Source: Anaerolineae bacterium (lineage in GTDB: Bacteria > Chloroflexota > Anaerolineae > Aggregatilineales > Phototrophicaceae). From it: DNA of 64,000 nt. The first letter of the stretch is position 1. Each line of letters begins with the position of its first letter. Shown in pieces: positions 1 to 64,000 of this stretch. The stretch is from positions 94,750 through 158,749 of the forward strand of contig JAHDWN010000004.1 in NCBI GenBank assembly GCA_023382675.1. The letters are read 5' to 3'. Made by a program: the position numbers and the translations under genes. Under the pieces are notes generated by a model. It was not told the DNA's origin. It ran no database searches and saw only the letters and a list, made by a program, of their open reading frames with translations.

Positions 1-67
1 CGAGATGATAGAGTGCAGCGTTGATGCCGGGCGCATCCCCCCCGCTGACGACAGCCAAAATTCTCAA
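1..67 (-). CDS. 6-phosphofructokinase, N-terminal fragment (cut by window edge)
   Basis: Reading the minus strand from position 67 to the window edge gives an open frame whose first 22 residues include ILAVVSGGDAPGINAAL. This matches the N-terminal nucleotide-binding signature of ATP- or PPi-dependent phosphofructokinases (SGGDxPGxNA). The gene leaves the window on the left. The frame stays open upstream to about position 187 but has no ATG. TTG at 67-65 gives M-R-I-L-A-V, a normal PFK start, and is the best guess; no strong ribosome binding site precedes it. It is divergent from the sugar-uptake operon at 432, so a glycolytic kinase sits back to back with a sugar catabolic operon. Whether it uses ATP or PPi cannot be told from this fragment. 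Confidence 0.75.
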   Translation of the reverse strand, partial: MRILAVVSGGDAPGINAALYHL

Positions 68-431
68 TGATTTTTCTTTCGTGCTCAGATTCGAGAACCC
101 AAATAGATGTCGATTATCCCTCCGAAAGCGAAATCCGGCGAACAACTTGAACGGGTTTGTCGAGCGCGTTATACTCCTTAGACATCATCCATTCGGCTGA
201 TAAATAGTTTGTTGTGGAAAGAGCTTAATCATAGTCATCCGTTACCTAATCATTTCCCCCAAAATGCGGCCTTTTGCATCAAGCCGGTGTTGACTGCCAA
301 TGGCATAGGCTGCGCCACCCACGCTCATCACCGCCATGCGATGAAAGGAGGAACCCACCGAAACACCATCGCACCTGCTCCATTAGATTTGGAAGTTCGT
401 TTAGAACTGCTGTTTCTTAGGAGGAAACAAG
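68..431. other. Divergent intergenic region and long 5' leader
   Basis: About 360 bp separate the left-edge phosphofructokinase start from the first sugar-transporter gene. It holds the candidate promoter at 147-175. A strong AGGAGG ribosome binding site at 419-424 lies 7 nt before the ATG at 432. A second Shine-Dalgarno-like AAAGGAGG near 342-349 has no good start codon after it. I recognise no riboswitch in the leader. Open frames here have no family resemblance and I do not call a gene. Confidence 0.5.
147..175 (+). promoter_or_regulatory. Candidate sigma-70-type promoter for the sugar operon
   Basis: TTGAAC at 147-152 and TATACT at 170-175 are separated by 17 bp, close to the TTGACA/TATAAT consensus with ideal spacing. 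It points toward the ABC transporter genes and would give a leader of about 250 nt before the start codon at 432. It lies inside the divergent region upstream of the phosphofructokinase gene. No experimental support. Confidence 0.4.
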
Positions 432-1424
432 ATGTCTCGCAAGTTGCTGCTCGTCGTAGTCAGCTTAGTTCTGGTATTCGGGCTGCTGCCCGTAGTGAGC
501 ACTGGCGCGCAGAATGATCTGCCCAAGATCGGCTTCCTGCCGGGAGTGGTTGATCCGTTCTATCAAGTCATGCAGCTCGGTGTCGAGGCCTCGGCGGCGG
601 CACTGGGTGTTGAGGTTGTGACGCAGATTCCGCCCACCTGGGGTGTTGAGGTGCAAACACCGATTCTGGATGCGATGATCGCCCGCGGGGACCTCGACTA
701 CCTAATCATTGCTCCAACCGACAAAGATCAGATGATTGGTCCCTTGGAAACAGCACTCGCTGCAGGCATCAAGGTGATCACGGTTGACACGTTCCTCGGT
801 GATGGTGACTATGTCAACGGTCCCGTCACCTTCCCAATCAGCTATATTGGATCTGATAATGTTGAGGGTGGCCGTATTTCTGCACGCGGCCTGGCCGAAG
901 CCATCGGCGGCGAGGGCAAAGTCTATATCAACTCCACCAACCCCAACGTCAGCTCGGTCGAAGGCCGCGCCATCGGCTTCAATGAGGTGATGGCGAATGA
1001 GTACCCGGACATTGAGGTCATTGGACTGGATTTCAATCTGGATAGTATGGACACCGCTACCCAACAAACCGCTGCTGTGCTGCAACGTGAACCTGATCTG
1101 GCCGGCGTGTTCGGCACCAATGTGTTCAGCGCGCAGGGTGCTGGAACAGCGGTCGTCAATGCCGGGCTGGGTGGCGAAGTTCAGGTCGTGGCTTACGATG
1201 CAACCCAGTTTGCGATTGAAATGTTGCGCGCTGGTACGGTCAGCCTGGTGTTGGCGCAGAAGCCCTTCGACATGGGCTATCTGGCAGTACAATTTGCGGT
1301 CGCCGACGCGGCAGGCGTCACCAGTCTGCCGAAGCGCGTACAAACGGGCTTTGCTATCATCACTATTGATAACGTCGATGATCCAGAAATCGCTCGTTTT
1401 ATCTATCAGGTTCCCGGTAGCTAA
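432..1424 (+). CDS. Sugar ABC transporter substrate-binding protein
   Basis: This 330-residue secreted protein has a clear signal peptide (positive start, hydrophobic residues 4-22, cleavage near STGAQ), with no lipobox cysteine. The rest reads as a type 1 periplasmic binding protein of the ribose/rhizopine class, with the early motif IGFLPGVVDPFYQVMQLGVE and a later GVFGTNVFSAQGAG segment. It would bind a sugar outside the membrane and deliver it to the permease encoded next. The ATG at 432 is chosen because TTAGGAGGAAAC lies just upstream. It is the first gene of a transporter-plus-catabolism operon. Sugar specificity cannot be read from sequence alone; the downstream kinase and aldolase point to a hexose, pentose or modified sugar. 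Confidence 0.9.
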   Translation: MSRKLLLVVVSLVLVFGLLPVVSTGAQNDLPKIGFLPGVVDPFYQVMQLGVEASAAALGVEVVTQIPPTWGVEVQTPILDAMIARGDLDYLIIAPTDKDQMIGPLETALAAGIKVITVDTFLGDGDYVNGPVTFPISYIGSDNVEGGRISARGLAEAIGGEGKVYINSTNPNVSSVEGRAIGFNEVMANEYPDIEVIGLDFNLDSMDTATQQTAAVLQREPDLAGVFGTNVFSAQGAGTAVVNAGLGGEVQVVAYDATQFAIEMLRAGTVSLVLAQKPFDMGYLAVQFAVADAAGVTSLPKRVQTGFAIITIDNVDDPEIARFIYQVPGS

Positions 1425-1506
1425 AAGAGCGTAGCACAATAATCGTTGAGCCGGGGATGTTGTCGTCAGCATCCCCGGACTCTTCACAACCTTAGGAGGA
1501 AGGTGG

Positions 1507-2649
1507 ATGGCGCTTGGAAAACAGCAAGCCATAGAGGTGGGGACTACGACCAGCCAGCGGGAGCGACGAAAACAGCTTGTGCTCTTGTTAAGCCGGGTAT
1601 GGGCATGGGTGTTTTTGGGTATATTGATCGTTTTCTTCATCGTGTCGGTTCCGATTGTCAGCGAGGGCAGCGTTACTTTTCTAACAGTCCGCAACTCACA
1701 GAATATCCTGGTAGCTATTACGCCTGTGCTCTTGCTTGGGCTGGGGCAGACCTTTGTCATTATTGCCGGCGGGATTGATCTGTCGGTCGGCTGGATGATG
1801 AGTCTGGCATCAGTGATTTCAGCCCTGGTCATTCGGGAAACATTCAATGTCGGGCAACCATTACTCGCGGCCGTTATTATCGGCTTCGTAGCCACGGTCG
1901 TGGGAACGGGTTTCGTCGGATTCCTTAACGGCACCATAATTGCCAGGCTGAAAGTCCCGGCTTTTATCGTTACGCTAGGTAGTTCGTTTATCGTGCGCGG
2001 GGTCGCATTTTTACTTACCGATAACACGACAGTAATTGGTTTACCGCCCGGTTTACGCGACTATGGCAACAATGCCTTAATCTACTTGATCCGCGGTGAG
2101 GGAGGTGGTGTGTACTTCCTCAACAGCCCGGACGTAACAGGTGATTTGCTGCGGAATATGGATCGTGTCCTTCCCTATCCTGTCGTTCTGACGGTGATAG
2201 TGGTCGCCATAGCGATGTTCCTGTTAAAGAAGACACAATTTGGACGACACACCTATGCCATTGGCGGTAATCTGGAAGCCGCTTTACGCGCGGGCATCCC
2301 GGTTGACCGTCACATCATTTCGCTGTACATGCTGTCGGCTGTTACAGCAGGCATCGCCGGCTTCTTATCGACCCTGCGTTTTACCGCTGGTTCGGCGGTA
2401 ATCGGTGATCCCTTGTTGCTCTCGTCAATTGCGGCGGTCATCATTGGGGGCGTGAGCTTGTTTGGTGGCGCAGGGAGCGTAATGGGAACGGTCATAGGCG
2501 CCCTACTTATAGCAGTCCTGACGACCGGTCTCGTGATGTTGAACGTGCTGCCGTTCTGGCAATTTATCGTCGTTGGCGTAGTGGTCATCCTCGCCGTGTT
2601 GATAGACCAGGCCCGCGATCTGATTATCGGCCGGTTCGAGTCCGAGTAG
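1507..2649 (+). CDS. Sugar ABC transporter permease (RbsC family)
   Basis: A 380-residue, very hydrophobic protein with about ten predicted membrane helices. It carries RbsC-family landmarks: the IDLSVGWMMSLAS segment near residue 90, the GFLNGTIIARLKVPAFIVTLG stretch near residues 135-160, and the GGVSLFGGAGSVMGT loop near residue 315. It forms the channel of the importer. The start at 1507 follows TTAGGAGGAAGGTGG at good spacing. The N-terminus is about 35 residues longer than a minimal RbsC and is hydrophilic, with many Arg/Gln. It lies between the binding protein (82 bp upstream) and the ATPase (8 bp downstream). Confidence 0.92.
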   Translation: MALGKQQAIEVGTTTSQRERRKQLVLLLSRVWAWVFLGILIVFFIVSVPIVSEGSVTFLTVRNSQNILVAITPVLLLGLGQTFVIIAGGIDLSVGWMMSLASVISALVIRETFNVGQPLLAAVIIGFVATVVGTGFVGFLNGTIIARLKVPAFIVTLGSSFIVRGVAFLLTDNTTVIGLPPGLRDYGNNALIYLIRGEGGGVYFLNSPDVTGDLLRNMDRVLPYPVVLTVIVVAIAMFLLKKTQFGRHTYAIGGNLEAALRAGIPVDRHIISLYMLSAVTAGIAGFLSTLRFTAGSAVIGDPLLLSSIAAVIIGGVSLFGGAGSVMGTVIGALLIAVLTTGLVMLNVLPFWQFIVVGVVVILAVLIDQARDLIIGRFESE

Positions 2650-2657
2650 GTAAAGGC

Positions 2658-3470
2658 ATGATAACCACGACATCTCAAGCCGAAGCGCGGCAACAGAAAC
2701 GCGAACCAGTACTTTCTATCCGTCAATTAGTCAAGCGGTTTGGCGGACTAACAGCGGTGAACAAAGTAGATATGGACGTTTATCCAGGAGAAGTTGTCGG
2801 GTTAGTTGGCGACAACGCGGCTGGGAAGTCCACGCTGATAAAGTGCGTCTCCGGCGTGTATCACCCAGAAGATGGTGAGATTTACTTCCAGGGCAGACGG
2901 GTCAACTTTGCACGTCCGATTGATGCCCGCAACGCCGGGATTGAGACCATTTACCAGGATTTGGCACTGGCCGGAAATCTGAATGTGAGCGCGAATATCT
3001 TCATGGGACGCGAGGCGAAAAAACGCCATCTGGGCGGGTTGATTCACACCCTTGACGAACGCTACATGCTGGACGAGTCGAAACAGGTTCTGGATACTCT
3101 TGAGATTCGCTTCCCCAGCTACACTGAACAGATTGAGAAACTTTCCGGCGGACAGCGGCAGGCGGTGGCAATTGCCCGCGCCGTCTACTGGCAAGCCCGA
3201 CTGATGATTATGGACGAGCCGACCAATAACCTTGGCGTTGTTGAGCAGCGCAAGGTGCTGGAGTTGATCCACAAGCTGAAAGAGCAGGATGTGCCGGTTA
3301 TCTTGATCAGCCATACGCTCCCGGATGTGTTCGCGGTGACGGATCGGATCGTTGTCTTGCACAGGGGCCGCAAGGTGACAGAAAAGAGTACGTCCGAGAC
3401 TGACAGTCAGGAAATCGTGCAGTATATGGTCGGTGCGTTGGATGACTCCGCTGAGATAAGGACTGCCTAA
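2658..3470 (+). CDS. Sugar ABC transporter ATP-binding protein (single ABC domain)
   Basis: A 270-residue ATPase with Walker A GDNAAGKST (residues 51-59), signature LSGGQRQAVAIARA, and Walker B LMIMDEPTNNLG. The D-N-A-A variation in Walker A and the TNNLG motif are common in CUT2 sugar importers. RbsA has two fused ABC domains of about 500 residues, while this protein has only one, as in FrcA-type systems, so it would act as a homodimer. It starts 8 bp after the permease stop and is surely co-transcribed. It powers import of the sugar captured by the upstream binding protein. Confidence 0.93.
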   Translation: MITTTSQAEARQQKREPVLSIRQLVKRFGGLTAVNKVDMDVYPGEVVGLVGDNAAGKSTLIKCVSGVYHPEDGEIYFQGRRVNFARPIDARNAGIETIYQDLALAGNLNVSANIFMGREAKKRHLGGLIHTLDERYMLDESKQVLDTLEIRFPSYTEQIEKLSGGQRQAVAIARAVYWQARLMIMDEPTNNLGVVEQRKVLELIHKLKEQDVPVILISHTLPDVFAVTDRIVVLHRGRKVTEKSTSETDSQEIVQYMVGALDDSAEIRTA

Positions 3471-3516
3471 AGATAGATCACGGGTTTTTCTCTTGAGTCT
3501 TGTTACGGAGATAAAG

Positions 3517-4248
3517 ATGGCACATCCACTGGATGGCAAGGTCGTGATTATCACGGGTGCCAGCTCCGGTATTGGTGCGGCAACAGCCCGTATGATGGCT
3601 CCGCTGGGATGCAAGCTGACTCTTGCCGCGCGCTCCGAGGACAAGCTGAATGCCCTGGCCGCCAGCCTCGACGCTGAAACCCTGGTGGTTCCGGTCGATG
3701 TGACGGTTCGCGCAGACGTCGAAGCGATGGTCGAACAGACCATTCAGAAATTCGGACGTGTGGATGTCATGTTTGCCAACGCCGGGATTTATATCCCAGG
3801 GCAAATTGACAAAGGCGATCCGGATGCTTGGTCAAACCTCATGAATGTGAATATTGATGGCGTTTTGTACTGCGTTCATGCCGTCTTACCGCATATGAAA
3901 CGACAAAAATCCGGCGACATCCTGGTCACGAGTTCCATCTCAGGATTTGTGGATATCGACTGGGAACCGATTTACAGCGCATCCAAACACGCCATTCAGG
4001 GATTTGTACACACGATACGACGACAGGTTTCCTCCATGGGCATTCGTGTCGGCGCGATTGCCCCTGGGGCGGTTGCCAACGAGCTATGGGGCTACAGCGA
4101 CGCAGACGCGATCGAAAAAGTGTCTGTGCAAGAACATAAATTCATCAAATCAGAAGATGTTGCCAATTCGGTCATCTTCATGTTGTCGCAACCACCTTAT
4201 GTAACGATTCGTGATCTAGTCATTTTGCCCCAGGATCAAGATATTTAG
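3517..4248 (+). CDS. SDR-family oxidoreductase
   Basis: A 243-residue classical short-chain dehydrogenase/reductase. It has the nucleotide-binding TGASSGIG (residues 13-20), the NAG motif (88-90), catalytic Ser140 and the YSASK pair Tyr153/Lys157. An in-frame TTG at 3493 would add 8 residues, but ATG 3517 follows GGAG and gives a normal SDR start, so it is preferred. It lies 46 bp after the transporter ATPase and before the kinase, so it likely oxidises or reduces the imported sugar or an intermediate with NAD(P). The acceptor specificity cannot be assigned. The C-terminus is short, typical of serine-dehydrogenase-like (YdfG-like) SDRs. Confidence 0.85.
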   Translation: MAHPLDGKVVIITGASSGIGAATARMMAPLGCKLTLAARSEDKLNALAASLDAETLVVPVDVTVRADVEAMVEQTIQKFGRVDVMFANAGIYIPGQIDKGDPDAWSNLMNVNIDGVLYCVHAVLPHMKRQKSGDILVTSSISGFVDIDWEPIYSASKHAIQGFVHTIRRQVSSMGIRVGAIAPGAVANELWGYSDADAIEKVSVQEHKFIKSEDVANSVIFMLSQPPYVTIRDLVILPQDQDI

Positions 4249-4488
4249 CCCAAAACGAGGTGTTGTATCAGACTTGCTCTCTGGCTCCGAGGTAGTAAGA
4301 ATAGGAACGTATTGAATCGGGTTCAAAATGAGGATAGCGTACAAGCGCAGCTCTCTCAAACGCCGCTGATGTGATGATCGTCGCAAACCATGCGTGAGAC
4401 AAGGTAGCCGCCAATCTCCCCCACGAGGAAATGGTTGAAGAACGGTTTGACAAACATATTGTTGGTCCAGCAAAAGTGATCCTGACAC

Positions 4489-5439
4489 ATGGCCTTCGAC
4501 ATTCTGACCTTTGGCGAAGCGCTGGTCGAAGTCATGCGCACCGGCATCGACCAGCCGCTCGACGCGCCGGGCACTTTTGAAGGCCCTTTCCCCAGCGGCG
4601 CGCCGTTCATCTTCACGGTGCAGGCCGCACGCCTGGGAGCAAGTGCCGCATGCATCGGCTGTGTGGGCGACGACGCTTTTGGCCGCTGCCATCTGAATCA
4701 GCTACGCGCTGACGGCGTGACGACCGACGTGGTGCGTGTTCTGCCGGGTTATACGACAGGCGTCGCGTTTGTCGCTTATGCCGGCGACGGCTCACGCGAT
4801 TTCGTTTTCCACATGCGTCATGCAGCCTCCGGGCAGCTTTCGCCAGCGCTTCTGGAAGCGAGTTGGTTCGAAGGACTGCGCGTGCTGCACGTCTCTGGTT
4901 CGACGCTGGCGATGCACGACGACGCCCTGGCGCTGGGAAATAAAGCCTTAGAGATGGCGCTCGCTGCCGGTGCCAAGATCAGCTTTGATCTCAACGTCCG
5001 TCCGCAGTTGGTCACGTTCGAAAGCGCACGCGATCTGTATGCGCCGTTTCTGGAAGCCGCTGACGTGATCATGGCGACTATCGAAGAAGCACTGCGCTTG
5101 ACCGGCGCGCCCAATTTACAGGCGGCTGCCGAGACGCTGTTGGGTAATCGCTCAGATCGTGTCATCATCATCCACAACGGTGAGCGCGGCAGCACTGTCC
5201 ATACGGCGAGCGGCGTCGAATTCGTGCCGCCCTTCGCCGTTGAGGAGATCGATCCGACCGGCGCGGGTGACTGTTTTGACGCAGGTTTTCTCGTACGCTG
5301 GCTGGAAGGCGCGCCCCCCATCGAAGCGGCAAGTTTCGCCAATGCCTGCGGCGCACTTGCGGTGACGGCGCGTGGGCCGATGGCAGGAGCAAAAATGCGT
5401 TCTGAGGTCGATACCTTTATTCAGCGAGGTAAAAGATAA
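4489..5439 (+). CDS. PfkB-family carbohydrate kinase
   Basis: A 316-residue ribokinase/PfkB-fold kinase. It opens with DILTFGEALVEVMR, has the substrate-binding GPFPSGAPFIFTVQAARLGA region, and near residue 250 carries the family signature DPTGAGDCFDAGFL, in which the GAGD aspartate is the catalytic base. It probably phosphorylates a sugar or keto-acid before aldol cleavage by the enzyme encoded two genes later. A 240-bp gap separates it from the SDR gene; the gap contains a perfect TTGACA at 4447-4452 but no convincing -10 box. Its stop overlaps the start of the next gene by one base, so these are translationally coupled. 2-keto-3-deoxygluconate kinase or a YihV-type kinase are alternatives. 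Confidence 0.88.
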   Translation: MAFDILTFGEALVEVMRTGIDQPLDAPGTFEGPFPSGAPFIFTVQAARLGASAACIGCVGDDAFGRCHLNQLRADGVTTDVVRVLPGYTTGVAFVAYAGDGSRDFVFHMRHAASGQLSPALLEASWFEGLRVLHVSGSTLAMHDDALALGNKALEMALAAGAKISFDLNVRPQLVTFESARDLYAPFLEAADVIMATIEEALRLTGAPNLQAAAETLLGNRSDRVIIIHNGERGSTVHTASGVEFVPPFAVEEIDPTGAGDCFDAGFLVRWLEGAPPIEAASFANACGALAVTARGPMAGAKMRSEVDTFIQRGKR

Positions 5440-6518
5440 TGGTTGACTCAGCATTGTGGTCACGCGATGTGCTCGAACGGCACAGCGTTGACATGCGCCA
5501 GTTTGTCGGTTTCCGCGCTTCCACGCTGCCGAATGGCGTCCGAATCATCGAGGCGTACAACGTCAGCGGCTTGCGCTACACCATCCTGCCGGATCGCGGC
5601 CTGGACATCTGGACGGCGGATTATCAGGGGATGCCCCTGACGTGGGTTGCGCAGGGCGCGCCGTTCCAGCCGGATTACGGTCAGCTCTGGTTGCAGCAGT
5701 TCAACGGCGGGCTGCTCGTCACCTGCGGCCTGACGCACGTCGGCCCGCCGGAGCAAGACGCCGAGACAGGCGAATACCGCGATTTGCACGGTCTTTTCAC
5801 CCGCCAGCGTTCCAGCGACCCCAGCGTCACCGGCGGCTGGGAGAATGGCGATTACATTCTGCGCTTGCAGGCAGACATCGCCGAGGGCTGGCTTCACGGC
5901 TATCAACTGCGTGTGCACCGCACCTACGAATTGAGCCTGACCGCGCCGGAAATTCGTGTTAACGACACGGTATCGAACCTGGGCGATCAGCCGCTGCCGC
6001 TGATGCTGCTTTATCACTGCAACATGGGCTATCCAATTGTGCGCCAGGGCACGCGCCTGGAAGTGGCGAGTGATGTCTATTCGCGCGACGAGGAAGCCCA
6101 GAAGGGCTTTGATCGTTGGGCGGAGTATGACGCAGCCATCGCTGGCTACAAAGAGCAGGTCTACTTCCACCACGTCCGTGTGGACGGCAAAGAGAGTGAA
6201 GCAGCCCTGATCACCGGCGATCAGCTGGCATTGGGCTTCCGCTGGGATGCGGTCGCGCTGCCCTACCTGACACAGTGGAAGAATGTACGGCATGGCATGT
6301 ACGTGCATGGCGTCGAACCGGGCAACTGCCTGCCTGAAGGACGCAACAGCGCCCGCCAAAACGGACGCCTGCATATGATCGAAGCAGGCGAAACGAAAGA
6401 CTTCGGACAACTGACGCTGACCGTTTACGACGATGCGCAGGCAGTGTCCGCCCTGCGCGCCCGCATTGCCAATCTGAGAAGCGATGGTGAACCAGTCGTT
6501 GGCTGCAAATTACCGTGA
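5439..6518 (+). CDS. DUF4432 (aldose 1-epimerase-like) protein
   Basis: A 359-residue protein resembling the DUF4432 family, which has the galactose-mutarotase-like beta-sandwich fold. Characteristic stretches are LPDRGLDIWTADYQGMPLTW near residue 50 and a GGLLVTCGLTHVG segment near residue 90. DUF4432 members sit in sugar-catabolism clusters and are thought to interconvert sugar anomers, but few have been tested. The ATG at 5439 shares a base with the kinase stop codon. The gene is flanked by a kinase and an aldolase, so an accessory epimerase or mutarotase role on the imported sugar is the simplest reading. No signal peptide, so it is cytoplasmic. Confidence 0.8.
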   Translation: MVDSALWSRDVLERHSVDMRQFVGFRASTLPNGVRIIEAYNVSGLRYTILPDRGLDIWTADYQGMPLTWVAQGAPFQPDYGQLWLQQFNGGLLVTCGLTHVGPPEQDAETGEYRDLHGLFTRQRSSDPSVTGGWENGDYILRLQADIAEGWLHGYQLRVHRTYELSLTAPEIRVNDTVSNLGDQPLPLMLLYHCNMGYPIVRQGTRLEVASDVYSRDEEAQKGFDRWAEYDAAIAGYKEQVYFHHVRVDGKESEAALITGDQLALGFRWDAVALPYLTQWKNVRHGMYVHGVEPGNCLPEGRNSARQNGRLHMIEAGETKDFGQLTLTVYDDAQAVSALRARIANLRSDGEPVVGCKLP

Positions 6519-6547
6519 CGACTGAGCAATGGAGAGAGACAAAACCG

Positions 6548-7516
6548 ATGACGAACACACTTACCCCAGGGCGCTGGCGCGGGCTGAAATCGACCAGCAC
6601 CGCCAACAACGTCTTCACGATTCTGGCGTTTGATCAGCGGGGCAGTTACCGCAAGATGCTGCCCGAAGGCACAGCCTACGCCGATGCAGTGACGATCAAG
6701 AGTGAAGTGGTGATCGCGCTGACGCAGATGACCAGTGCCGTCCTGCTGGATAACTACTACGGGCTGTATCCTGCCCTGCATATGCGCGGCGGTGCTGGCT
6801 TGCTGATGGCGCTGGAAGAAAGCGGCTACAGCGGTGATTCCACCTATCGCGGCGTGATCTTCAACGACGCCTGGACGGTCGCCAAGATCAAGCAGATGGG
6901 CGCATCGGCGGTCAAGCTCCTGGCGTACTATCACCCACATGCGGGCGCGCTGACGGAAGAAATCGAAGGCGTCATTACCAGCGTCATCGAAGAATGCCAC
7001 AAGCACGACCTGCCGCTGTTTGTCGAGCCGATGTCGTACAGCCTGGACGCCAGCGTCAAGAAGGACAGTGCTGCCTTCGCCGAGACACGCCCCGCCGTGG
7101 TGCGCGATACAGCCAAACGGTTGAGCGCGCTGGGCCCCGACGTGCTCAAGCTGGAATTCCCGATGGATGCCGCATTCAATGATGATCGTGATGGCTGGCG
7201 TTCTGCGTGCGAAGCGATCAGCGAGGCGAGCACGGTGCCCTGGGTGCTCCTGAGTGCGGGTGTCGAATACGAAACCTTCCTGGCCCAGGCACAAATCGCG
7301 TGCCAGGCAGGGGCGAGCGGCTGGCTAGCTGGGCGCGCCATCTGGAAAGAATGCGCCAAAATGTCGCAGGAAGACCGCGCGCGCTTTCTCGCCGGGGCGG
7401 CCAGCAACCGCACGAAAGAACTTGTGGATGTCGCCAACGAATCGGCGCGCCCGTGGACGGATTTCTACACGCCCATTGAGGCCAGCGAAGACTGGTTCAT
7501 GGCTTACAAGGCGTAA
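6548..7516 (+). CDS. Class I aldolase of the LacD/YihT family
   Basis: A protein of 322 residues similar to tagatose-1,6-bisphosphate aldolase and to sulfofructose-phosphate aldolase YihT. It has the early ILAFDQRGSYRKML motif, FVEPMSYSLD in the middle, and DVLKLEFPMD, whose lysine (about residue 201) fits the Schiff-base lysine of this class I family. A GTG at 6515 would overlap the previous gene by 4 nt. ATG 6548 is preferred because the sequence from MTNTLTPGRW matches family N-termini and GGAGAG lies upstream. It would cleave a phosphorylated ketose to dihydroxyacetone phosphate and an aldehyde. It is the last gene of the operon and is convergent with hypE, 5 bp away. Confidence 0.82.
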   Translation: MTNTLTPGRWRGLKSTSTANNVFTILAFDQRGSYRKMLPEGTAYADAVTIKSEVVIALTQMTSAVLLDNYYGLYPALHMRGGAGLLMALEESGYSGDSTYRGVIFNDAWTVAKIKQMGASAVKLLAYYHPHAGALTEEIEGVITSVIEECHKHDLPLFVEPMSYSLDASVKKDSAAFAETRPAVVRDTAKRLSALGPDVLKLEFPMDAAFNDDRDGWRSACEAISEASTVPWVLLSAGVEYETFLAQAQIACQAGASGWLAGRAIWKECAKMSQEDRARFLAGAASNRTKELVDVANESARPWTDFYTPIEASEDWFMAYKA

Positions 7517-7521
7517 CAGTG

Positions 7522-8579
7522 TTAGCAGATGCGCGGCAGTTGCTCGCCGATCTGCATTGCGACGACGCGTGTCCCGCCGATGCCGGTCTTGGCAACGACC
7601 ATGCCGGGATGCGCATCGACCACATGACCGATGATGGCGGCATCTTTCCCGAACGGATGCCGCCGCATTGTCTCCAGTAGCGCCTCGGCAGCCTCCGCCG
7701 GCACGATCGCGATCAACTTCCCTTCGTTAGCAACGAACAACGGATCCATGCCGAGCAGTTCGCAGGCTGCGGCGACTTCCGGCCTGACCGGCAGCGCCCG
7801 TTCGTCCAAAACCATGCCCACCTGCGCCGACTTCGCGATCTCGTTGAGCGAAGAAGCGACGCCGCCGCGCGTCGGATCGCGCAGCACGTGGATGTTACCG
7901 GTCGTCTCCAGCATAGCGGCGACGAGATGGTTGAGTGGCGCCGAATCGCTCTCGATCACGCTTTCGAATTCCAGCCCTTCGCGCACGCTCATGATCGCCA
8001 TGCCGTGATCGCCGATGGTGCCGCTGATCAGGATCGCGTCACCGGGGCGCGCATTTTGCGGCGCAATATCTACGCCGTCCGGGATGAGGCCGACGCCGCT
8101 GGTGTTGATATAGACACCGTCGCCATGGCCTTTATCGACGACCTTGGTATCGCCCGTCACAATCTGAACACTCGCCTGGCGCGCCGCCGCTGCCATGCGT
8201 TCAGCCAGGCTGCCCAGCGTTGCCATCGGCAGCCCTTCCTCGACAATCATGCCCACGCTCAGGAAAAGCGGGCGCGCGCCGAGCATCGACAGGTCATTGA
8301 CCGTGCCATTGATGGCGAGATCGCCAATGCAGCCGCCGGGGAAAAACAGCGGGCGCACGACGTAGGAATCGGTCGAAAACGCCAGCCGCTGCCCGCCGAT
8401 GGTGAAGCGCGCGGCATCGGCCAGCGAGGCAAGCGCGTCATTCTGAAACGCGGGCAGGAAGAGATGTTCCACCAGATCCGCCGAGAGTTTGCCGCCGCCG
8501 CCGTGCCCCATCACGATCTGCGGGTAATCGCGCAGCGGCATCGGGCAGGTCCAGTTGTCGAAGTTCACGCCGTCTGTCA

Positions 8580-8580
<1 letters not shown>
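7522..8580 (-). CDS. hypE: Hydrogenase maturation protein HypE
   Basis: A 352-residue member of the AIR-synthase-like family with the glycine-rich GHGGGGKLSADLVEHLF near the N-terminus and the diagnostic C-terminal PRIC. The final cysteine carries the carbamoyl group received from HypF, which HypE dehydrates with ATP to a thiocyanate, the source of CN ligands for [NiFe]-hydrogenase. A longer frame extends upstream, but ATG at 8580 (MTDGVNFDNW) overlaps the hypD stop by one base (TGATG) and gives the family start, so it is used. It is the last gene of a hypABFCDE operon. Confidence 0.95.
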
Positions 8581-9686
<1,106 letters not shown>

Positions 9687-9701
9687 GTGCTTCCCTATGC
9701 G

Positions 9702-9983
9702 CTACGTGTCGGATGGATCAGCCATGTGCTGTGGCGCTTCAGGATTCAGATCCTCTTCCAGTGTGCCCATTTCTTCAAAGAGTTTCAGCGTTTCCAGGGC
9801 AGACTCTTCATCCAGCCGAGTGATCGCAAACCCGACGTGTACGATGGTGTAATCGCCGATTTCCGCTTCCGGCACGTATTCCAGACAGACTTCTTTGACG
9901 ATACCGCCAAAATTGACCTTGCCCATGCGCGCGCCATTGTCATCGTAGATCTCGGTGATTTTTCCAGGGATACCCAGGCACAT
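9702..9983 (-). CDS. hypC: Hydrogenase maturation chaperone HypC
   Basis: A 93-residue HypC/HybG-family protein beginning MCLGIPGKI. After removal of Met1, Cys2 binds the iron during cofactor assembly with HypD and then delivers it to the hydrogenase large subunit. The C-terminal half (ITRLDEESALETLKLFEEM) is the usual helix. It is about 10-15 residues longer than the shortest homologues because of an acidic, Pro-rich tail. An AGGA-type ribosome binding site precedes the ATG. It lies between hypF and hypD. Confidence 0.95.
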   Translation of the reverse strand: MCLGIPGKITEIYDDNGARMGKVNFGGIVKEVCLEYVPEAEIGDYTIVHVGFAITRLDEESALETLKLFEEMGTLEEDLNPEAPQHMADPSDT

Positions 9984-10000
9984 AATCTAATCCTGTCTCT

Positions 10001-12340
10001 TTATCGTCGTGATTCAAGCTGTCGGCAGCCGATGATCGCCTGACCGAGCGCCAGCCCGCCATCGTTGGCGGGGACGGTCTTGTGAGTGTGTACTGAAAAG
10101 CCGCCCGACCGCAAGCGCTGTACAGTGGCATCCAGCAGATGCACATTCTGAAACACACCACCGCTGAGTGCAACCACGCTCAGGCCTGTTTCCTCTCGCA
10201 GCAGGGCGCACAACCGGGCGATCACGTCGGCGACTGCGGCATGAAAGCGCGCGGCCATGATCGCCGGCGGCGTGCACTGAAGCAGATCGTCAACCACGGC
10301 GGCGATGACCGGCACGGGATCGATGAGTCGCCCGTCGCCGTCGTTGTGGAGGGCGAAGGTGTAACCGTCTTCATCAGAAGCGTCCCCAAGCGGCGGCAGC
10401 AACCCCTCAAGCTCGATGGCGGCCTGCGCTTCATAGGTGATCGTCTGGCGCAGACCGATCAACGCCGCCACCGCATCGAACAAGCGCCCCATGCTGCTCG
10501 ACGACACGGTTTTGAAGCCGGTCTCGAACTGGCGGCGCAGGACGCGCTGTTCCGTCTCGGAGCAGGCCGCCACCGGTGCGAGCGCGTCGTCCCAGGCGAC
10601 ACCCGCTGCCCACAGATGCGCCAGCGCCAGCCGGTAGGGTCGTTTGATCGCCGCATCGCCGCCCGGCAGCGGCACGTACTTGAGATGCGCCGCCCGCCGA
10701 AAGCCAGCGTAATCGGCGACCAGCACCTCGCCGCCCCAGATCGCACCATCCGTGCCATAGCCCGTGCCGTCAAAACAGACGCCGATGACTGGCTGCGTCC
10801 CGTCCAGTTGATGCTCGGCCATCGCCCCGGCGATGTGCGCGTGATGATGCTGCACACGCAGGAGCGGGATATCACGCGCCGCCGCATACTTCGCCGCCCA
10901 ATCGGTCGTCATGTAGCCTGGATGCAGATCGCAGACAACGGCCTCCGGTTCGGCGTGGTAGAGCGAACACAGATGATCGACCGCGCGCCCGTAGGCGTCC
11001 AGCGTCTCCAGATTCTCCATGTCGCCGATATGCTGGCTCATGAAGGCGTAGTGATCCTGCGTCAGGCAGAAGGTGTTCTTGAGTTCGCCGCCCGTCGCCA
11101 GCAATGTCTTGACCTCGAACGGCAGCCGCACGGGGAATGGCGTATACCCCCGCGAGCGGCGCACCGGCAGTTCGTGCCCTTCATAGATGCGCACGACCGA
11201 GTCATCACAGCGAGCCTGGATCGGGCGGTCGTGGAACAGGAAAGCATCGACCAGCGGCGTCAGCGCGGCCAACGCAGCCTCGTTATCCTTGACGATGGGT
11301 TCATCGCTGTAGTTGCCTGAGGTCATGACCAGCGGCGTATCGTCGATCAGCAGGTAGTGAAGCGGCGTATACGGCAGCATGACGCCAACGTAGGCGTTGC
11401 CGGGCGCGACCAGAGCCGATAGAGCGCTGCCAGGGTGTTTGCGCAGCAGCAAGATAGGCCGCTCGCGGCTGGTCAGCAGTTGCGCTTCGTCGTCGCTGAC
11501 GAACGCGATCTGCCGCGCCGCGTCGAGATCACGCGCCATAATCGCGAAGGGTTTGTCGACACGGCCTTTGCGTTCCCGCAGGCGCATAACCGCGTCGTCG
11601 CGGGTGGCAGCGCAAGCCAGATGAAAACCGCCCAGCCCTTTGACGGCGACGATCTTGCCGTCCGCAAGCGCCGCTTTTGCCGCAGCGATGGCGTCCGCGC
11701 CGCGCGTATCCGTGGGCGCTGCGTCGGCCTGTGTCGAACCTGCGAGCGTGTACCAAACCTGCGGGCCACAAACAGGGCACGCATTCGGCTGGGCATGGAA
11801 GCGCCGGTTGCTCGGATCGTGATATTCCGCTGCGCAGTCCGGACACATGGCGAAGCTAGCCATCGTCGTGGCTGCGCGGTCGTAGGGGAGCTGCTCGATG
11901 ATCGAGAAGCGTGGCCCGCAGTTGGTGCAGTTGATGAATGGGTAGTGATAGCGCCGGTCGGACGGATCGAATAATTCGCGCAGGCAGTCGTCGCAGATGG
12001 CGAGATCAGGCGGGATGAGCGCGCTCACAACCGCCTGCGCTTCGCTTTCGACGATAATAAAGCTCATCCCGCCGGTTGCCTCCAGCGGTTCGACCGTCAC
12101 CGCCTCGATGCGCGCGAGCGGCGGCGCTTGCTCAACCAGCGCCGTCTGGAACGCAGTTAGCGCGTCGGAGTCGCCCTCGATCTCGATGAAGACACCCGCG
12201 CCGTTGTTGCCAACATGCCCGCCAAGCCGGTAGCGCTGCGCCAGGCCGTAAACGAAGGGGCGGAAACCAACACCCTGCACAATCCCGCGAACGAGCAGGC
12301 GAACACGCCGCCGCTCCGCCGTTGCAGCCGGTGTGTCCAC
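10001..12340 (-). CDS. hypF: Carbamoyltransferase HypF
   Basis: A protein of about 779 residues with the HypF domain order. An acylphosphatase domain (VRGIVQGVGFRPFVY, residues 15-100) is followed by two zinc-finger pairs (CDDCLRELFD, CTNCGPRF, CPDCAAEY, CPVCGPQ), a YrdC-like domain, and a Kae1-like domain with RVQHHHAHIAGAMAEH. It uses carbamoyl phosphate and ATP to carbamoylate the C-terminal Cys of HypE. An ATG at 12370 is in frame, but GTG at 12340 has an excellent GGAGG 7 nt upstream and gives the usual short lead into the acylphosphatase domain, so I prefer it. It starts downstream of hypB in the same operon. Confidence 0.94.
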   Translation of the reverse strand: MDTPAATAERRRVRLLVRGIVQGVGFRPFVYGLAQRYRLGGHVGNNGAGVFIEIEGDSDALTAFQTALVEQAPPLARIEAVTVEPLEATGGMSFIIVESEAQAVVSALIPPDLAICDDCLRELFDPSDRRYHYPFINCTNCGPRFSIIEQLPYDRAATTMASFAMCPDCAAEYHDPSNRRFHAQPNACPVCGPQVWYTLAGSTQADAAPTDTRGADAIAAAKAALADGKIVAVKGLGGFHLACAATRDDAVMRLRERKGRVDKPFAIMARDLDAARQIAFVSDDEAQLLTSRERPILLLRKHPGSALSALVAPGNAYVGVMLPYTPLHYLLIDDTPLVMTSGNYSDEPIVKDNEAALAALTPLVDAFLFHDRPIQARCDDSVVRIYEGHELPVRRSRGYTPFPVRLPFEVKTLLATGGELKNTFCLTQDHYAFMSQHIGDMENLETLDAYGRAVDHLCSLYHAEPEAVVCDLHPGYMTTDWAAKYAAARDIPLLRVQHHHAHIAGAMAEHQLDGTQPVIGVCFDGTGYGTDGAIWGGEVLVADYAGFRRAAHLKYVPLPGGDAAIKRPYRLALAHLWAAGVAWDDALAPVAACSETEQRVLRRQFETGFKTVSSSSMGRLFDAVAALIGLRQTITYEAQAAIELEGLLPPLGDASDEDGYTFALHNDGDGRLIDPVPVIAAVVDDLLQCTPPAIMAARFHAAVADVIARLCALLREETGLSVVALSGGVFQNVHLLDATVQRLRSGGFSVHTHKTVPANDGGLALGQAIIGCRQLESRR

Positions 12341-12378
12341 GTGATTGCCTCCCCCCCGCTCAAACGTCATGATCTCCG

Positions 12379-13080
12379 CTAGCTCGACTCAACCTGCGGC
12401 GTCGGCGTGTGCAGCATCTCGCGCCGCTCCGCCAGATAGTCAAGCCAATCCGTCACTCCTTGCCCGGTCTTGGCCGAGGTCTCGAAGATCGTCATCCCCG
12501 GACGGACGGCCTGCACGTTTGCGTAGGCGGCTGCGCGGTCGAATTCCACAGCCTCGGCAATGTCGATCTTAGTGATCAGCGTGACATCGGACGAGTTGAA
12601 CATGGTCGGATATTTGAGCGGTTTGTCTTCGCCCTCAGTGACAGACAGCATGACCGCGCGCAGGTGCTCGCCCAGATCATAGCTGGCCGGGCAAACGAGA
12701 TTGCCGACGTTCTCGATAAACAGGTACTCTAGCCCTTTAAGCTCGATCCCCCACTCCGCCAGATGCGCAGCAATCATGTCCGCTTCGAGGTGGCAGTTGC
12801 CGCCGGTTTCAATCTGATGAACGGGCGCGCCGCTGCGTGCCAGGCGTTGAGCGTCATTATCGGTCGCCAGATCGCCGACCAGCGCGGCGGCATGATGCCC
12901 AGCCTCGCGCAGGCGGCGCAGCATGACTTCCAGCAGCGCTGTTTTCCCGGCCCCAGGACTGGAGACGAGATTGGCGACATAGACCCCGGCTCCGTTAAAA
13001 CGCGCGCGCAGCTGCTGTGCCAGCAGGTCGTTCTTCTCCAGCACGCCACGCCGGATCTCAAGAATACGCGGGTTGTTCAT
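12379..13080 (-). CDS. hypB: Hydrogenase nickel-incorporation GTPase HypB
   Basis: A 233-residue SIMIBI GTPase with P-loop SSPGAGKT (residues 40-47), the metal-site region TGGNCHLEADMI, FIENVGNLVCPASYDLGE, and TKID for guanine specificity. It loads nickel into the hydrogenase large subunit with HypA. It lacks the N-terminal CxxCGC site and any His-rich nickel-storage stretch, so it is the minimal form. The frame is open further upstream, but ATG at 13080 gives the family start MNNPRILEIRR. It overlaps the end of hypA by 23 nt, suggesting translational coupling. Confidence 0.95.
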   Translation of the reverse strand: MNNPRILEIRRGVLEKNDLLAQQLRARFNGAGVYVANLVSSPGAGKTALLEVMLRRLREAGHHAAALVGDLATDNDAQRLARSGAPVHQIETGGNCHLEADMIAAHLAEWGIELKGLEYLFIENVGNLVCPASYDLGEHLRAVMLSVTEGEDKPLKYPTMFNSSDVTLITKIDIAEAVEFDRAAAYANVQAVRPGMTIFETSAKTGQGVTDWLDYLAERREMLHTPTPQVESS

Positions 13081-13423
13081 TATCAATCTCCAGCGATATG
13101 ATTTCGAGTTCTCTGCCCTGGCGAATGTCGCCGGTCGGTGTGCCGCAGTGTGGGCAGCAAAACAGTTGGATGTCCTCAAGCGCCGAAACTGCGTCGCAAG
13201 CAGGGCAGTAAACAGTGACCGGCACATCCTCGATTTCCAGCCGAGAACCCTCCAGAATGGTTTCTTTGACTGCGATGTCGTAACCAAACAGGAGGGCATC
13301 CTTTTCAACACCGGACAGCCGCCCCAGCCGCAAGTAAACGACATCGACACGCTGCGCATGAGCCTGCTCTGCCGCCTGTGAGGCTATATCGACCAGGTTA
13401 TACGCAATCGACAATTCGTGCAT
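13058..13423 (-). CDS. hypA: Hydrogenase nickel-insertion protein HypA
   Basis: A 121-residue HypA/HybF protein starting MHELSIA. His2 is the conserved nickel ligand. Two zinc-binding CxxC pairs are visible at Cys73/Cys76 and Cys90/Cys93. It partners HypB in nickel delivery. It is the first gene of the six-gene operon and overlaps hypB by 23 nt. The C-terminal tail is a little longer than typical. About 105 bp upstream separate it from the next operon; I see no clear promoter there, only a weak TATGAT on the minus strand. Confidence 0.95.
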   Translation of the reverse strand: MHELSIAYNLVDIASQAAEQAHAQRVDVVYLRLGRLSGVEKDALLFGYDIAVKETILEGSRLEIEDVPVTVYCPACDAVSALEDIQLFCCPHCGTPTGDIRQGRELEIISLEIDNEQPAYS

Positions 13424-13529
13424 GAATGCTCACGATCTCACATGATCATCGGTATTGTTATCATAGGAGATTGAAGGCCGAATCGTTCATAATGCACATC
13501 AGACGGATGGCATGACGTTCATCACCGAT

Positions 13530-15446
13530 TCAGCGTCCGGGTTGCTTTTGCCGTCCAGATTGTAGATCCAGGCTTCTGAATCTGATCGGCGCGCGTGTTC
13601 GCTGCCAATAGACAGACCACTCGATGAGCAGCAGCAGCAGGGCAATCAGCGCCAGCCAGCCCCAGAATTCATACTGCCCGATCTCCTCTTCTTCGCCGCC
13701 CGTGATTTCGATCTGCCCCAATGTCAAAGACGTCCGCGGGGTGATTTCGCTTTCCAGCGGGGCAAACAGATTGACAGAGAAGTAGGCGCGATCAATCGTC
13801 TGATTGAGATGCGTCAGATCGAGTGTATATAACCCTGGTTGCTCGGTATCGCCGAAGACAGGATTGGCTTGCAGCGGCATCTCCCGGCTCGTGCCATCGG
13901 GCAGCGTGATCCGAACACCTTGCGCATCCGCAGGCAGGCGCAAAGCCACAGGCTCGCCGACGACAAAGGCATTGCGATCAAACACGTCTTCCGGGCTGTA
14001 CCATTCCAGCAGCGAGGTCATCAAGATCGGGAAGGTGATTTGCAGCGGCAAATCGCTCTCGTGAAGATCGAACGGCAGGATGGCGATCTGGCGTCCGTCC
14101 GCCTCGCCTGCCAGCAAAAGCGCGCCGCCTTCTGCGCTGATCAATGGCTCTGCCCAGTCCGCTTCGATCTGCCGGAAGCGCAGGATGTTCACCGCATCGA
14201 AATCGACAAACGTCATCCGCGGGTCATCGCGACGCACATGAATACCGCTGGTCTGGTCGGTGAATTCGCCTAACGTGAACACCGAGCTGCTGCTGGGAGG
14301 ATTCACGATCAGCAGGTCGTTCTGCGGCAACGTGTTCGGCAGCCAGCCATCGAGAATCACCAGGTCAAAATCACCGGCGGGCAGCCCAATATCTGGACTC
14401 CCCTGGAAAATGCGCACACCGGGCAAGCTGCGCAGAACCTGTTCCAGGAAGCGGTTGCCCGTTGACATCAGGAGGACATTCCGCGTCCCCAGGCCGGGCG
14501 CAACTGCATACGCCGCATTATCCTCCGCCAGATAATCGACAAACGAGGAGCCAGTGGGAGATGTCAACGCGGCCTGAAGCGTGTCGTAATTCTCCGGTAG
14601 TGCTGAGGATACAACCGGTAGTTTGCCACGTGCAGGGATCGTGTAGCGTTCGGCACTGAAGAGCGCGCCATCGACACTGAGCGAGAAGATCGTGTCGGCG
14701 TCGGTGCTGCTGTAGTTGGTGATCTCGGCAAACAGCTCCGGGTTCTGCCCTGGCAGTCCGCGCGCAGCCAGGGCCGTGATCGCCAGGTTAGCATCCGAGC
14801 GCCCCACGGAGACAAACTCGATGTCGCCGGGAATCGGTGGGAATTCCGACGCCGCACCGATGCCACCATCGCCAATGATGAGCACGTTGAAGTTGTCTGC
14901 GCTCGCGCCGCCCGCCGCTGCCAGCGTGAGCGCCGCCGTCCAATCGGCCAGGGCATTCGACGGCTGTGCCGTATTGATGGCGTTATGCAGAACTGCCGAG
15001 TCAGCAGTATAACCGGTAAGCACTTCGGGCACGTCGGCCACACGGATCACCGTCATCTGGTCGCCCGCGTTCATCGTGTCGATGATGTCGTTGGCGATCC
15101 GCTGCGCCGCAGCAAAGCGCGATCCGCTGTCGGTATCGGTGGCATTCATACTGGCGGATGCGTCAAGCAGCAGGGCGATCTGGCCGGTGGTGACGGCGGG
15201 CACGTTGATATAAGGCCGTGCCAATGCAAAGGCCAACAACGCCAACAGCAGCAGTTGGAGCAGGAGCAGCAAATTGCGCCGCAATTTCTGCCAGGGTGTA
15301 TTCGCCTCGCGGTCGCGCACGATCTGCTGCCATAGATAGGTGCTGCTGACGCTGGTTTCACGGCGGCGCAGCCTCAGCATATACAGCAGAACGATGGGAA
15401 TGGCGAGCAGCCCGACAAGCAAAGCCAGCGGCGTCAAAAACGACAT
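13530..15446 (-). CDS. BatA-like von Willebrand factor A membrane protein
   Basis: A 638-residue protein whose N-terminus (FLTPLALLVGLLAIPIVLLYMLRLRRRE) is the BatA-type membrane anchor, followed by a second helix near residues 58-76. A VWA domain with the metal-binding LLDASASMN (DxSxS) begins near residue 88. The C-terminus has a last helix near residues 600-620 (WLALIALLLLLIEWSVYW). The middle region resembles the glutamine-amidotransferase-like domain of BatA/YfbK-type proteins. Most of the protein would face outside. It is encoded 70 bp after a DUF58 gene, its usual partner. MoxR-DUF58-VWA modules are linked to envelope integrity and protein-complex assembly, but the substrate here is unknown. 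Confidence 0.82.
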   Translation of the reverse strand: MSFLTPLALLVGLLAIPIVLLYMLRLRRRETSVSSTYLWQQIVRDREANTPWQKLRRNLLLLLQLLLLALLAFALARPYINVPAVTTGQIALLLDASASMNATDTDSGSRFAAAQRIANDIIDTMNAGDQMTVIRVADVPEVLTGYTADSAVLHNAINTAQPSNALADWTAALTLAAAGGASADNFNVLIIGDGGIGAASEFPPIPGDIEFVSVGRSDANLAITALAARGLPGQNPELFAEITNYSSTDADTIFSLSVDGALFSAERYTIPARGKLPVVSSALPENYDTLQAALTSPTGSSFVDYLAEDNAAYAVAPGLGTRNVLLMSTGNRFLEQVLRSLPGVRIFQGSPDIGLPAGDFDLVILDGWLPNTLPQNDLLIVNPPSSSSVFTLGEFTDQTSGIHVRRDDPRMTFVDFDAVNILRFRQIEADWAEPLISAEGGALLLAGEADGRQIAILPFDLHESDLPLQITFPILMTSLLEWYSPEDVFDRNAFVVGEPVALRLPADAQGVRITLPDGTSREMPLQANPVFGDTEQPGLYTLDLTHLNQTIDRAYFSVNLFAPLESEITPRTSLTLGQIEITGGEEEEIGQYEFWGWLALIALLLLLIEWSVYWQRTRAPIRFRSLDLQSGRQKQPGR

Positions 15447-15516
15447 CGCGCCTCCTCAACCCGCATACACCCACAATCGACGGATCGATCACACGTCATA
15501 GATGGTTGTTTCAATC

Positions 15517-16422
15517 TCATTTGACGACACCAAAGCGACGTAAATCGTAGAGAATCACTTTCTCCCAGGGTGTGCTGGTCGGCGCAAATACATAATGGAC
15601 ACCACGCCGAGCGCAATCCATCCGAATGCCATCACGCCACTCGGTCATCCGGCGCATGTAGAGATCGCGCATCGCCCCATCCAGACTGACTTCCTGCCCC
15701 GCACCCGTTTCAACGTCGATCAGGCGTAGATCGCCCGCCATCGGTGGTTCGATCTCATCTGGAGACAGCACATGGACGACAGCGACTTCGCAGCCCTTGC
15801 TCAGAAAAGCAGTGATACCGTCGAGGTAGCCCTGGGGCGAGAACATATCACTGATCAGAACCACCAGGCCAGGCCGACTGGTACGCAGCGCATATCTTTT
15901 CAGCATACTGTTGAGATCGGTTGCGCCGCGCGCTTCCAGTCCGCCGACGTAGCGCATCATCGGCACCCCGAAACCACGCCCGCGCGCCGGGCCAAAGCTG
16001 CTGAGCTGATCGCCATTGATGGCGGCCATCATCAGCCGGTCATTCGTCACGAGCGAGATGTAGGCCAGCCCGGCGAATAAGCGGCGCGCATAGAGGAACT
16101 TCTGGTGCTGCGGGTCGCCACCTTCCGAAGACCAATCCATGCTGGCAGAACCATCGAGCAGGAGATACACCGCCAGATCTTCTTCGTCTTCATAAAGCTT
16201 GGTCAGCGGACGATCCGCCCGCGCATAGATATTCCAATCCACGCGGCGGAGGTCATCGCCCGGCACATAGCTGCGATAGTCGGCAAACTCAATGCTCGTA
16301 CCCCGTTTGTTCGACCGGCGCTCGCCCTTGATCGCGCCTGCGCGCACCTGCGAGGCGCGCAAAATAAGCTGCTCAAGTTTGCGCTGTGTGGACTCGTCAA
16401 ACAGTTGTATCGAGTCAGCCAT
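15517..16422 (-). CDS. DUF58 domain-containing protein
   Basis: A 301-residue cytoplasmic protein with the DUF58 core GTSIEFADYRSYVPGDDLRRVDWNIYARADRP (about residues 38-70) and a degenerate VWA fold with LLLDGSASMDW. DUF58 proteins normally work with a MoxR AAA+ ATPase and BatA-like VWA proteins. Here the BatA-like gene follows directly but moxR is not adjacent; a MoxR gene lies at 35.4 kb. An ATG at 16476 is in frame, but 16422 (MADSIQLF) follows AGGGGAG and is preferred. It lacks the N-terminal transmembrane helices seen in longer DUF58 proteins. Confidence 0.85.
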   Translation of the reverse strand: MADSIQLFDESTQRKLEQLILRASQVRAGAIKGERRSNKRGTSIEFADYRSYVPGDDLRRVDWNIYARADRPLTKLYEDEEDLAVYLLLDGSASMDWSSEGGDPQHQKFLYARRLFAGLAYISLVTNDRLMMAAINGDQLSSFGPARGRGFGVPMMRYVGGLEARGATDLNSMLKRYALRTSRPGLVVLISDMFSPQGYLDGITAFLSKGCEVAVVHVLSPDEIEPPMAGDLRLIDVETGAGQEVSLDGAMRDLYMRRMTEWRDGIRMDCARRGVHYVFAPTSTPWEKVILYDLRRFGVVK

Positions 16423-16545
16423 GGCAGGGTGATCTCCCCTATCGTCTGCAGACAGCATCAATATAGCACACGACAACTTCCAGAGGTATTCGCGCGGTCA
16501 TCAATGCTGTGGATCGTACTTCAGCCGCAGCGGCATGGTTCAAGA

Positions 16546-16579
16546 TCAGGGTAAGTCAAAAGTTTGAGACTCACCCTGA
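16546..16579 (-). terminator. Hairpin downstream of glgC
   Basis: TCAGGGT at 16546-16552 pairs with ACCCTGA at 16573-16579, extended inward by AGTC/GACT across one mismatch, with a 10-nt A/T-rich loop. It lies just past the glgC stop on the minus strand. The following T-run is poor, so it may be an inefficient or processing hairpin rather than a strong terminator. Confidence 0.45.
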
Positions 16580-16584
16580 TGAGA

Positions 16585-17847
16585 TCACTTTTTCCTGTTG
16601 TAGCCAATGGTGGCGTTGTTCGGCACAGTTTTATCTGGGTAAGCGGCAAAGTCTTTTTCACGCAGATCGGTACCCAGAATCGCGCCGTGTCCAACACGAA
16701 ATCCTGGCGGAACGTGAGCATTCTTGCCGACGCAGGTAATGCCAAACTCTCCCATCTCGCTGATTTCACCGAGGTGTGCCCCGGCACCGATCACGGCGAT
16801 CTTATCGATGATGCACCGTTCCAGCACTGCATCCGCTTCAATGTAGGCGTCGGTCAATATGACCGAGTCCCGAACGATGGCGTTTGGTCCGACCACTACA
16901 CCCGGCGATAAGACAGAGTTTTCGATCGTTGCGCCTTCATGAACGACGGTGCCATTCGTCACCATGCTGTTACGCACAGTTGCCCCGGCATGAATGTGCG
17001 CAGGTGGACGTTCTTCACTCTGGGTATGAACAATCCAGGTCCTGTCATTCAAGTTCAGCGAGGGTGGTGACTTGAGCAGATCCATGTGCGCTTCCCAAAA
17101 CGCTTCGACGGTTCCTACGTCGATCCAGTAACCGCCATAGGGAAACGCATAGATGGGCATCTTTTCGCGAACCATCCGCGGCAGAATATCTTTGCCGAAA
17201 TCGTGGTTTGAATTCGTCAACTCGCGATCTTCGCTCAGTAACTTCTCCAGCGCCGCATAATTGAAGATGTAGACACCCATGTTCGCCAGATTGCTGGGCG
17301 GTTTCTCCGGCTTTTCGAGGAAGCCTAGAACGCGATAATCCTCATCCGTATCGACAATGCCGTAGCGATTGGCTTCATCCATAGGCACACGGATGACACA
17401 GATCGTTGCTTCTGCCTGTTTTTCGCGATGGAACTGGAGCAGGACTTCGTAGTCCATCTGGTAGATGTGATCGCCAGACAGGATCAGGACATACTCAGGA
17501 CGCCCCCGGCGGATGAAGTTGAGGTTCTGCGTTACCGCATCCGCAGTGCCCATATACCAGTCGGTATCGTAGCGTCCTTTGTATGGCTGGAGCAACTGGA
17601 CTCCCCCGGTGAAAGACCGATCCAGATCCCAGGGACGTCCACGGCCAATATGATCGTTGAGGCTGTGTGGACGATACTGCGTCAGTATCAGCACATCGTT
17701 TATGCCAGAATTGACACAATTGCTCAAAACAAAATCGATAATCCGATATTTCCCGGCAAACGGGACAGCAGGCTTGGCGCGCTTCGCTGTGAGCGTTGCC
17801 AAACGTGTCCCTTCCCCACCTGCCAATATCACCGCTTTTACGCGCAT
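16585..17847 (-). CDS. glgC: Glucose-1-phosphate adenylyltransferase
   Basis: A 420-residue ADP-glucose pyrophosphorylase. The nucleotidyltransferase domain starts [12 protein letters not shown], followed by [27 protein letters not shown]. The sugar-phosphate site GDHIYQMDY and a C-terminal left-handed beta-helix (repeating IENSV, ATVRNS and DSVIL steps) are present. It makes ADP-glucose, the committed step of glycogen synthesis, and is usually allosterically controlled. It lies downstream of glgA and a GH57 branching enzyme on the same strand, forming a three-gene glycogen operon. Length is typical (about 400-430). Confidence 0.96.
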
Positions 17848-17880
17848 AGGCGTGCCCTCCCTAAGAATAAGCGCATCGTA

Positions 17881-19350
17881 TCAATGACCATTGGTGCGCA
17901 GTTCGACGATCTTATCGTAGAGAGCGATGTATTCACTGGCACTGCGCTCCCACGAGAAATCCACCCGCATCGCCCGCTCTTGCATTCGTTTCCAGGCGGT
18001 GGGGTTATTGCGATACGTTTCAATTGCCCAGACCAACGTGTGAAAAACGGCATCGGCATCCTCGGCCTGAAAGACGAAGCCGGTGCCATTATCGGCGTCT
18101 TTATTGTCGAAGTTTGTTACGGTATCGGCCAATCCGCCTGTTTCTCGCACCAGCGGCAGTGCGCCATAGCGCATCGCAATCATCTGGCCAATGCCACACG
18201 GTTCGTAGTGACTGGGCATCAAAAACAGATCGCAGCCCGCGTAAATGCGATTGGCAATCGCGGCGTGAAAGCCAACAAACGTCTTGGCTTTCCAGTGAAA
18301 ATCTGAACCGAGCTGGTAGAAATCGTCGTTATACGATTTCTCGCCTGTCCCTAAACCAACGAATTGAACGTCGTAATCTTGCATCAAACGGCGCAGTGCT
18401 GGCAGCGCCAGGTCGATACCTTTCTGCCAGACAAGCCGACTTACCATGCCGATCAGCGGCACATCTTCACGAACGACTAGGCCAGCATCGACCTGGAGAC
18501 GCTGTTTGTTCGGCGCGCGCGCCTCGACAAACGTCTCGGCAGCGTAGCGCGAAGCCAACATCATATCGGCCGCAGGGTCCCATGCTGTCGTGTCGATACC
18601 ATTGAGAATGCCGTAGAGATCGAGCGTGCGCGTCCGCAGAAGTTCGTGTAAGCCATACCCCTGATAGGCAAACTGAATCTCGACTGCATAACGTGGGCTG
18701 ACAGTGGTGATGATGTCACTGTGGGCCAGTGCTGTCGCCAGCATATTGTTGGTCAGGCCGCGCGCGACCAACTCGGGGTGAGACCGTTCCGGCACGCCCA
18801 TGTTCCAGCACCAGCCGCCGCAGTTATCCCCCTGGTAGGCGATGTTGTGAATGCTCATCATCGTGCCGATATGCACCCATGATGGCGTTTTCTGGCGCTG
18901 CTCATCAATGAGAAAGGGCGTCAACCCGGTGTGCCAGTCGTTGGCATGGACGACATCCGGCAGCCAGCCTTCTCTCTGCTCCATCTCCAACATAAAGGCG
19001 ATGACCGCCTGGTTGAAGAAAATGAAGCGGGGCATGTCGAAGTTCCAGTCCCCATAGACAGCGCCCTCGTCGCCAAAAAACCAGGGCGCACGCAAAAAAT
19101 AGATCGTCACGTCATGGAGCACGGTTTCAGAAATGTCTATCTGGTAAACGCCTGTGCGATGCAGGTACGGAAATGAAAACAGGGGACGAATGTCGAACTG
19201 CTGCGTATCAATGAAGCCGTAGTGCGGCATCAGAATGCGCACATCCACGCCCAATCGATATAGCGAAACGGGCAGCGAACCCATAACATCGGCAAGCCCG
19301 CCGACCTTGGCGAAGGGATCGACCTCGGCACTGGTGAACAGGATTCTCAT
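17881..19350 (-). CDS. glgA: Glycogen synthase (ADP-glucose type)
   Basis: A 489-residue GT5 glycosyltransferase. It starts [22 protein letters not shown], in which Lys15-Val-Gly-Gly is the ADP-glucose-binding KxGG motif. Later it has the HANDWHTGL stretch, [11 protein letters not shown], and the C-terminal [18 protein letters not shown] motif with the catalytic glutamate. It elongates alpha-1,4-glucan chains. Start ATG at 19350. It is 33 bp upstream of glgC, which makes its substrate, and 42 bp downstream of the branching enzyme gene. Confidence 0.96.
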
Positions 19351-19392
19351 CAGGGCGCAGCTTTCATGTTTAGAGCAAGTAGACGCATCGCA

Positions 19393-21093
19393 TTACTCAT
19401 CCGCAAACCAGCGAAAATCAATGTCGGGGAACAGATGATCCTGCTCGAAAAGCTCGTTCGCGTAGGCAGGGTCGAGTTTCCCTGTTTCCAACCCGCCCGC
19501 CAGTTTATCAAAACGCTCGTAATGCTGATTGAACCGCTGAATGGCGTATTCGCGCGCCTGGCCTGTCGTGACCTGGAACTGCCAGTCCGAACTTTGCATG
19601 AGTAATGCCTCACGTGCGGTCTGATTCAAGACGGCGCGTTCATCCTCGTCAGGCACCTGAAAGCGCGCAGCAAGCGCGGCCATGCGCGCTTCGGCCTCAT
19701 GCAGCGGCTGCCACATCCAGTGATTTTCGGCATTGTCCCAGACGAAGTGCTCGCCGCCTGCGCCCCACGAGCCTTCGGGCAGACTCAAGACTTCGGTCGG
19801 CGGATGCGCCGTCAGGTAGGCGCTGACTGTCATCAAATCAATCGTTTTGTCCGTAGCGAGATAGCGCAGAACTTTTCCCAGCCACTGCACGCCTTCGAAC
19901 CACCAGTGACCGAACAGTTCCGTATCATAGGTGGAAGCGACCAGACCATGACAACCGGTTTTTTGCGCATATTCACGGATAAGATCGCCGACCAGATGGA
20001 CGTAGTGCTCAGCGTGTTGATCGACCTTGGAGGCAGCCCACTCCGGATGATAAACATCTTTCTGGCTGAGATCGATTTGCTTGCCGGTGACACGCCAATA
20101 CTGCATGCCGCTCGTCCCGGCCTTGCGATGGAATTCACGATAATCAAAATCGCCGGGATAGCCCCAGTCGGCGCTCCACACTTGCTGCCCTGTCCGGCTG
20201 TTGCGGCCAATAACCGCTACGCCTGAATGGGTGACGGCCTGGCTGCCTGTGGCGGTATCCGCCACGTAGTAGGCTGAAAAAGTCGTCGCGGAACGCTCCG
20301 GGCTGGAAGCTGCGCTGGACATCGGCAGCACATAGCGCCGTTTGACCGTACCATAGGGGCCAATGACATCACCGCCCGCAACACCCACAGGTTGGCCGCC
20401 TGTAATGAGATGAGTCTCACTAAAAAACAGGCGTAGATTCTGTTCGGCCAGGAAATGCTCCAACCCGGGGCGGACATGTTCGGCGTCAGCATAATAAGCT
20501 GGACGGTAAGCGCATTCGGGCAACCAGAAGCTGGTGGGCGTTTTGCCGAAGAGCCGTTCATAGCTGCGAATCCCCGTCTTGATCTGCGCACGGATTGTGC
20601 TGTCCCGCGCCATCAGCGGAAGATATGGATGCGTTGCAGTGCTGGCGATGATTTCGATGTAGCCTGCATCCTGCAAGCGTCGGAATGCGCCGATAATGTC
20701 ACGTTCGAACCGCTCGTTAAAAGCGGTCTTGATCATGGTATAGAGGCTTTTGTACCACTCCGCCAGATACCGCAAGTGACTATCGGCGCTTTCCGGCGAC
20801 TCGAAATAGGCAATATCACTCGTCGCAGCGGCGATCCGCATATCCAGATAGTCGTCAAGATGTTGCAGAACCAGCGGATCACTGAGCTGCTCGGCGAGCA
20901 CAGGTGTAAAGCCGATGTTCAATCGGAAATCTACACCTTCGTCTGTAAGGTCATATAGAACGCTGAGAAGAGGAATATAGGTCTCGACAGCCGCTTCATG
21001 GATCCACTCTTCGCCATGCGGCCAGCGCCCTGATAAGCGAACATAGGGAAGATGACTGTGCAACACCAGCGTGAATGCGCCCAGTGAGGTCAA
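19393..21093 (-). CDS. GH57 1,4-alpha-glucan branching enzyme
   Basis: A 566-residue family GH57 enzyme with a C-terminal DUF1957-type domain. Visible catalytic features are the HSH motif (residues 12-14), the nucleophile Glu193 in SFWLPECAYRP, and the acid/base Asp390 in STYDTELFGHWW. It introduces alpha-1,6 branches into glycogen made by GlgA. Bacterial GlgB is usually GH13; the GH57 form is found in Thermotogae, cyanobacteria, Chloroflexota and archaea. The start is TTG at 21093, preceded by AGGAGAG. It is the first gene of the glycogen operon. Confidence 0.92.
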   Translation of the reverse strand: MTSLGAFTLVLHSHLPYVRLSGRWPHGEEWIHEAAVETYIPLLSVLYDLTDEGVDFRLNIGFTPVLAEQLSDPLVLQHLDDYLDMRIAAATSDIAYFESPESADSHLRYLAEWYKSLYTMIKTAFNERFERDIIGAFRRLQDAGYIEIIASTATHPYLPLMARDSTIRAQIKTGIRSYERLFGKTPTSFWLPECAYRPAYYADAEHVRPGLEHFLAEQNLRLFFSETHLITGGQPVGVAGGDVIGPYGTVKRRYVLPMSSAASSPERSATTFSAYYVADTATGSQAVTHSGVAVIGRNSRTGQQVWSADWGYPGDFDYREFHRKAGTSGMQYWRVTGKQIDLSQKDVYHPEWAASKVDQHAEHYVHLVGDLIREYAQKTGCHGLVASTYDTELFGHWWFEGVQWLGKVLRYLATDKTIDLMTVSAYLTAHPPTEVLSLPEGSWGAGGEHFVWDNAENHWMWQPLHEAEARMAALAARFQVPDEDERAVLNQTAREALLMQSSDWQFQVTTGQAREYAIQRFNQHYERFDKLAGGLETGKLDPAYANELFEQDHLFPDIDFRWFADE

Positions 21094-21153
21094 AATCCGG
21101 CTCTCCTAAAAGTCTGCGTTTTAACAGAACTGGTTGCTATTTTAACTACTCTC

Positions 21154-22461
21154 TCAACCACCACGCAAACTATGGCCCTGTGGCTGTAGCTGTGGGTTTG
21201 CAGGCATAGCGGACTGGGTATCAGGCTTGCGCTGCCCGGATGCCAACCCCAACGCCAACACACCGGAGAGGCTGCCCAAAACAGCGATCATGTGGAAAGC
21301 AGTAGTCAGGCTGAAATGATCGGACACGATGCCAATGGCGACGCCGCCCAACGCGCCAGTCGCGAAGATGAAGCCAAGCGCAGCGCCCGATGCAAAGCCT
21401 TTACGCACAGGCAGCACCCGCTGAACTTCGCCGACAATGATGCCGTGCGGCGCGCCGGTCAAACCGCCAGCGACGACCACGGCGACCAGTGCAGCCACCC
21501 CGTCCAGATGTGGCAGCAGCCAGAAGACCGGCGCGCCCAGCAGCATGGGCACGACGATGAGCGAACGGCTCCCAAGTCGGTCGACCAGGCTGCTTGCAGC
21601 AACACCCGCCATCGCGCCAGCAATCCAGTAGAGGCTCGTGACTACGCCGTACTGGGTCGGCGTCCAACCTTTTTCGAGAAAGAGCACCGGCATGAAGGGC
21701 ACCGCGCCGGGATGCGTCAGGCTGCGCAGTGCAATGACCAGTGCGAACAACAGGAGCGCGCGTACTTGCAGCGGTTGGCGTGTCCCCTCCCCACTTTCGC
21801 TAGGCGCATGGGTGTCCCTATGCTGCTGCTTGTTGGGTAGAGAGAGCATCATCACCAGGCAAGCTGGCACGAGCAAAACCGCCAGCATCAGCAGTGGAAG
21901 AACACTCCCGCCTTCATACATCAGGCCGTTAAAAGCAGGCCCCAACGCCACTGCAAAGCGGTCGATATGGGTTGTCGTTCGGTCGAGTAACCAGCCGGTC
22001 GTCGTCGGCCCGAGGGCAGCGCCCATATAACCTGCCAGGAAAAAGAGCGAGAGATTGCGCGCCGTTTTACCCTGACGGGCTGCCTCGCTGGCGTGCATGA
22101 CCCCAATCGGGTGAAAGGCAGCACTGCCAAGCGGCGTGATCATGTAGAGGAGCAGGATCAAAACGTACTCCTTCGTCAACGCGGCGATCACGAACGTCAA
22201 CAGCAGCAGCGACACCGTCCACATCACGCCGAAGACTGCCAGCCTGCGTCCGCCACTCTTATCCGCCATCCAGCCAAAAAGCGGCTGGCTCAGCCCATGA
22301 ACCATCGAATACACACTGGCCGCCAGACCGATCTGAGTTTTTGAGAGCGGCATGATATACGCGCTGAGAAAAGCGAAGACCACCGGCCCCATGCTGTTGA
22401 AAATGTCGATCACAAAATGAGCCAGGGCGACAGCTTGCAAGCGGGATGCACGACGCAGCAT
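21154..22461 (-). CDS. MFS transporter (fosmidomycin-resistance-like)
   Basis: A 435-residue major facilitator protein with about twelve helices. Its N-terminal half, with AHFVIDIFNSMGPVVFAFLS and then ADKSGGRR in the loop between helices 2 and 3, resembles the Fsr (fosmidomycin resistance) branch. It is therefore probably a drug or metabolite:proton exporter. It is divergent from the Crp/Fnr-type regulator at 22645, with a shared 183-bp region that holds an inverted repeat, so control by that regulator is possible. Substrate is unknown. Confidence 0.85.
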   Translation of the reverse strand: MLRRASRLQAVALAHFVIDIFNSMGPVVFAFLSAYIMPLSKTQIGLAASVYSMVHGLSQPLFGWMADKSGGRRLAVFGVMWTVSLLLLTFVIAALTKEYVLILLLYMITPLGSAAFHPIGVMHASEAARQGKTARNLSLFFLAGYMGAALGPTTTGWLLDRTTTHIDRFAVALGPAFNGLMYEGGSVLPLLMLAVLLVPACLVMMLSLPNKQQHRDTHAPSESGEGTRQPLQVRALLLFALVIALRSLTHPGAVPFMPVLFLEKGWTPTQYGVVTSLYWIAGAMAGVAASSLVDRLGSRSLIVVPMLLGAPVFWLLPHLDGVAALVAVVVAGGLTGAPHGIIVGEVQRVLPVRKGFASGAALGFIFATGALGGVAIGIVSDHFSLTTAFHMIAVLGSLSGVLALGLASGQRKPDTQSAMPANPQLQPQGHSLRGG

Positions 22462-22530
22462 GGCGATGCCTCGGGATTATCAGGTGGATGAGTTCCGATC
22501 ATCTCCCTTTCTACCCACCCTGTCAACGAC

Positions 22531-22558
22531 CTTTTCTGTTGGCTGAACAACAGAAAAG
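22531..22558. repeat. Perfect 10-bp inverted repeat between MFS and Crp/Fnr genes
   Basis: CTTTTCTGTT at 22531-22540 and AACAGAAAAG at 22549-22558 are perfect inverted copies around an 8-nt spacer. Its place in the divergent region, upstream of both start codons, fits an operator for the neighbouring Crp/Fnr regulator, but the core does not match the E. coli CRP or FNR consensus. It could also form an RNA hairpin. Confidence 0.55.
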
Positions 22559-22573
22559 CGCTGTAATCCTGGT

Positions 22574-22602
22574 TTAACCTGCATATGATTATGTTGTATA
22601 GA
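22574..22602 (+). promoter_or_regulatory. Candidate promoter of the Crp/Fnr-type gene
   Basis: TTAACC (22574-22579) and TATAGA (22597-22602) are separated by 17 bp, each matching the consensus at four of six positions. It lies directly after the inverted repeat and 43 bp before the chosen start codon. Confidence 0.35.
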
Positions 22603-22644
22603 AAACAAGCGCGCACATTTGTCGTTAGGGCAGGAAGCACACTC

Positions 22645-23442
22645 ATGATTTACACACTCAGAGCGGATAGAAATGTGATCGTCCCTCATTTTCAGGAGGG
22701 AAGTGACGAAGTTCCGCACATCAAGTCCAGGACAGGCACGTTGTACGCCGTGAATAATCATCCCGCCTCTATCTTGTTTGCCGGCCTCTCGCCAGAGCAG
22801 ATCGAAATCGTGGGTCGCACGATGCGCATCAGCCCGTATGCACGCCGCAATTTTGTGTTTCACGCGGGCGAGATCGCCGAGAGCCTGTACATTGTCTACG
22901 AGGGGGTGGTGAAGAACGTCTACACCAACGCACGCGGTGACGAGCAAATTCTCGGCATTTTTCAGGCGGGCGATATTTTCGGCGAACTGTTCCTGGGAAA
23001 GTACATGCATAGAATCGGAACGGCGAGCGCCGTTACCAGTGCAGTCGTCGCATCGCTGACGAGAAACGATCTTGAGCGGTTGATCGAGCAGATTCCGCGC
23101 ATCGGCATCAATTTCATCCAACATCTTGCCGACGAGCAGCGCGAGACTCTGGCGCGAATGCACGCAATGCGCCAGGCCAATGCCCGCAACCGCTTGATGG
23201 GTACACTCTTGACGCTGGCACGGCGCTCATATCGCGCTTCCGATGAATGGTTTGACCTCCCACCCGGCATCACCCAGGCGGATATCGCCAACGTTGCCGG
23301 ATTGAACCGGAGCACCGCCAGCCTGCTGATCAATGACCTCCGGCGCGATGGCATTCTCGGCGGAACAGGCCGTCTTCTGACCATCAACCGCAGACGGGTG
23401 GAGCATATTCTCGAAACGGAAGGACTGGAGATTCTAGAGTGA
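22645..23442 (+). CDS. Crp/Fnr-family transcription regulator
   Basis: A regulator of 265 residues with an N-terminal cyclic-nucleotide-binding-type beta-barrel and a C-terminal winged helix. The barrel shows IFQAGDIFGELFLGKYMHRIGT and the DNA-binding part shows ITQADIANVAGLNRSTASLLINDL, a typical Crp recognition helix. There are no FNR-type N-terminal cysteines. The canonical Arg-Ser/Thr phosphate cassette of cAMP-binding Crp is only loosely matched (HRIGTAS), so the ligand is uncertain. A frame opens at 22585, but ATG 22645 has AGGAAG upstream and is preferred. The 30-residue N-terminal extension before the barrel is unusual. Confidence 0.88.
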   Translation: MIYTLRADRNVIVPHFQEGSDEVPHIKSRTGTLYAVNNHPASILFAGLSPEQIEIVGRTMRISPYARRNFVFHAGEIAESLYIVYEGVVKNVYTNARGDEQILGIFQAGDIFGELFLGKYMHRIGTASAVTSAVVASLTRNDLERLIEQIPRIGINFIQHLADEQRETLARMHAMRQANARNRLMGTLLTLARRSYRASDEWFDLPPGITQADIANVAGLNRSTASLLINDLRRDGILGGTGRLLTINRRRVEHILETEGLEILE

Positions 23443-23462
23443 GGTTGTGGAGGTTTTGACGA

Positions 23463-24629
23463 ATGCGGCAGAGATTTCCTATTGTCAGTCATCTCATTTT
23501 AGTGCTGAGCATAAGCTGGCTGGCCCTGGGGCACAGCACACGGGCACAGTCAACCTGTGATGATCCCTTCGAGGGACAAAGCGTCTACTTCAACACAGCT
23601 TACTGGGAGCGCACCGATTTCTGCCAGCACAGCATTGCCTATGATGAAGTGCTCTCCGGCGGGCCGCCGCCCGATGGCATCCCGCCGATTGACAATCCTC
23701 AATTCGAGAGCATCGATGTAGCAGAGACCTGGCTTCAGCCACAATCGCCCGTTCTGGCCGTCGAACTCGATAGCGAAGCACGCGCCTATCCCCTCGCGAT
23801 CTTAACGTGGCACGAGATCGTCAACGATACCATTGGCAGCGTTCCGGTTGCGGTGACGTTCTGCCCCTTGTGCAACAGTGCTTTTGTCTTCGACAGGCGC
23901 GTCGGCGATGACGTTCTGCGCTTCGGCGTGTCAGGTAATTTGCGCAACAGCAATCTGATTATGTGGGATGATCAAACACAAAGTTGGTGGCAGCAGTTTA
24001 CCGGCGAAGCGGTCGTCGGATCATATCTCGGCACACAGTTGACACAGTACCCGGCGATCATTACGGGCTTCGGCGCGTTCGTTGAACAATACCCAGATGG
24101 CCTAGTGCTCTCGCGGGATACCGGTTTCGGTCGCAGTTATGGCACAAATCCATATGTCAACTACGACCAGTCAACCGATCCCTTCCTGTTTGCCAGCCCG
24201 CTGGATCGCCGACTGCCGGCGACAGAGCATGTTCTCGCAGGCTTCATCGGCAGTACCGGCGTCGCCTACCCGTTTCCTGTCTTGCGCGCGGAAAAAGTAA
24301 TCAACGACGTGGTCAACGACGTGCCCGTGCTCGCCCTCTGGCAGAGTGGTTCAGCCAGTGCGCTCGGCGGTGCGAGCATCGATGACTCGGAGGACATTGG
24401 CTGGGCGGCTCTTTACCGCCGCGAGATCAATGGGCAAATTCTGACGTTCACGAATGACGTCGCGGGCGTTATCCGCGACCAGGAAACCAGCACGATCTGG
24501 AATGCGTTTGGCGAGGCCATCGAGGGCGAGCTTGCGGGTGCTCAGCTTGAACGGATGATTGCCGCGCCGCACTTCTGGTTTGCCTGGGCCGCGTTCGACG
24601 TTGAGACGATCATTTATGGCAGCGACTGA
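23463..24629 (+). CDS. DUF3179 domain-containing secreted protein
   Basis: A 388-residue protein with an N-terminal signal peptide (hydrophobic residues 9-23, cleavage near TRAQS). The DUF3179 core is clear: ARAYPLAILTWHEIVNDTIG then VAVTFCPLCNSAFVFDR with its CPLC pair, and a Gly/Ser-rich middle. The family is widespread in Chloroflexota and marine bacteria and its function is unknown; the CxxC suggests a metal or redox role. It starts 20 bp after the regulator gene and is followed by a strong hairpin, so the two may be co-transcribed. Confidence 0.87.
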   Translation: MRQRFPIVSHLILVLSISWLALGHSTRAQSTCDDPFEGQSVYFNTAYWERTDFCQHSIAYDEVLSGGPPPDGIPPIDNPQFESIDVAETWLQPQSPVLAVELDSEARAYPLAILTWHEIVNDTIGSVPVAVTFCPLCNSAFVFDRRVGDDVLRFGVSGNLRNSNLIMWDDQTQSWWQQFTGEAVVGSYLGTQLTQYPAIITGFGAFVEQYPDGLVLSRDTGFGRSYGTNPYVNYDQSTDPFLFASPLDRRLPATEHVLAGFIGSTGVAYPFPVLRAEKVINDVVNDVPVLALWQSGSASALGGASIDDSEDIGWAALYRREINGQILTFTNDVAGVIRDQETSTIWNAFGEAIEGELAGAQLERMIAAPHFWFAWAAFDVETIIYGSD

Positions 24630-24659
24630 GCGCAGAGGGAGTAAGCCACAAGGAAAACA

Positions 24660-24685
24660 AAAGGCGGGCCCCACAGCCCGCCTTT
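24660..24685. terminator. Terminator hairpin after the DUF3179 gene
   Basis: AAAGGCGGGC (24660-24669) and GCCCGCCTTT (24676-24685) form a perfect 10-bp GC-rich stem with a 6-nt loop. On the plus strand it ends the DUF3179 transcript, using the terminal TTT of the stem. On the minus strand it is followed by a T-rich stretch, so it can serve the small minus-strand gene at 24713 as well. Confidence 0.75.
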
Positions 24686-24712
24686 GAAGCATCGTCTGGC
24701 GCTATATCGATC

Positions 24713-24865
24713 TCATGCTTGCCAGTGAGGATAATGCCCCAAACCAGCGCGTTTCAACTGCGTCTCTGGTGAATACAGCCGATCGCGGATCCGAAGCACG
24801 AGATCAAAAATCATCACTGCGGCGGACATCATCAGCGTGGTCAGGATACCCACTGCCAGGATCAT
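24713..24865 (-). CDS. Small single-helix membrane protein (hypothetical)
   Basis: A 50-residue frame starting MILAVGILTTLMMSAAVMIFDLVLRIRDRLYSPETQLKRAG: one hydrophobic helix at residues 1-24 followed by a basic cytoplasmic-type tail. AGGAGT lies 10 nt before the ATG at 24865. An ATG at 24883 with AAGGTG upstream would add 6 residues. Two good start contexts, an amphipathic layout and the terminator downstream favour a real gene, but I recognise no family. The layout, a helix followed by IRDRLYSPE, recalls the N-terminus of binding-protein-dependent permeases, which could mean a fragment. Confidence 0.5.
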   Translation of the reverse strand: MILAVGILTTLMMSAAVMIFDLVLRIRDRLYSPETQLKRAGLGHYPHWQA

Positions 24866-25075
24866 CGATAGTACTCCTGTCATAACACACCTTACCCGCC
24901 TAACTGTGCTTACTGTACATATGGACTCACATCGCCCCAAATCAGGCGACGCATTGTTAAGACATATTTAAGGATAATCGACTTCTCTTAAAAGTAAAGC
25001 GGGGAGCTTGCTTTTTAGCGAGGGGAGGGGGCAAGCAGTGGGAGCGCTGGGGGCACCCCCACACATGCGTGAGTC

Positions 25076-26119
25076 TTATTGACCGAAGAGCGGGATAACG
25101 ACTTCACCCGGATTGACCAGGATCACTTGATCGACTGCAAACCAGCCCTCCATGGTGCTGCCATCGACACAGGTGGCCTCGATGTAATACCAGTTCGCCG
25201 GTCGCGTATCCTGTGAGAGAATCGGATAGAACGCATCGCCCTGCACACCACAGACGACATCGGCACCGTCTTGCGCTGCGGCGCGCATCAAGCTCCCCGT
25301 AAATCCAATGTAGACCCTGGGTGCGATGATTTCTCCCTGCACGGGCACGACAGTAACGCCGCGCAAGTCACCGCGCAGTACGACAAAACCATTGTTGACC
25401 CAGCCACGCAGCCCGCCAGCCTCGACGTACCACCACAGTTGATCGCTGCTATCCCGCAATTCGTCATCGCTGCGACCGAGCACGATCAAACGTGTACCGC
25501 CATCGACAATCGCTACAGGCGTATATTCGACGCCCGGTCCTGACCGCTTGAAAAGGTTATCCGTGTTGACGATGGCATATCCCGAAAGCGACTCGGCGAG
25601 GCCCGGAGCATTGGTCGGGCGCGGTGGGATGCCACCCGGTGGGACTGAAGGCGCAGTCGAACCGTCGGCGCTGGCGAGCAGTTCCAACAATCCTAGATCA
25701 GCCGCAATATCGAAGAGCACGCTGGCGGAGGGTAGATCGGTACAACGCCCGACGACCAGATAGAGCAGCGGTTGTGCCGCGACCGTCTCCGCCTCAGTCG
25801 TGATGCTAAGGACAATCGGGTTGGCTTCGGGCGTGGTCGTCCAGGCAACACGCTCGCCATCCGCCCAGGCAAAGCTGCTGCTGGTCGGGCGTGCGATCCG
25901 GTTCTCGTACAGAAGCGTGCCGACTCCGTCGCGCGCACGAACGACCACGACCTCCGAATCCTCAAACGCGATCTCACCACCCCGACTCGTGAAGCCTGCG
26001 CAGTCCACGCTCAACGCCAGGTCGCTCGCAGTTGCCGCCGAGGCAGTACCTGCCAGCCCAAATACAAGCAGCATGGCGACACAGACCAGAATATTGATGA
26101 ATGGCCAATACGGTTTCAT
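25076..26119 (-). CDS. Secreted SH3-domain protein
   Basis: A 347-residue exported protein with a signal sequence (residues 5-28, ending GTASAATAS). The first half contains an unassigned beta-rich domain with a conserved-looking VDCAGFTSRGGEIAF opening. A Pro-rich linker (PSVPPGGIPPRPTNAPG) leads to a bacterial SH3 domain (VNTDNLFKRSGPGVEYTPVAIVDGGTRLIVLGR) ending in WVNNGFVVLRGDL. SH3b domains often bind cell-wall peptides. The start at 26119 (MKPYWPFIN) follows AGGGGGAA; a longer frame to 26170 is not supported. This type of protein is common in Anaerolineae. Its partner is not evident. Confidence 0.75.
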   Translation of the reverse strand: MKPYWPFINILVCVAMLLVFGLAGTASAATASDLALSVDCAGFTSRGGEIAFEDSEVVVVRARDGVGTLLYENRIARPTSSSFAWADGERVAWTTTPEANPIVLSITTEAETVAAQPLLYLVVGRCTDLPSASVLFDIAADLGLLELLASADGSTAPSVPPGGIPPRPTNAPGLAESLSGYAIVNTDNLFKRSGPGVEYTPVAIVDGGTRLIVLGRSDDELRDSSDQLWWYVEAGGLRGWVNNGFVVLRGDLRGVTVVPVQGEIIAPRVYIGFTGSLMRAAAQDGADVVCGVQGDAFYPILSQDTRPANWYYIEATCVDGSTMEGWFAVDQVILVNPGEVVIPLFGQ

Positions 26120-26279
26120 CGCAGCGTTCCCCCTTAAACTCAGATTTTGTAAAATAGTCACTGATACCATTTTCCTACGAAAGAGAGAGATATGCTAATG
26201 AAGGAAAAGGTTTAGTCAGAACCATCGTAGGGGGAGCGTCGAGTAGACAGCCTTGACCTGTGCTATGCTGTGGCTGTCT

Positions 26280-26297
26280 GTGGGGACTGCTCCCCAC
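26280..26297. repeat. Short GC hairpin in the recJ downstream region
   Basis: GTGGGGA (26280-26286) and TCCCCAC (26291-26297) pair perfectly around 4 nt. It lies just beyond the recJ terminator on the minus strand and upstream of the SH3-protein gene. It may be a second terminator stem or part of the SH3 gene's leader. Confidence 0.45.
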
Positions 26298-26322
26298 ATC
26301 CTCACAGGCAAGGCTTCCCCTG

Positions 26323-26360
26323 AAACCAAGCGCTCCCTTTCCCCGGGAGCGTTTGGTTTT
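26323..26360 (-). terminator. Terminator of recJ
   Basis: AAACCAAGCGCTCCC at 26323-26337 pairs with GGGAGCGTTTGGTTT at 26345-26359 with only one G-T pair, giving a 15-bp stem and a 7-nt loop. The stem abuts the recJ stop codon (26359-26361) so closely that it overlaps it. The minus-strand continuation is not T-rich, but the stem's own A/T end gives a U-rich foot. Confidence 0.65.
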
Positions 26361-28623
26361 AGAAGATCTGACGCAGCCAATAAGCGCGGTAGGCGCGGGT
26401 TTCATCGATGAGATATTTTAGACGTTCAGGCGCATCCTGCGGTCGTGAGGGTGCTTCGTTCAGCAGCACGCGATAAGCATCGTCGGCCAGGGATACCAGT
26501 CGCATCTGTGTATTGGCGCTTAACCAGCGAAAACAAGCCAGGATCGTCCGTTCAGTTTGCTGTGTCAACGCGGCCAGATCGCTGGCTGTAACGATACCGC
26601 TTTTCTTATTGAGATCATATTTGAGCAGCCCGGCAACCTGCTCGAGCAGCTTGTGCGGCTGGTCGAAAAGTGCGGGGTTGCCAAACAACACCACAGTCTC
26701 CGGTTGCACCGTCTCCAGTGCCGATTCCCACACGAACGGATCGGGCGGGGGCGACCAGACGATCAGAGTCTGCGCCGTGCGCAGATGATGGCGATCAACC
26801 CCGGCGATGTCTGATGCGCCTTCGCGCCACACCAGAACGTCCGGTTTCTCCGCGATGATGGTTTTGAGCGCCGCCTGAGGCGCTGGATGACCGCGATAAT
26901 CGACCACCTGGAACGGCGCTTGACCGCGAAGAGTGAGCGCGGTGTCGTCATCAGATGGATGTGCGTCCAGCCATTCGATCAGCGGTTCTAGCTTGCCATC
27001 GAATAAATTCAGCCGCACCGTGTAGGCGAGATCGAACCGTCCTTGCGGCACCGCGTCCAGATCGCCAAACCACCAGATGACACGGCGCTCATTTTCGTCT
27101 TCATCCACAAGCCGCAGATCAAGATGATCGCCCCGGCTGCCTAGAGTGCGGCGGCTTTTTACGCGCAGATTGCGCGTCGCCAGCGTGAGCGGCGGATTGC
27201 CATTGCCATAGGGGGCGAGCCGCGCCAGCCGCTCCGCAAAGGCGAGATCGACCTCGCCCAGAGCGATAAAAGCGTCGATAGGCAGCCGGGCTTCGATCTC
27301 CGCCGTGCCCAATTGTTCGCGGACGTTCTGCGAAATCCCGCGCCGGAAAGCAAAGATGTGTTCAGCGGGCAACCGCAGCCCGGCAGCCATCGTGTGCCCA
27401 CCATAGCCGGTCAACAGTGCTTCCTGTGAGTGAATCGCTTGGACGATGTTGCAGCCCGCGACCGATCGCGCAGAGCCACTCGCGCGGTCTTCATCTTCCG
27501 AGAGCACAACGACCGGGCGATCATAATCTTCAACCAGACGGCTGGCGACGATGCCGACCACGCCGGTATGCCAATCCGCGCCGCTGACGACCAGCGCGGC
27601 ATACTTGAGCAAGTCAGGCGCGGCCTGGATCTGCTGCTGTGCGGCGGCATAGACCTGGCGCGTCAGAAACCGCCGTTTCTGGTTCAGCCCTTCCAGTTCA
27701 TTAACGCGCTCGGCAATCACAGCCGGATCGCTCGTTGTCAGCAGCTCGACCGCCGGGTTCGCATCGGCCAGTCTGCCCAGCGCATTCAGCCGTGGCCCTA
27801 GCTTGAAACCAATATCCTGTTCCGTCAGGTAATTCGGGTCGATTTCGGCGCGCTCGATCATCGCGCGCAGGCCGGGGCGCGCGCCATTACGAATCACGTC
27901 CAGACCTCGCTGAAGCAGATAGCGCGTGTCGTCTACCTGCACCATGACGTCGGCGACGATGCCGATTGCGACCAGATCGAGCAGATGATCACACGACCGG
28001 CTGCCATACAACGCCTCGACCAGCTTGTACGCCACGCCGACGCCGGGTAACTCGCGCAAGGGATGGCCCACCGGCAGCCGCATCGGATTGACAACTGCCG
28101 CTGCTTTCGGCAGTTCATCCGGCAGCGTGTGATGATCGGTGATTACGACATCGACGCCGCGCGCACGGGCATAAGCGACGGCTTCATGCGCCGCGATGCC
28201 TGTGTCGCAGGTGATGACCAGCCCGACGCCGCCATCCAGCAATCTCTCAAACCGGGGCAGATACACACCGTGTCCCTCGGTGAAGCGATTTGGAATGTAA
28301 TGGCTGACCTGCGCACCCAGATCGCGCAAAGCGGAGACGAGCAGTGTGGTCGATGTTTGCCCATCGACGTCGAAATCACCCCAGACGAGGATGTGCTCAT
28401 GTCCGGCAATCGCTTTCCGAATCCGCTCCACCGCCCGATCCATATCGTCCAGATCGTACGAAGACGCCGGTACATAAGCTGCAGGATCGAGGAATCCCTG
28501 CACCCTGGCAGTTTCAGATAAGCCAAGGCGCGCCAGGCGCTCGGCAATAATGCGCTCACCCCCGGCCAGGGCGAGTAAATCGTCAGAAATATCAACAGGA
28601 GTTGGGTCTTTCCACGTTTTCAT
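26359..28623 (-). CDS. recJ: Single-stranded-DNA-specific exonuclease RecJ
   Basis: A 754-residue protein with the DHH-family core. The metal motif is GDFDVDG (residues 82-88; most RecJ have DYDVDG), then ITCDTGI, and ITDHHTLP with Asp163-His164-His165. A DHHA1 motif GYGGHTMAAGLRL appears near residue 415, followed by the OB-fold domain. It degrades single-stranded DNA 5'->3' in recombination and mismatch repair. Length is about 180 residues more than E. coli RecJ (577). The extra C-terminal part has a P-loop-less, helicase-like or DUF-like appearance and is seen in RecJ from Gram-positive and other phyla. Start ATG 28623. Confidence 0.93.
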   Translation of the reverse strand: MKTWKDPTPVDISDDLLALAGGERIIAERLARLGLSETARVQGFLDPAAYVPASSYDLDDMDRAVERIRKAIAGHEHILVWGDFDVDGQTSTTLLVSALRDLGAQVSHYIPNRFTEGHGVYLPRFERLLDGGVGLVITCDTGIAAHEAVAYARARGVDVVITDHHTLPDELPKAAAVVNPMRLPVGHPLRELPGVGVAYKLVEALYGSRSCDHLLDLVAIGIVADVMVQVDDTRYLLQRGLDVIRNGARPGLRAMIERAEIDPNYLTEQDIGFKLGPRLNALGRLADANPAVELLTTSDPAVIAERVNELEGLNQKRRFLTRQVYAAAQQQIQAAPDLLKYAALVVSGADWHTGVVGIVASRLVEDYDRPVVVLSEDEDRASGSARSVAGCNIVQAIHSQEALLTGYGGHTMAAGLRLPAEHIFAFRRGISQNVREQLGTAEIEARLPIDAFIALGEVDLAFAERLARLAPYGNGNPPLTLATRNLRVKSRRTLGSRGDHLDLRLVDEDENERRVIWWFGDLDAVPQGRFDLAYTVRLNLFDGKLEPLIEWLDAHPSDDDTALTLRGQAPFQVVDYRGHPAPQAALKTIIAEKPDVLVWREGASDIAGVDRHHLRTAQTLIVWSPPPDPFVWESALETVQPETVVLFGNPALFDQPHKLLEQVAGLLKYDLNKKSGIVTASDLAALTQQTERTILACFRWLSANTQMRLVSLADDAYRVLLNEAPSRPQDAPERLKYLIDETRAYRAYWLRQIF

Positions 28624-28747
28624 GCGTATAGCTTAGCAGGAGATGGACCCATTGCGCACGCGAATTCCATGGGCGTGCCGGTGATGCGGGCAAATCAAGA
28701 GAAGGATCGCAGACTTTGCATCCGCTGCCCTGAAGCTTGGACGAGGA

Positions 28748-29839
28748 CTACTGCGCGCGCGAATCGTAGTAACAGGGCACGCCTAACATCTGGGCAATGT
28801 GCAGGCCAAGCGCTTGCAGCGACGTTTGAGCTGCCGCAGGTGTGAGCAAGAACACCCCATTCTGGTAGGTCTGCAAGCCTGATTCGGCTTCCGGGCTGAG
28901 TTTGAGATCTGTCGCGCCCTGCGTGAGCACGTGCTGAAACCGCCCATCAACAAGCTGGAGGTTCATCTCGCCGTAGGGAATCGGCTGGATACCGTTCTTG
29001 CGGGGTTTCTGCACAATCTGGCTGATGTACACCGCCTGGAGATCGTCCACCTCATGGCGCCAGCGTTCATTGCCACGACGCAGGCCACGAATTGCCTTTG
29101 CTTCAGGATGGACAACCAGGCGGTCGATCTGCTTGTCAGGCAAAAGCAGGGCACGGAGCGCCAGCACAAACAGCAGCAACGCCGCCCCCAGACCAACGTA
29201 GGGCAAGAATTCCGGGCGCGGCAGCGCAATACCATTGGTCAACGTCAAGCCGGACAAGGCCAGATAGATGATTGAAAGCAGCAGATACCAGATGCCTCGC
29301 AGGAATCGAGAGCGCCCAACCTGGGCATCACGGACGGCTTCAATCTGGCCGTTGTCGCGCAAACTGACCGACCATTCATCGAGCTTGTCGGGCAAGGGTG
29401 GCAGCGCAACCGGCGCTTCTACCGCCGGGCTGACTCGTGGCGGCACAAAATAAAACGGTCGATCTACCGTTTGCGCCAATGACTCGGCTGCCTGCCGGGC
29501 GACTTCTTCCAGAAGCTGCCCATCCGGGTCCGGCCAGTGGACCAGCTCGCACCAGCGGCTGCCGCGTGGGCGGGCAAGCTCAGGCTCAAGCAAGAAGCCC
29601 AGATGCCACGACTCGTCTTCATTTGACCAGCCCAAGACGATACGCTGGATGTACTGCGTAGGCAAAATGCCAGTGTCGGGCAGTCTGCGTGTGCTGCCAA
29701 ACGCCGGGATATAACGCAGCGGCTCATGGAGATTTACTTCGACCAGGGATTGTTCCAAATCAGCGCCATTAGCAAACAAACGCCAGCTCTGGGGTCGGAT
29801 TTCGATGGACAGATTGCCACCTGCGGAGATGCGATTCAT
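28748..29839 (-). CDS. Hypothetical protein with two transmembrane helices
   Basis: A protein of about 363 residues that I do not recognise. The N-terminal 170 residues look soluble and beta-rich (LSIEIRPQSWRLFANGADLEQSL, then RIVLGWSNEDESWHLGFLLEPEL). Two adjacent helices follow near residues 190-235 (FLRGIWYLLLSIIYLALSGLTL and GLGAALLLFVLALRALLL), then a further soluble domain (RLVVHPEAKAIRGLRRGNERWRHEVDDLQAVYIS). The soluble-TM-TM-soluble plan suggests a membrane-anchored PH-like or sensor protein. A TTG at 29869 could be the start; ATG 29839 is more likely. It lies 80 bp downstream of the cyclase pair on the same strand, so it may be in that operon. Confidence 0.7.
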   Translation of the reverse strand: MNRISAGGNLSIEIRPQSWRLFANGADLEQSLVEVNLHEPLRYIPAFGSTRRLPDTGILPTQYIQRIVLGWSNEDESWHLGFLLEPELARPRGSRWCELVHWPDPDGQLLEEVARQAAESLAQTVDRPFYFVPPRVSPAVEAPVALPPLPDKLDEWSVSLRDNGQIEAVRDAQVGRSRFLRGIWYLLLSIIYLALSGLTLTNGIALPRPEFLPYVGLGAALLLFVLALRALLLPDKQIDRLVVHPEAKAIRGLRRGNERWRHEVDDLQAVYISQIVQKPRKNGIQPIPYGEMNLQLVDGRFQHVLTQGATDLKLSPEAESGLQTYQNGVFLLTPAAAQTSLQALGLHIAQMLGVPCYYDSRAQ

Positions 29840-29919
29840 GCGCGGGTCTCGCCATGTAAAGGGATTCAAACATGCTCGAACAATAAGAGTCTACTCGACA
29901 GCGCATTTCATGACAATCG

Positions 29920-31719
29920 CTAATCCATTCGGACGGCTGGTGTCTGGCCTGTATGCCGTCTGCGCCGCAGCACCCGGTAGACAGTTGGTATCTCGAATTT
30001 CTGTTTCAAATCACGGGGAGCCATAGCCTCACATTCAAAATCATCTTCCACCAACGTATGTGTTTCACTGCTCAACAAAATCTCGCCTGGGTGTGCCATC
30101 TCCTGTAGCCACTTGCTGATTTCGATAGCTTCGCCAATAGCGGCGAACTCTCGTCGTTCAGCGCTGCCGATATTCCCCAGGATGGCGTTTCCCGTATGAA
30201 TGCCAATCCCAAAATGCAATTGAAAAGGCGCATCCAACTGTTCATGCAGCGCCAGAACCGCCCGCATTGTGCGCAGCGCCGCCCTGACGGCGCGCCGTGC
30301 GTGATCAGGCTGCGGGTTCAGAGGTGTATTGAATAGGCCGGTCACAGCATCGCCAATGTACTTATCGACGACGCCTTGATAACGGTTGACAGCATCGCTC
30401 GCTGCCCCAAGATAGCGGTTGATGATTTGCATCAGCAACTCAGGTTCCAGATGTTCGCTGAACTGTGAAAAACCGCGCACGTCGGCGAAAAAAGCGGTGA
30501 TCTCACGCTCCTGACCGCCGAACCCAGACAGATCGACACTGCGAATATTCTCCACCAGCGCCAGCGGCAAATACCGGCGCGCAGTCGTGAGCTGGGCTTC
30601 ACGGCGCTTGGTGTCCGTCAGATCGTCCAGCACCATGGCGACACCTTGCAGCACTCCATCCGCGTCTTGCAGCGGCGACATCGTGATCTTCCAGTCGCGC
30701 TGCCCAAGCGAGGCAATCTCGACTTGCGTGACGAGTTGCTCAACCGATCGAGAGGTTTGCACACGCGCCAATTTTTCCTGGAATGTATTGTTGGGCGTGC
30801 TCAACACCTGCCAGAGATTTTTACCGCTGATCTGTGCTGCTTTAGCGCCGATCATTTGTTCCGCAGCGGTATTGATGCTGATGATGCGCGCCTGGAGATC
30901 CAGCGTGATCACGCCGCTGATGATGGACGCAAAGACATTCGCCATCAGATCGCGGATCCGTGCGATTTCGTTCAGTTGAGCACGCGCGGCATCGAAGAGC
31001 CGGGCATTTTGCAGGGCAACCGCCGCTTGATCGGCAAAGGCGCGCAGAAGATTAAGCTCGTACTCGTTGAAGACCCCGGCGAGAATGCGGTTATCGCAGT
31101 AGACGACGCCGATCACCTCATTGCCCACGTAAAGGGGCACGGCCAGAATACTGCGAAACGCACCGCGCATAATGCTATGCTGCAAATGAAACCGAGGATC
31201 GCTGCCCGCATTATCGGTCAGGATCGCCTCGCCCGTCTTGACAACCTGGTTGATGATCGTGCTGCTGAACGAGAAGTCGGAGCTATCGAGCGTCTCGCGA
31301 TCAAAATCGCGCGCCACCCGCACGTCCAGTTCGCCGGAGTCGTCCTTGAGCATGACGAAGCCGCGCTCTGCGCCGGTCAATGAAATGACAGTATCGATCA
31401 CGTTGTTGAGCACGTCGCTCACTGCCAGCGTCGAGGTCATCAACGCCGTGGTTTCTGCCAGCGCGCGCAACTGCCGCAGTTCGACTTGAGCGCCGGAAAC
31501 CGACATCGTCAGGCCATTCAGAGTCGAGGTGATAGTGTTCATGACCGCCATCACCCCCGACGGCACATTCATGCCGTATTGGCGCAGAGCGTCTTGCTGA
31601 CCACGGAGGAGCGTATGGGCCTGATCCGAGGTGTGGATAAGCTGTCGAAGTTCTTCCTGCGCCGTATGCTGAGTATCGTCTATTCGGAATGAGTCGGTCG
31701 CACCAAGATTATCGTTCAC
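29920..31719 (-). CDS. GAF-PAS-class III cyclase, metal-site (C1-like) subunit
   Basis: A 599-residue protein: N-terminal coiled coil, GAF domain (about residues 85-240), PAS domain (about 255-375), and class III nucleotide cyclase domain (about 405-575). The cyclase keeps both metal-binding aspartates, Asp413 in FFADVRGF and Asp457 in DKYIGDAV. The usual GDxVNxAxRLE motif reads GEAIEISKWLQ, so the transition-state Asn is Glu533 and Arg is Trp537; the base-selecting position is Ala526. A homodimer should therefore be inactive, and it needs a partner that supplies Asn and Arg. The GTG start at 31719 overlaps the upstream gene's stop by 4 nt (GTGA). A longer frame to 31782 exists but is less likely. 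Confidence 0.88.
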   Translation of the reverse strand: MNDNLGATDSFRIDDTQHTAQEELRQLIHTSDQAHTLLRGQQDALRQYGMNVPSGVMAVMNTITSTLNGLTMSVSGAQVELRQLRALAETTALMTSTLAVSDVLNNVIDTVISLTGAERGFVMLKDDSGELDVRVARDFDRETLDSSDFSFSSTIINQVVKTGEAILTDNAGSDPRFHLQHSIMRGAFRSILAVPLYVGNEVIGVVYCDNRILAGVFNEYELNLLRAFADQAAVALQNARLFDAARAQLNEIARIRDLMANVFASIISGVITLDLQARIISINTAAEQMIGAKAAQISGKNLWQVLSTPNNTFQEKLARVQTSRSVEQLVTQVEIASLGQRDWKITMSPLQDADGVLQGVAMVLDDLTDTKRREAQLTTARRYLPLALVENIRSVDLSGFGGQEREITAFFADVRGFSQFSEHLEPELLMQIINRYLGAASDAVNRYQGVVDKYIGDAVTGLFNTPLNPQPDHARRAVRAALRTMRAVLALHEQLDAPFQLHFGIGIHTGNAILGNIGSAERREFAAIGEAIEISKWLQEMAHPGEILLSSETHTLVEDDFECEAMAPRDLKQKFEIPTVYRVLRRRRHTGQTPAVRMD

Positions 31720-33440
31720 GCGTTCGTCACCTTGTAGATGCGGGTCAACTGCTGGCGACCTTTCACCTGGATGGCCGGACATTCTTCACAGCGTGATCCG
31801 GATGGAAGCTTGCCTTGTACACGATTCATGGTCTCTTCGCTGATCAAGATCTGGCCGCCGCTAGCATACTCCTCCAGGCGTTTAGCGAGGTTGATGCTGT
31901 CTCCCAGGGCCGTGAAGCTGCGGCGCTGAACACCACCGATATTGCCCATGGTCGCCACGCCGGTGTGAATGCCGATGCGATACGAAGGTTGATGATTGTC
32001 GATGCCATGCCGCGCATTTAGGGTTTGAATCGCATCTTGCAGTTGGAGGGCTGTCTCCAGGGCGCGGGCTGCATGGTCGGCCTGAGGATTAAGCTGCGTA
32101 TTGTAGAGCGCCATGATCTCCTGGCCCATGTACTTGTCGATCAGCCCGCCTGCGTTATGGACAATCGTGGTGATCGTTTCCAAATACAGGTTGAGTGTGT
32201 CCATCATCTGGGCAGTTCCACGCGCGCCAAACTGCGCCAGCGGCCCCATATCGACGAACATGCAACTGACTTCTCGGCGCTCGCCGCCCAACCCCAACGA
32301 TGCAATCTCGTGAATATTCTCGATCATGCCCGGAGGTAGATAACGCCGCAGCAGATCAAGCGTCTCTTCGTTCGCGCGCTGGTGGGTCAGGTCATCCAAC
32401 ACAACGATGACGCCGTCTTCTTCGCCTTCGTGGCTCTTGAGCGGGCCAACCTTCAAATTGAGCACGACACGGCCACGGCCATGGACTTCGGTTTCGACTT
32501 CGAATTCCTGGCTCTGGTGGTGTTCGCGCACAGACAACAGCGCATCTTCTACATCAAGGGGGAGCAGCGGCAGAACATCGCGCAGGGGTTTTCGATGCGC
32601 TGTTTTCGTAGATAGACGCAGCATTCTGGCGGCTGCCGCGTTCCAGGCAATCACAAGGTCGTTTACATCGGCTGTGACCACCCCGCTGGCAATCGAGGCA
32701 AACACGTTTTCCATCAATTCCGTCGCCTGGGTGATTTCACGCAGATTCGCCTGAACGCTCACGAACAACCGCGCATTAGCGATGGCGACCGCGATTTGAT
32801 TGGCGATGGCACTTAGAAGCGTCAGCTCGCGCCCGGTAAAGACCGCCACCCGCAAACGATTGTCGGCGTAAATCACGCCTTCAGTTTTCCCCTTGAACAC
32901 GAGTGGGACACAGAGCACCGAACGCAGCACATAGCGTGTAACCGTTGCGCTCCCGGCGATGCGCGGGTCGTGGGCGGCATTGTCTGTCAGCAGCGGCTTG
33001 CCGCTCGTCATCACCTGGTTGATGATCGATTGGCTCAGGCCTTCATCGTCCTCACCCGGCACGCGCGTCCGTGCCAGGTAGGTTTCGAGCTTACCCTCGT
33101 CGTTCGTGAGCAAAATGTAGCCTCGCTCTGCGCCCGTAAATTGCAGGACGGCATCCATGGCGCGTTCGAGCACGGTGTCTAGCTCGAAAGACGAATTGAT
33201 GAGTGCGGACGTATGCACAAGCGCACGCAGTTGCCGCAGTTCTGCTGCATCATTGTTAAGCAGATTTCCCAACCGTCCGATTCCGCTTTCGACCGCCAGC
33301 AGCAAATTGACCAGGCCAGGCTGAAGCGACAGTCCACGTAGCTGCAGCAATTCCTGCTGGCGTTGCAGTGCGGCGGTGACTTCGCTGGCTTTGCTCCCCA
33401 GTTGAGATACCTGCTCGCGGGCTTGTTCCGGGCTTGTCAT
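31716..33440 (-). CDS. GAF-PAS-class III cyclase, catalytic-residue (C2-like) subunit
   Basis: A 574-residue paralogue of the next gene: coiled coil, GAF (about residues 70-225), PAS (about 240-355), cyclase (about 385-560). It keeps Asp397 (FVDM) but the second metal aspartate is Gln440 (DKYMGQEIM), and the first motif has lost the usual RGFT. It keeps Lys436, Thr510 at the base-selecting position, and Asn517/Arg521 in GDSINLAKRLE. This is the reverse of the partner's losses. It therefore looks like a C2-type subunit that complements the neighbour. The start ATG 33440 has GAGGTG 4 nt upstream. It is the first gene of the operon and lies divergent from the TPR gene. Confidence 0.88.
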   Translation of the reverse strand: MTSPEQAREQVSQLGSKASEVTAALQRQQELLQLRGLSLQPGLVNLLLAVESGIGRLGNLLNNDAAELRQLRALVHTSALINSSFELDTVLERAMDAVLQFTGAERGYILLTNDEGKLETYLARTRVPGEDDEGLSQSIINQVMTSGKPLLTDNAAHDPRIAGSATVTRYVLRSVLCVPLVFKGKTEGVIYADNRLRVAVFTGRELTLLSAIANQIAVAIANARLFVSVQANLREITQATELMENVFASIASGVVTADVNDLVIAWNAAAARMLRLSTKTAHRKPLRDVLPLLPLDVEDALLSVREHHQSQEFEVETEVHGRGRVVLNLKVGPLKSHEGEEDGVIVVLDDLTHQRANEETLDLLRRYLPPGMIENIHEIASLGLGGERREVSCMFVDMGPLAQFGARGTAQMMDTLNLYLETITTIVHNAGGLIDKYMGQEIMALYNTQLNPQADHAARALETALQLQDAIQTLNARHGIDNHQPSYRIGIHTGVATMGNIGGVQRRSFTALGDSINLAKRLEEYASGGQILISEETMNRVQGKLPSGSRCEECPAIQVKGRQQLTRIYKVTNA

Positions 33441-33551
33441 CGTCACCTCAATTCAATCTACACCGATTATACGCACATTCTGGCGTGCCGCTGGTGAGTT
33501 TGTTAAACTCCATTAATTCATTCATGCTAGAGCGACCGTGGATTTATTCTT

Positions 33552-34772
33552 ATGCGCATCAAGCGGAACCAAAGCCGGCTTTCGTTTCGTCACCGTCGCC
33601 GGCGCGGTGGCTGCATGTCGTTAGCAGTCATCATCGGCTTGATTGCGGGAATCCTGCTCATCTCCTGGAGTTGGGTGGAAAGACGCATAACCGCGCTATC
33701 GCCACCGCCAGATGAAAGCGATCTGGTCAACGGCGCGTTGGAAGCATTTGAACGCGGCGACCTCGACAACGCGATTGTCATGGCGCGCGAAGCCCTTGTG
33801 AATAACCCCAGTCAGATTGACGCTGTCATATTGCTGTCGCGCGCGCTGATCTACCGCAGCTATCAGGACTACGACACGGAGAGCGATCGCGCGGCGGCAC
33901 TCGAACTGACGACCGAACTGATTCAACGTTATCCCACAAACCCCGATCTGCGTGCGGCACACGCCTTTGCGCTCCAAGCCAACCGGCAACCGGCGGCGGC
34001 GGCGGACGCCGCCCGGCGTGTTCTGGAGGAGAATCCAGACCATGGCCTTGCGCGTGTCTCGCTGGCGCTGGCCTATGCCGTCGCCGGCAGCAATGAGTTT
34101 GCGCTACGCGAGAGTCTCCAGGCAGTGCGCGCGCATCCGAGTATGATGGATGCCCAACGCGCGCTCGCCATCAGCTACGGCGATAACGGCAATTATGAAA
34201 GCGCAGTTCACAGTGTCGAAAGCGCCATCAGCTTGAATGGTCGCATGATTCCGCTCTATTTTGAACGCGCCTTGTATGCACTCCAATTGGGCGATATCGA
34301 CTCGGCCACCTACGCCTACATGCAGGTGCTGGCGCTCGACTCGGAGAATGTCAAAGCCCGCCTGCGTCTCTGCGAGTTGAGCAGCCTGCTGCGCGAGCGG
34401 GATGCGGCCATTGACTATTGCACAGCCGTGACAGAACGCGCGCCACGCTGGGCAGATGGCTGGTATCAATTGGGGCGCGAGTATTTTTTGCAGGGCAATT
34501 TTGAGGCTGCGCAGACGAATCTCCACCAGTGTTCGACGCTTCAAGTAATGCAAGAGATCCCGATAGAAGAGCGGCGCCTGGAGTGTTGGTATCTTCAAGG
34601 ACAGGCAGCCGAGATCCGTGGCGATTGCCCCGCGCTGGTGGCAACGTACAACGAATTCCGCGCCATGACGGCCAACAGCGATATCGCGCAAACCTGGACG
34701 TATCCTCCGGAAGGCCCGCCTGGTTGCACAAACTCCGCCCCGGCTACGTCCAATCAAACCGGTGGTTCTTGA
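33552..34772 (+). CDS. Membrane-anchored TPR protein
   Basis: A 406-residue protein with a basic N-terminus (RIKRNQSRLSFRHRRRRGG), one transmembrane helix near residues 22-42, and then six to eight tetratricopeptide repeats (for example SDLVNGALEAFERGDLDNAI and FLQGNFEAAQTNLHQ). TPR arrays hold protein partners; the repeats would be outside the cell if the positive-inside rule applies. The C-terminus is Ser/Thr/Asn-rich. The partner is unknown. It is divergent from the cyclase operon with a 111-bp gap, so shared control is possible but not shown. Confidence 0.8.
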   Translation: MRIKRNQSRLSFRHRRRRGGCMSLAVIIGLIAGILLISWSWVERRITALSPPPDESDLVNGALEAFERGDLDNAIVMAREALVNNPSQIDAVILLSRALIYRSYQDYDTESDRAAALELTTELIQRYPTNPDLRAAHAFALQANRQPAAAADAARRVLEENPDHGLARVSLALAYAVAGSNEFALRESLQAVRAHPSMMDAQRALAISYGDNGNYESAVHSVESAISLNGRMIPLYFERALYALQLGDIDSATYAYMQVLALDSENVKARLRLCELSSLLRERDAAIDYCTAVTERAPRWADGWYQLGREYFLQGNFEAAQTNLHQCSTLQVMQEIPIEERRLECWYLQGQAAEIRGDCPALVATYNEFRAMTANSDIAQTWTYPPEGPPGCTNSAPATSNQTGGS

Positions 34773-34834
34773 CGTGCCGATCAAGCCTGCACATGATTGA
34801 TTGCATCGTCAGCCACAGCCCTGGATAATCAAAT

Positions 34835-35317
34835 ATGCACACCCCCGAACAGCGCACTGCACTGATCGCGAACATCCGCGCCCTGCCTGAACAACTTGCA
34901 GCCGCCATCGAAGGCTGGAGCGACAGCCAGCTTGATTTTCGCCCGGCCAGCGATGAGTGGTGCGCGCGCCAGATTGTCCACCACGTCGCCGATTCGCATA
35001 TGAATTCATTCATCCGTATGAAGCTGGCGTTGACCGAGGATACACCGACGATCAGACCCTACGATCAGGTGGCCTGGGCAGAAATGGTAGATACTACCCA
35101 ACCGCCAGTCGAGTATTCCTTGAATCTGCTGCGTGGGCTGCATAGGCGCTGGGTGGCGCTCTGGGAAAGCCTGAGCGAGGCCGATTACCAGCGGCGTTAC
35201 TTTCACCCCGAAAACAAAGCCTATACAACGCTGGATGAGCATCTGGCGACTTACAGCCAGCATGGGCTTGATCACATCGAACAGATCGCTCGCATTGCTC
35301 GCGCGCAGGGTTGGTAA
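34835..35317 (+). CDS. DinB/YfiT-like metal-dependent protein
   Basis: A 160-residue four-helix-bundle protein of the DinB superfamily, close to the YfiT/BstA branch. Likely metal ligands are in IVHHVADSHMNSF (His49-50, His55 region) and HGLDHIEQI near residues 145-153, spacing typical of the three-His site. DinB-like proteins include thiol-S-transferases and damage-inducible proteins of unknown activity. I see no domain beyond this fold. It starts about 60 bp after the TPR gene and precedes moxR. Confidence 0.8.
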   Translation: MHTPEQRTALIANIRALPEQLAAAIEGWSDSQLDFRPASDEWCARQIVHHVADSHMNSFIRMKLALTEDTPTIRPYDQVAWAEMVDTTQPPVEYSLNLLRGLHRRWVALWESLSEADYQRRYFHPENKAYTTLDEHLATYSQHGLDHIEQIARIARAQGW

Positions 35318-35397
35318 GCACCAGATTTGAGCCAACCCGGTAGTTTCGCGGTATTCTTCTCTACATCATTGAGCCCAAAACTGTTGGAGAAGATGGG

Positions 35398-36387
35398 ATG
35401 TCCGCCAGCACAGAGATGAATCTTGAAGTCTTCAGCCAGACGGCACAGGCAATCGAAGCCGAAATCCGACGAGTCATCGTTGGACAGGCAGATGTCGTGC
35501 GGGCAGTGCTCATCTGCATCATCGCCGGGCGGCACGCGCTGCTCGAAGGTGTGCCGGGATTGGGCAAAACGATGCTCATTCGCACGCTGGCGGACGCGCT
35601 CGATCTTAAGTTCGCGCGCATCCAATTCACCCCGGATCTGATGCCCGCCGATATCACAGGCACGGACATTCTGGAAGAAACCGAGGAAGGACGGCGCGCC
35701 TTCCGCTTCCAGGCCGGCCCGGTGTTTGCAAATCTGATCCTGGCCGATGAAATCAACCGCGCGACGCCCAAAACCCAATCGGCGCTTCTGGAAGCGATGC
35801 AAGAGCACACCGTCACCGTCGCCAACCGCAGTTACACACTGGAACCGCCGTTTTTTGTGCTGGCAACGCAAAACCCCATCGAGCAAGAGGGGACGTATCC
35901 ACTGCCGGAAGCACAGTTGGATCGCTTCATGTTCAAGGTGAATGTCGGCTTTCCCAACGTCCGCGATATTGTGCATATTCTTGAGCGAACGACGGGCGCT
36001 GACGTAGCGAGCGCGAGCAAGGTGACGGATGGCGCGACGCTGCTCCAGATGGGGAATCTGGCGCTGAATACGCCCGTCGCGACACATCTGACGGAGTACG
36101 TCGCCCGTTTGATCGTCGCGACGCATCCGGAGAGCGAGGATTCGCCGCCGCTGGTGCGCCAGTACGTGCGCTATGGCGCGTCGCCGCGCGGAGCGCAGGC
36201 GCTCATCCTCGGCGGCAAAATCAATGCGCTCCTCGAAGGACGCTTCAACGTCTCGTTTGAAGACATCAACGCCATTGCCGCCAATGCCCTGCGCCATCGG
36301 CTTGTGCTCAACTTCGAGGCTGTCGCCGAGGGCGTCCTTGCGGATGCTATCATTCATGATGTCCTCCAGGCACTGCCCGTGAAATAG
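35398..36387 (+). CDS. MoxR-family AAA+ ATPase
   Basis: A 329-residue AAA+ protein with Walker A GVPGLGKT (residues 51-58), Walker B NLILADEINRA (about 115-125), and the MoxR stretch FFVLATQNPIEQEGTYPLPEAQLDRF. It acts as a chaperone-like ATPase that activates or assembles protein complexes, normally with DUF58 and VWA partners. Here those partners (13.5-16.4 kb) are about 19 kb away. The start at 35398 has GGAG about 10 nt upstream. A hairpin-forming inverted repeat (36411-36418 with 36438-36445) follows the gene. Confidence 0.93.
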   Translation: MSASTEMNLEVFSQTAQAIEAEIRRVIVGQADVVRAVLICIIAGRHALLEGVPGLGKTMLIRTLADALDLKFARIQFTPDLMPADITGTDILEETEEGRRAFRFQAGPVFANLILADEINRATPKTQSALLEAMQEHTVTVANRSYTLEPPFFVLATQNPIEQEGTYPLPEAQLDRFMFKVNVGFPNVRDIVHILERTTGADVASASKVTDGATLLQMGNLALNTPVATHLTEYVARLIVATHPESEDSPPLVRQYVRYGASPRGAQALILGGKINALLEGRFNVSFEDINAIAANALRHRLVLNFEAVAEGVLADAIIHDVLQALPVK

Positions 36388-36548
36388 TCCGGGCTTCGCT
36401 CTGCGCTCCTGGCGGCGAGTGTGAATAACCTCCGTGTTCGCCGCCGAATTCCCCTTCTTCTGTTATCTTCATCCGTTTGTGAAAAACGTAGATGTGTTTG
36501 CATTTATAAACATTAGAGCGTAGGAGCTGGCGTCGAGAGGGTACTTCG

Positions 36549-37787
36549 ATGATCGACGTGTTTATTTCTTATTCGCGCCGTGATATTGAGTTTGTGCGTG
36601 ACCTTCACAACACGCTGATCGCGTGCGGATTGCAGGTCTGGGTCGATCTGGCCGACATTGACTACTCGACTCAGTGGTGGCAGGAAATCTGCACTGCGAT
36701 TGACGGCGCATCAAATGTGGTCTTTGTCATCAGCCCGGATTCGCTGACATCAGAGTACTGCCATAAAGAGCTATCGCGCGCACGCGCGGGAAACAAACGT
36801 CTCATCACCTTGCTGCGACGTGAGGTTGACGGACGTGCGGTGAACGACGCCCTGTTCGATAAGCCCTGGGAAGCCGAAGCCCGTGAGAACTGGCGGCACG
36901 TTGACGCGACACAGTACTTGCCGATGCGCGAGACTGACGATTTCGACGCGGCGCTGGAGGCTTTGCTGCGCATCCTGAGCACGGATCACGAGCTGGTGCG
37001 CATGCACACGCGCATCGGGATGCGGGCTGGCGAATGGCAGGCAGCTCCCGACGAGAGCCTTCTGCTGCGCGGCCACGATCTGGAAGTTGTCCGGCAGTGG
37101 CTGGCAGGCAATCCGTCGCCTGCGCCAACAGAGGCTCAACGCGCGTACATCGCGGCCAGCCAGGCCTATGAGAACCAGGTTCTCGGCCAGCGGCGGACAT
37201 TGACGCTGCGCCAATTTCTCGGCCTCCGTTATCTGGGTGCAGCGGTCGGATCAGGCTTCAGCATCGGTGTCGCGGTCTTCGTACTGCGTGACGACCCGCT
37301 GGGTGCGCTGGCGGCACTCCGCTTGCTCTCAGCGCTGGCATTGGGCGCGCTGTTCGGCTGTTTGCTGGGACTCGCCATTCTCATGGCGACTGAACTGAGT
37401 CTGCCGCGCCTGGGCAAGCTCAGCGCCTGGGCTGCCGGAGGATTCGTGTGTGCGCTGGCGTTTGGCCTGTATCATGCGTTGCAGCGCGGCAGCCTGCCCG
37501 ACGATGTGCCGCTCTGGCTCGGCTCAGCGTTGGCGTTTACTGCCGGGTTCTGGTTGGCGGAGAGGCTGTCCAATACCGCCGTGCGAGCGTGCCTCGCGGC
37601 GGCAGGGGTGTTTGCGGCGCTCTATCTCCCACAGATTATCGCAGCCCCCGGCATCTTTCAGTTTGGGGCGCTGGCACTGCCCCTGAGCGCGGGCAGTGCA
37701 ATTCTGATTGGCATCCTCACATTTCTGCCGGAGTTCAACGGCATCACACACCCGTCCATGACGGCGAAGCGTGATACCAGGGAGTAA
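36549..37787 (+). CDS. TIR-domain protein with multi-helix membrane tail
   Basis: A 412-residue protein. Residues 1-135 are a TIR domain: DVFISYSRRDIEFVRDLHNTL, VWVDLADIDYSTQWWQEICTAID, VFVISPDSLTSEYCHKELSRA. Glu74 in CHKEL sits where NAD-consuming TIR enzymes have their catalytic glutamate. A linker with LLLRGHDLEVVRQWLAGNPSPAPTEAQRAYIAAS follows; similar linkers occur in TIR-WD40 proteins of Chloroflexota and cyanobacteria. The C-terminal half has about six membrane helices (residues 225-400) with no WD40 domain. TIR domains can act as NADases or as signalling adapters in antiphage defence. The downstream gene begins 4 nt after its stop, so the two are a unit. Confidence 0.87.
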   Translation: MIDVFISYSRRDIEFVRDLHNTLIACGLQVWVDLADIDYSTQWWQEICTAIDGASNVVFVISPDSLTSEYCHKELSRARAGNKRLITLLRREVDGRAVNDALFDKPWEAEARENWRHVDATQYLPMRETDDFDAALEALLRILSTDHELVRMHTRIGMRAGEWQAAPDESLLLRGHDLEVVRQWLAGNPSPAPTEAQRAYIAASQAYENQVLGQRRTLTLRQFLGLRYLGAAVGSGFSIGVAVFVLRDDPLGALAALRLLSALALGALFGCLLGLAILMATELSLPRLGKLSAWAAGGFVCALAFGLYHALQRGSLPDDVPLWLGSALAFTAGFWLAERLSNTAVRACLAAAGVFAALYLPQIIAAPGIFQFGALALPLSAGSAILIGILTFLPEFNGITHPSMTAKRDTRE

Positions 37788-37791
37788 TGCG

Positions 37792-39408
37792 ATGACCGGC
37801 ATCACACGGTTCTTGATCGGAGTCGTCTTTCTCAATGTGCTGCTTGCCCTGGCGGGCATCTTCTATCTGGTGACTATCGCAGGCGTACAGCCGCAAAGCT
37901 GCGAGCCTATCTGGGAAAAGATCGAGAACCAGATGGATGGCGTGAGCTGCCGGGGTTTGGGCAACAACAGTGCCTGTTATGGCAACGCGAAACTTGAAAC
38001 CCGGTTCCGACCCTTCACGGAAGAACAGCCTTTTAGCGCGCCGGGCGACGTTGCCGCGCTGGATAGGTTTGAGTCGATCTCGGCCCATCCGCTTGATTTG
38101 ACACGCCGCGAGTACGGCGTCGCTGTCCTCAGCATGGAAGCCCGTGTGCCCGGCGCGATGACCGGCGATCTCGTGACGTTCATCCTGTATGGCGCTTCAC
38201 ACCTGGACGAAGATAGTGGCGGCCAGAGCGTCATGAGTGTAGCGCCGAGAACTGCCGTGCTGCCTGCCTTTCACTTCTACACCGGCGTCGGTTTGACTGA
38301 ACAATGTCTCGATTTACCCGAGGGCGATCTGCCAAGTGGTGGTCTCCTGCTCCAGAGTCCGGATGGCCTGGCGGTCGCGTTCACCGCTAACGGGGCGCAA
38401 ATCGAGATCGGCTCAACGATCCTGCTGCAAGCGCGGCGAGCACAGACCATGATGGTGACTGTGCTTGAGGGGCACGCCAGCGTTCATGTTCCCGGCTATG
38501 CCACCCAGACGGCTTACGGCTTGCAGACAATCGACATCCCGCTCGGCGGCGCCAACGGGCTGCAAGCCAATGGTGCGCCAGGTGCGCCGCGCCGCACCGC
38601 CGCACGCGATCTCGGCCAGGGCACGATTTGCCGTCTGATCACATGGTCAGGGCTGAAATCCCCCTGCACACCGGGCAACCAGATCGCCACCCCAACCAGC
38701 CCGACAGCCCCGCCGACACTGGTACCGACGCCTGTGCCAACGGCGACGGCGACGCTGCCACCTGTGCCGACTGCCGTGCCACCGATAACTACATGTGTCG
38801 TGCAGCCACCTGCCGGTTGGCTCGTCTACGTGGTACAGCCAGGCGATACCCTTTTTAGCCTCTCGCAGCGCACGGGTACAACGATGGTAATCCTGGCCAC
38901 GGTCAACTGCATCGCATCGGTAGACCACATCTTCGTCGGTCAACGTCTGTACGTTCCGTATCTGCCGGTACCGATCAGCGCCTCGCCGACACCTTTTGTT
39001 CCGTCGCCGACGCCGCCACTGCCGTCAGCAACACCCATCGCGCCCACCGATACGCCGATACCGCCGATGATGCGTGTCGATTTCACCATGGCGGGCGAGG
39101 CCAGTTATGTCACCGAGTACGGGCGCTACGTCGCATATGCTGACATTTGCAAGCATGAGGCCGTGATGGTGAATTTCATCAACCAATCCTTTGGCGGAAA
39201 TGGGCGTTACACGTGGAATTTTGGCGACGGCAGCACCAGCGACGAGGTCAGTGCAGCGCACTACTATGCGATGACTCCTGTTGGTGAATCGCGAATCTAC
39301 ACCGTCACTTTGATCGCATACAGCGACTACAGCGGCCCGGTTACATACAGTCAGCAGCTCGAAGTGATCGGAACTTCGTGCCATGGTGAGCTTCAGGCGG
39401 CACATTAA
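37792..39408 (+). CDS. Exported FecR-like/LysM/PKD surface protein
   Basis: A 538-residue protein. An N-terminal membrane helix (residues 4-26) anchors or exports it. A region near residues 185-260 resembles FecR-like domains (GAQIEIGSTILLQA then MMVTVLEGHASVHVPG). A Pro/Thr linker (PTLVPTPVPTATATLP) leads to a LysM domain (VVQPGDTLFSLSQRTGTTM, then VGQRLYVPY), and a second linker to a PKD-like domain (YTWNFGDGSTSDEVSAAHYY). LysM binds peptidoglycan or glycan, PKD is a spacer or adhesive fold. ATG 37792 with GGAG 8 nt upstream is preferred. Encoded directly behind the TIR protein, it could be its extracellular partner. Confidence 0.82.
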   Translation: MTGITRFLIGVVFLNVLLALAGIFYLVTIAGVQPQSCEPIWEKIENQMDGVSCRGLGNNSACYGNAKLETRFRPFTEEQPFSAPGDVAALDRFESISAHPLDLTRREYGVAVLSMEARVPGAMTGDLVTFILYGASHLDEDSGGQSVMSVAPRTAVLPAFHFYTGVGLTEQCLDLPEGDLPSGGLLLQSPDGLAVAFTANGAQIEIGSTILLQARRAQTMMVTVLEGHASVHVPGYATQTAYGLQTIDIPLGGANGLQANGAPGAPRRTAARDLGQGTICRLITWSGLKSPCTPGNQIATPTSPTAPPTLVPTPVPTATATLPPVPTAVPPITTCVVQPPAGWLVYVVQPGDTLFSLSQRTGTTMVILATVNCIASVDHIFVGQRLYVPYLPVPISASPTPFVPSPTPPLPSATPIAPTDTPIPPMMRVDFTMAGEASYVTEYGRYVAYADICKHEAVMVNFINQSFGGNGRYTWNFGDGSTSDEVSAAHYYAMTPVGESRIYTVTLIAYSDYSGPVTYSQQLEVIGTSCHGELQAAH

Positions 39409-39412
39409 GCCC

Positions 39413-40732
39413 TTAGCTAGTGCGGATCCGCAGCGTCAGCGCCGCCAGCACGAGCATCAGCGCTCCGCCCACCGCAAAAGGCGTCGTCGCGCCGTATTGC
39501 TGAAAGAGAAATCCTCCCAGCAGCGGCGCGATGGCATTTGCCGCGCTGACGGCTGCTGCGCTCGCGCCCAACACACTGCCATAGCTCTGCTCGCCCTGGC
39601 GGCGCGTCATCAGACTGTTCAGGCTTGGGCGAATCATGCCAGCGCCTAGGGCAACAGGAATCAGCGCGCCGATCAACCACAGAATACCGCCTACGCCGCG
39701 CGCAGACTCGGGCGGCAGCGCCACCGGGATATTGCCGAGGAGGATCTCGGTGCTGGTAGGTGTCAGGCGCGCAATTTCATTCTCGACGATTCGCTGCACA
39801 TAGAAAGGATGTGGCTGCGCCGGTGTCGTCGCCAGCAGCAGCAGGCCCACGCCAACGAGCGCAATGGCAATCTGCGCCACGCGCGCGTCGCCGAAACGAC
39901 GGCTCAACTGGCCGATCAGTCGCAACTGGGCGAATACGAGAACGACGCCGACGATGACAAAGATGACCGCAACACCCTGCCCCAGGAGACCGACGCGATT
40001 GAGCGTGAACAGGCCGAGCAGACTTTCAAAACCGTAGAAAACGACCTGCTGCGCAAACATGAGGATAAGGAGCACGCCTATGTGCGAACGCTTGAGCAGC
40101 CCAGGCCACGTCAGGCGGACGGCAACCTGCTGTGCGCGCCGTTCGGACGGCAGGGTCTCGCGAAAGAGAAAGAGCGTGAGCAGAATGGACAGCAGAGAGT
40201 AACCGGCAGCAACCCAGGCGGGGGAACCCAGATCGTCAGAGAACTCCAATGCGATGGCCGCGATGGCCGGCCCCAACATGAAGCCCAGGCCAAAAGCTGC
40301 GCCGGTGATCCCCAATCCGCGCGCCCGCTCGTCGGGGCGGGTAATGTCGCTGATTGCCGCCTGCGCGGTTGCGATGTTCGCGCCGAACAAGCCATCGACC
40401 ACACGCGAGAGTATCACCATCCAGAGCGAGTTCGCCAGCGCCAGCATAACAAAGCTGATGCAGGTCGTCACCTGGCTGATGAGCAGCAATGGCTTGCGTC
40501 CAAACCGGTCAGACAGCGCGCCCATGATCGGCACGCCGATGATCTGCGCCAGCGGGAAAGCTGCCGCTGCGACGCCCACTTCGAGCGGAGATGCCCCAAA
40601 AGCAATCGCATATAAATGCAGGAGCGGTAGAATGATCGTCAGGCCGAGAATGTCAACAAACGTCAGGGCGAAGATCGGCGTCACACGCTCGAATGTGAGT
40701 TGGCTTCGTGGTCGTGGGATTTCAGTAGACAT
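39413..40732 (-). CDS. MFS transporter (TetA-like efflux)
   Basis: A 439-residue protein with twelve predicted helices. The N-terminal domain shows TFVDILGLTIILPLL, then GALSDRFGRKPLL in the helix 2-3 loop (the MFS DRxGRR motif), and the proline-containing helix 5 GFMLGPAIAAIA, typical of DHA1 drug:H+ antiporters such as TetA. An extended loop between helices 8 and 11 includes a hydrophilic insert (QPHPFYVQRIVENEIARLTPTS). Convergent with the surface-protein gene (4 bp apart). Substrate is not deducible. Confidence 0.86.
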   Translation of the reverse strand: MSTEIPRPRSQLTFERVTPIFALTFVDILGLTIILPLLHLYAIAFGASPLEVGVAAAAFPLAQIIGVPIMGALSDRFGRKPLLLISQVTTCISFVMLALANSLWMVILSRVVDGLFGANIATAQAAISDITRPDERARGLGITGAAFGLGFMLGPAIAAIALEFSDDLGSPAWVAAGYSLLSILLTLFLFRETLPSERRAQQVAVRLTWPGLLKRSHIGVLLILMFAQQVVFYGFESLLGLFTLNRVGLLGQGVAVIFVIVGVVLVFAQLRLIGQLSRRFGDARVAQIAIALVGVGLLLLATTPAQPHPFYVQRIVENEIARLTPTSTEILLGNIPVALPPESARGVGGILWLIGALIPVALGAGMIRPSLNSLMTRRQGEQSYGSVLGASAAAVSAANAIAPLLGGFLFQQYGATTPFAVGGALMLVLAALTLRIRTS

Positions 40733-40894
40733 CGTGGCATCCTATTGCGCGCCCGCGTGCGAGAAACATCGGCAACATAGGCCATAGATTGAAGCGTAGG
40801 CGCGGGACCGACGCAAGCGACAATTGGTAGGCGGCGTTTCACACCTGCCAGATGGATCGCCCATAATGTTGAGCTATCGCCAGGAGAAACATTC

Positions 40895-41485
40895 ATGCCA
40901 CCATTTCTTGGAAACGAACTTCTACGCGGAGAAAAAGTCTACCTGACGCCACTTCAGCGCGCCGACTGTGCCGCACTTGCCCGCTGGTCGGAGGATATGG
41001 AATTTCAGCGGATGCTGCGCCGAGGCGAGATCTTCCCCGACACCGCTGAGTCTTTTGAGCGCTGGCTCTTCTCCGGGCATGAACGTGAGGAATTTTACCG
41101 GGCAATTGTCCGCACGACCGCCGATAACACGCTGATCGGCATGTGCGAAATCAACCGCATCTTTCGCCAGGCACGCCATTGCATGTTCTGGATCGGCATC
41201 GGCGACCCGGCGTATCGCGGCCACGGATACGGCAGTGATGCCATCCGCATTTTGCTGCGCTACGCTTTCCTGGAAATGAATCTCAACCGTGTCGGTCTCG
41301 AAGTCATGAGCTATAACGAACGTGCGATTGCCGCCTACGAAAAGATCGGCTTTCAACATGAAGGCAGGCAGCGCGAGACCGTTATCCGCGATGGCGTTTA
41401 CTATGACACGCTGCTGATGGGTATTCTGCGCCGCGAATGGGAAGCGCGCTACTGGCGTAGGGCAGGTACAGATACCGCCGATTGA
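40895..41485 (+). CDS. GNAT acetyltransferase (RimJ/RimL type)
   Basis: A 196-residue N-acetyltransferase. The GNAT core is visible in FWIGIGDPAYRGHGYGSDAIRILLRYAFLEMNLNRVGLEVMSYNERAIAAYEKIGF, with the acetyl-CoA-binding R/Q-x-x-G-x-G/A motif as RGHGYG. It belongs to the RimJ/RimL-like group that modifies N-termini, amino acids or aminoglycosides. The start has CAGGAGAAACATTC just upstream. The 3' end is convergent with rdgB, 6 bp apart. Confidence 0.88.
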   Translation: MPPFLGNELLRGEKVYLTPLQRADCAALARWSEDMEFQRMLRRGEIFPDTAESFERWLFSGHEREEFYRAIVRTTADNTLIGMCEINRIFRQARHCMFWIGIGDPAYRGHGYGSDAIRILLRYAFLEMNLNRVGLEVMSYNERAIAAYEKIGFQHEGRQRETVIRDGVYYDTLLMGILRREWEARYWRRAGTDTAD

Positions 41486-41491
41486 TATGTG

Positions 41492-42100
41492 CTACCCCGT
41501 GCCAGCCAGCTCGGCCAGCACGGGCAGGATCATTTGGGCAGCGCGCCCGCGATGACTGATGCGATTCTTCACGTCGGGCGGCAGTGCGTTGAACGTCACG
41601 TCGTAGCCATCGGGAATGAAAACCGGGTCAACACCGAAGCCATATGCGCCGTCTCCGGGCGCGTGGGCGACGTGCCCAACACATTCCCCGCGTACCTGTC
41701 GCACCGGCTCGCTGCCCGGCTGTGCGACGGCGATAACACAGACAAAGCGCGCGCCGCGCTCGGCGTCCGGAACGCCAGCGATCTCTGCCAGCAGCTTGGT
41801 GTAACGATCTTGATCGCTGGCGCCTTCGCCCGCATAGCGCGCCGTATAAACACCGGGTCGCCCACCAAGCGCATCGACTTCCAGGCCGCTGTCATCCGCC
41901 AGGGTCGTCAATCCCGAGGCACGCGCGTAGGCCTGCGCCTTGTGAACGGCATTCTCCTCAAAGGTCGCATACGGTTCATCGACCACGAGCGTGTCCAGGC
42001 CGACTGCGCGCAGGCCGACAATTTCCAGATGTAGATCGCTGAACATCTGCCCGTATTCCCGGATCTTGCCGGGATTGGTGCTGGCAATGAGTAGTCGCAC
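41492..42100 (-). CDS. rdgB: XTP/dITP diphosphatase (RdgB/HAM1)
   Basis: A 202-residue nucleotide sanitation enzyme. The phosphate-binding STNPGKIREY motif is at residues 7-16, followed by FEENAVHKAQAYA, LADDSGLEVDALGG and GVYTARYAGEGASD, and GYGFDPVF-like GAYGFGVDPVFIP near the C-terminus. The last shows Gly-Val in place of the common Phe. SHRGRAAQ ends the fold. It hydrolyses non-canonical purine triphosphates to monophosphates, keeping them out of DNA. It is last in a minus-strand run behind the dehydrogenase and DUF2142 genes, 10 bp downstream of the latter. Confidence 0.95.
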   Translation of the reverse strand: MRLLIASTNPGKIREYGQMFSDLHLEIVGLRAVGLDTLVVDEPYATFEENAVHKAQAYARASGLTTLADDSGLEVDALGGRPGVYTARYAGEGASDQDRYTKLLAEIAGVPDAERGARFVCVIAVAQPGSEPVRQVRGECVGHVAHAPGDGAYGFGVDPVFIPDGYDVTFNALPPDVKNRISHRGRAAQMILPVLAELAGTG

Positions 42101-42110
42101 GTTTCACCTT

Positions 42111-43448
42111 TCACGGAGACAAGCCAGGGATGACTCGCCAGAGCAGCCACAGATCCAGCGGAACCAACAGAAATGGCAGTCCAATGAGTACGTATGCAAC
42201 CAGAGAGCGGTTGTCTTCACCTCCTAATCGGACGCGCCAGGCGTCCCACCCCAGTACGACAGAAAGCGCAAAGGGTATCAGGCCGGTGAACAGGTAGCGC
42301 CCCTGAAACTGCACGAATTCGGTGTTGTAGTACAGGTACTGCAAGATCGCCAGGAGGCCGGTGATCGCGAGGACAATCGACATCTGCTGGCGAACTGGCT
42401 GCGTCGTCGTGGAGGCGTCACTGCGTCGCAGTAGGTTTGCAATCCATCCAGCGGCAGACAGCAGCAGCAGCAGGCCAATGATCGCGTAGGCCCATTCCGG
42501 CAGCGGCAGTGCCATCCAGCCGAGTTGGCCGAAGAAGCTGTTGAAGGTCGTCGTCAATGCACGACGCAGATATTCACTCACGCCCACCTGGGTGATCAAT
42601 GTTTCGGTGCGCAGTTGGCCGATGACGACTCGATCATGCGCAGCCAAGCCGAGAAAATCCGGGAAGCCATACACGCCAAGGTTGCGCAGCCACCAGAGCG
42701 CGGCCAGCATCAGCGCAACCACACCGAAGACGACAACCTCAGAGACGAAGTGGCCCACGGGCGTGCGCGACCGCCGCCAGCGGAGGAACAGCGCCAGCGG
42801 CACAACCCCGATCAGAAAGAGCGTGCTGGCCTTCGTCAGCAGCCCCAGCCCTACCAGCAGCCCTAGCCCGGCAGCCGGGCGCAGCCCCGCTGATTCATGG
42901 GTCTGCTGCAAGTAGCGCAAAGCAGCAACCAGCGTCAGCCCGGTGAGCGCCCACGCCAGAGCATCGTTGTTTACGGATGCGATGATGCCGAAATACTGCG
43001 GCAGAAAAGCCACCAGCGCCGCCGCCATCAGCGCAATCTGTGGACGATCAGGACGCCAGAGACGCGCCGCCACATATGCGCACACGACGTAGATCAGGCC
43101 AAAGCCCGCCGAAGCCAGGCGCAGCGCAATCAACGAGCCGTTCGTCAAGAGATATACCGGCGTCAGCAGCAGGTAGTAAAGCGGCGGCTGGTGATCTTCG
43201 TACTGCACGGATGGCAGATCGGTCAGCAGCGCGGGCCCAAAAGCTTCACCCTTCAGCCTATCGAGGTAGGCTTGATCCCAATCGCCCGGCTCGATGACCG
43301 GACAGCAGCCTTGTTGTGCGGTCTGCGCGATGTAGTTGTAGTGTGCTGGCTCGTCCGGCGCTTGCCAGGCGGGTGTGCGCATAGCGAACAGAGTCGCGAG
43401 CACGAGATAGACAACCAGGATAAGCAGCAGCGATTGAATGGGGCGCAT
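42111..43448 (-). CDS. DUF2142-type polytopic membrane protein
   Basis: A 445-residue protein with about ten hydrophobic helices. The first loop contains TPAWQAPDEPAHYNYI, with the acidic DEP pattern seen in GT-C glycosyltransferases and DUF2142 proteins, and EDHQPPLYYLLL, the second conserved loop. It probably transfers a sugar from a polyprenyl-phosphate donor to an outer-surface acceptor, but the acceptor is unknown. It is 5 bp downstream of the dehydrogenase stop and likely co-transcribed. Confidence 0.8.
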   Translation of the reverse strand: MRPIQSLLLILVVYLVLATLFAMRTPAWQAPDEPAHYNYIAQTAQQGCCPVIEPGDWDQAYLDRLKGEAFGPALLTDLPSVQYEDHQPPLYYLLLTPVYLLTNGSLIALRLASAGFGLIYVVCAYVAARLWRPDRPQIALMAAALVAFLPQYFGIIASVNNDALAWALTGLTLVAALRYLQQTHESAGLRPAAGLGLLVGLGLLTKASTLFLIGVVPLALFLRWRRSRTPVGHFVSEVVVFGVVALMLAALWWLRNLGVYGFPDFLGLAAHDRVVIGQLRTETLITQVGVSEYLRRALTTTFNSFFGQLGWMALPLPEWAYAIIGLLLLLSAAGWIANLLRRSDASTTTQPVRQQMSIVLAITGLLAILQYLYYNTEFVQFQGRYLFTGLIPFALSVVLGWDAWRVRLGGEDNRSLVAYVLIGLPFLLVPLDLWLLWRVIPGLSP

Positions 43449-43453
43449 CGAAT

Positions 43454-44473
43454 TCAGTAGCCACGCTCGCGATCAACGACGTTCAACAAGGGGCGATTCT
43501 CCAGATAGCGCTCCAGATTCTCAATAAAGAGATCAGCCGTCTTCTGATGATAATCGACGCTGTTCCCCGCAATGTGCGGGCTGATGATCACGTTGTCGAG
43601 ATTCCAGAGTGGGCTGGTATTCGGCAGCGGTTCAGTTTCAAACACGTCCAGCGCCGCGCCGGCAATCGTTTTGGCAGCCAGGGCAGAGATCAACGCTTGC
43701 TCATCCACGACTGCGCCCCGAGCCATGTTGATCAAGACGGCTGTCTTCTTCATCGCCGAGAGAATGGTTTCATCGATCAGATGTCTGGATGCCGCCGTGA
43801 GCGGGGTAATGACGACGAGAAAGTCACATTCGCTCGCCATGGATCGCAGCGCCTCTGGCGGGTAAATGCGCGCCGGAATTTCCCCTTCCGGATCGCCCGT
43901 GTCCGGCAATCGGTAGCTATCATGGTTGGCTGGATGCATAACATCGCGTTTGCTTGCCAATACCCGCATCCCTAGCGCGTTGGCGACACGCCCTAGCTCG
44001 CGGCCAATCACACCATAGCCAACAATCCCAACAGTCTTTCCACGTAGATGATCTGGCATGATCGGTTTCTGGGGCGTATTTGGCCATTCCGCTTGTGCTT
44101 TGTATTCCATCATTAGTGGCAGCTTGAACGCAAACGCCAACATCATCATCAAGCAGTATTCGGTCATGAATGTCGCGTGGATGCCACTGGTGGTGGTCAC
44201 TTCAACATCTTGTGACTGCATAACCGGCTGGTTGACCGCGTGATCGACGCCTGCAGAATGCAATTGTACCCAGCGCAGGTGGGGTGCTTGCGCCGGGTCA
44301 GGAAAGTAGCGCTGTGTGTAAAGCACTTCGACATCGGCCAACGCTTTGTCCGGCACATCCGGGAAATAGCGTTCTACTTTCAGACGTGGCGAAACCGCGC
44401 GGATTTTGTCCATGATAGCGTCGGAAAAATCCATCGCGACAATGACGTTGATCTGATTGTCCGTTCCGGCCAT
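43454..44473 (-). CDS. D-2-hydroxyacid dehydrogenase (NAD-binding)
   Basis: A 339-residue member of the D-isomer 2-hydroxyacid dehydrogenase family. The NAD-binding Rossmann region is GKTVGIVGYGVIGRELGRVANALGM, with a long loop before the conserved NMARGAVVDEQAL (catalytic Arg in ARG) and DVFETEPLP (catalytic Glu). ISPHIAGNS supplies the catalytic His. An N-terminal extension to 44527 is open, but ATG 44473 has GGAGG upstream. The substrate, such as glyoxylate, hydroxypyruvate or phosphoglycerate, cannot be fixed. It is first in the minus-strand run with DUF2142 and rdgB. Confidence 0.88.
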   Translation of the reverse strand: MAGTDNQINVIVAMDFSDAIMDKIRAVSPRLKVERYFPDVPDKALADVEVLYTQRYFPDPAQAPHLRWVQLHSAGVDHAVNQPVMQSQDVEVTTTSGIHATFMTEYCLMMMLAFAFKLPLMMEYKAQAEWPNTPQKPIMPDHLRGKTVGIVGYGVIGRELGRVANALGMRVLASKRDVMHPANHDSYRLPDTGDPEGEIPARIYPPEALRSMASECDFLVVITPLTAASRHLIDETILSAMKKTAVLINMARGAVVDEQALISALAAKTIAGAALDVFETEPLPNTSPLWNLDNVIISPHIAGNSVDYHQKTADLFIENLERYLENRPLLNVVDRERGY

Positions 44474-44676
44474 AGATGCCGCCTCCGAATAGTTCAAACA
44501 AAAGGGTAGCCTAACGCAGAACAACATGTATCTGCAACCAGCGGCGTCCGGGGGATGTGTATGAAATTAGAAGAAAAAGCCTCCCCTCATGTTTGAAGGT
44601 AATTTGATAGTAGTTGTCGTAGTAGGGCTGTAGAAACTGTTCAAAACTCTTGTTATCGTGATATTTTTCACAAAGT

Positions 44677-44736
44677 ATCGCAGAAGTACTTTCGGGAAAA
44701 CCCAATTTCGCAAGCTATATCCCCGACTTCTGCGAT
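44677..44736. repeat. 11-bp inverted repeat in the repeat block
   Basis: ATCGCAGAAGT (44677-44687) and ACTTCTGCGAT (44726-44736) are perfect inverted copies 38 bp apart, inside the AT-rich left half of the block and distinct from the GTTATGAACAG family. No gene is recognisable across this span. Confidence 0.7.
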
Positions 44737-44824
44737 ATATGGGAAAAAGCAGAAAAAAGTTATGAACAGCCACCTGTTCATAACTTTGAACACTTTCGAC
44801 ATTTTCCCAATTGGTTTGAACAGG

Positions 44825-44857
44825 TATCCCAAGCACTAACACGCCTATATCCCAAGC
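44825..44857. repeat. Short direct repeat TATCCCAAGC
   Basis: TATCCCAAGC is found at 44825-44834 and again at 44848-44857, a 23-bp spacing (about two helical turns), between copies of the main GTTATGAACAG family. A related CTATATCCC also occurs at about 44715 and 44845. Confidence 0.65.
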
Positions 44858-44960
44858 GCCAGAATCGACGCTCAGAGTTATGAACAGCGGCTGCGCGTGC
44901 GCCGAAAGTTATGAACAGGTTTTGAACAAGTTATGAACAGACCAGGCATTCTAAACGTAA

Positions 44961-45506
44961 TTATTCGACGGAGATGCGGATGTCGTAATCGGGCATATTC
45001 TCCAGACCGATCCAGAACGGTCGAACGAGTTCGTAATTGCACTGCCCCTGCGTGATAAAACGCAGACGAACGCTGAAAATCCGGGCAATGTCATCGCGCA
45101 CCACTTCGATGACTTCATGAAAGGCGATGCAGCCTACCCCTTTGCTCCAGAGGCCGGCCAGCACATTTCCATTGCCGAAATCGTAAGCGCCGCGCTGCAC
45201 CGGATGGCGACACAGGTCACTGCCGTCAGCAAGATCATAGAAGCTGGATAGCTCATTCGGAGAACGCAAGATGAAGAGGTTCCCTGCGGCATCATTGGCG
45301 GCTTCGAAGCAGACGCCGCTCATGATCGCGTTGGTGTCCTGCCAGGGAAAAGGCAGATCAGTTGGGGTAGGTAACAGTGGTTCTGGCGAGGAAGCAGGTA
45401 CGGCGCTTGGTGGTGCGACGGTGACGATGGGTGCCGGTTCCATGATGGTACAGGCACTCAAGAAGATCGAAGCCAGGATTACGAGTGAACAACGACCCGC
45501 CCGCAT
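44961..45506 (-). CDS. Lipoprotein of unknown function
   Basis: A 181-residue exported lipoprotein: signal RAGRCSLVILASIFLSAC with the lipobox LSAC, so Cys18 or so is acylated. A Pro/Ser/Thr linker (PPSAVPASSPEPLLPTP) follows, then a small domain with several cysteines (SGVCFEA, DLCRHP, GCIAFHE, QCNYE), which may form disulfides. I recognise no family. A longer frame to 45560 exists, but ATG 45506 gives the signal peptide. The repeat block lies just downstream. Confidence 0.72.
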   Translation of the reverse strand: MRAGRCSLVILASIFLSACTIMEPAPIVTVAPPSAVPASSPEPLLPTPTDLPFPWQDTNAIMSGVCFEAANDAAGNLFILRSPNELSSFYDLADGSDLCRHPVQRGAYDFGNGNVLAGLWSKGVGCIAFHEVIEVVRDDIARIFSVRLRFITQGQCNYELVRPFWIGLENMPDYDIRISVE

Positions 45507-45621
45507 GATATTCACTCTAAAAGTACAGGAGACGTTAATTCGCCCTTGTTGCAAAAGCATGATACCATGAAGTCACATTAGACAAGGCGCATAACGCCAT
45601 CTTTATGTTCATGGGTTGTAA

Positions 45622-46353
45622 ATGCGCATCCTCGTAATCTCTGATATTCATGCAAATCTGACAGCATTCGAAACCGTCCTTGAAGATTCTAAGGGCGATT
45701 GGGAATATGTCTGGTGTTTAGGTGACGTGGTGGGGTATGGCCCCGACCCGAACGAGTGTGTCGATCTGTTGAAGACGCTGCCGCATCTTTGCCTGGCGGG
45801 CAATCATGATTGGGCTGCCCTGGGCCGGTTGGATATTCGCACCTTCAACCCCGATGCTCGTAAGGCCGTAACCTGGACCCGCGACACGCTGACGCCGGAA
45901 AACACTGCCTACCTGGAAGCGCTGCCGACGACCTTTGTCATCGGCCAGTACACGCTGGCGCATGGCAGCCCGCGTGAGCCTGTCTGGGAGTACATTCTCG
46001 AACCCATCGTCGCATCGCTCAATTTCTCGCACTTCGAGACGCCCTATTGTCTCGTCGGGCATACACACCAACCGGTCATTTACGAACTCCTCAACGAGCA
46101 GGGCGATACCGATATGATCGCGCCGGTATACCGGCAGACACGGCCTCTGAATGGACGGCGTGTCATCGTCAATCCCGGCAGCGTCGGCCAACCACGCGAT
46201 CAAAACCCGGATGCGGCCTACGCAATTCTGGATGTGGAACGCAACGTCTGGGAGCACCGGCGTGTCCCTTACGACATCGCTGCCGTGCAGAAGCGCATGG
46301 CCCAATTCGAGATGCCGGAGCGGTTGATCGCACGCCTGGCTCATGGCTGGTGA
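45622..46353 (+). CDS. Calcineurin-like metallophosphoesterase
   Basis: A 243-residue protein with the complete metal set: Asp8-x-His10 in VISDIHANLTAFE, GDVVGYGPDP, GNHDW, and GHTHQP near the C-terminus. It belongs to the YfcE/PrpE-like phosphodiesterase group, substrate unknown; di-metal phosphodiesterase or nucleotidase activity is likely. It starts at ATG 45622 without a strong ribosome binding site. A clear terminator-like hairpin follows 37 bp downstream. Confidence 0.9.
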   Translation: MRILVISDIHANLTAFETVLEDSKGDWEYVWCLGDVVGYGPDPNECVDLLKTLPHLCLAGNHDWAALGRLDIRTFNPDARKAVTWTRDTLTPENTAYLEALPTTFVIGQYTLAHGSPREPVWEYILEPIVASLNFSHFETPYCLVGHTHQPVIYELLNEQGDTDMIAPVYRQTRPLNGRRVIVNPGSVGQPRDQNPDAAYAILDVERNVWEHRRVPYDIAAVQKRMAQFEMPERLIARLAHGW

Positions 46354-46390
46354 CACACACCAGCAGAAGACTTGCCCTCCCGCAAATTGA

Positions 46391-46417
46391 CAGGCGCACA
46401 CGAGTTGCGCCTGTTTT
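46391..46417 (+). terminator. Terminator after the phosphoesterase gene
   Basis: CAGGCGCA (46391-46398) and TGCGCCTG (46406-46413) form a perfect 8-bp stem with a 7-nt loop, followed directly by TTTT. It ends the phosphoesterase transcript ahead of the helicase gene. Confidence 0.8.
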
Positions 46418-46443
46418 CGATTGCGCTGGTATCGGTCTATAAT
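46415..46443 (+). promoter_or_regulatory. Candidate promoter of the AddA-like gene
   Basis: A perfect TATAAT at 46438-46443 lies 36 bp before the ATG at 46479. The -35 element is weak: TTTCGA at 46415-46420 with a 17-bp spacer. It starts within the terminator's T-run. Confidence 0.4.
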
Positions 46444-46478
46444 CCTTTCGTGAAGGACTATCCAATACCTACGGTCAC

Positions 46479-49400
46479 ATGAATCTAACCCCTGAACAGC
46501 ACGCTGCTATTCACACCCACGACCGCAATCTTGTCGTGGTTGCTGGCGCTGGCTCTGGCAAGACCTTCGTGCTCGTCGAGCGTTACTTAGCGCTGCTCGA
46601 TGCCAACCCGGACTGGGCACTCAACCAGCTTGTCGCCATCACATTTACGCAGAAGGCAGCGCAGGAGATGCGTGACCGTGTGCGCTCGGCGCTGCTGGAT
46701 CGCCTGCGTCGCGCGCATCAGCAGGACGATTCTGCGGCGATAGCGCTCTGGTCAGCGCGCGTGAGCGCCATGGACAGCGCACGGATCGACACTATCCACG
46801 CCCTTTGCGCAGCCATCTTGCGCCAGAACGCCGCCGAAGCCGGTATCGACCCGGCATTCGAAGTTCTGGACGAAATGGGCGCTCGTATCCTGCTGGAATC
46901 CGTGATCGACGATTTGTTCACTGCGCTGGCCGCCGACCAGGATCCTGTGGTCAATTTGTTCCGCGTCTACGGCGCGCGCGAGGTGCGTCAGGCCGTCGTC
47001 GCTCACATCGCCTGGCCGATTGAGATGCCGCCGGAAGGGATGCTGAACACTTGGCAGGCGGAATGGGAAAGCACAGCGGCAGCCCGCATCCAGGCACTGC
47101 TCGCTGATGCTGAATTCCTGGACGCGGCTGACTGGCAGCCGCCGGGCGGATTTCCAGAAGGCGATGATGTTCTGCTCGGCGTTTGGGGGATGTGTCATTT
47201 GCATCTTACTTCCCTGCGCAGCAGCCGTGATCTGGCCGTGCAGATTTCCGCACTGCGCGGCCTGACAAAGGCGATCAATCTCAGCGGTGGGAGCAAAAAT
47301 ACTTGGGGAAGCCCGGAGGGAGTCAAAGAGGCCAAGGCTCCTCTGGCGATGATGCGCCATCTAGCGATCGCTGCGCTCGATGACATCGGCGACTCGCCCG
47401 ATGCCCATGACGAACAGGCGGCGCAACTGCTGCCTTTGTGGGCTTCTCTGCTTCGGCTGGCACGAAGTGCCTATGGCGATGCCAAGCGCGAGCGGAGCGC
47501 GCTCGATTTCGACGATCTCGAAACCCTGACGCGCGATCTCTTGACCGAGTATGCGCACATTCGGGATCGCTACCGACGGAGAGAGTTCAAACACCTCCTG
47601 GTCGATGAATTTCAGGATACGAGCGAGACTCAATGGCAGATCGTGCGCGCGTTGGCAGATCCGGCGTCTGCGGGCGGGTTATTCATCGTCGGCGATGCGA
47701 AACAATCGATCTACGCCTTTCGCGGCGCAGATGTCCGCGTGTTTGATCAGGCACGCGCGCAGATTGGCCGGTATGGCGGAACAGAGATTGCTCTCGCGCG
47801 TTCGTTCCGAACCCATGCGTTCCTGGTCGGCTTCTTCAACGACATTTTCAGCCATTTGCTCGTGCGCGATCCGCTCAACCTGGCAGCAGAGTATCAGGTC
47901 GAGATGGGAACGCCGATGGTGGCGTCGCGTCTGGATGCGCCGGATCGGTCTCCATGCGTCGATGTGCTCTTGATCGACAAAGGCGAGTCCGGCGGTGATG
48001 AAGCGACGACAGCGCAGGCGCGCCGCCGGGAGGCTGCGGCCATCGCCCGGCGCATTCACGAGATGGTCGCGCGCGGAACGCCGGTTTACGACCGCAAGCT
48101 CCGTGCGACGCGCCCGATGCGCTACGACGACTGCACGCTTTTGTTTCGTTCGATGACGGATGTCCCGATCTATGAGGACGTGTTCAAGAGTCTGGAGCTG
48201 CCGTTCGTGACCGTTGCGGGTCGTGGCTACTATGAACGCCAGGAAGTTTGGGACATGCTCAATCTGCTGCGGGCGCTGCACAATCCGGACGATCATCTGG
48301 CGTTGGCCGCCGCGCTGCGCTCTCCGCTATTTGCGCTGAGCGACGATACGCTGTTTGCGCTCCGGGCGCGGCGAGATGATGCCGGAAAGATACCTGCTCT
48401 CTGGGGGGCAATGACTGACCCGACTGGCGTGCCGGAAGACGAGCAAGAGCGTTTGCGTTATGTCCATGGTGTACTCACGGATCTGCGCCGGTTGGCCGGG
48501 CGCGTCACCATTGCAGAACTGATCGATGCGGCGCTCGACGCGACGCATTATCTCGCCTTGCTGACGATGCTGCCGGATGGCGCGCGGCGGCGCAGTAATA
48601 TCGAAAAGTTGGTGGAAAAGGCGCGGTCGAGCGGACAGACGACGCTGGGTGAGTTCACCCGCTATTTGACGAATCTGACAGAATTGGAAGCGCGCGAAGG
48701 CGAGGCGACGCTCGACACCGAAGGGTCGGTCACGTTGATGACCGTTCATAAGAGCAAAGGTCTGGAGTTTCCGGTCGTCTTCCTGGTGGATGCCGCGCGG
48801 ATCAGCAAAAGCCAGGAGAGTTCGCTCCTCCGGGATAGCACGGGGCATCTGGCGTGCAAAGTCTATGATGAAGCAGAGTCCCGGCTGGTCGAAGCATATG
48901 CCTACCGGCGTGCGCAACGATTGCGGCGCGCGCGCGAAGAGGCAGAGAGTCTCCGGTTGCTCTACGTTGCTGCCACCCGTGCTCAGGATCGTCTGATCAT
49001 AAGTGGTCAAATCAAACGCACTCAACAAGGCTGGAGTACGTCGGGGTGGCTGCGCCAACTGGTCGATCTCCTCGATCTAAATGATTGGGAAGACAGCGGC
49101 ACGCTCGAATGCAAGTGGGGAAAGCTGGCGGTTACATGGGTGAGTTCGCAGTCCGACGAAACCCTATCTACTGCCCCAACCTCCGAAGCGCGCACGGGCA
49201 ACTGGGCTATGCCGAACGTGATGCCGCAGATGCCACCACTGATGGGGGCGATTGAGATCCCATCGGACGCACCGGCGCGCTCGCTCACCGCAACACAGAT
49301 CGCCAGCCTGGGCGCATTCGCGGTCGATGTGCCACACCGGACTTTGCATCGCCAGCGCCTGCTGCGCAGCTTGATAGACGATACACCGGAACGTGTCACA

Positions 49401-49994
49401 CGTGTGGTCAATACGCCGCAGCGGGTATCAGGCCGCCGGATCGGCGAGATCGTCCATCGCGCACTGCGTGCCTGGCGATTTCCGACGCCGCAGGATGATC
49501 TGAGCAATCTTTTGCGCGATTATGCCTGGGAAGAAGGCGTTGTCGATCCGGATGACATCCGCGAGGCCGTGACCGAGTCCCGGGTGCTCCTGGAGCAAAT
49601 TCGCCGTAGCGAACTTTATGCGCGGGTCGATAGTGTGCAGCGTGCCGGGAAGCTGTATGCCGAAGTCCCGTTCGTGTTTAGCACCGACCGCCGCATAATC
49701 CATGGCAAAATCGACGCGCTCATGCAAACCGCCGATGGTGAGTGGGTAGTGATCGATTATAAGAGCAGTACGGTTCGCGGTGGCCGGAGCGCCACCAATC
49801 TCGCCGATCATGCGCGACGGTATCATCTGCAAATGGGCGTCTACGCGAGCGCGGTGCAGCGGTTGCTTGGCGGTGTGACGCCCCAGGTGTACATCTACTA
49901 CATTCGTTATAATCACACAATCCGCGTCGAGACGGCTGAATGGAAAGCCGCACTCGACATGATGGAATCGATCATCGGCGATCTATTGGGTTAA
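46479..49994 (+). CDS. addA: AddA-like UvrD-family helicase/nuclease
   Basis: A 1171-residue protein. UvrD/Rep motifs in order: Walker A VVVAGAGSGKT (residues 20-29), AITFTQKAAQEMRDRV, HLLVDEFQDTSETQW (Walker B), IVGDAKQSIYAFRGADV, SFRTH, VTLMTVHKSKGLEFPVVFL and LLYVAATRAQDRLI. The C-terminal nuclease has GRRIGEIVHRALRAW and the PD-(D/E)XK core HGKIDALMQTADGEWVVIDYKSS. This is the AddA plan. The usual partner AddB, which carries the Fe-S nuclease, is absent from the window. Length is typical of AddA (1150-1240). It processes double-strand DNA ends for recombination. Confidence 0.9.
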   Translation: MNLTPEQHAAIHTHDRNLVVVAGAGSGKTFVLVERYLALLDANPDWALNQLVAITFTQKAAQEMRDRVRSALLDRLRRAHQQDDSAAIALWSARVSAMDSARIDTIHALCAAILRQNAAEAGIDPAFEVLDEMGARILLESVIDDLFTALAADQDPVVNLFRVYGAREVRQAVVAHIAWPIEMPPEGMLNTWQAEWESTAAARIQALLADAEFLDAADWQPPGGFPEGDDVLLGVWGMCHLHLTSLRSSRDLAVQISALRGLTKAINLSGGSKNTWGSPEGVKEAKAPLAMMRHLAIAALDDIGDSPDAHDEQAAQLLPLWASLLRLARSAYGDAKRERSALDFDDLETLTRDLLTEYAHIRDRYRRREFKHLLVDEFQDTSETQWQIVRALADPASAGGLFIVGDAKQSIYAFRGADVRVFDQARAQIGRYGGTEIALARSFRTHAFLVGFFNDIFSHLLVRDPLNLAAEYQVEMGTPMVASRLDAPDRSPCVDVLLIDKGESGGDEATTAQARRREAAAIARRIHEMVARGTPVYDRKLRATRPMRYDDCTLLFRSMTDVPIYEDVFKSLELPFVTVAGRGYYERQEVWDMLNLLRALHNPDDHLALAAALRSPLFALSDDTLFALRARRDDAGKIPALWGAMTDPTGVPEDEQERLRYVHGVLTDLRRLAGRVTIAELIDAALDATHYLALLTMLPDGARRRSNIEKLVEKARSSGQTTLGEFTRYLTNLTELEAREGEATLDTEGSVTLMTVHKSKGLEFPVVFLVDAARISKSQESSLLRDSTGHLACKVYDEAESRLVEAYAYRRAQRLRRAREEAESLRLLYVAATRAQDRLIISGQIKRTQQGWSTSGWLRQLVDLLDLNDWEDSGTLECKWGKLAVTWVSSQSDETLSTAPTSEARTGNWAMPNVMPQMPPLMGAIEIPSDAPARSLTATQIASLGAFAVDVPHRTLHRQRLLRSLIDDTPERVTRVVNTPQRVSGRRIGEIVHRALRAWRFPTPQDDLSNLLRDYAWEEGVVDPDDIREAVTESRVLLEQIRRSELYARVDSVQRAGKLYAEVPFVFSTDRRIIHGKIDALMQTADGEWVVIDYKSSTVRGGRSATNLADHARRYHLQMGVYASAVQRLLGGVTPQVYIYYIRYNHTIRVETAEWKAALDMMESIIGDLLG

Positions 49995-49999
49995 ACGCC

Positions 50000-51001
50000 A
50001 TGCTGGAGAGAATTCTGGGGCCGCTGCCTGCCTGGGCACGCCGCGATCATCCAATGCTACGATATGAACTGCGCGGTGGCGGCAAAGCGAACCGGCGCTG
50101 GTTGCTTCTGCTGGGTGCTGGTGTCCTCGCTTGTCTACTGCTGGCGCTGGGCTACATTATCGCGACAGAGTTGCTCGCGCGCCCGCTTTCGCCCAACTTG
50201 ACGGAGAGCATCAATCGCGTTCTCTACGCACCGTTGCTTGTGCTCCAGATCCTGCTTGGAATCACGGCATTGAGTATCTCAATCGGCGCGATTGGCGAAA
50301 TCATTCGCCGCCAGCAGTGGGATACCCTCCGAGTCACCGAAGACGGAGCCGGGTTGACGCTGCGAACACGCTGGGCAGCCGTCTTCTATCGGGTCAGGCC
50401 GCTGTTAGCGATTATCGTTGGCCTGCGCTTGCTGCTCATTCTTGGCATCCTGTGGGATTTGACCGCTTTCCAGGGGCAGTACCTTGATCTGCTCATCAGT
50501 GGCATTGTGCCGCAGATGTCGATTCCAGTGCCAATCGGTCAGCCGTCGCTCGATCTCGGCGTCGTGGCCGGGATCATGCTGCTAGCCTTCATGTTGACTG
50601 CCGCGGTGCTGCTCCCGCTCACCAGCGTGGGGTTCGATGCTGCGGCCGGCTTGTTTCTCTCGACAGTCTTCAGGCAGCGCGCCTATAACGCATTGGTGCA
50701 GTTCGGCCTGCTCTTGCTGCGACTGCTGATGATAGGTGTATTGCTATTCGCCGGTTTTCGCTTCCTGAGCGGCCAATCGACGGTGCCGGACGGTCTCTCG
50801 TTCGGAGTGATGTTCCTGTTCGGCGCGCTGGGCGATTGGGGACTGTACTTCTTGCACTTGAGCAGCTTTGGCGAAGTCTGGGCGATTGTGCCCTATGGTA
50901 TTTTCCTTGGTCTGGCGCTGCTGTTGTTCGCTCTCGTACAGGCTTTTCTGGCGGATCGGCTGCTGCTATGGGCGATTCGCCGGGCGCAGTCGTTGGGGTG
51001 A
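50000..51001 (+). CDS. Hypothetical polytopic membrane protein
   Basis: A 333-residue protein with about seven hydrophobic helices, unknown to me. The N-terminal MLERILGPLPAWARRDHPMLRYEL precedes helix 1 (residues 33-55). It lies 5 bp after the helicase stop codon and ends overlapping the next gene by 4 nt (GTGA), so it is translationally coupled to the GNAT gene. The start ATG 50000 is preferred over an open frame that begins inside the helicase gene. It may be an ABC-2-like or small-solute membrane protein, but nothing conclusive is visible. Confidence 0.75.
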   Translation: MLERILGPLPAWARRDHPMLRYELRGGGKANRRWLLLLGAGVLACLLLALGYIIATELLARPLSPNLTESINRVLYAPLLVLQILLGITALSISIGAIGEIIRRQQWDTLRVTEDGAGLTLRTRWAAVFYRVRPLLAIIVGLRLLLILGILWDLTAFQGQYLDLLISGIVPQMSIPVPIGQPSLDLGVVAGIMLLAFMLTAAVLLPLTSVGFDAAAGLFLSTVFRQRAYNALVQFGLLLLRLLMIGVLLFAGFRFLSGQSTVPDGLSFGVMFLFGALGDWGLYFLHLSSFGEVWAIVPYGIFLGLALLLFALVQAFLADRLLLWAIRRAQSLG

Positions 51002-51552
51002 ACGCCGCGATCTATCGGGATGCCACCGTTGAGGATGCGCCGGCTATCGCGCGCGTCAATATCGATACCTGGCGCACCACCTATCGCGGCATCATGCCGG
51101 ACGCCGCGCTCGATGCTTTATCCTACGCGCACAGCCAAGCCAATTGGTGCAGAGTTCTGCAAAATCCGCAGGGCCGGTCGTTCGTCAAGGTGGCGGTCGA
51201 TGAACAAAACGGGGTCGTCGGTTTCGCAGCGGCAGGCCCGGAGCGCACAGGCAAACTCGACTTTGAGGGCGAAATCTATGCGCTCTATGTGCGGCAGTCC
51301 GCGCAGCGCGCTGGACTTGGCCGTGGTCTGGTGATGGCTGCGGCCACGAAGTTGCTGTCACGTGGCTATGAGAGTATGGTGATCTGGGTGCTGCGCGATA
51401 ACCAGAGCGGACGCGCGTTTTATGAGCACGTCGGCGGCCTGCAAGTCGCAGAGCGTGAAATCGCCATTGCCGAGGTCATGTTGCCGGAGATTGGCTATGG
51501 CTGGCGCGACCTGGCATCAGCGCTGCGGCAGCAGGTTGCTCATCATGATTGA
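50998..51552 (+). CDS. GNAT-family acetyltransferase
   Basis: A 184-residue protein with the GNAT core: IYRDATVEDAPAIARVNIDTWRTTYRGI, then IYALYVRQSAQRAGLGRGLVMAAATKLLSRGYESMVIWVLRDNQSGRAFYEHVGG, with acetyl-CoA-binding Q-R-x-G-L-G. The start is GTG at 50998, overlapping the previous gene's stop. A longer frame from 50836 runs inside the previous gene and is rejected. The 3' end (77 bp) overlaps the end of asnB on the other strand. Substrate is unknown. Confidence 0.83.
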   Translation: MNAAIYRDATVEDAPAIARVNIDTWRTTYRGIMPDAALDALSYAHSQANWCRVLQNPQGRSFVKVAVDEQNGVVGFAAAGPERTGKLDFEGEIYALYVRQSAQRAGLGRGLVMAAATKLLSRGYESMVIWVLRDNQSGRAFYEHVGGLQVAEREIAIAEVMLPEIGYGWRDLASALRQQVAHHD

Positions 51553-53506
51553 CATCTAGAAAGCGTTTCGCCCACAATTCCAGCAGCAGCAGCCGGAAGA
51601 CGACTTCTTCGTGCTTCTCGTGGCCTTCGAAGTGTGTACGCAGCAGCCGTTCGAGCGCCCTGGCGTTAAACAGCGAGCGGATGGATGCGCTGCGGTCGAG
51701 CAGCACCTCGGCGATGCGCGGCTGCAAATCGTGATCGAACCAGTGGCGAATCGGCGTGCCGAACGGCTGCTTCGGGCGTTCGAGCGCGTAGGTCGGCAGG
51801 TACGGGCGCATGGCCTCGCGCAGGATGTACTTGTTGGAGCGCATTCGCAGATTGGGTGAGACGTGCGCGGCAAAATCGAGCAGATCTGGATCGAAGAAGG
51901 GGACGCGCGCTTCGAGCGAGTGCGCCATCGTCACCTTGTCGCAGCTCAGCAGTGCGTTTCCATGCAGCCACGTATTGATGATCAGCGCCTGGGCTGTGTT
52001 AGCCGGATCAGACTGCTCGCTCGCCTTCAGAATCTCGGCAAAAGCGCTTTCCTTGTGCCTCGCTTTTGTCCAGGTCGCGCGCAACTCGTCGCCATACAGA
52101 CGCGCGCGGAGCGAATCGCTCATGACCAGGCCGTCGAAAGAGAGTGTGCGCCGGATGCCTTCGCCACCGGGCAGCAGCGCATGGCGGAGACGTGGCAAAT
52201 ACGTGGGCAGCGCGCCGACGTAGCGATAGCGCTTGAAGGCCGGGTAATACGCTTCCAGCGCGCCGAGCGGCGAGGCCAGCCATTCCAGGGATGCCAGCCG
52301 TGACTGCATCGCCAGCAACTGCGGAATATTGCGATGATGGGGATAGCCGCCAAACAACTCATCGCCGCCGAGGCCGGTCAGCACGACTTTGACATGCTTT
52401 GCCGTCTCTTCTGCCAGCAGCATCTGCGAGATCGCGGATGAATTGGCATTTGGTTCGTCGTGCGTATAAGCATAATGCTCCAGCCCGGCCCACCAGTCAT
52501 CCGCGCTGATAACCCGTGTGTGGTGCTGCGTGCCAAAATGCGCGGCGATGCGCTCTGCCTGCTCCAGTTCATTGTCTGGCGTTTCTGCGCTGTAGCCGAC
52601 TGTGTAGGTGTTGATCTGCGTCGCTGCTTCGCGGCTCATCAGAGCCAGAATCGCCGCCGAGTCGATGCCGCCACTCAGAAACAAGCCCAGCGGGACATCA
52701 CTGCGCAGGTGCAGGCGCACGGACTCCGCCAACAGATCGCGCGCGGTATCGATCACCGTGGTGCTGTCCGCCACCTCGCGCCCATTGAGAGCGTGGGCGG
52801 TGCTCGCTGGATGTTCTGTTGTCTCGAAACCAGCGCCAAAGCGCCAGTATTCGACCGTTCGCGCCTCGCCATGTTCGACCACCAGCGCATGACCAGGCAT
52901 CAACCGCCGCACCCCGGCAAACAGGGTCTGCTCGCCGATCATGTAGCCGAAGCTCATGTAGGTGTCGAGCGTTTCCAGATGCAGACTCGGCTGCAAGATG
53001 CCCGCGCCAACAAATGCCTTGACCTCGCTCGCGAAATAGAGCAGTCCATCACGTTCGTAGAGGTAGAGCGGCTTGATGCCGATGTGATCGACCGCCAGCA
53101 GCAGCCGTTCACTCACACTATCCCAGAGAGCAAAGGCGTACATCCCGCGCAAATGCCGGAACAGATCCAGGCCGTACTCCTCGTAGAGATGAAGCAGGGT
53201 TTCGCCGTCGCCATCCGTGTGCAGCTTGTGACCTTGCTGCATCAGATCGACGCGGAGTTCCTTGTAGTTGTAGATTTCGCCGTTGAAGACGAGGGCCAGC
53301 GAGCGATCTTCGTTGTAAAGTGGCTGGTCGCTGCCCGCGACATCGATGATGCTGAGGCGGCGCATACCCAGGGCAGCGTTCGGGGCGTCAAAAAAGCCGT
53401 CGCCATCTGGGCCGCGGTGCTGAATGGTCGCGCACATTGCGCGCACCAGGGTAGGTTCTGCCCGCTTATGTCCGGTCAGATCGACAACACCGGCAATTCC
53501 ACACAT
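51476..53506 (-). CDS. asnB: Asparagine synthase (glutamine-hydrolysing)
   Basis: A 676-residue class II glutamine amidotransferase/AsnB. It starts MCGIAGVVDL, where Cys2 is the glutaminase nucleophile after Met removal; RGPDGDGFF, LSIIDVAGSDQP and NGEIYNYKEL follow. The synthetase domain has LFLSGGIDSAAI with the PP-loop SGGxDS. It makes Asn from Asp, Gln and ATP; related enzymes amidate cell-surface or secondary metabolites. The last 30 or so residues (HDEQPAAAALMPGRASHSQSPAT) are a non-conserved tail lying over the GNAT 3' end. The start at 53506 is fixed by the need for Cys2. Confidence 0.93.
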   Translation of the reverse strand: MCGIAGVVDLTGHKRAEPTLVRAMCATIQHRGPDGDGFFDAPNAALGMRRLSIIDVAGSDQPLYNEDRSLALVFNGEIYNYKELRVDLMQQGHKLHTDGDGETLLHLYEEYGLDLFRHLRGMYAFALWDSVSERLLLAVDHIGIKPLYLYERDGLLYFASEVKAFVGAGILQPSLHLETLDTYMSFGYMIGEQTLFAGVRRLMPGHALVVEHGEARTVEYWRFGAGFETTEHPASTAHALNGREVADSTTVIDTARDLLAESVRLHLRSDVPLGLFLSGGIDSAAILALMSREAATQINTYTVGYSAETPDNELEQAERIAAHFGTQHHTRVISADDWWAGLEHYAYTHDEPNANSSAISQMLLAEETAKHVKVVLTGLGGDELFGGYPHHRNIPQLLAMQSRLASLEWLASPLGALEAYYPAFKRYRYVGALPTYLPRLRHALLPGGEGIRRTLSFDGLVMSDSLRARLYGDELRATWTKARHKESAFAEILKASEQSDPANTAQALIINTWLHGNALLSCDKVTMAHSLEARVPFFDPDLLDFAAHVSPNLRMRSNKYILREAMRPYLPTYALERPKQPFGTPIRHWFDHDLQPRIAEVLLDRSASIRSLFNARALERLLRTHFEGHEKHEEVVFRLLLLELWAKRFLDVNHDEQPAAAALMPGRASHSQSPAT

Positions 53507-53539
53507 AGCGACCTCACACGCTTTCGAACGAGATGCGCA

Positions 53540-53866
53540 TCACGAATTGCTCTTGGATGCCCATGTGGCTGCGGTTGGGAAAACAGGTGTCAGCAAAACC
53601 CGCGTATATTCTTCAGCGTAAGCGGCGACAGCGCTGCGCCAGGCTTTGATATGTTCGGTCTGGCGGTGCGCTTCGAGGGCTTCTTCAGAACTGTAGATCT
53701 CAAACACAATCAGTTCTGCTGGAGATTCTTCCCGGTGATAAATCTCGAAGCGCAGATTACCCGCCTCTTTCACCGACTCATGCGCATCCAGCAGCGCGAC
53801 CTGCATGAACTCATCCAACTTGTCAGGCTTGACTTTAACAAAAATCTGGAACGCGACCATAGCCAT
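53540..53866 (-). CDS. ABM-type (YgiN-like) small monooxygenase or ferredoxin-fold protein
   Basis: A 108-residue protein with the antibiotic-biosynthesis-monooxygenase fold: FQIFVKVKPDKLDEFMQ, then NLRFEIYHREESPAELIVFEIYSSEEALEAHRQTEHIKAW, ending in TPVFP. Such proteins include quinol monooxygenases and detoxifiers and often lack a cofactor. ATG 53866 with GGAG is preferred over a longer frame. It lies 33 bp upstream of asnB on the same strand and downstream of a strong clpC terminator. Confidence 0.8.
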   Translation of the reverse strand: MAMVAFQIFVKVKPDKLDEFMQVALLDAHESVKEAGNLRFEIYHREESPAELIVFEIYSSEEALEAHRQTEHIKAWRSAVAAYAEEYTRVLLTPVFPTAATWASKSNS

Positions 53867-53898
53867 GTGAGATCTCCAAGACACGCACCTCGAAAAAA

Positions 53899-53928
53899 GG
53901 GGCATGTCGATTGTCGCCGACATGCCCC
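53899..53928 (-). terminator. Strong rho-independent terminator after clpC
   Basis: GGGGCATGTCG (53899-53909) and CGACATGCCCC (53918-53928) form a perfect 11-bp stem with an 8-nt loop. On the minus strand the stem is followed by a T-run (AAAAAA on the plus strand at 53893-53898). It lies 38 bp after the clpC stop and separates it from the monooxygenase gene. Confidence 0.9.
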
Positions 53929-53966
53929 GGTGTGAGCGTCTAAAGGCAGACAATTGCGGGCGCGAG

Positions 53967-56501
53967 CTACACCCCCGGCGCTGCCATTTCTGCCCCTTCG
54001 TCTTCTTCCTCGGCCGCACTCAGCACGATTTCGTCGCTGGTCGCGTCAACCCGGACGATGCTCGCCAGCTTGAACTTGCCGGACAGAATGCCATCGCTGA
54101 GTTCGTCTTCAATCTGATTCTGGATCAGACGGCGGAGTGGGCGCGCACCGTATTCCGGATCATAGCCTTTATCCGCCAACCAGCCACGCGCCGGGTCGGT
54201 GACTTCGAGCGTGATGGCATGTTCGATCAGCCGTTCGCGTACTTTGTTCAGTTCGAGATCGACGATCTGTTTGATTTCCTCGCGGGTTAGCGAACGGAAG
54301 AACACAGTAGCATCGATACGATTGAGGAACTCTGGGCGGAATGTGCGCCGCAGTTGCTCGGTGACATGCTTCTTCATGTCTTCGTAGGCCTGCTTTTCGT
54401 CGCGCGCAGCATCCTGCGGTAAGTTAAAGCCGAGGGATGCCCCACGCTTGATCGCGTCAGCGCCGACATTGCTCGTCATCACGATGATCGCGTTGCGAAA
54501 ATCGACGCGACGCCCGCGCGCATCGGTCAGTGTGCCCTCTTCCATGATTTGGAGGAGCATATTGAACATATCAGGATGCGCTTTTTCGATCTCGTCGAAA
54601 ACGACGATGCTGTAGGGGCGACGCCGAATCGCTTCGGTCAACTGCCCTGCGTCTTCGTAGCCTACGTAGCCGGGCGGCGCACCGACCAGCCGAGCGACCG
54701 AATGCTGCTGCATGAACTCGCTCATGTCGAGTTGGATCAGCGCATCTTCGCTGCCGAACAGGAATTCGGCCAGCGATTTGGTCAGCTCGGTTTTCCCGAC
54801 ACCCGTTGGGCCGAGGAACATGAACGAGCCGATGGGACGTTTGGGATCTTTCAAACCGGCACGGGCGCGGCGAACGGCCTTGCTGATCGCCTCAATCGCT
54901 TCGTGCTGCCCGACGATGCGGCGGTGGAGCGCGCTTTCCATCTGCATCAGGCGTTCGCTTTCTTCGCCCGCCATGCGCATGACAGGAATGCCCGTCCACA
55001 TCGATACCACTTCCGCGATATCTTCACCAATCAGCCGGGGCTGGCCGGTTTCCTGGTTCCAACTCGCCTTGAAACCGTTGAGGGTTTCTTCCAGGCCTTC
55101 ACGCTGCATTTGCAGGCGAGAAAGTTCTTCTTCTGCATCGCTGTTCTCTTCCGGCTCAACGTCGATTTGATCGATTTCGTCGTTGATGCGGATCAGTTCT
55201 TGTTCTGTTCGCCGCACCTGCGCCGCTTCCGGACTCTTATACATGCGCAGGCGCGCAGCCGCCTCGTCGATCAGGTCAATCGCCTTATCGGGCAGGAAGC
55301 GATCCGGCACATAGCGCGCCGACAGATTCGCAGCGGTTTCGATGGCGTCGTCCGTGATTTCGACGTTGTGATGATCCTGATACGGCACTTTGATGCCTTG
55401 CAGGATTTCAATCGTCTCTTCGATGGTCGGCTCTGAAACCAGGATCTGTTGGAAACGGCGCTCCAGCGCGGCGTCGCTTTCGATGTGCTTGCGATACTCG
55501 TCCAGGGTTGTCGCGCCGATACACTGCAATTCACCGCGAGACAGCGCTGGCTTGAGAATGTTGGCCGCATCAACGCTGCTGCCCGCCGAGCCTGCGCCCA
55601 CCAGCATATGGACTTCGTCGATAAACAGGATGCTGTCGGACGATTTGAGTTCTTCAATAACGCGCTTGAGGCGCTCTTCGAATTGGCCACGATACATCGT
55701 GCCCGCCACCAGCGAGCCGACATCGAGCTGCAAAACGCGCTTGTGCAGTAATGGCTTGGGCGTTTCGCCATTGACGATGCGCTGCGCCAAACCTTCGACG
55801 ATGGCTGTCTTGCCAACGCCCGGTTCGCCAATGAGCGCCGGGTTGTTCTTGCGGCGGCGGCTAAGCACCTGAATCACGCGTTCGATCTCGGTCTCACGCC
55901 CGACGACAGGATCGAGTTTGCCTTCCATCGCCATCTGTGTGAGATCGGTTGCCAATTGATCCACAAGCGGGGTTTTGCCATCACCGGGTTTACGCGAGGT
56001 GCGTGCTTCCGGTGGCCGCCGTGTTTCTGGCTCGGCAGGTTCCGGTTTTTGGACCGGATTTTCCTGCAAGACGCGGCGCGTTTGACGGCGCACTTCTTCC
56101 GGGCTGATGCCAAGGCGCTTGAGGATGTCGATTGCCACACCTTCCGGCAGCCGCACCAGGCCCAGCAGCAAGTGCTCTGTGCCGATATAGTGATGCCCCA
56201 TACGGCGGGCTTCATCAACGGCCAATTCCAAGACACGCTTGGTTCCGGGTGAGAGTTCCGGCGTAACCGTCGAGACGCGCGTCGTTGCCCGCGTCATGCG
56301 TTCAACCAGTTCTTCTACCCGAGGCTGATCCAGACCCAGTTCACGTAATACACGACCGGCAACACCGCCCTCTTCGCGGATTAACCCCAGGAGCAGATGT
56401 TCTGTGCCGATGTAATTGTGTTGGAAGCGTTCAGCTTCTTCCTGCGCAAGACTCAGCACACGTCGCGCTCGCTGCGTGAACCGCTCCATCTTATTTGCCA
56501 C
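53967..56501 (-). CDS. clpC: AAA+ protease chaperone ClpC
   Basis: An 844-residue Clp/Hsp100 protein. It has two Clp-N repeats ([18 protein letters not shown] and [18 protein letters not shown]), Walker A1 GEPGVGKT, a short M-domain coiled coil ([19 protein letters not shown]), and Walker A2 [11 protein letters not shown]. Unfolding by ClpC feeds ClpP. An ATG at 56489 is in frame, but GTG at 56501 has GGAGG 9 nt upstream and is preferred; both lie after a hydrophobic-looking longer frame to 56573 that is not supported. A strong terminator follows. No CtsR box is seen upstream. Confidence 0.95.
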
Positions 56502-56655
56502 GGTTCTTGTCCTCCATCGCCAGTGAATGATTTGCTTCTGGCTAGACGCTATCCTGACGAAATGATCCGGCACATGAGATCATGCCAAATTGTACCACAA
56601 CGATTTCCCAGTTCTATAACTATACCAATGTTCAGTATCTGGGATATTTTGGGTT

Positions 56656-56683
56656 ATTTTAGTGTAGCGCTATTGCGTTACAA
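56656..56683 (-). promoter_or_regulatory. Candidate clpC promoter
   Basis: On the minus strand TTGTAA (56683-56678) and TAAAAT (56661-56656) are 16 bp apart, in an AT-rich region about 155 bp before the clpC start. Matches are 4 of 6 and 5 of 6 to the consensus. Confidence 0.3.
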
Positions 56684-56776
56684 ACAGCTATAAATTGTTC
56701 GTTAAAACGGTTGACGTTAGATTAGAAGATTGCAAGAAAATGCCTGGAAACCGCATAAGAGGAGAAGAAGCTGTAA

Positions 56777-56800
56777 GGCGGCGCGGTGCTGCGCGCCACC
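56777..56800. terminator. Hairpin at the end of rpsA
   Basis: GGCGGCGCG and CGCGCCACC form a 9-bp GC-rich stem with one G-T pair, flanked by TTTTT at 56801-56805 on the plus strand. It abuts the rpsA stop codon (56804-56806). On the minus strand the downstream T content is modest, so it is likely bidirectional and of moderate strength. Confidence 0.6.
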
Positions 56801-56803
56801 TTT

Positions 56804-58312
56804 TTAGTTGTCGTTCGTGGTATCCCAGTTGCGTTCCATATCCCGGTCGAGATACTCTGCGGAGTTCACTTTTTTCAGGCTCAAGCCCAACCGACGCTCT
56901 TTCACGTCGATTTTGACCACGCGCAGGGTCAGTTTGTCGCCTTCCTGAACGACTTCGCGCGGTGTGTTGACGCGACGGTCAGATAGCTCAGAGATATGCA
57001 CCAGCCCTTCGATTTCCGGCACATCGACAAGTTGTACAAAAGCGCCGAACTTGGTGAGCTTGGTAACGGTACCTTGCACGAGCTGGCCGATTTCGTAATC
57101 GATGGCGATGGTATCCCATGGATCGGGGCTCTGGCGCTTCATGCTCAGGCCGATGCGCTTTTGCTCGCGGTCGATGCTAATGACTTCGACCGCAACTTCC
57201 TGGCCGACCTTAAGCACTTCGCGCGGATGCGTAATGTGCTGCCAGGTGACTTCGGTGAGATGTACCAGGCCTTCTGCCCCACCAACATCAACGAACGCGC
57301 CGAAATCTTCCAGACTGACGACGCGACCAGTGCGCACTTCGCCGACGGTCAATTCATTGACGAGCGCCTCTTTGCGCTTCTCGCGCGCCTCACGCGCCGC
57401 CATTCGCTCGGATAAGATCAAACGATTTCGACTGCGATCTACTTCCATCACTTTGACGGTGATCGCTTCGTTGACCATCTTGCCCCAGCGCTGTTCAGGG
57501 GTTTCCTCATCTTCGCCCCGGCGGCGTTCGGGGTTGAGTTGGCTCTGCGGCACAAACCCACGCACGCGACCAAAGCGTACGATCAGACCACCTTTGTTAT
57601 AGCCAGCCACCCGTGTCTCGTATGGGGCTTGTGATTGGCGAAATTCTTCGGCGCGCTGCCAATCCATCTCTTCGATAGCGCGGTTGAGCGATACGACCGC
57701 ATTGCCACTCGGATCGCGCGGATTGACGACAAATACCTTGATCGATTCGCCCGGTTTGAGGGCTTCAAGTGCCTGTCGCGTCATCTTTTCCAGCTCATGG
57801 CTGGTAATGATGCCCTGGACGCCCTCGCCCAGATCGACCGCAACCTGAAGCGGTGAGGTGGATGTGATGGTCGCATCGACCAGATCGCCGCGCTTGAACG
57901 GTGATTCAATGGTAATCGTCTCGGTTGTTGCAGGCGTCTCGGCGGCAGCTTCGACAGCGTTCTCGGCTTCTGGTGCTGCTGCCTCGGTCGCAGCTTCGGC
58001 AGCGCTGGCTGTCTCTGGCGCTGCTGTCTCAGCGACGGCTTCGGCAGCGTTCTCGGCTTCTGGCGCTGCGGCTTCGGCATCGATCGCTGTTGCGTCTTGT
58101 GTCGCAACCGGTGATTCTGTCACTTCGTCCATGTCTTCAAGCGCAGGAAGTTCAACCGTCTCTGCTGTGCTCGGCGTCGGGTTTTCCGCGTCCGCTGGTA
58201 TCTCGGTGTTTGTCATAGCTTCTTCTGCCGGTAGCGCTGAGGATGAATGTGCCGACTCAACCGGACTTTCCATCTCTCCGGTCTTGTCCAGCCCTGAATT
58301 ATCCAATTCCAT
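56804..58312 (-). CDS. rpsA: Ribosomal protein S1-like RNA-binding protein
   Basis: A 502-residue protein with a 135-residue acidic, Ala/Glu/Pro-rich N-terminal tail and then four S1 domains: RGDLVDATITSTSPLQVAVDLGEGV, TRVAGYNKGGLIVRFGRVRGFVP, GEVRTGRVVSLEDFGAFVDVGGAEG and GQLVQGTVTKLTKFGAFVQLVD. Ribosomal S1 of many phyla has four to six such domains; it binds mRNA at translation initiation. The tail includes three tandem 15-residue repeats. ATG 58312 is preferred over an upstream frame; AGGGGAG lies upstream. The tail is not part of classic S1 and resembles disordered extensions seen in some Chloroflexota S1. Confidence 0.88.
   Translation of the reverse strand: MELDNSGLDKTGEMESPVESAHSSSALPAEEAMTNTEIPADAENPTPSTAETVELPALEDMDEVTESPVATQDATAIDAEAAAPEAENAAEAVAETAAPETASAAEAATEAAAPEAENAVEAAAETPATTETITIESPFKRGDLVDATITSTSPLQVAVDLGEGVQGIITSHELEKMTRQALEALKPGESIKVFVVNPRDPSGNAVVSLNRAIEEMDWQRAEEFRQSQAPYETRVAGYNKGGLIVRFGRVRGFVPQSQLNPERRRGEDEETPEQRWGKMVNEAITVKVMEVDRSRNRLILSERMAAREAREKRKEALVNELTVGEVRTGRVVSLEDFGAFVDVGGAEGLVHLTEVTWQHITHPREVLKVGQEVAVEVISIDREQKRIGLSMKRQSPDPWDTIAIDYEIGQLVQGTVTKLTKFGAFVQLVDVPEIEGLVHISELSDRRVNTPREVVQEGDKLTLRVVKIDVKERRLGLSLKKVNSAEYLDRDMERNWDTTNDN
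57935..58069 (-). repeat. Three tandem 45-nt repeats in the S1 tail
   Basis: Residues 82-126 of the S1-like protein consist of three 15-residue units: AAPEAENAAEAVAET, AAPETASAAEAATEA and AAPEAENAVEAAAET. They are exactly in register at 45-nt spacing. Such in-frame repeats can change copy number by slippage, altering the length of the disordered tail without a frameshift. Confidence 0.8.
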
Positions 58313-58596
58313 GCGAAAAAGTCTCCCCTTGAGCAGGGTAATCATGAGTATGTGATTATATCGTGCCTAAAATCGCCTTGCAAAGAATGGTCATGGTCGT
58401 AATCTGACACGTACACGCCGTGAGCCGTTGCCACCATTACGACTCTGCGAGATCGATTATTTCGACAACCACGGTCTTGTGCAATTGGGAGGGCATTCGT
58501 ACACTCTCCGGCGCAACGCTTGAAGCTCACAGCACGAGATTGTCATCTAGCAATCAGATCCCTATCACGTGATTCGGGCAGGAGATCAGGTAGCTC

Positions 58597-59820
58597 TTGA
58601 ACGCCTTTCATGTACATCTGACGCGCACATTTCTCCTTCACTTCGCCCAGTCACTGGTCTTTACGACCTGGATGATCTTCCAGGCACAGATCTTGAAGCT
58701 GGATGCGCTGCAATTGGTGTTGATCGGCACGATGATGGAGATCAGCATTTTGCTGTTCGAGATCCCGACCGGCGTGGTCGCCGATGTCATCAGCCGCCGC
58801 CTGTCCGTCATCGTCGGGACGCTGTTGATGGGCGTGGGCTTTCTCGTGATGGGGCTGGCCTCATCGTTCGAGATGGCGCTGGCGTCACAGATCTTGTGGG
58901 GCATCGGCTATACCTTCACCAGCGGCGCGTACGACGCCTGGCTGGTCGATGAACTGGGGCAGGATCGGGCCGGTCATGCATTCATACGCGGCAGCCAGAT
59001 CAGTCGTGTTGCCGGGTTGCTGGGCATCATTACCAGCACTGTGCTGGCGACGCTGCGCCTTGATCTGCCGTTGTTGATAGGTGGCGGAATCCATCTTGTC
59101 CATGGTCTACTCTTGATGGTCGTCATGCCGGAACATGGCTTTACGCCGACACCCAGGGAAGAACGCAGCACTTGGCGTGTTTACTTCCAAACTTTTGGGC
59201 AAGGCCTTGCCCTGATCAGAAGCCGTCCGACATTGGTCAATATCGTCGGCATCGGGCTATTCTTCGGGTTGTTTAGCGAAGCGTGGGATCGTCTCTGGCA
59301 GATTCATCTCATCGACACTATCGGTCTGCCGGCCCAGTTGCCGCCACAGACCTGGATCGGCCTGCTCTTTGCGCTGGACGCTATCTTCGGCGCGGCGGCT
59401 GTCGAAGCGTTGCACCGGCGCCTTGACACCGGGAGTGGTCGGCAGATGACAACCAGTTTGCTCGTTTTTACGGCAGCCATGGTCATCGGGTTGATCGTCT
59501 ATGCGATTGCCGGAAGTCTCGCCATTGCATTGATCGCCTTTTTCGCGTTTACCATTGCGCGCAGCCTGATCGAGCCTGTGCTCGCCACCTGGACGAACCA
59601 GCAAATTGACAGCCGGGTGCGTGCCACGGTGCTGTCGATGCAGAGCCAGGTCGATGCGATCGGTCAGATTGCGGGCGGGCCTCCGCTGGGTGCAATTGGG
59701 CAGCGATCTTTGCGCCTGGCGTTCATCGCCAGCGCGCTCACCCTGTCGCCAGCTCTGGCATTGCTGGAACGTGTACGGCGCACTGCGACCGATGTCGATA
59801 CCGCCGTTTCGACCTCATAA
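58597..59820 (+). CDS. MFS transporter
   Basis: A 407-residue protein with about twelve helices. TGVVADVISRRLSVIVG carries the helix 2-3 MFS signature in a variant form, and GIGYTFTSGAYDAWLVDELG is a further recognisable stretch. It is distantly TetA-like; substrate unknown. The start is TTG at 58597 with AGGAGATCAGG upstream; no in-frame ATG nearby is better. The 284-bp gap between it and the S1 gene is divergent and holds no recognised gene. It precedes the ABC-2 exporter operon but is separated by 131 bp. Confidence 0.83.
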   Translation: MNAFHVHLTRTFLLHFAQSLVFTTWMIFQAQILKLDALQLVLIGTMMEISILLFEIPTGVVADVISRRLSVIVGTLLMGVGFLVMGLASSFEMALASQILWGIGYTFTSGAYDAWLVDELGQDRAGHAFIRGSQISRVAGLLGIITSTVLATLRLDLPLLIGGGIHLVHGLLLMVVMPEHGFTPTPREERSTWRVYFQTFGQGLALIRSRPTLVNIVGIGLFFGLFSEAWDRLWQIHLIDTIGLPAQLPPQTWIGLLFALDAIFGAAAVEALHRRLDTGSGRQMTTSLLVFTAAMVIGLIVYAIAGSLAIALIAFFAFTIARSLIEPVLATWTNQQIDSRVRATVLSMQSQVDAIGQIAGGPPLGAIGQRSLRLAFIASALTLSPALALLERVRRTATDVDTAVSTS

Positions 59821-59951
59821 ATAGGGAGGAAAACAAGGGATAGCCGATCACAGATGCAACTCATTTGCCTGGATTGCGTAATGTGTTCATAGTATTAGCC
59901 CTCGCCTGATTCTTCATTTGCTGGGAGCAACTCATTGCTCGGGAGGAAGCC

Positions 59952-60968
59952 ATGCAGTCGCAAGTAATGGTCGAGGTGCGCGATCTTGCCAAAACGTTCA
60001 AAGGCAAGAATGGCGACGACATACAGGCCGTGAAAGGTGTCCAACTGGACATTCGTCGTGGGGAAATCTACAGCTTGCTCGGCCCGAATGGCGCAGGCAA
60101 GACGACAACGATTTCCATGATCAGTGGCTTGCTCGCACCCACGCGCGGAGATGCGCGCATCGGTGGGCATTCTATCACCCGCGAACCCTTGCAAGCCAAA
60201 CAGTTGTTGGGCGTCGTGCCCCAGGAAATCGCCCTCTATCCAACTTTGAGCGCCCGTCAGAATCTGGACTTCTTTGGCAAAATGTACGGGCTGACCGGAA
60301 CTGAATTGTCCCGCCGTGTTGACGAGATCGTCGATTTCATCGATTTGCGCGAGCGCCAGAACGACCGGATCGAAACGTTCTCCGGCGGCATGAAACGGCG
60401 CGTCAATATCGGTGTCGGTCTTTTGCACAAACCGCAACTGATCTATATGGACGAGCCGACCGTCGGCATTGATCCTCAGAATCGCCGCCGTGTGCTCGAT
60501 ACGGTGCAGCGCTTACAGCAAGAGATGGGCATGACCGTGCTCTATACATCCCATCTTATGGAAGAAGTCCAGGAAATCAGCGACCGCATTGCGATCATCG
60601 ACCATGGCGAAATCATCGCGGAGGGGACGCTCGGCGAACTGATCCAGCAAATTGGCGAAGAAGATCGGCTGACGTTCAAGGTCGGCACGCAGTCTGTGCC
60701 GGACGCGCTTCTCGCGCAATTCAAGCAAGAAGTCGAAGGCGTCACCAGCGCCGTCTACGAGCGCCATGATGTCACCAACGGCGAGAGCGAAACGCTGGCG
60801 CAGGTCGATGGCATCGTCACCATCATGGCGAAGCGTGGGCGTAAAGCGCTGCCGGATCTCCTGCGTATCGCGGACGATGCCGAGCTTGACGTGCTTTCCG
60901 TCGAGGTACGCGAGCCTGATCTTGAAGGCGTGTTCCTACATCTTACCGGGCGCGCGCTGCGCGATTAG
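59952..60968 (+). CDS. ABC-2 exporter ATP-binding protein
   Basis: A 338-residue ATPase of the drug/lipid exporter (DrrA/CcmA/NodI) type: Walker A LGPNGAGKTTT (residues 43-53), the Q-loop VVPQEIALYPTLSA, signature TFSGGMKRRVNIGVGLLHKP and Walker B LIYMDEPTVGIDPQNRR. The C-terminal extension of about 100 residues (GVTSAVYERHD and so on) is typical of DrrA-like proteins. GGGAGGAAGCC precedes the ATG. It is first of a three-gene operon with two permeases. Confidence 0.93.
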   Translation: MQSQVMVEVRDLAKTFKGKNGDDIQAVKGVQLDIRRGEIYSLLGPNGAGKTTTISMISGLLAPTRGDARIGGHSITREPLQAKQLLGVVPQEIALYPTLSARQNLDFFGKMYGLTGTELSRRVDEIVDFIDLRERQNDRIETFSGGMKRRVNIGVGLLHKPQLIYMDEPTVGIDPQNRRRVLDTVQRLQQEMGMTVLYTSHLMEEVQEISDRIAIIDHGEIIAEGTLGELIQQIGEEDRLTFKVGTQSVPDALLAQFKQEVEGVTSAVYERHDVTNGESETLAQVDGIVTIMAKRGRKALPDLLRIADDAELDVLSVEVREPDLEGVFLHLTGRALRD

Positions 60969-60979
60969 GAGGTGACTCA

Positions 60980-62305
60980 ATGCGAAAAATACTCGCCATC
61001 ACCTGGAAAGACCTCTACACGACCTTCACCGACCGCAACTTGATCCTCATCATGATTGTCACGCCGCTGGCGCTTTCGACGATTGTCGGCTCAGCCTTCA
61101 GCGGCTTCATCGGCGGCGGCGGAAACGACGTGCCTATACGCGATATTCCACTGGCCGTGGTCAATCTGGATCAGCCGGTCGAAGTCAACGGGCAATCCTT
61201 CAACTACGGACAGACATTTGTCGATCTCCTGATTCCAAGCAATCCAGACGACTCCACCTCTCTCCTGCAACTGACGGATGCATCTTTATTTAGCAAGGCT
61301 GATGCCGCGCAGTCCAGCGTCAACAGCGGTGAGAAGAGCGTTGCCATCGTTATCCCGGCGGATTTCACCCGCAGCCTCACGTACAGCCAGGATAACCCCG
61401 ATATTCACGTCTCACCAATTGAAGTTTATAGCAACCCGTCAGCGCCCGTCAGCGCAGGGATCGTTCGCAGTATTGTCGAGAATATCACCAACATCTTCCT
61501 GACAGGCAACGCCACCGTCGAAGCCACCATTGAAGCGCTGATCGCCAGGGCGCAAGCCGACCCTGCATTCGGTGTTCAGTTCGGGTTGGCGTCTGCAAGC
61601 GGCAGTTTCCAGCCCGATTTCGCGCTGGCTTTCCAGCCCGACTCCGCGCCGATCACCATCGAGCAACAGACAGTTCGCGGCACCGCGCAAACATTCAATC
61701 CGCTGGTTTTCTTTGGCAGTTCTCAGGCGCTCTTCTTCATGACGTTTACTGCCATTCAAGGCGCGAACAGTATGCTTGAAGAGCGGCGCGACTGGACGCT
61801 TCAGCGCTTGATTGCATCGCCTACGCCCAGGATCACCATCTTGCTGGGGAAGCTGTTCGGTACCTGGGTGACGTGCATTTTCCAGGTGGTGCTGCTGTTC
61901 ATCTTCCTCACGCTGATCGGTAGTTTGATCGCGGGCGAACCCCAATTGATCTGGGGCAGTAACTTGCTCGCAGTTCTGGCTGTGATTGTCGCGACTTCAC
62001 TGGCGATGTGCGGCATCGGTGCGGTAGTGGCTGCGCTCGCACGCACGCCCGAACAGGTGAATGTCGTCGGCGGTATCGTGGCGATTGCGCTGGGTTTGTT
62101 TGGAGGCGCTTTTTTCTACGTCCAGGCGATTCCGCAGATTGCGCCGCTCAGCCGCCTGACGCCTAACTACTGGGGCACCGAGGCGTTTGCTACACTCGCC
62201 GCTGGTCAGACCGACATCGGCCTGAATCTGATCGTCCTGGCCGGCATCGGTGCTGTACTCTTTCTGGTAGGCCTGGCGATTTTCAACCGCCGCTTGAGTG
62301 TCTAG
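60980..62305 (+). CDS. ABC-2 exporter permease, subunit 1
   Basis: A 441-residue permease with one N-terminal helix (residues 20-45), a large extracytoplasmic domain of about 190 residues, and five C-terminal helices after about residue 240. The motif SMLEERRDWTLQRLIASPTPRITILLGKLFG lies just before the membrane part, as in ABC2_membrane_3 proteins such as YhgE or YbhR. The start follows TAGGAGGTGACTCA, a near-perfect Shine-Dalgarno. The Ser/Asn-rich external domain may contact substrate or an outer partner. Confidence 0.9.
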   Translation: MRKILAITWKDLYTTFTDRNLILIMIVTPLALSTIVGSAFSGFIGGGGNDVPIRDIPLAVVNLDQPVEVNGQSFNYGQTFVDLLIPSNPDDSTSLLQLTDASLFSKADAAQSSVNSGEKSVAIVIPADFTRSLTYSQDNPDIHVSPIEVYSNPSAPVSAGIVRSIVENITNIFLTGNATVEATIEALIARAQADPAFGVQFGLASASGSFQPDFALAFQPDSAPITIEQQTVRGTAQTFNPLVFFGSSQALFFMTFTAIQGANSMLEERRDWTLQRLIASPTPRITILLGKLFGTWVTCIFQVVLLFIFLTLIGSLIAGEPQLIWGSNLLAVLAVIVATSLAMCGIGAVVAALARTPEQVNVVGGIVAIALGLFGGAFFYVQAIPQIAPLSRLTPNYWGTEAFATLAAGQTDIGLNLIVLAGIGAVLFLVGLAIFNRRLSV

Positions 62306-62314
62306 GGGGCGGTC

Positions 62315-63583
62315 ATGCGTAAAATCATCGACATCGCGATCAACGATCTACGGATTGTCTTCCGCGAGCGCGGCATCTGGATCAATCTGCTGGTCATCCC
62401 CATCATTCTGTCGGTTGTCATCGGTCTTGCCAACGGTGCAGGAGCATCATCAGACACAGCATCCACAGGCCCTAGCATCCTCATCGATGTGATCGACGAG
62501 GACAGTAGCCCCTTGTCCGGACAGTTTCTGGATGAACTGCGCGCAGCGAATGCCAATTTCGTGCTCTGCCCGCTCGACAACAACAACGGCGATGTTTGCC
62601 AGCTCGGCGGCAACACCTTCGATGCGGCGCAGGCTGAGACGCGCCTCCGAGAACAGACTTCACTGGCGCTGCTGGAATTGCCCGCCGGTTTTAGCGCAGC
62701 ACTTGAATCAGGCACCAACGTCAGCATCGTCTATCGTTCCAACGAAGAGGCGACCGCGCCGAGTTACATCTTGCAGGCGGTTCAGGCGACGGTGCAGCGC
62801 TTCGGCGCTTCTATCGTCGCCGGGCGCGTGGGCGGCCAGGTCGTGGCCGACCTGCCGGGCACAGCGCTTGGCGATGCCGAACGCGCGCAGCTTGTAGCGG
62901 ACATCCGCCAACGCGCGCAAACTATCCTGAATGATCAACCCTCGGTTGTGAATGCTGTCATCGGCACTCCACAAGAGGCGGCGACAGCGAACGACGGTGG
63001 GTTCAATCAGTCCGTACCCGGCATCGCTACCATGTATGTCATGTTCGCGATTTTCCCGGCAGCCGTCGCACTCATGACCGAACGCAAACAGGGCACATTG
63101 CAGCGCCTGGTCACGCTACCGCTGACACGCGCGCAGATCCTGGGCGGCAAGATGTTAGCGCGCTTCTTGCTTGGAATGCTTCAGTATGCCATCGTCTTCG
63201 TCTTCGGCTATTTCCTGGGGGTGCGCTACGGCAGCGATCCGGTGGCGCTGGGCTTGACGATGGTGCTCTTCGCTCTGTGCATCACAGCGCTGACACTCGC
63301 GCTCTCAACCCTGCTCAAGAACGAGAATCAGGCAGGCGCGATCACCCTGCTGCTGACACTGACGCTCGCGCCGCTCGGTGGTGCATGGTGGCCGCTGGAG
63401 GTTGTGCCGGATTGGATGCGCACTATCGGTCATATTTCGCCGGTGGCCTGGGCGATGGACAGCTATTCGTCGCTGATCTTCCACGGCGGTGGATTGGCAG
63501 ACGTGCTCCCCTATCTCGGCGTTCTGGCCGCGCTGACCATCGTCTTTTTCCTGTTTGGCGTCATCCGCTTCAGGATCGAATAA
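62315..63583 (+). CDS. ABC-2 exporter permease, subunit 2
   Basis: A 422-residue permease with the same plan as the previous gene: N-terminal helix (18-38), a long external domain with VIDEDSSPLSGQFLDEL and QTSLALLELPAGFSAALESG, then five helices from about residue 225. The motif ALMTERKQGTLQRLVTLPLTRAQILGGKMLARF precedes helix 3. It forms a heterodimer with the previous protein. It starts 9 bp after that gene, with GGGGGCGGTC upstream. A good hairpin follows. Confidence 0.9.
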   Translation: MRKIIDIAINDLRIVFRERGIWINLLVIPIILSVVIGLANGAGASSDTASTGPSILIDVIDEDSSPLSGQFLDELRAANANFVLCPLDNNNGDVCQLGGNTFDAAQAETRLREQTSLALLELPAGFSAALESGTNVSIVYRSNEEATAPSYILQAVQATVQRFGASIVAGRVGGQVVADLPGTALGDAERAQLVADIRQRAQTILNDQPSVVNAVIGTPQEAATANDGGFNQSVPGIATMYVMFAIFPAAVALMTERKQGTLQRLVTLPLTRAQILGGKMLARFLLGMLQYAIVFVFGYFLGVRYGSDPVALGLTMVLFALCITALTLALSTLLKNENQAGAITLLLTLTLAPLGGAWWPLEVVPDWMRTIGHISPVAWAMDSYSSLIFHGGGLADVLPYLGVLAALTIVFFLFGVIRFRIE

Positions 63584-63592
63584 ACAGCACAC

Positions 63593-63621
63593 AAAGAGAC
63601 TCGCCCAGCGCGGGTCTCTTT
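63593..63621 (+). terminator. Terminator of the ABC-2 exporter operon
   Basis: AAAGAGACTCGC (63593-63604) and GCGGGTCTCTTT (63610-63621) form a 12-bp stem with a single T-G pair and a 5-nt loop. The stem itself ends in TTT. It lies 10 bp after the last permease stop codon. Confidence 0.8.
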
Positions 63622-63669
63622 ACAAGTTTTATGCGGACAAGCGGCTCCACTGCAGACATATATGCAGAT

Positions 63670-63700
63670 TTGACAATCTCGTGAAAGGAGTTTGTAGATA
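63670..63700 (+). promoter_or_regulatory. Candidate promoter of the right-edge gene
   Basis: A perfect TTGACA at 63670-63675 is followed 19 bp later by TAGATA at 63695-63700, or at 21 bp by GATAAT (63697-63702). Spacing is longer than ideal. It points toward the partial gene at the right edge. Confidence 0.35.
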
Positions 63701-63722
63701 ATCAAGGTAGTCATAACATATA

Positions 63723-64000
63723 ATGAACAGCATAATCGAGCATCATGCCTCGGTGGGGATGAGCTTAGAGCTGGAAAATGATGTTATGATGGACGTAAAA
63801 CGCGACAACACATTATATACGCAGTGGGATCCATCGATGTCGGAAGATGCGCAACTCCTTTGGCGTATCAATAACGAATACCGCCTCCGGTTGAGCCGGG
63901 CGCAGAATAGTGTTGAACTGCTCTTACAACTTCTTCTCACGCGGGCTGATGGAAGCGTGCAAGACGCTGCAGACGTACTTTACATGACGCAGCAACATCT
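63723..64000 (+). CDS. Unidentified protein, N-terminal part (cut by window edge)
   Basis: An open frame of 92 codons runs from ATG 63723 to the window end without a stop. It begins MNSIIEHHASVGMSLELEND, and a hydrophilic, helix-rich stretch (EDAQLLWRINNEYRLRLSRA, then QNSVELLLQLLL) follows. I recognise no family. ATG 63759 (MSLELE) is an alternative start; a TATAAT overlaps the first ATG. No strong ribosome binding site is near 63723. The long open frame and the upstream TTGACA support a real gene, but certainty is limited. Confidence 0.55.
   Translation, partial: MNSIIEHHASVGMSLELENDVMMDVKRDNTLYTQWDPSMSEDAQLLWRINNEYRLRLSRAQNSVELLLQLLLTRADGSVQDAADVLYMTQQH

Follow-up and report, generated by a model that had tools for sequence, protein, structure and literature searches.

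The window analysed here, a 64,000-nucleotide stretch of DNA from an uncultured Anaerolineae bacterium (Chloroflexota), carries two overlapping genes, A and B, which encode proteins of the same architecture (Table 1). Their coordinates and the 4-nt overlap, both given in a preliminary description of the locus, were confirmed in the sequence. An additional in-frame GTG is found 6 nt upstream of the given start of A, at 33446, and a mechanical list of open reading frames begins B at an ATG at 31782 rather than at its GTG start. The GAF, PAS and Guanylate_cyc domains all score above the Pfam cut-offs in both proteins, in agreement with the proposal that each half has its own putative GAF and PAS sensor. 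AlphaFold2 single-chain models reach a mean pLDDT of 81.4 for A and 76.7 for B, and in Foldseek searches both models match CyaC, CyaB and Cya2 in their catalytic domains, at target TM-scores near 0.78-0.87. The full-chain pTM is only 0.45 (A) and 0.38 (B), leaving the arrangement of the domains unresolved. The PF00211 domain and the fold establish A and B as class III nucleotidyl cyclases, while their catalytic activity is inferred.

Table 1. Features of the A-B locus, in positions of the window; fractions count the proteins of each set that bear the residue.
Feature	Position	Strand	Remarks
Gene A (upstream; putative C2-like subunit)	31716..33440	(-)	574 aa; helical N-terminus, GAF, PAS, class III cyclase domain
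A GAF domain, residues 86-220	32781..33185	(-)	PF01590, 71.8 bits
A PAS domain, about residues 242-352	32385..32717	(-)	PF00989, 32.5 bits; PF08448, 34.1 bits
A class III cyclase domain, residues 389-566	31743..32276	(-)	PF00211, 67.7 bits
A Lys436, base-binding Lys retained	32133..32135	(-)	Lys 91/91
A Gln440, second metal position, Asp lost	32121..32123	(-)	Asp 0/91 A proteins
A Thr510, Asn517, Arg521 retained (base position, Asn, Arg)	31878..31913	(-)	Asn, Arg, Thr/Ser each 91/91
AAGGTGA, Shine-Dalgarno-like, ahead of B start	31727..31733	(-)	seen in sequence; role inferred
A/B overlap GTGA, 4 nt (B start / A stop)	31716..31719	(-)	seen in sequence
Gene B (downstream; putative C1-like subunit)	29920..31719	(-)	599 aa, GTG start; architecture as in A
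B GAF domain, residues 99-237	31009..31425	(-)	PF13185, 73 bits
B PAS domain, residues 264-372	30604..30930	(-)	PF08448, 47.9 bits
B class III cyclase domain, residues 405-576	29992..30507	(-)	PF00211, 57.9 bits
B Asp413, first metal Asp	30481..30483	(-)	Asp 90/90 B proteins with residue present
B Asp457, second metal Asp	30349..30351	(-)	Asp 90/90
B Ala526, Glu533, Trp537, base, Asn and Arg positions altered	30109..30144	(-)	Arg 0/89 B proteins with position present

Class III cyclases bind their nucleotide at a dimer interface, where one chain provides the metal-binding residues and the other the base-binding residues, the Asn and the Arg. At the six catalytic positions A has D397, K436, Q440, T510, N517 and R521, and B has D413, K453, D457, A526, E533 and W537. 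The canonical homodimeric plan, with all six residues in one chain, is met by neither. HMMER alignment to solved cyclases sets A526, E533 and W537 of B against the Thr, Asn and Arg of CyaB (3r5g), and Q440 of A against the second metal Asp of 6fht and 2w01. Gln at this position of A is confined to the window (1/91 A proteins), Asn, Thr and Ser being usual there. All residues named in the preliminary description held, K453 of B being a further retained residue that it did not list, and the alignments to 3r5g, 6fht and 2w01 agree that none is misplaced.

The residue split was followed through 120 fetched loci, in which A and B were assigned by position only (upstream and downstream). With the window, these cover 61 of the 91 matching genomes of the window's own family (f1) and 31 of the 45 matching genomes of the order outside f1 and f2; they also include all 9 genomes of family f2 and 20 genomes of the class outside the order, taken from the better-scoring matches. 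Two loci (L086, L091) were set aside as cut, and two more (L089, L139), at contig ends, carry a single gene. Pairs derive from families f1, f3, f4, f6, f7 and f8; from f5 there is only an A, next to a contig end.

The composite site, built from the two metal Asp of B and the Lys, Thr/Ser, Asn and Arg of A, is complete in 88/88 complete pairs examined, and neither an A/A nor a B/B homodimer is complete in any of them. Complementarity of this consistency rules out chance as the source of the split. The mirror site lacks two residues in one pair, three in 35, four in 39 and five in 13. Among 91 A proteins the first metal Asp survives in 48 and the second in none, and the base position is occupied by Thr (86) or Ser (5). 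Replacement of the adenine-selecting Asp by Thr or Ser is the general mark of class IIIb adenylyl cyclases, a rule that A satisfies. The B proteins also number 91, one being truncated ahead of the six positions and another lacking the last three through truncation. Lys is kept in 86/90 (Gln in the other 4), and Asn in only 13/89, 11 of the 12 f3 proteins among them; Arg has become Lys in 7/89, namely all five f8 proteins and two of four in f4. All six residues are intact in 29/29 single-copy relatives examined (base Thr or Ser). Pairs with non-complementary losses, named beforehand as a refutation, were looked for among the relatives of the A-B pair and not met. The A chains differ on average at 54% of residues and the B chains at 52% (85 pairs), and A-A and B-B distances correlate with r 0.91 over the same number of pairs, as is expected of co-inherited genes; by itself this is no demonstration of contact. 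The six catalytic residues are thus jointly available only as an A+B composite, a statement that is shown for the residues and assumes the dimer interface from the family.

Adjacent A-B pairs occur in six families of one order, probably Aggregatilineales/Phototrophicales of the Anaerolineae. In f1, B has matches in 91/98 genomes at E<=1e-60, with at least two matches in 87 of those; across the order 115/121 genomes match at E<=1e-50, and all nine sampled f2 genomes have a single match. Beyond the order, relatives of B are found in 74/249 genomes of the class at E<=1e-60 (5 candidates scored per genome) and relatives of A in 61/301 genomes of the phylum at E<=1e-50 (4 candidates scored per genome). 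With only 4-5 candidates scored per genome, no adjacent pair was listed outside the order, second matches lying on other contigs, and the 20 class loci outside the order each hold only one gene within their flanks. A renewed search of 15 odd genomes of the order gave no lone A or B, the one-sided matches all falling at contig ends (G015:C328, G027:C515, G039:C137, G097:C786, G119:C146, G142:C215); in G119 the tail of A is still visible ahead of B. Five of these genomes (G001, G046, G047, G048, G095) have neither a match to A or B nor a PF00211 hit, G118 has no match, and G044, G045 and G150 have only other GAF or cyclase proteins. Absence from these last four is not proven, as their assemblies are 75-89% complete. 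No fused A-B protein was recognised, judging by ORF lengths at the fetched loci only. A 1144-aa open frame at L132 begins inside A in another frame.

The origin of the pair was addressed with two trees built without the six catalytic columns. The quick tree holds 110 proteins, with the class singles as root; f1 is represented by 16 loci after thinning, L091, L127 and L129 were omitted as cut, and L128, L132, L134 and L143 were left out to thin f3. The f2 singles branch after the class singles, and A and B form sister clades (SH-aLRT 99 for A, 97 for B and 100 for A+B). A careful tree of 52 proteins is concordant, with support of 100/99 for A, 98/96 for B and 100/100 for A+B. With A and B as sister clades and the f2 singles outside them, the best fit is one tandem duplication after f2 branched off, followed by reciprocal loss; the duplication had been proposed in advance and is supported by both trees.

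Fewest-change counts were taken on separate A and B trees of 88 rows each (L076, L086 and L091 omitted). In A they give no change at Lys, Asn or Arg, 4 at the base position, 15 at the first metal position and 21 at the second, where the median domain column has 16 (n=157). In B they give none at either metal position, 2 at Lys, 22 at the base position, 32 at Asn and 17 at Arg, with a median of 10 (n=158). Columns without change are not exclusive to the retained catalytic residues, amounting to 15/157 in A and 13/158 in B. Common to all pairs examined are an A without the second metal Asp and a B without the Arg. Changes at the first metal Asp of A and at the Asn and base residue of B are patchy and apparently later.

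In 52/90 pairs the stop of A and the start of B could overlap by 4 nt or 1 nt. Together with the AAGGTGA motif ahead of B in the window, this makes translational coupling likely in many pairs. The overlap had been said to enforce equal synthesis, which is too strong for a feature that is common and not universal; equal synthesis itself is inferred. Nine window genes were also compared with 37 loci (20 from f1, 11 pair loci of other families and 6 from f2), with flanks of about 2-6 kb per side, less at contig ends; wider synteny was beyond the scope of this search. Within these flanks the TPR gene of the window lies beside the pair in 2/20 f1 loci and the RecJ-like gene in 1/20; neither was found at any of the 11 pair loci from other families. 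One locus (L040) matches six of the nine window genes and another (L048) four; L044 and L050 give single, partial matches. A and B thus stay adjacent while the other neighbours of the window rarely accompany them. Conserved neighbours were rejected as a clue to function, and no pathway can be named from them.

In the window genome, which is 96% complete, PF00211 has no hits besides A and B. Exactly two such hits are found in 32/34 genomes of genus g22, each of which also has two B matches, although the two sets were not paired hit by hit. Other genomes of the family have up to 12 PF00211 hits, so that the pair is not the sole cyclase there, and 5/98 have none, which indicates that the A-B system is dispensable. 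The window genome also has nine cNMP-binding matches, one of which, at window positions 22585-23442, is a CRP-type regulator.

The reading favoured here is that A and B combine, one subunit each, into a class III adenylyl cyclase (IIIb-like, Lys/Thr) that is an obligate heterodimer. It is considered very likely (probability about 0.88). Gene order, domains, residue complementarity, the conservation of that complementarity and the tree are shown; dimerisation, the ATP substrate, activity and the receptor are inferred. The preliminary description had likewise proposed an obligate heterodimer with one productive and one vestigial site, and the residues and the relatives support it, with heterodimer formation and catalysis still inferred. 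In this view, a single-copy homodimeric GAF-PAS-cyclase gene would have been duplicated in tandem after f2 split from the order's other families. B would have become the C1-like subunit, binding two metal ions through Asp413 and Asp457, and A the C2-like subunit, binding the base through Lys436 and Thr510 and supplying Asn517 and Arg521. Because the metal residues lie on one chain and the base residues, Asn and Arg on the other, only A/B, and not A/A or B/B, could build the site. The dimer would then have one productive ATP site and one decayed mirror site, which could bind a regulator. ATP is inferred as the substrate from Lys and Thr at the base positions. With a GAF-PAS sensor on each subunit, both subunits would govern the cAMP output, and the cAMP formed may act on CRP-type receptors.

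By the same residue logic, homodimers of A and of B are predicted from sequence alone to be inactive. Residual activity of a B homodimer is not excluded where Arg is replaced by Lys (f8, f4) or Asn is kept (f3). Further observations count against the obligate heterodimer. B keeps the base-site Lys in most pairs, which would be needless in a dead mirror site, and the extra PF00211 proteins of many family genomes are possible other partners there.

Of the rival explanations, the one that survives best accepts the heterodimer and differs in its product, which would be a cyclic nucleotide other than cAMP, for instance cGMP. Sequence alone does not settle the base choice, and Cya2 (2w01), among the closest solved relatives, is titled a guanylyl cyclase. 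Against this, Lys with Thr or Ser is in general the class IIIb adenylyl pattern, and CyaB and CyaC, which are no more distant, have titles that call them adenylyl cyclases; the alternative is regarded as unlikely. A second rival holds that one subunit is a dead regulator and that the other is active as a homodimer or together with a different cyclase, making the pair regulatory rather than composite. Some class III cyclases do function with non-canonical residues, and B has both metal Asp, usually the Lys, and in f4 and f8 sometimes Lys for the Arg. However, the Lys, Asn and Arg of A are invariant (91/91, 0 changes), which a non-catalytic regulator would not need, the Arg of B is absent in 89/89, and the window genome offers no other PF00211 partner; this rival is very unlikely. 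Also very unlikely is that both proteins are decaying pseudo-enzymes without cyclase activity, retained because they sense through GAF-PAS or make protein contacts: essential residues are missing from each chain and 5/98 family genomes lack PF00211 hits, but losses never struck the composite site (88/88) despite the mean divergence of both chains.

The heterodimeric cyclase proposed for A and B has its closest parallels in eukaryotes. Mammalian membrane cyclases and soluble guanylate cyclase (sGC) are established cases of the C1/C2 logic (PMC3591389). Mammalian membrane adenylyl cyclases show the same reciprocal split, the two metal Asp lying on one domain and the Lys, base residue, Asn and Arg on the other, with one productive and one decayed site, but C1 and C2 belong to one fused membrane protein, whereas A and B are two GAF-PAS proteins from two bacterial genes, and by the tree their split arose inside one bacterial order. 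The alpha and beta subunits of sGC resemble A and B in being encoded by two genes with divided residues, and sGC is a heterodimer; the human sGC catalytic domains show no activity as homodimers, since each subunit has only its share of such residues (PMC3591389). Unlike A and B, with their GAF-PAS sensors and adenylyl-type base residues, sGC is an animal enzyme that senses NO through haem and makes cGMP. The NeoR/RGC rhodopsin guanylyl cyclases of chytrid fungi are separately encoded class III cyclases that form an obligate heterodimer (PMC8815786). They are fungal rather than bacterial, and RGC1/2 retain all cyclisation-relevant residues, so that divided residues do not explain their obligate heterodimerisation.

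Among bacteria, the cyanobacterial CyaB1/CyaB2 type has the same domain order as A and B. The single-copy GAF-PAS-cyclases of f2 and other Anaerolineae are direct homologues with that order, and differ from A and B in being one gene with all six residues intact, hence capable of building a two-site homodimer. According to a 2022 perspective, bacterial class III adenylyl cyclases homodimerise and bacteria are not known to have a fused dimeric class III species; it raises the question of how duplication and fusion benefit the enzyme relative to its bacterial counterpart (PMC9552081). The open-access literature searched (subscription papers and preprints were outside the search) yielded no class III cyclase of bacteria that is a heterodimer encoded by two genes, in keeping with the early remark that a bacterial C1/C2-type split is unusual, and the portion of an actinobacterial cyclase survey (PMC2447327) that was covered has no passage on heterodimers. 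Eukaryotes are known to have heterodimeric class III cyclases, and the two-gene bacterial form is apparently new within the literature searched.

A bolder reading is that the order independently re-invented the animal C1/C2 plan as two genes, with an allosteric mirror site and two GAF-PAS arms that together would act as a coincidence detector for two signals. The forskolin site of mammalian cyclases is the analogy for such an allosteric pocket; the reading as a whole is considered rather unlikely, though not excluded. For the obligate heterodimer itself, the order documents what probably preceded it (f2 and other Anaerolineae), the split, and different degrees of decay at the unused site among living relatives, as in the Asn still kept by most f3 B proteins and the Lys in place of Arg throughout f8. 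With all three available, the step from homodimer to obligate heterodimer becomes testable in vitro.

The base-site lysine is kept in 86 of 90 proteins of the B type (the downstream cyclase of the pair), where it corresponds to K453 of the window protein. With B's mirror site decayed, the role of this retained residue is unexplained.

Directly downstream, B is adjoined by a gene for a 373-aa protein, for which a Pfam search returned no match; an 82% identical copy lies downstream in locus L040, and locus L050 holds a partial match. Elsewhere in the window, genes for a TIR-domain protein, its C-terminal part hydrophobic by eye, and a LysM-PKD protein overlap on the same strand.

Loci L181 and L230 also contain the pair, or part of it, under the record titles Pleurocapsa minor and Bacteroidetes bacterium. 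These titles are probably wrong, because contigs of equal length sit in genomes of the window's own family.

Coordinates of features discussed
Feature	Location	Positions	Strand
CRP-type regulator (cNMP_binding, Crp helix-turn-helix)	window	22585-23442	+
373-aa protein	window	28748-29869	-
K453 codon of B	window	30361-30363	-
TIR-domain protein	window	36549-37787	+
LysM-PKD protein	window	37771-39408	+
GAF protein (histidine kinase part by eye)	L003 (contig C62, window genome)	1273-2646	

The L003 protein, which by eye continues into a histidine kinase, shares 49% identity with B across the GAF domain, and L257 carries a similar protein. One sensor type may be common to cyclases and kinases. 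The CRP-type regulator, encoded about 6.5 kb from the pair, is a possible cAMP receptor.
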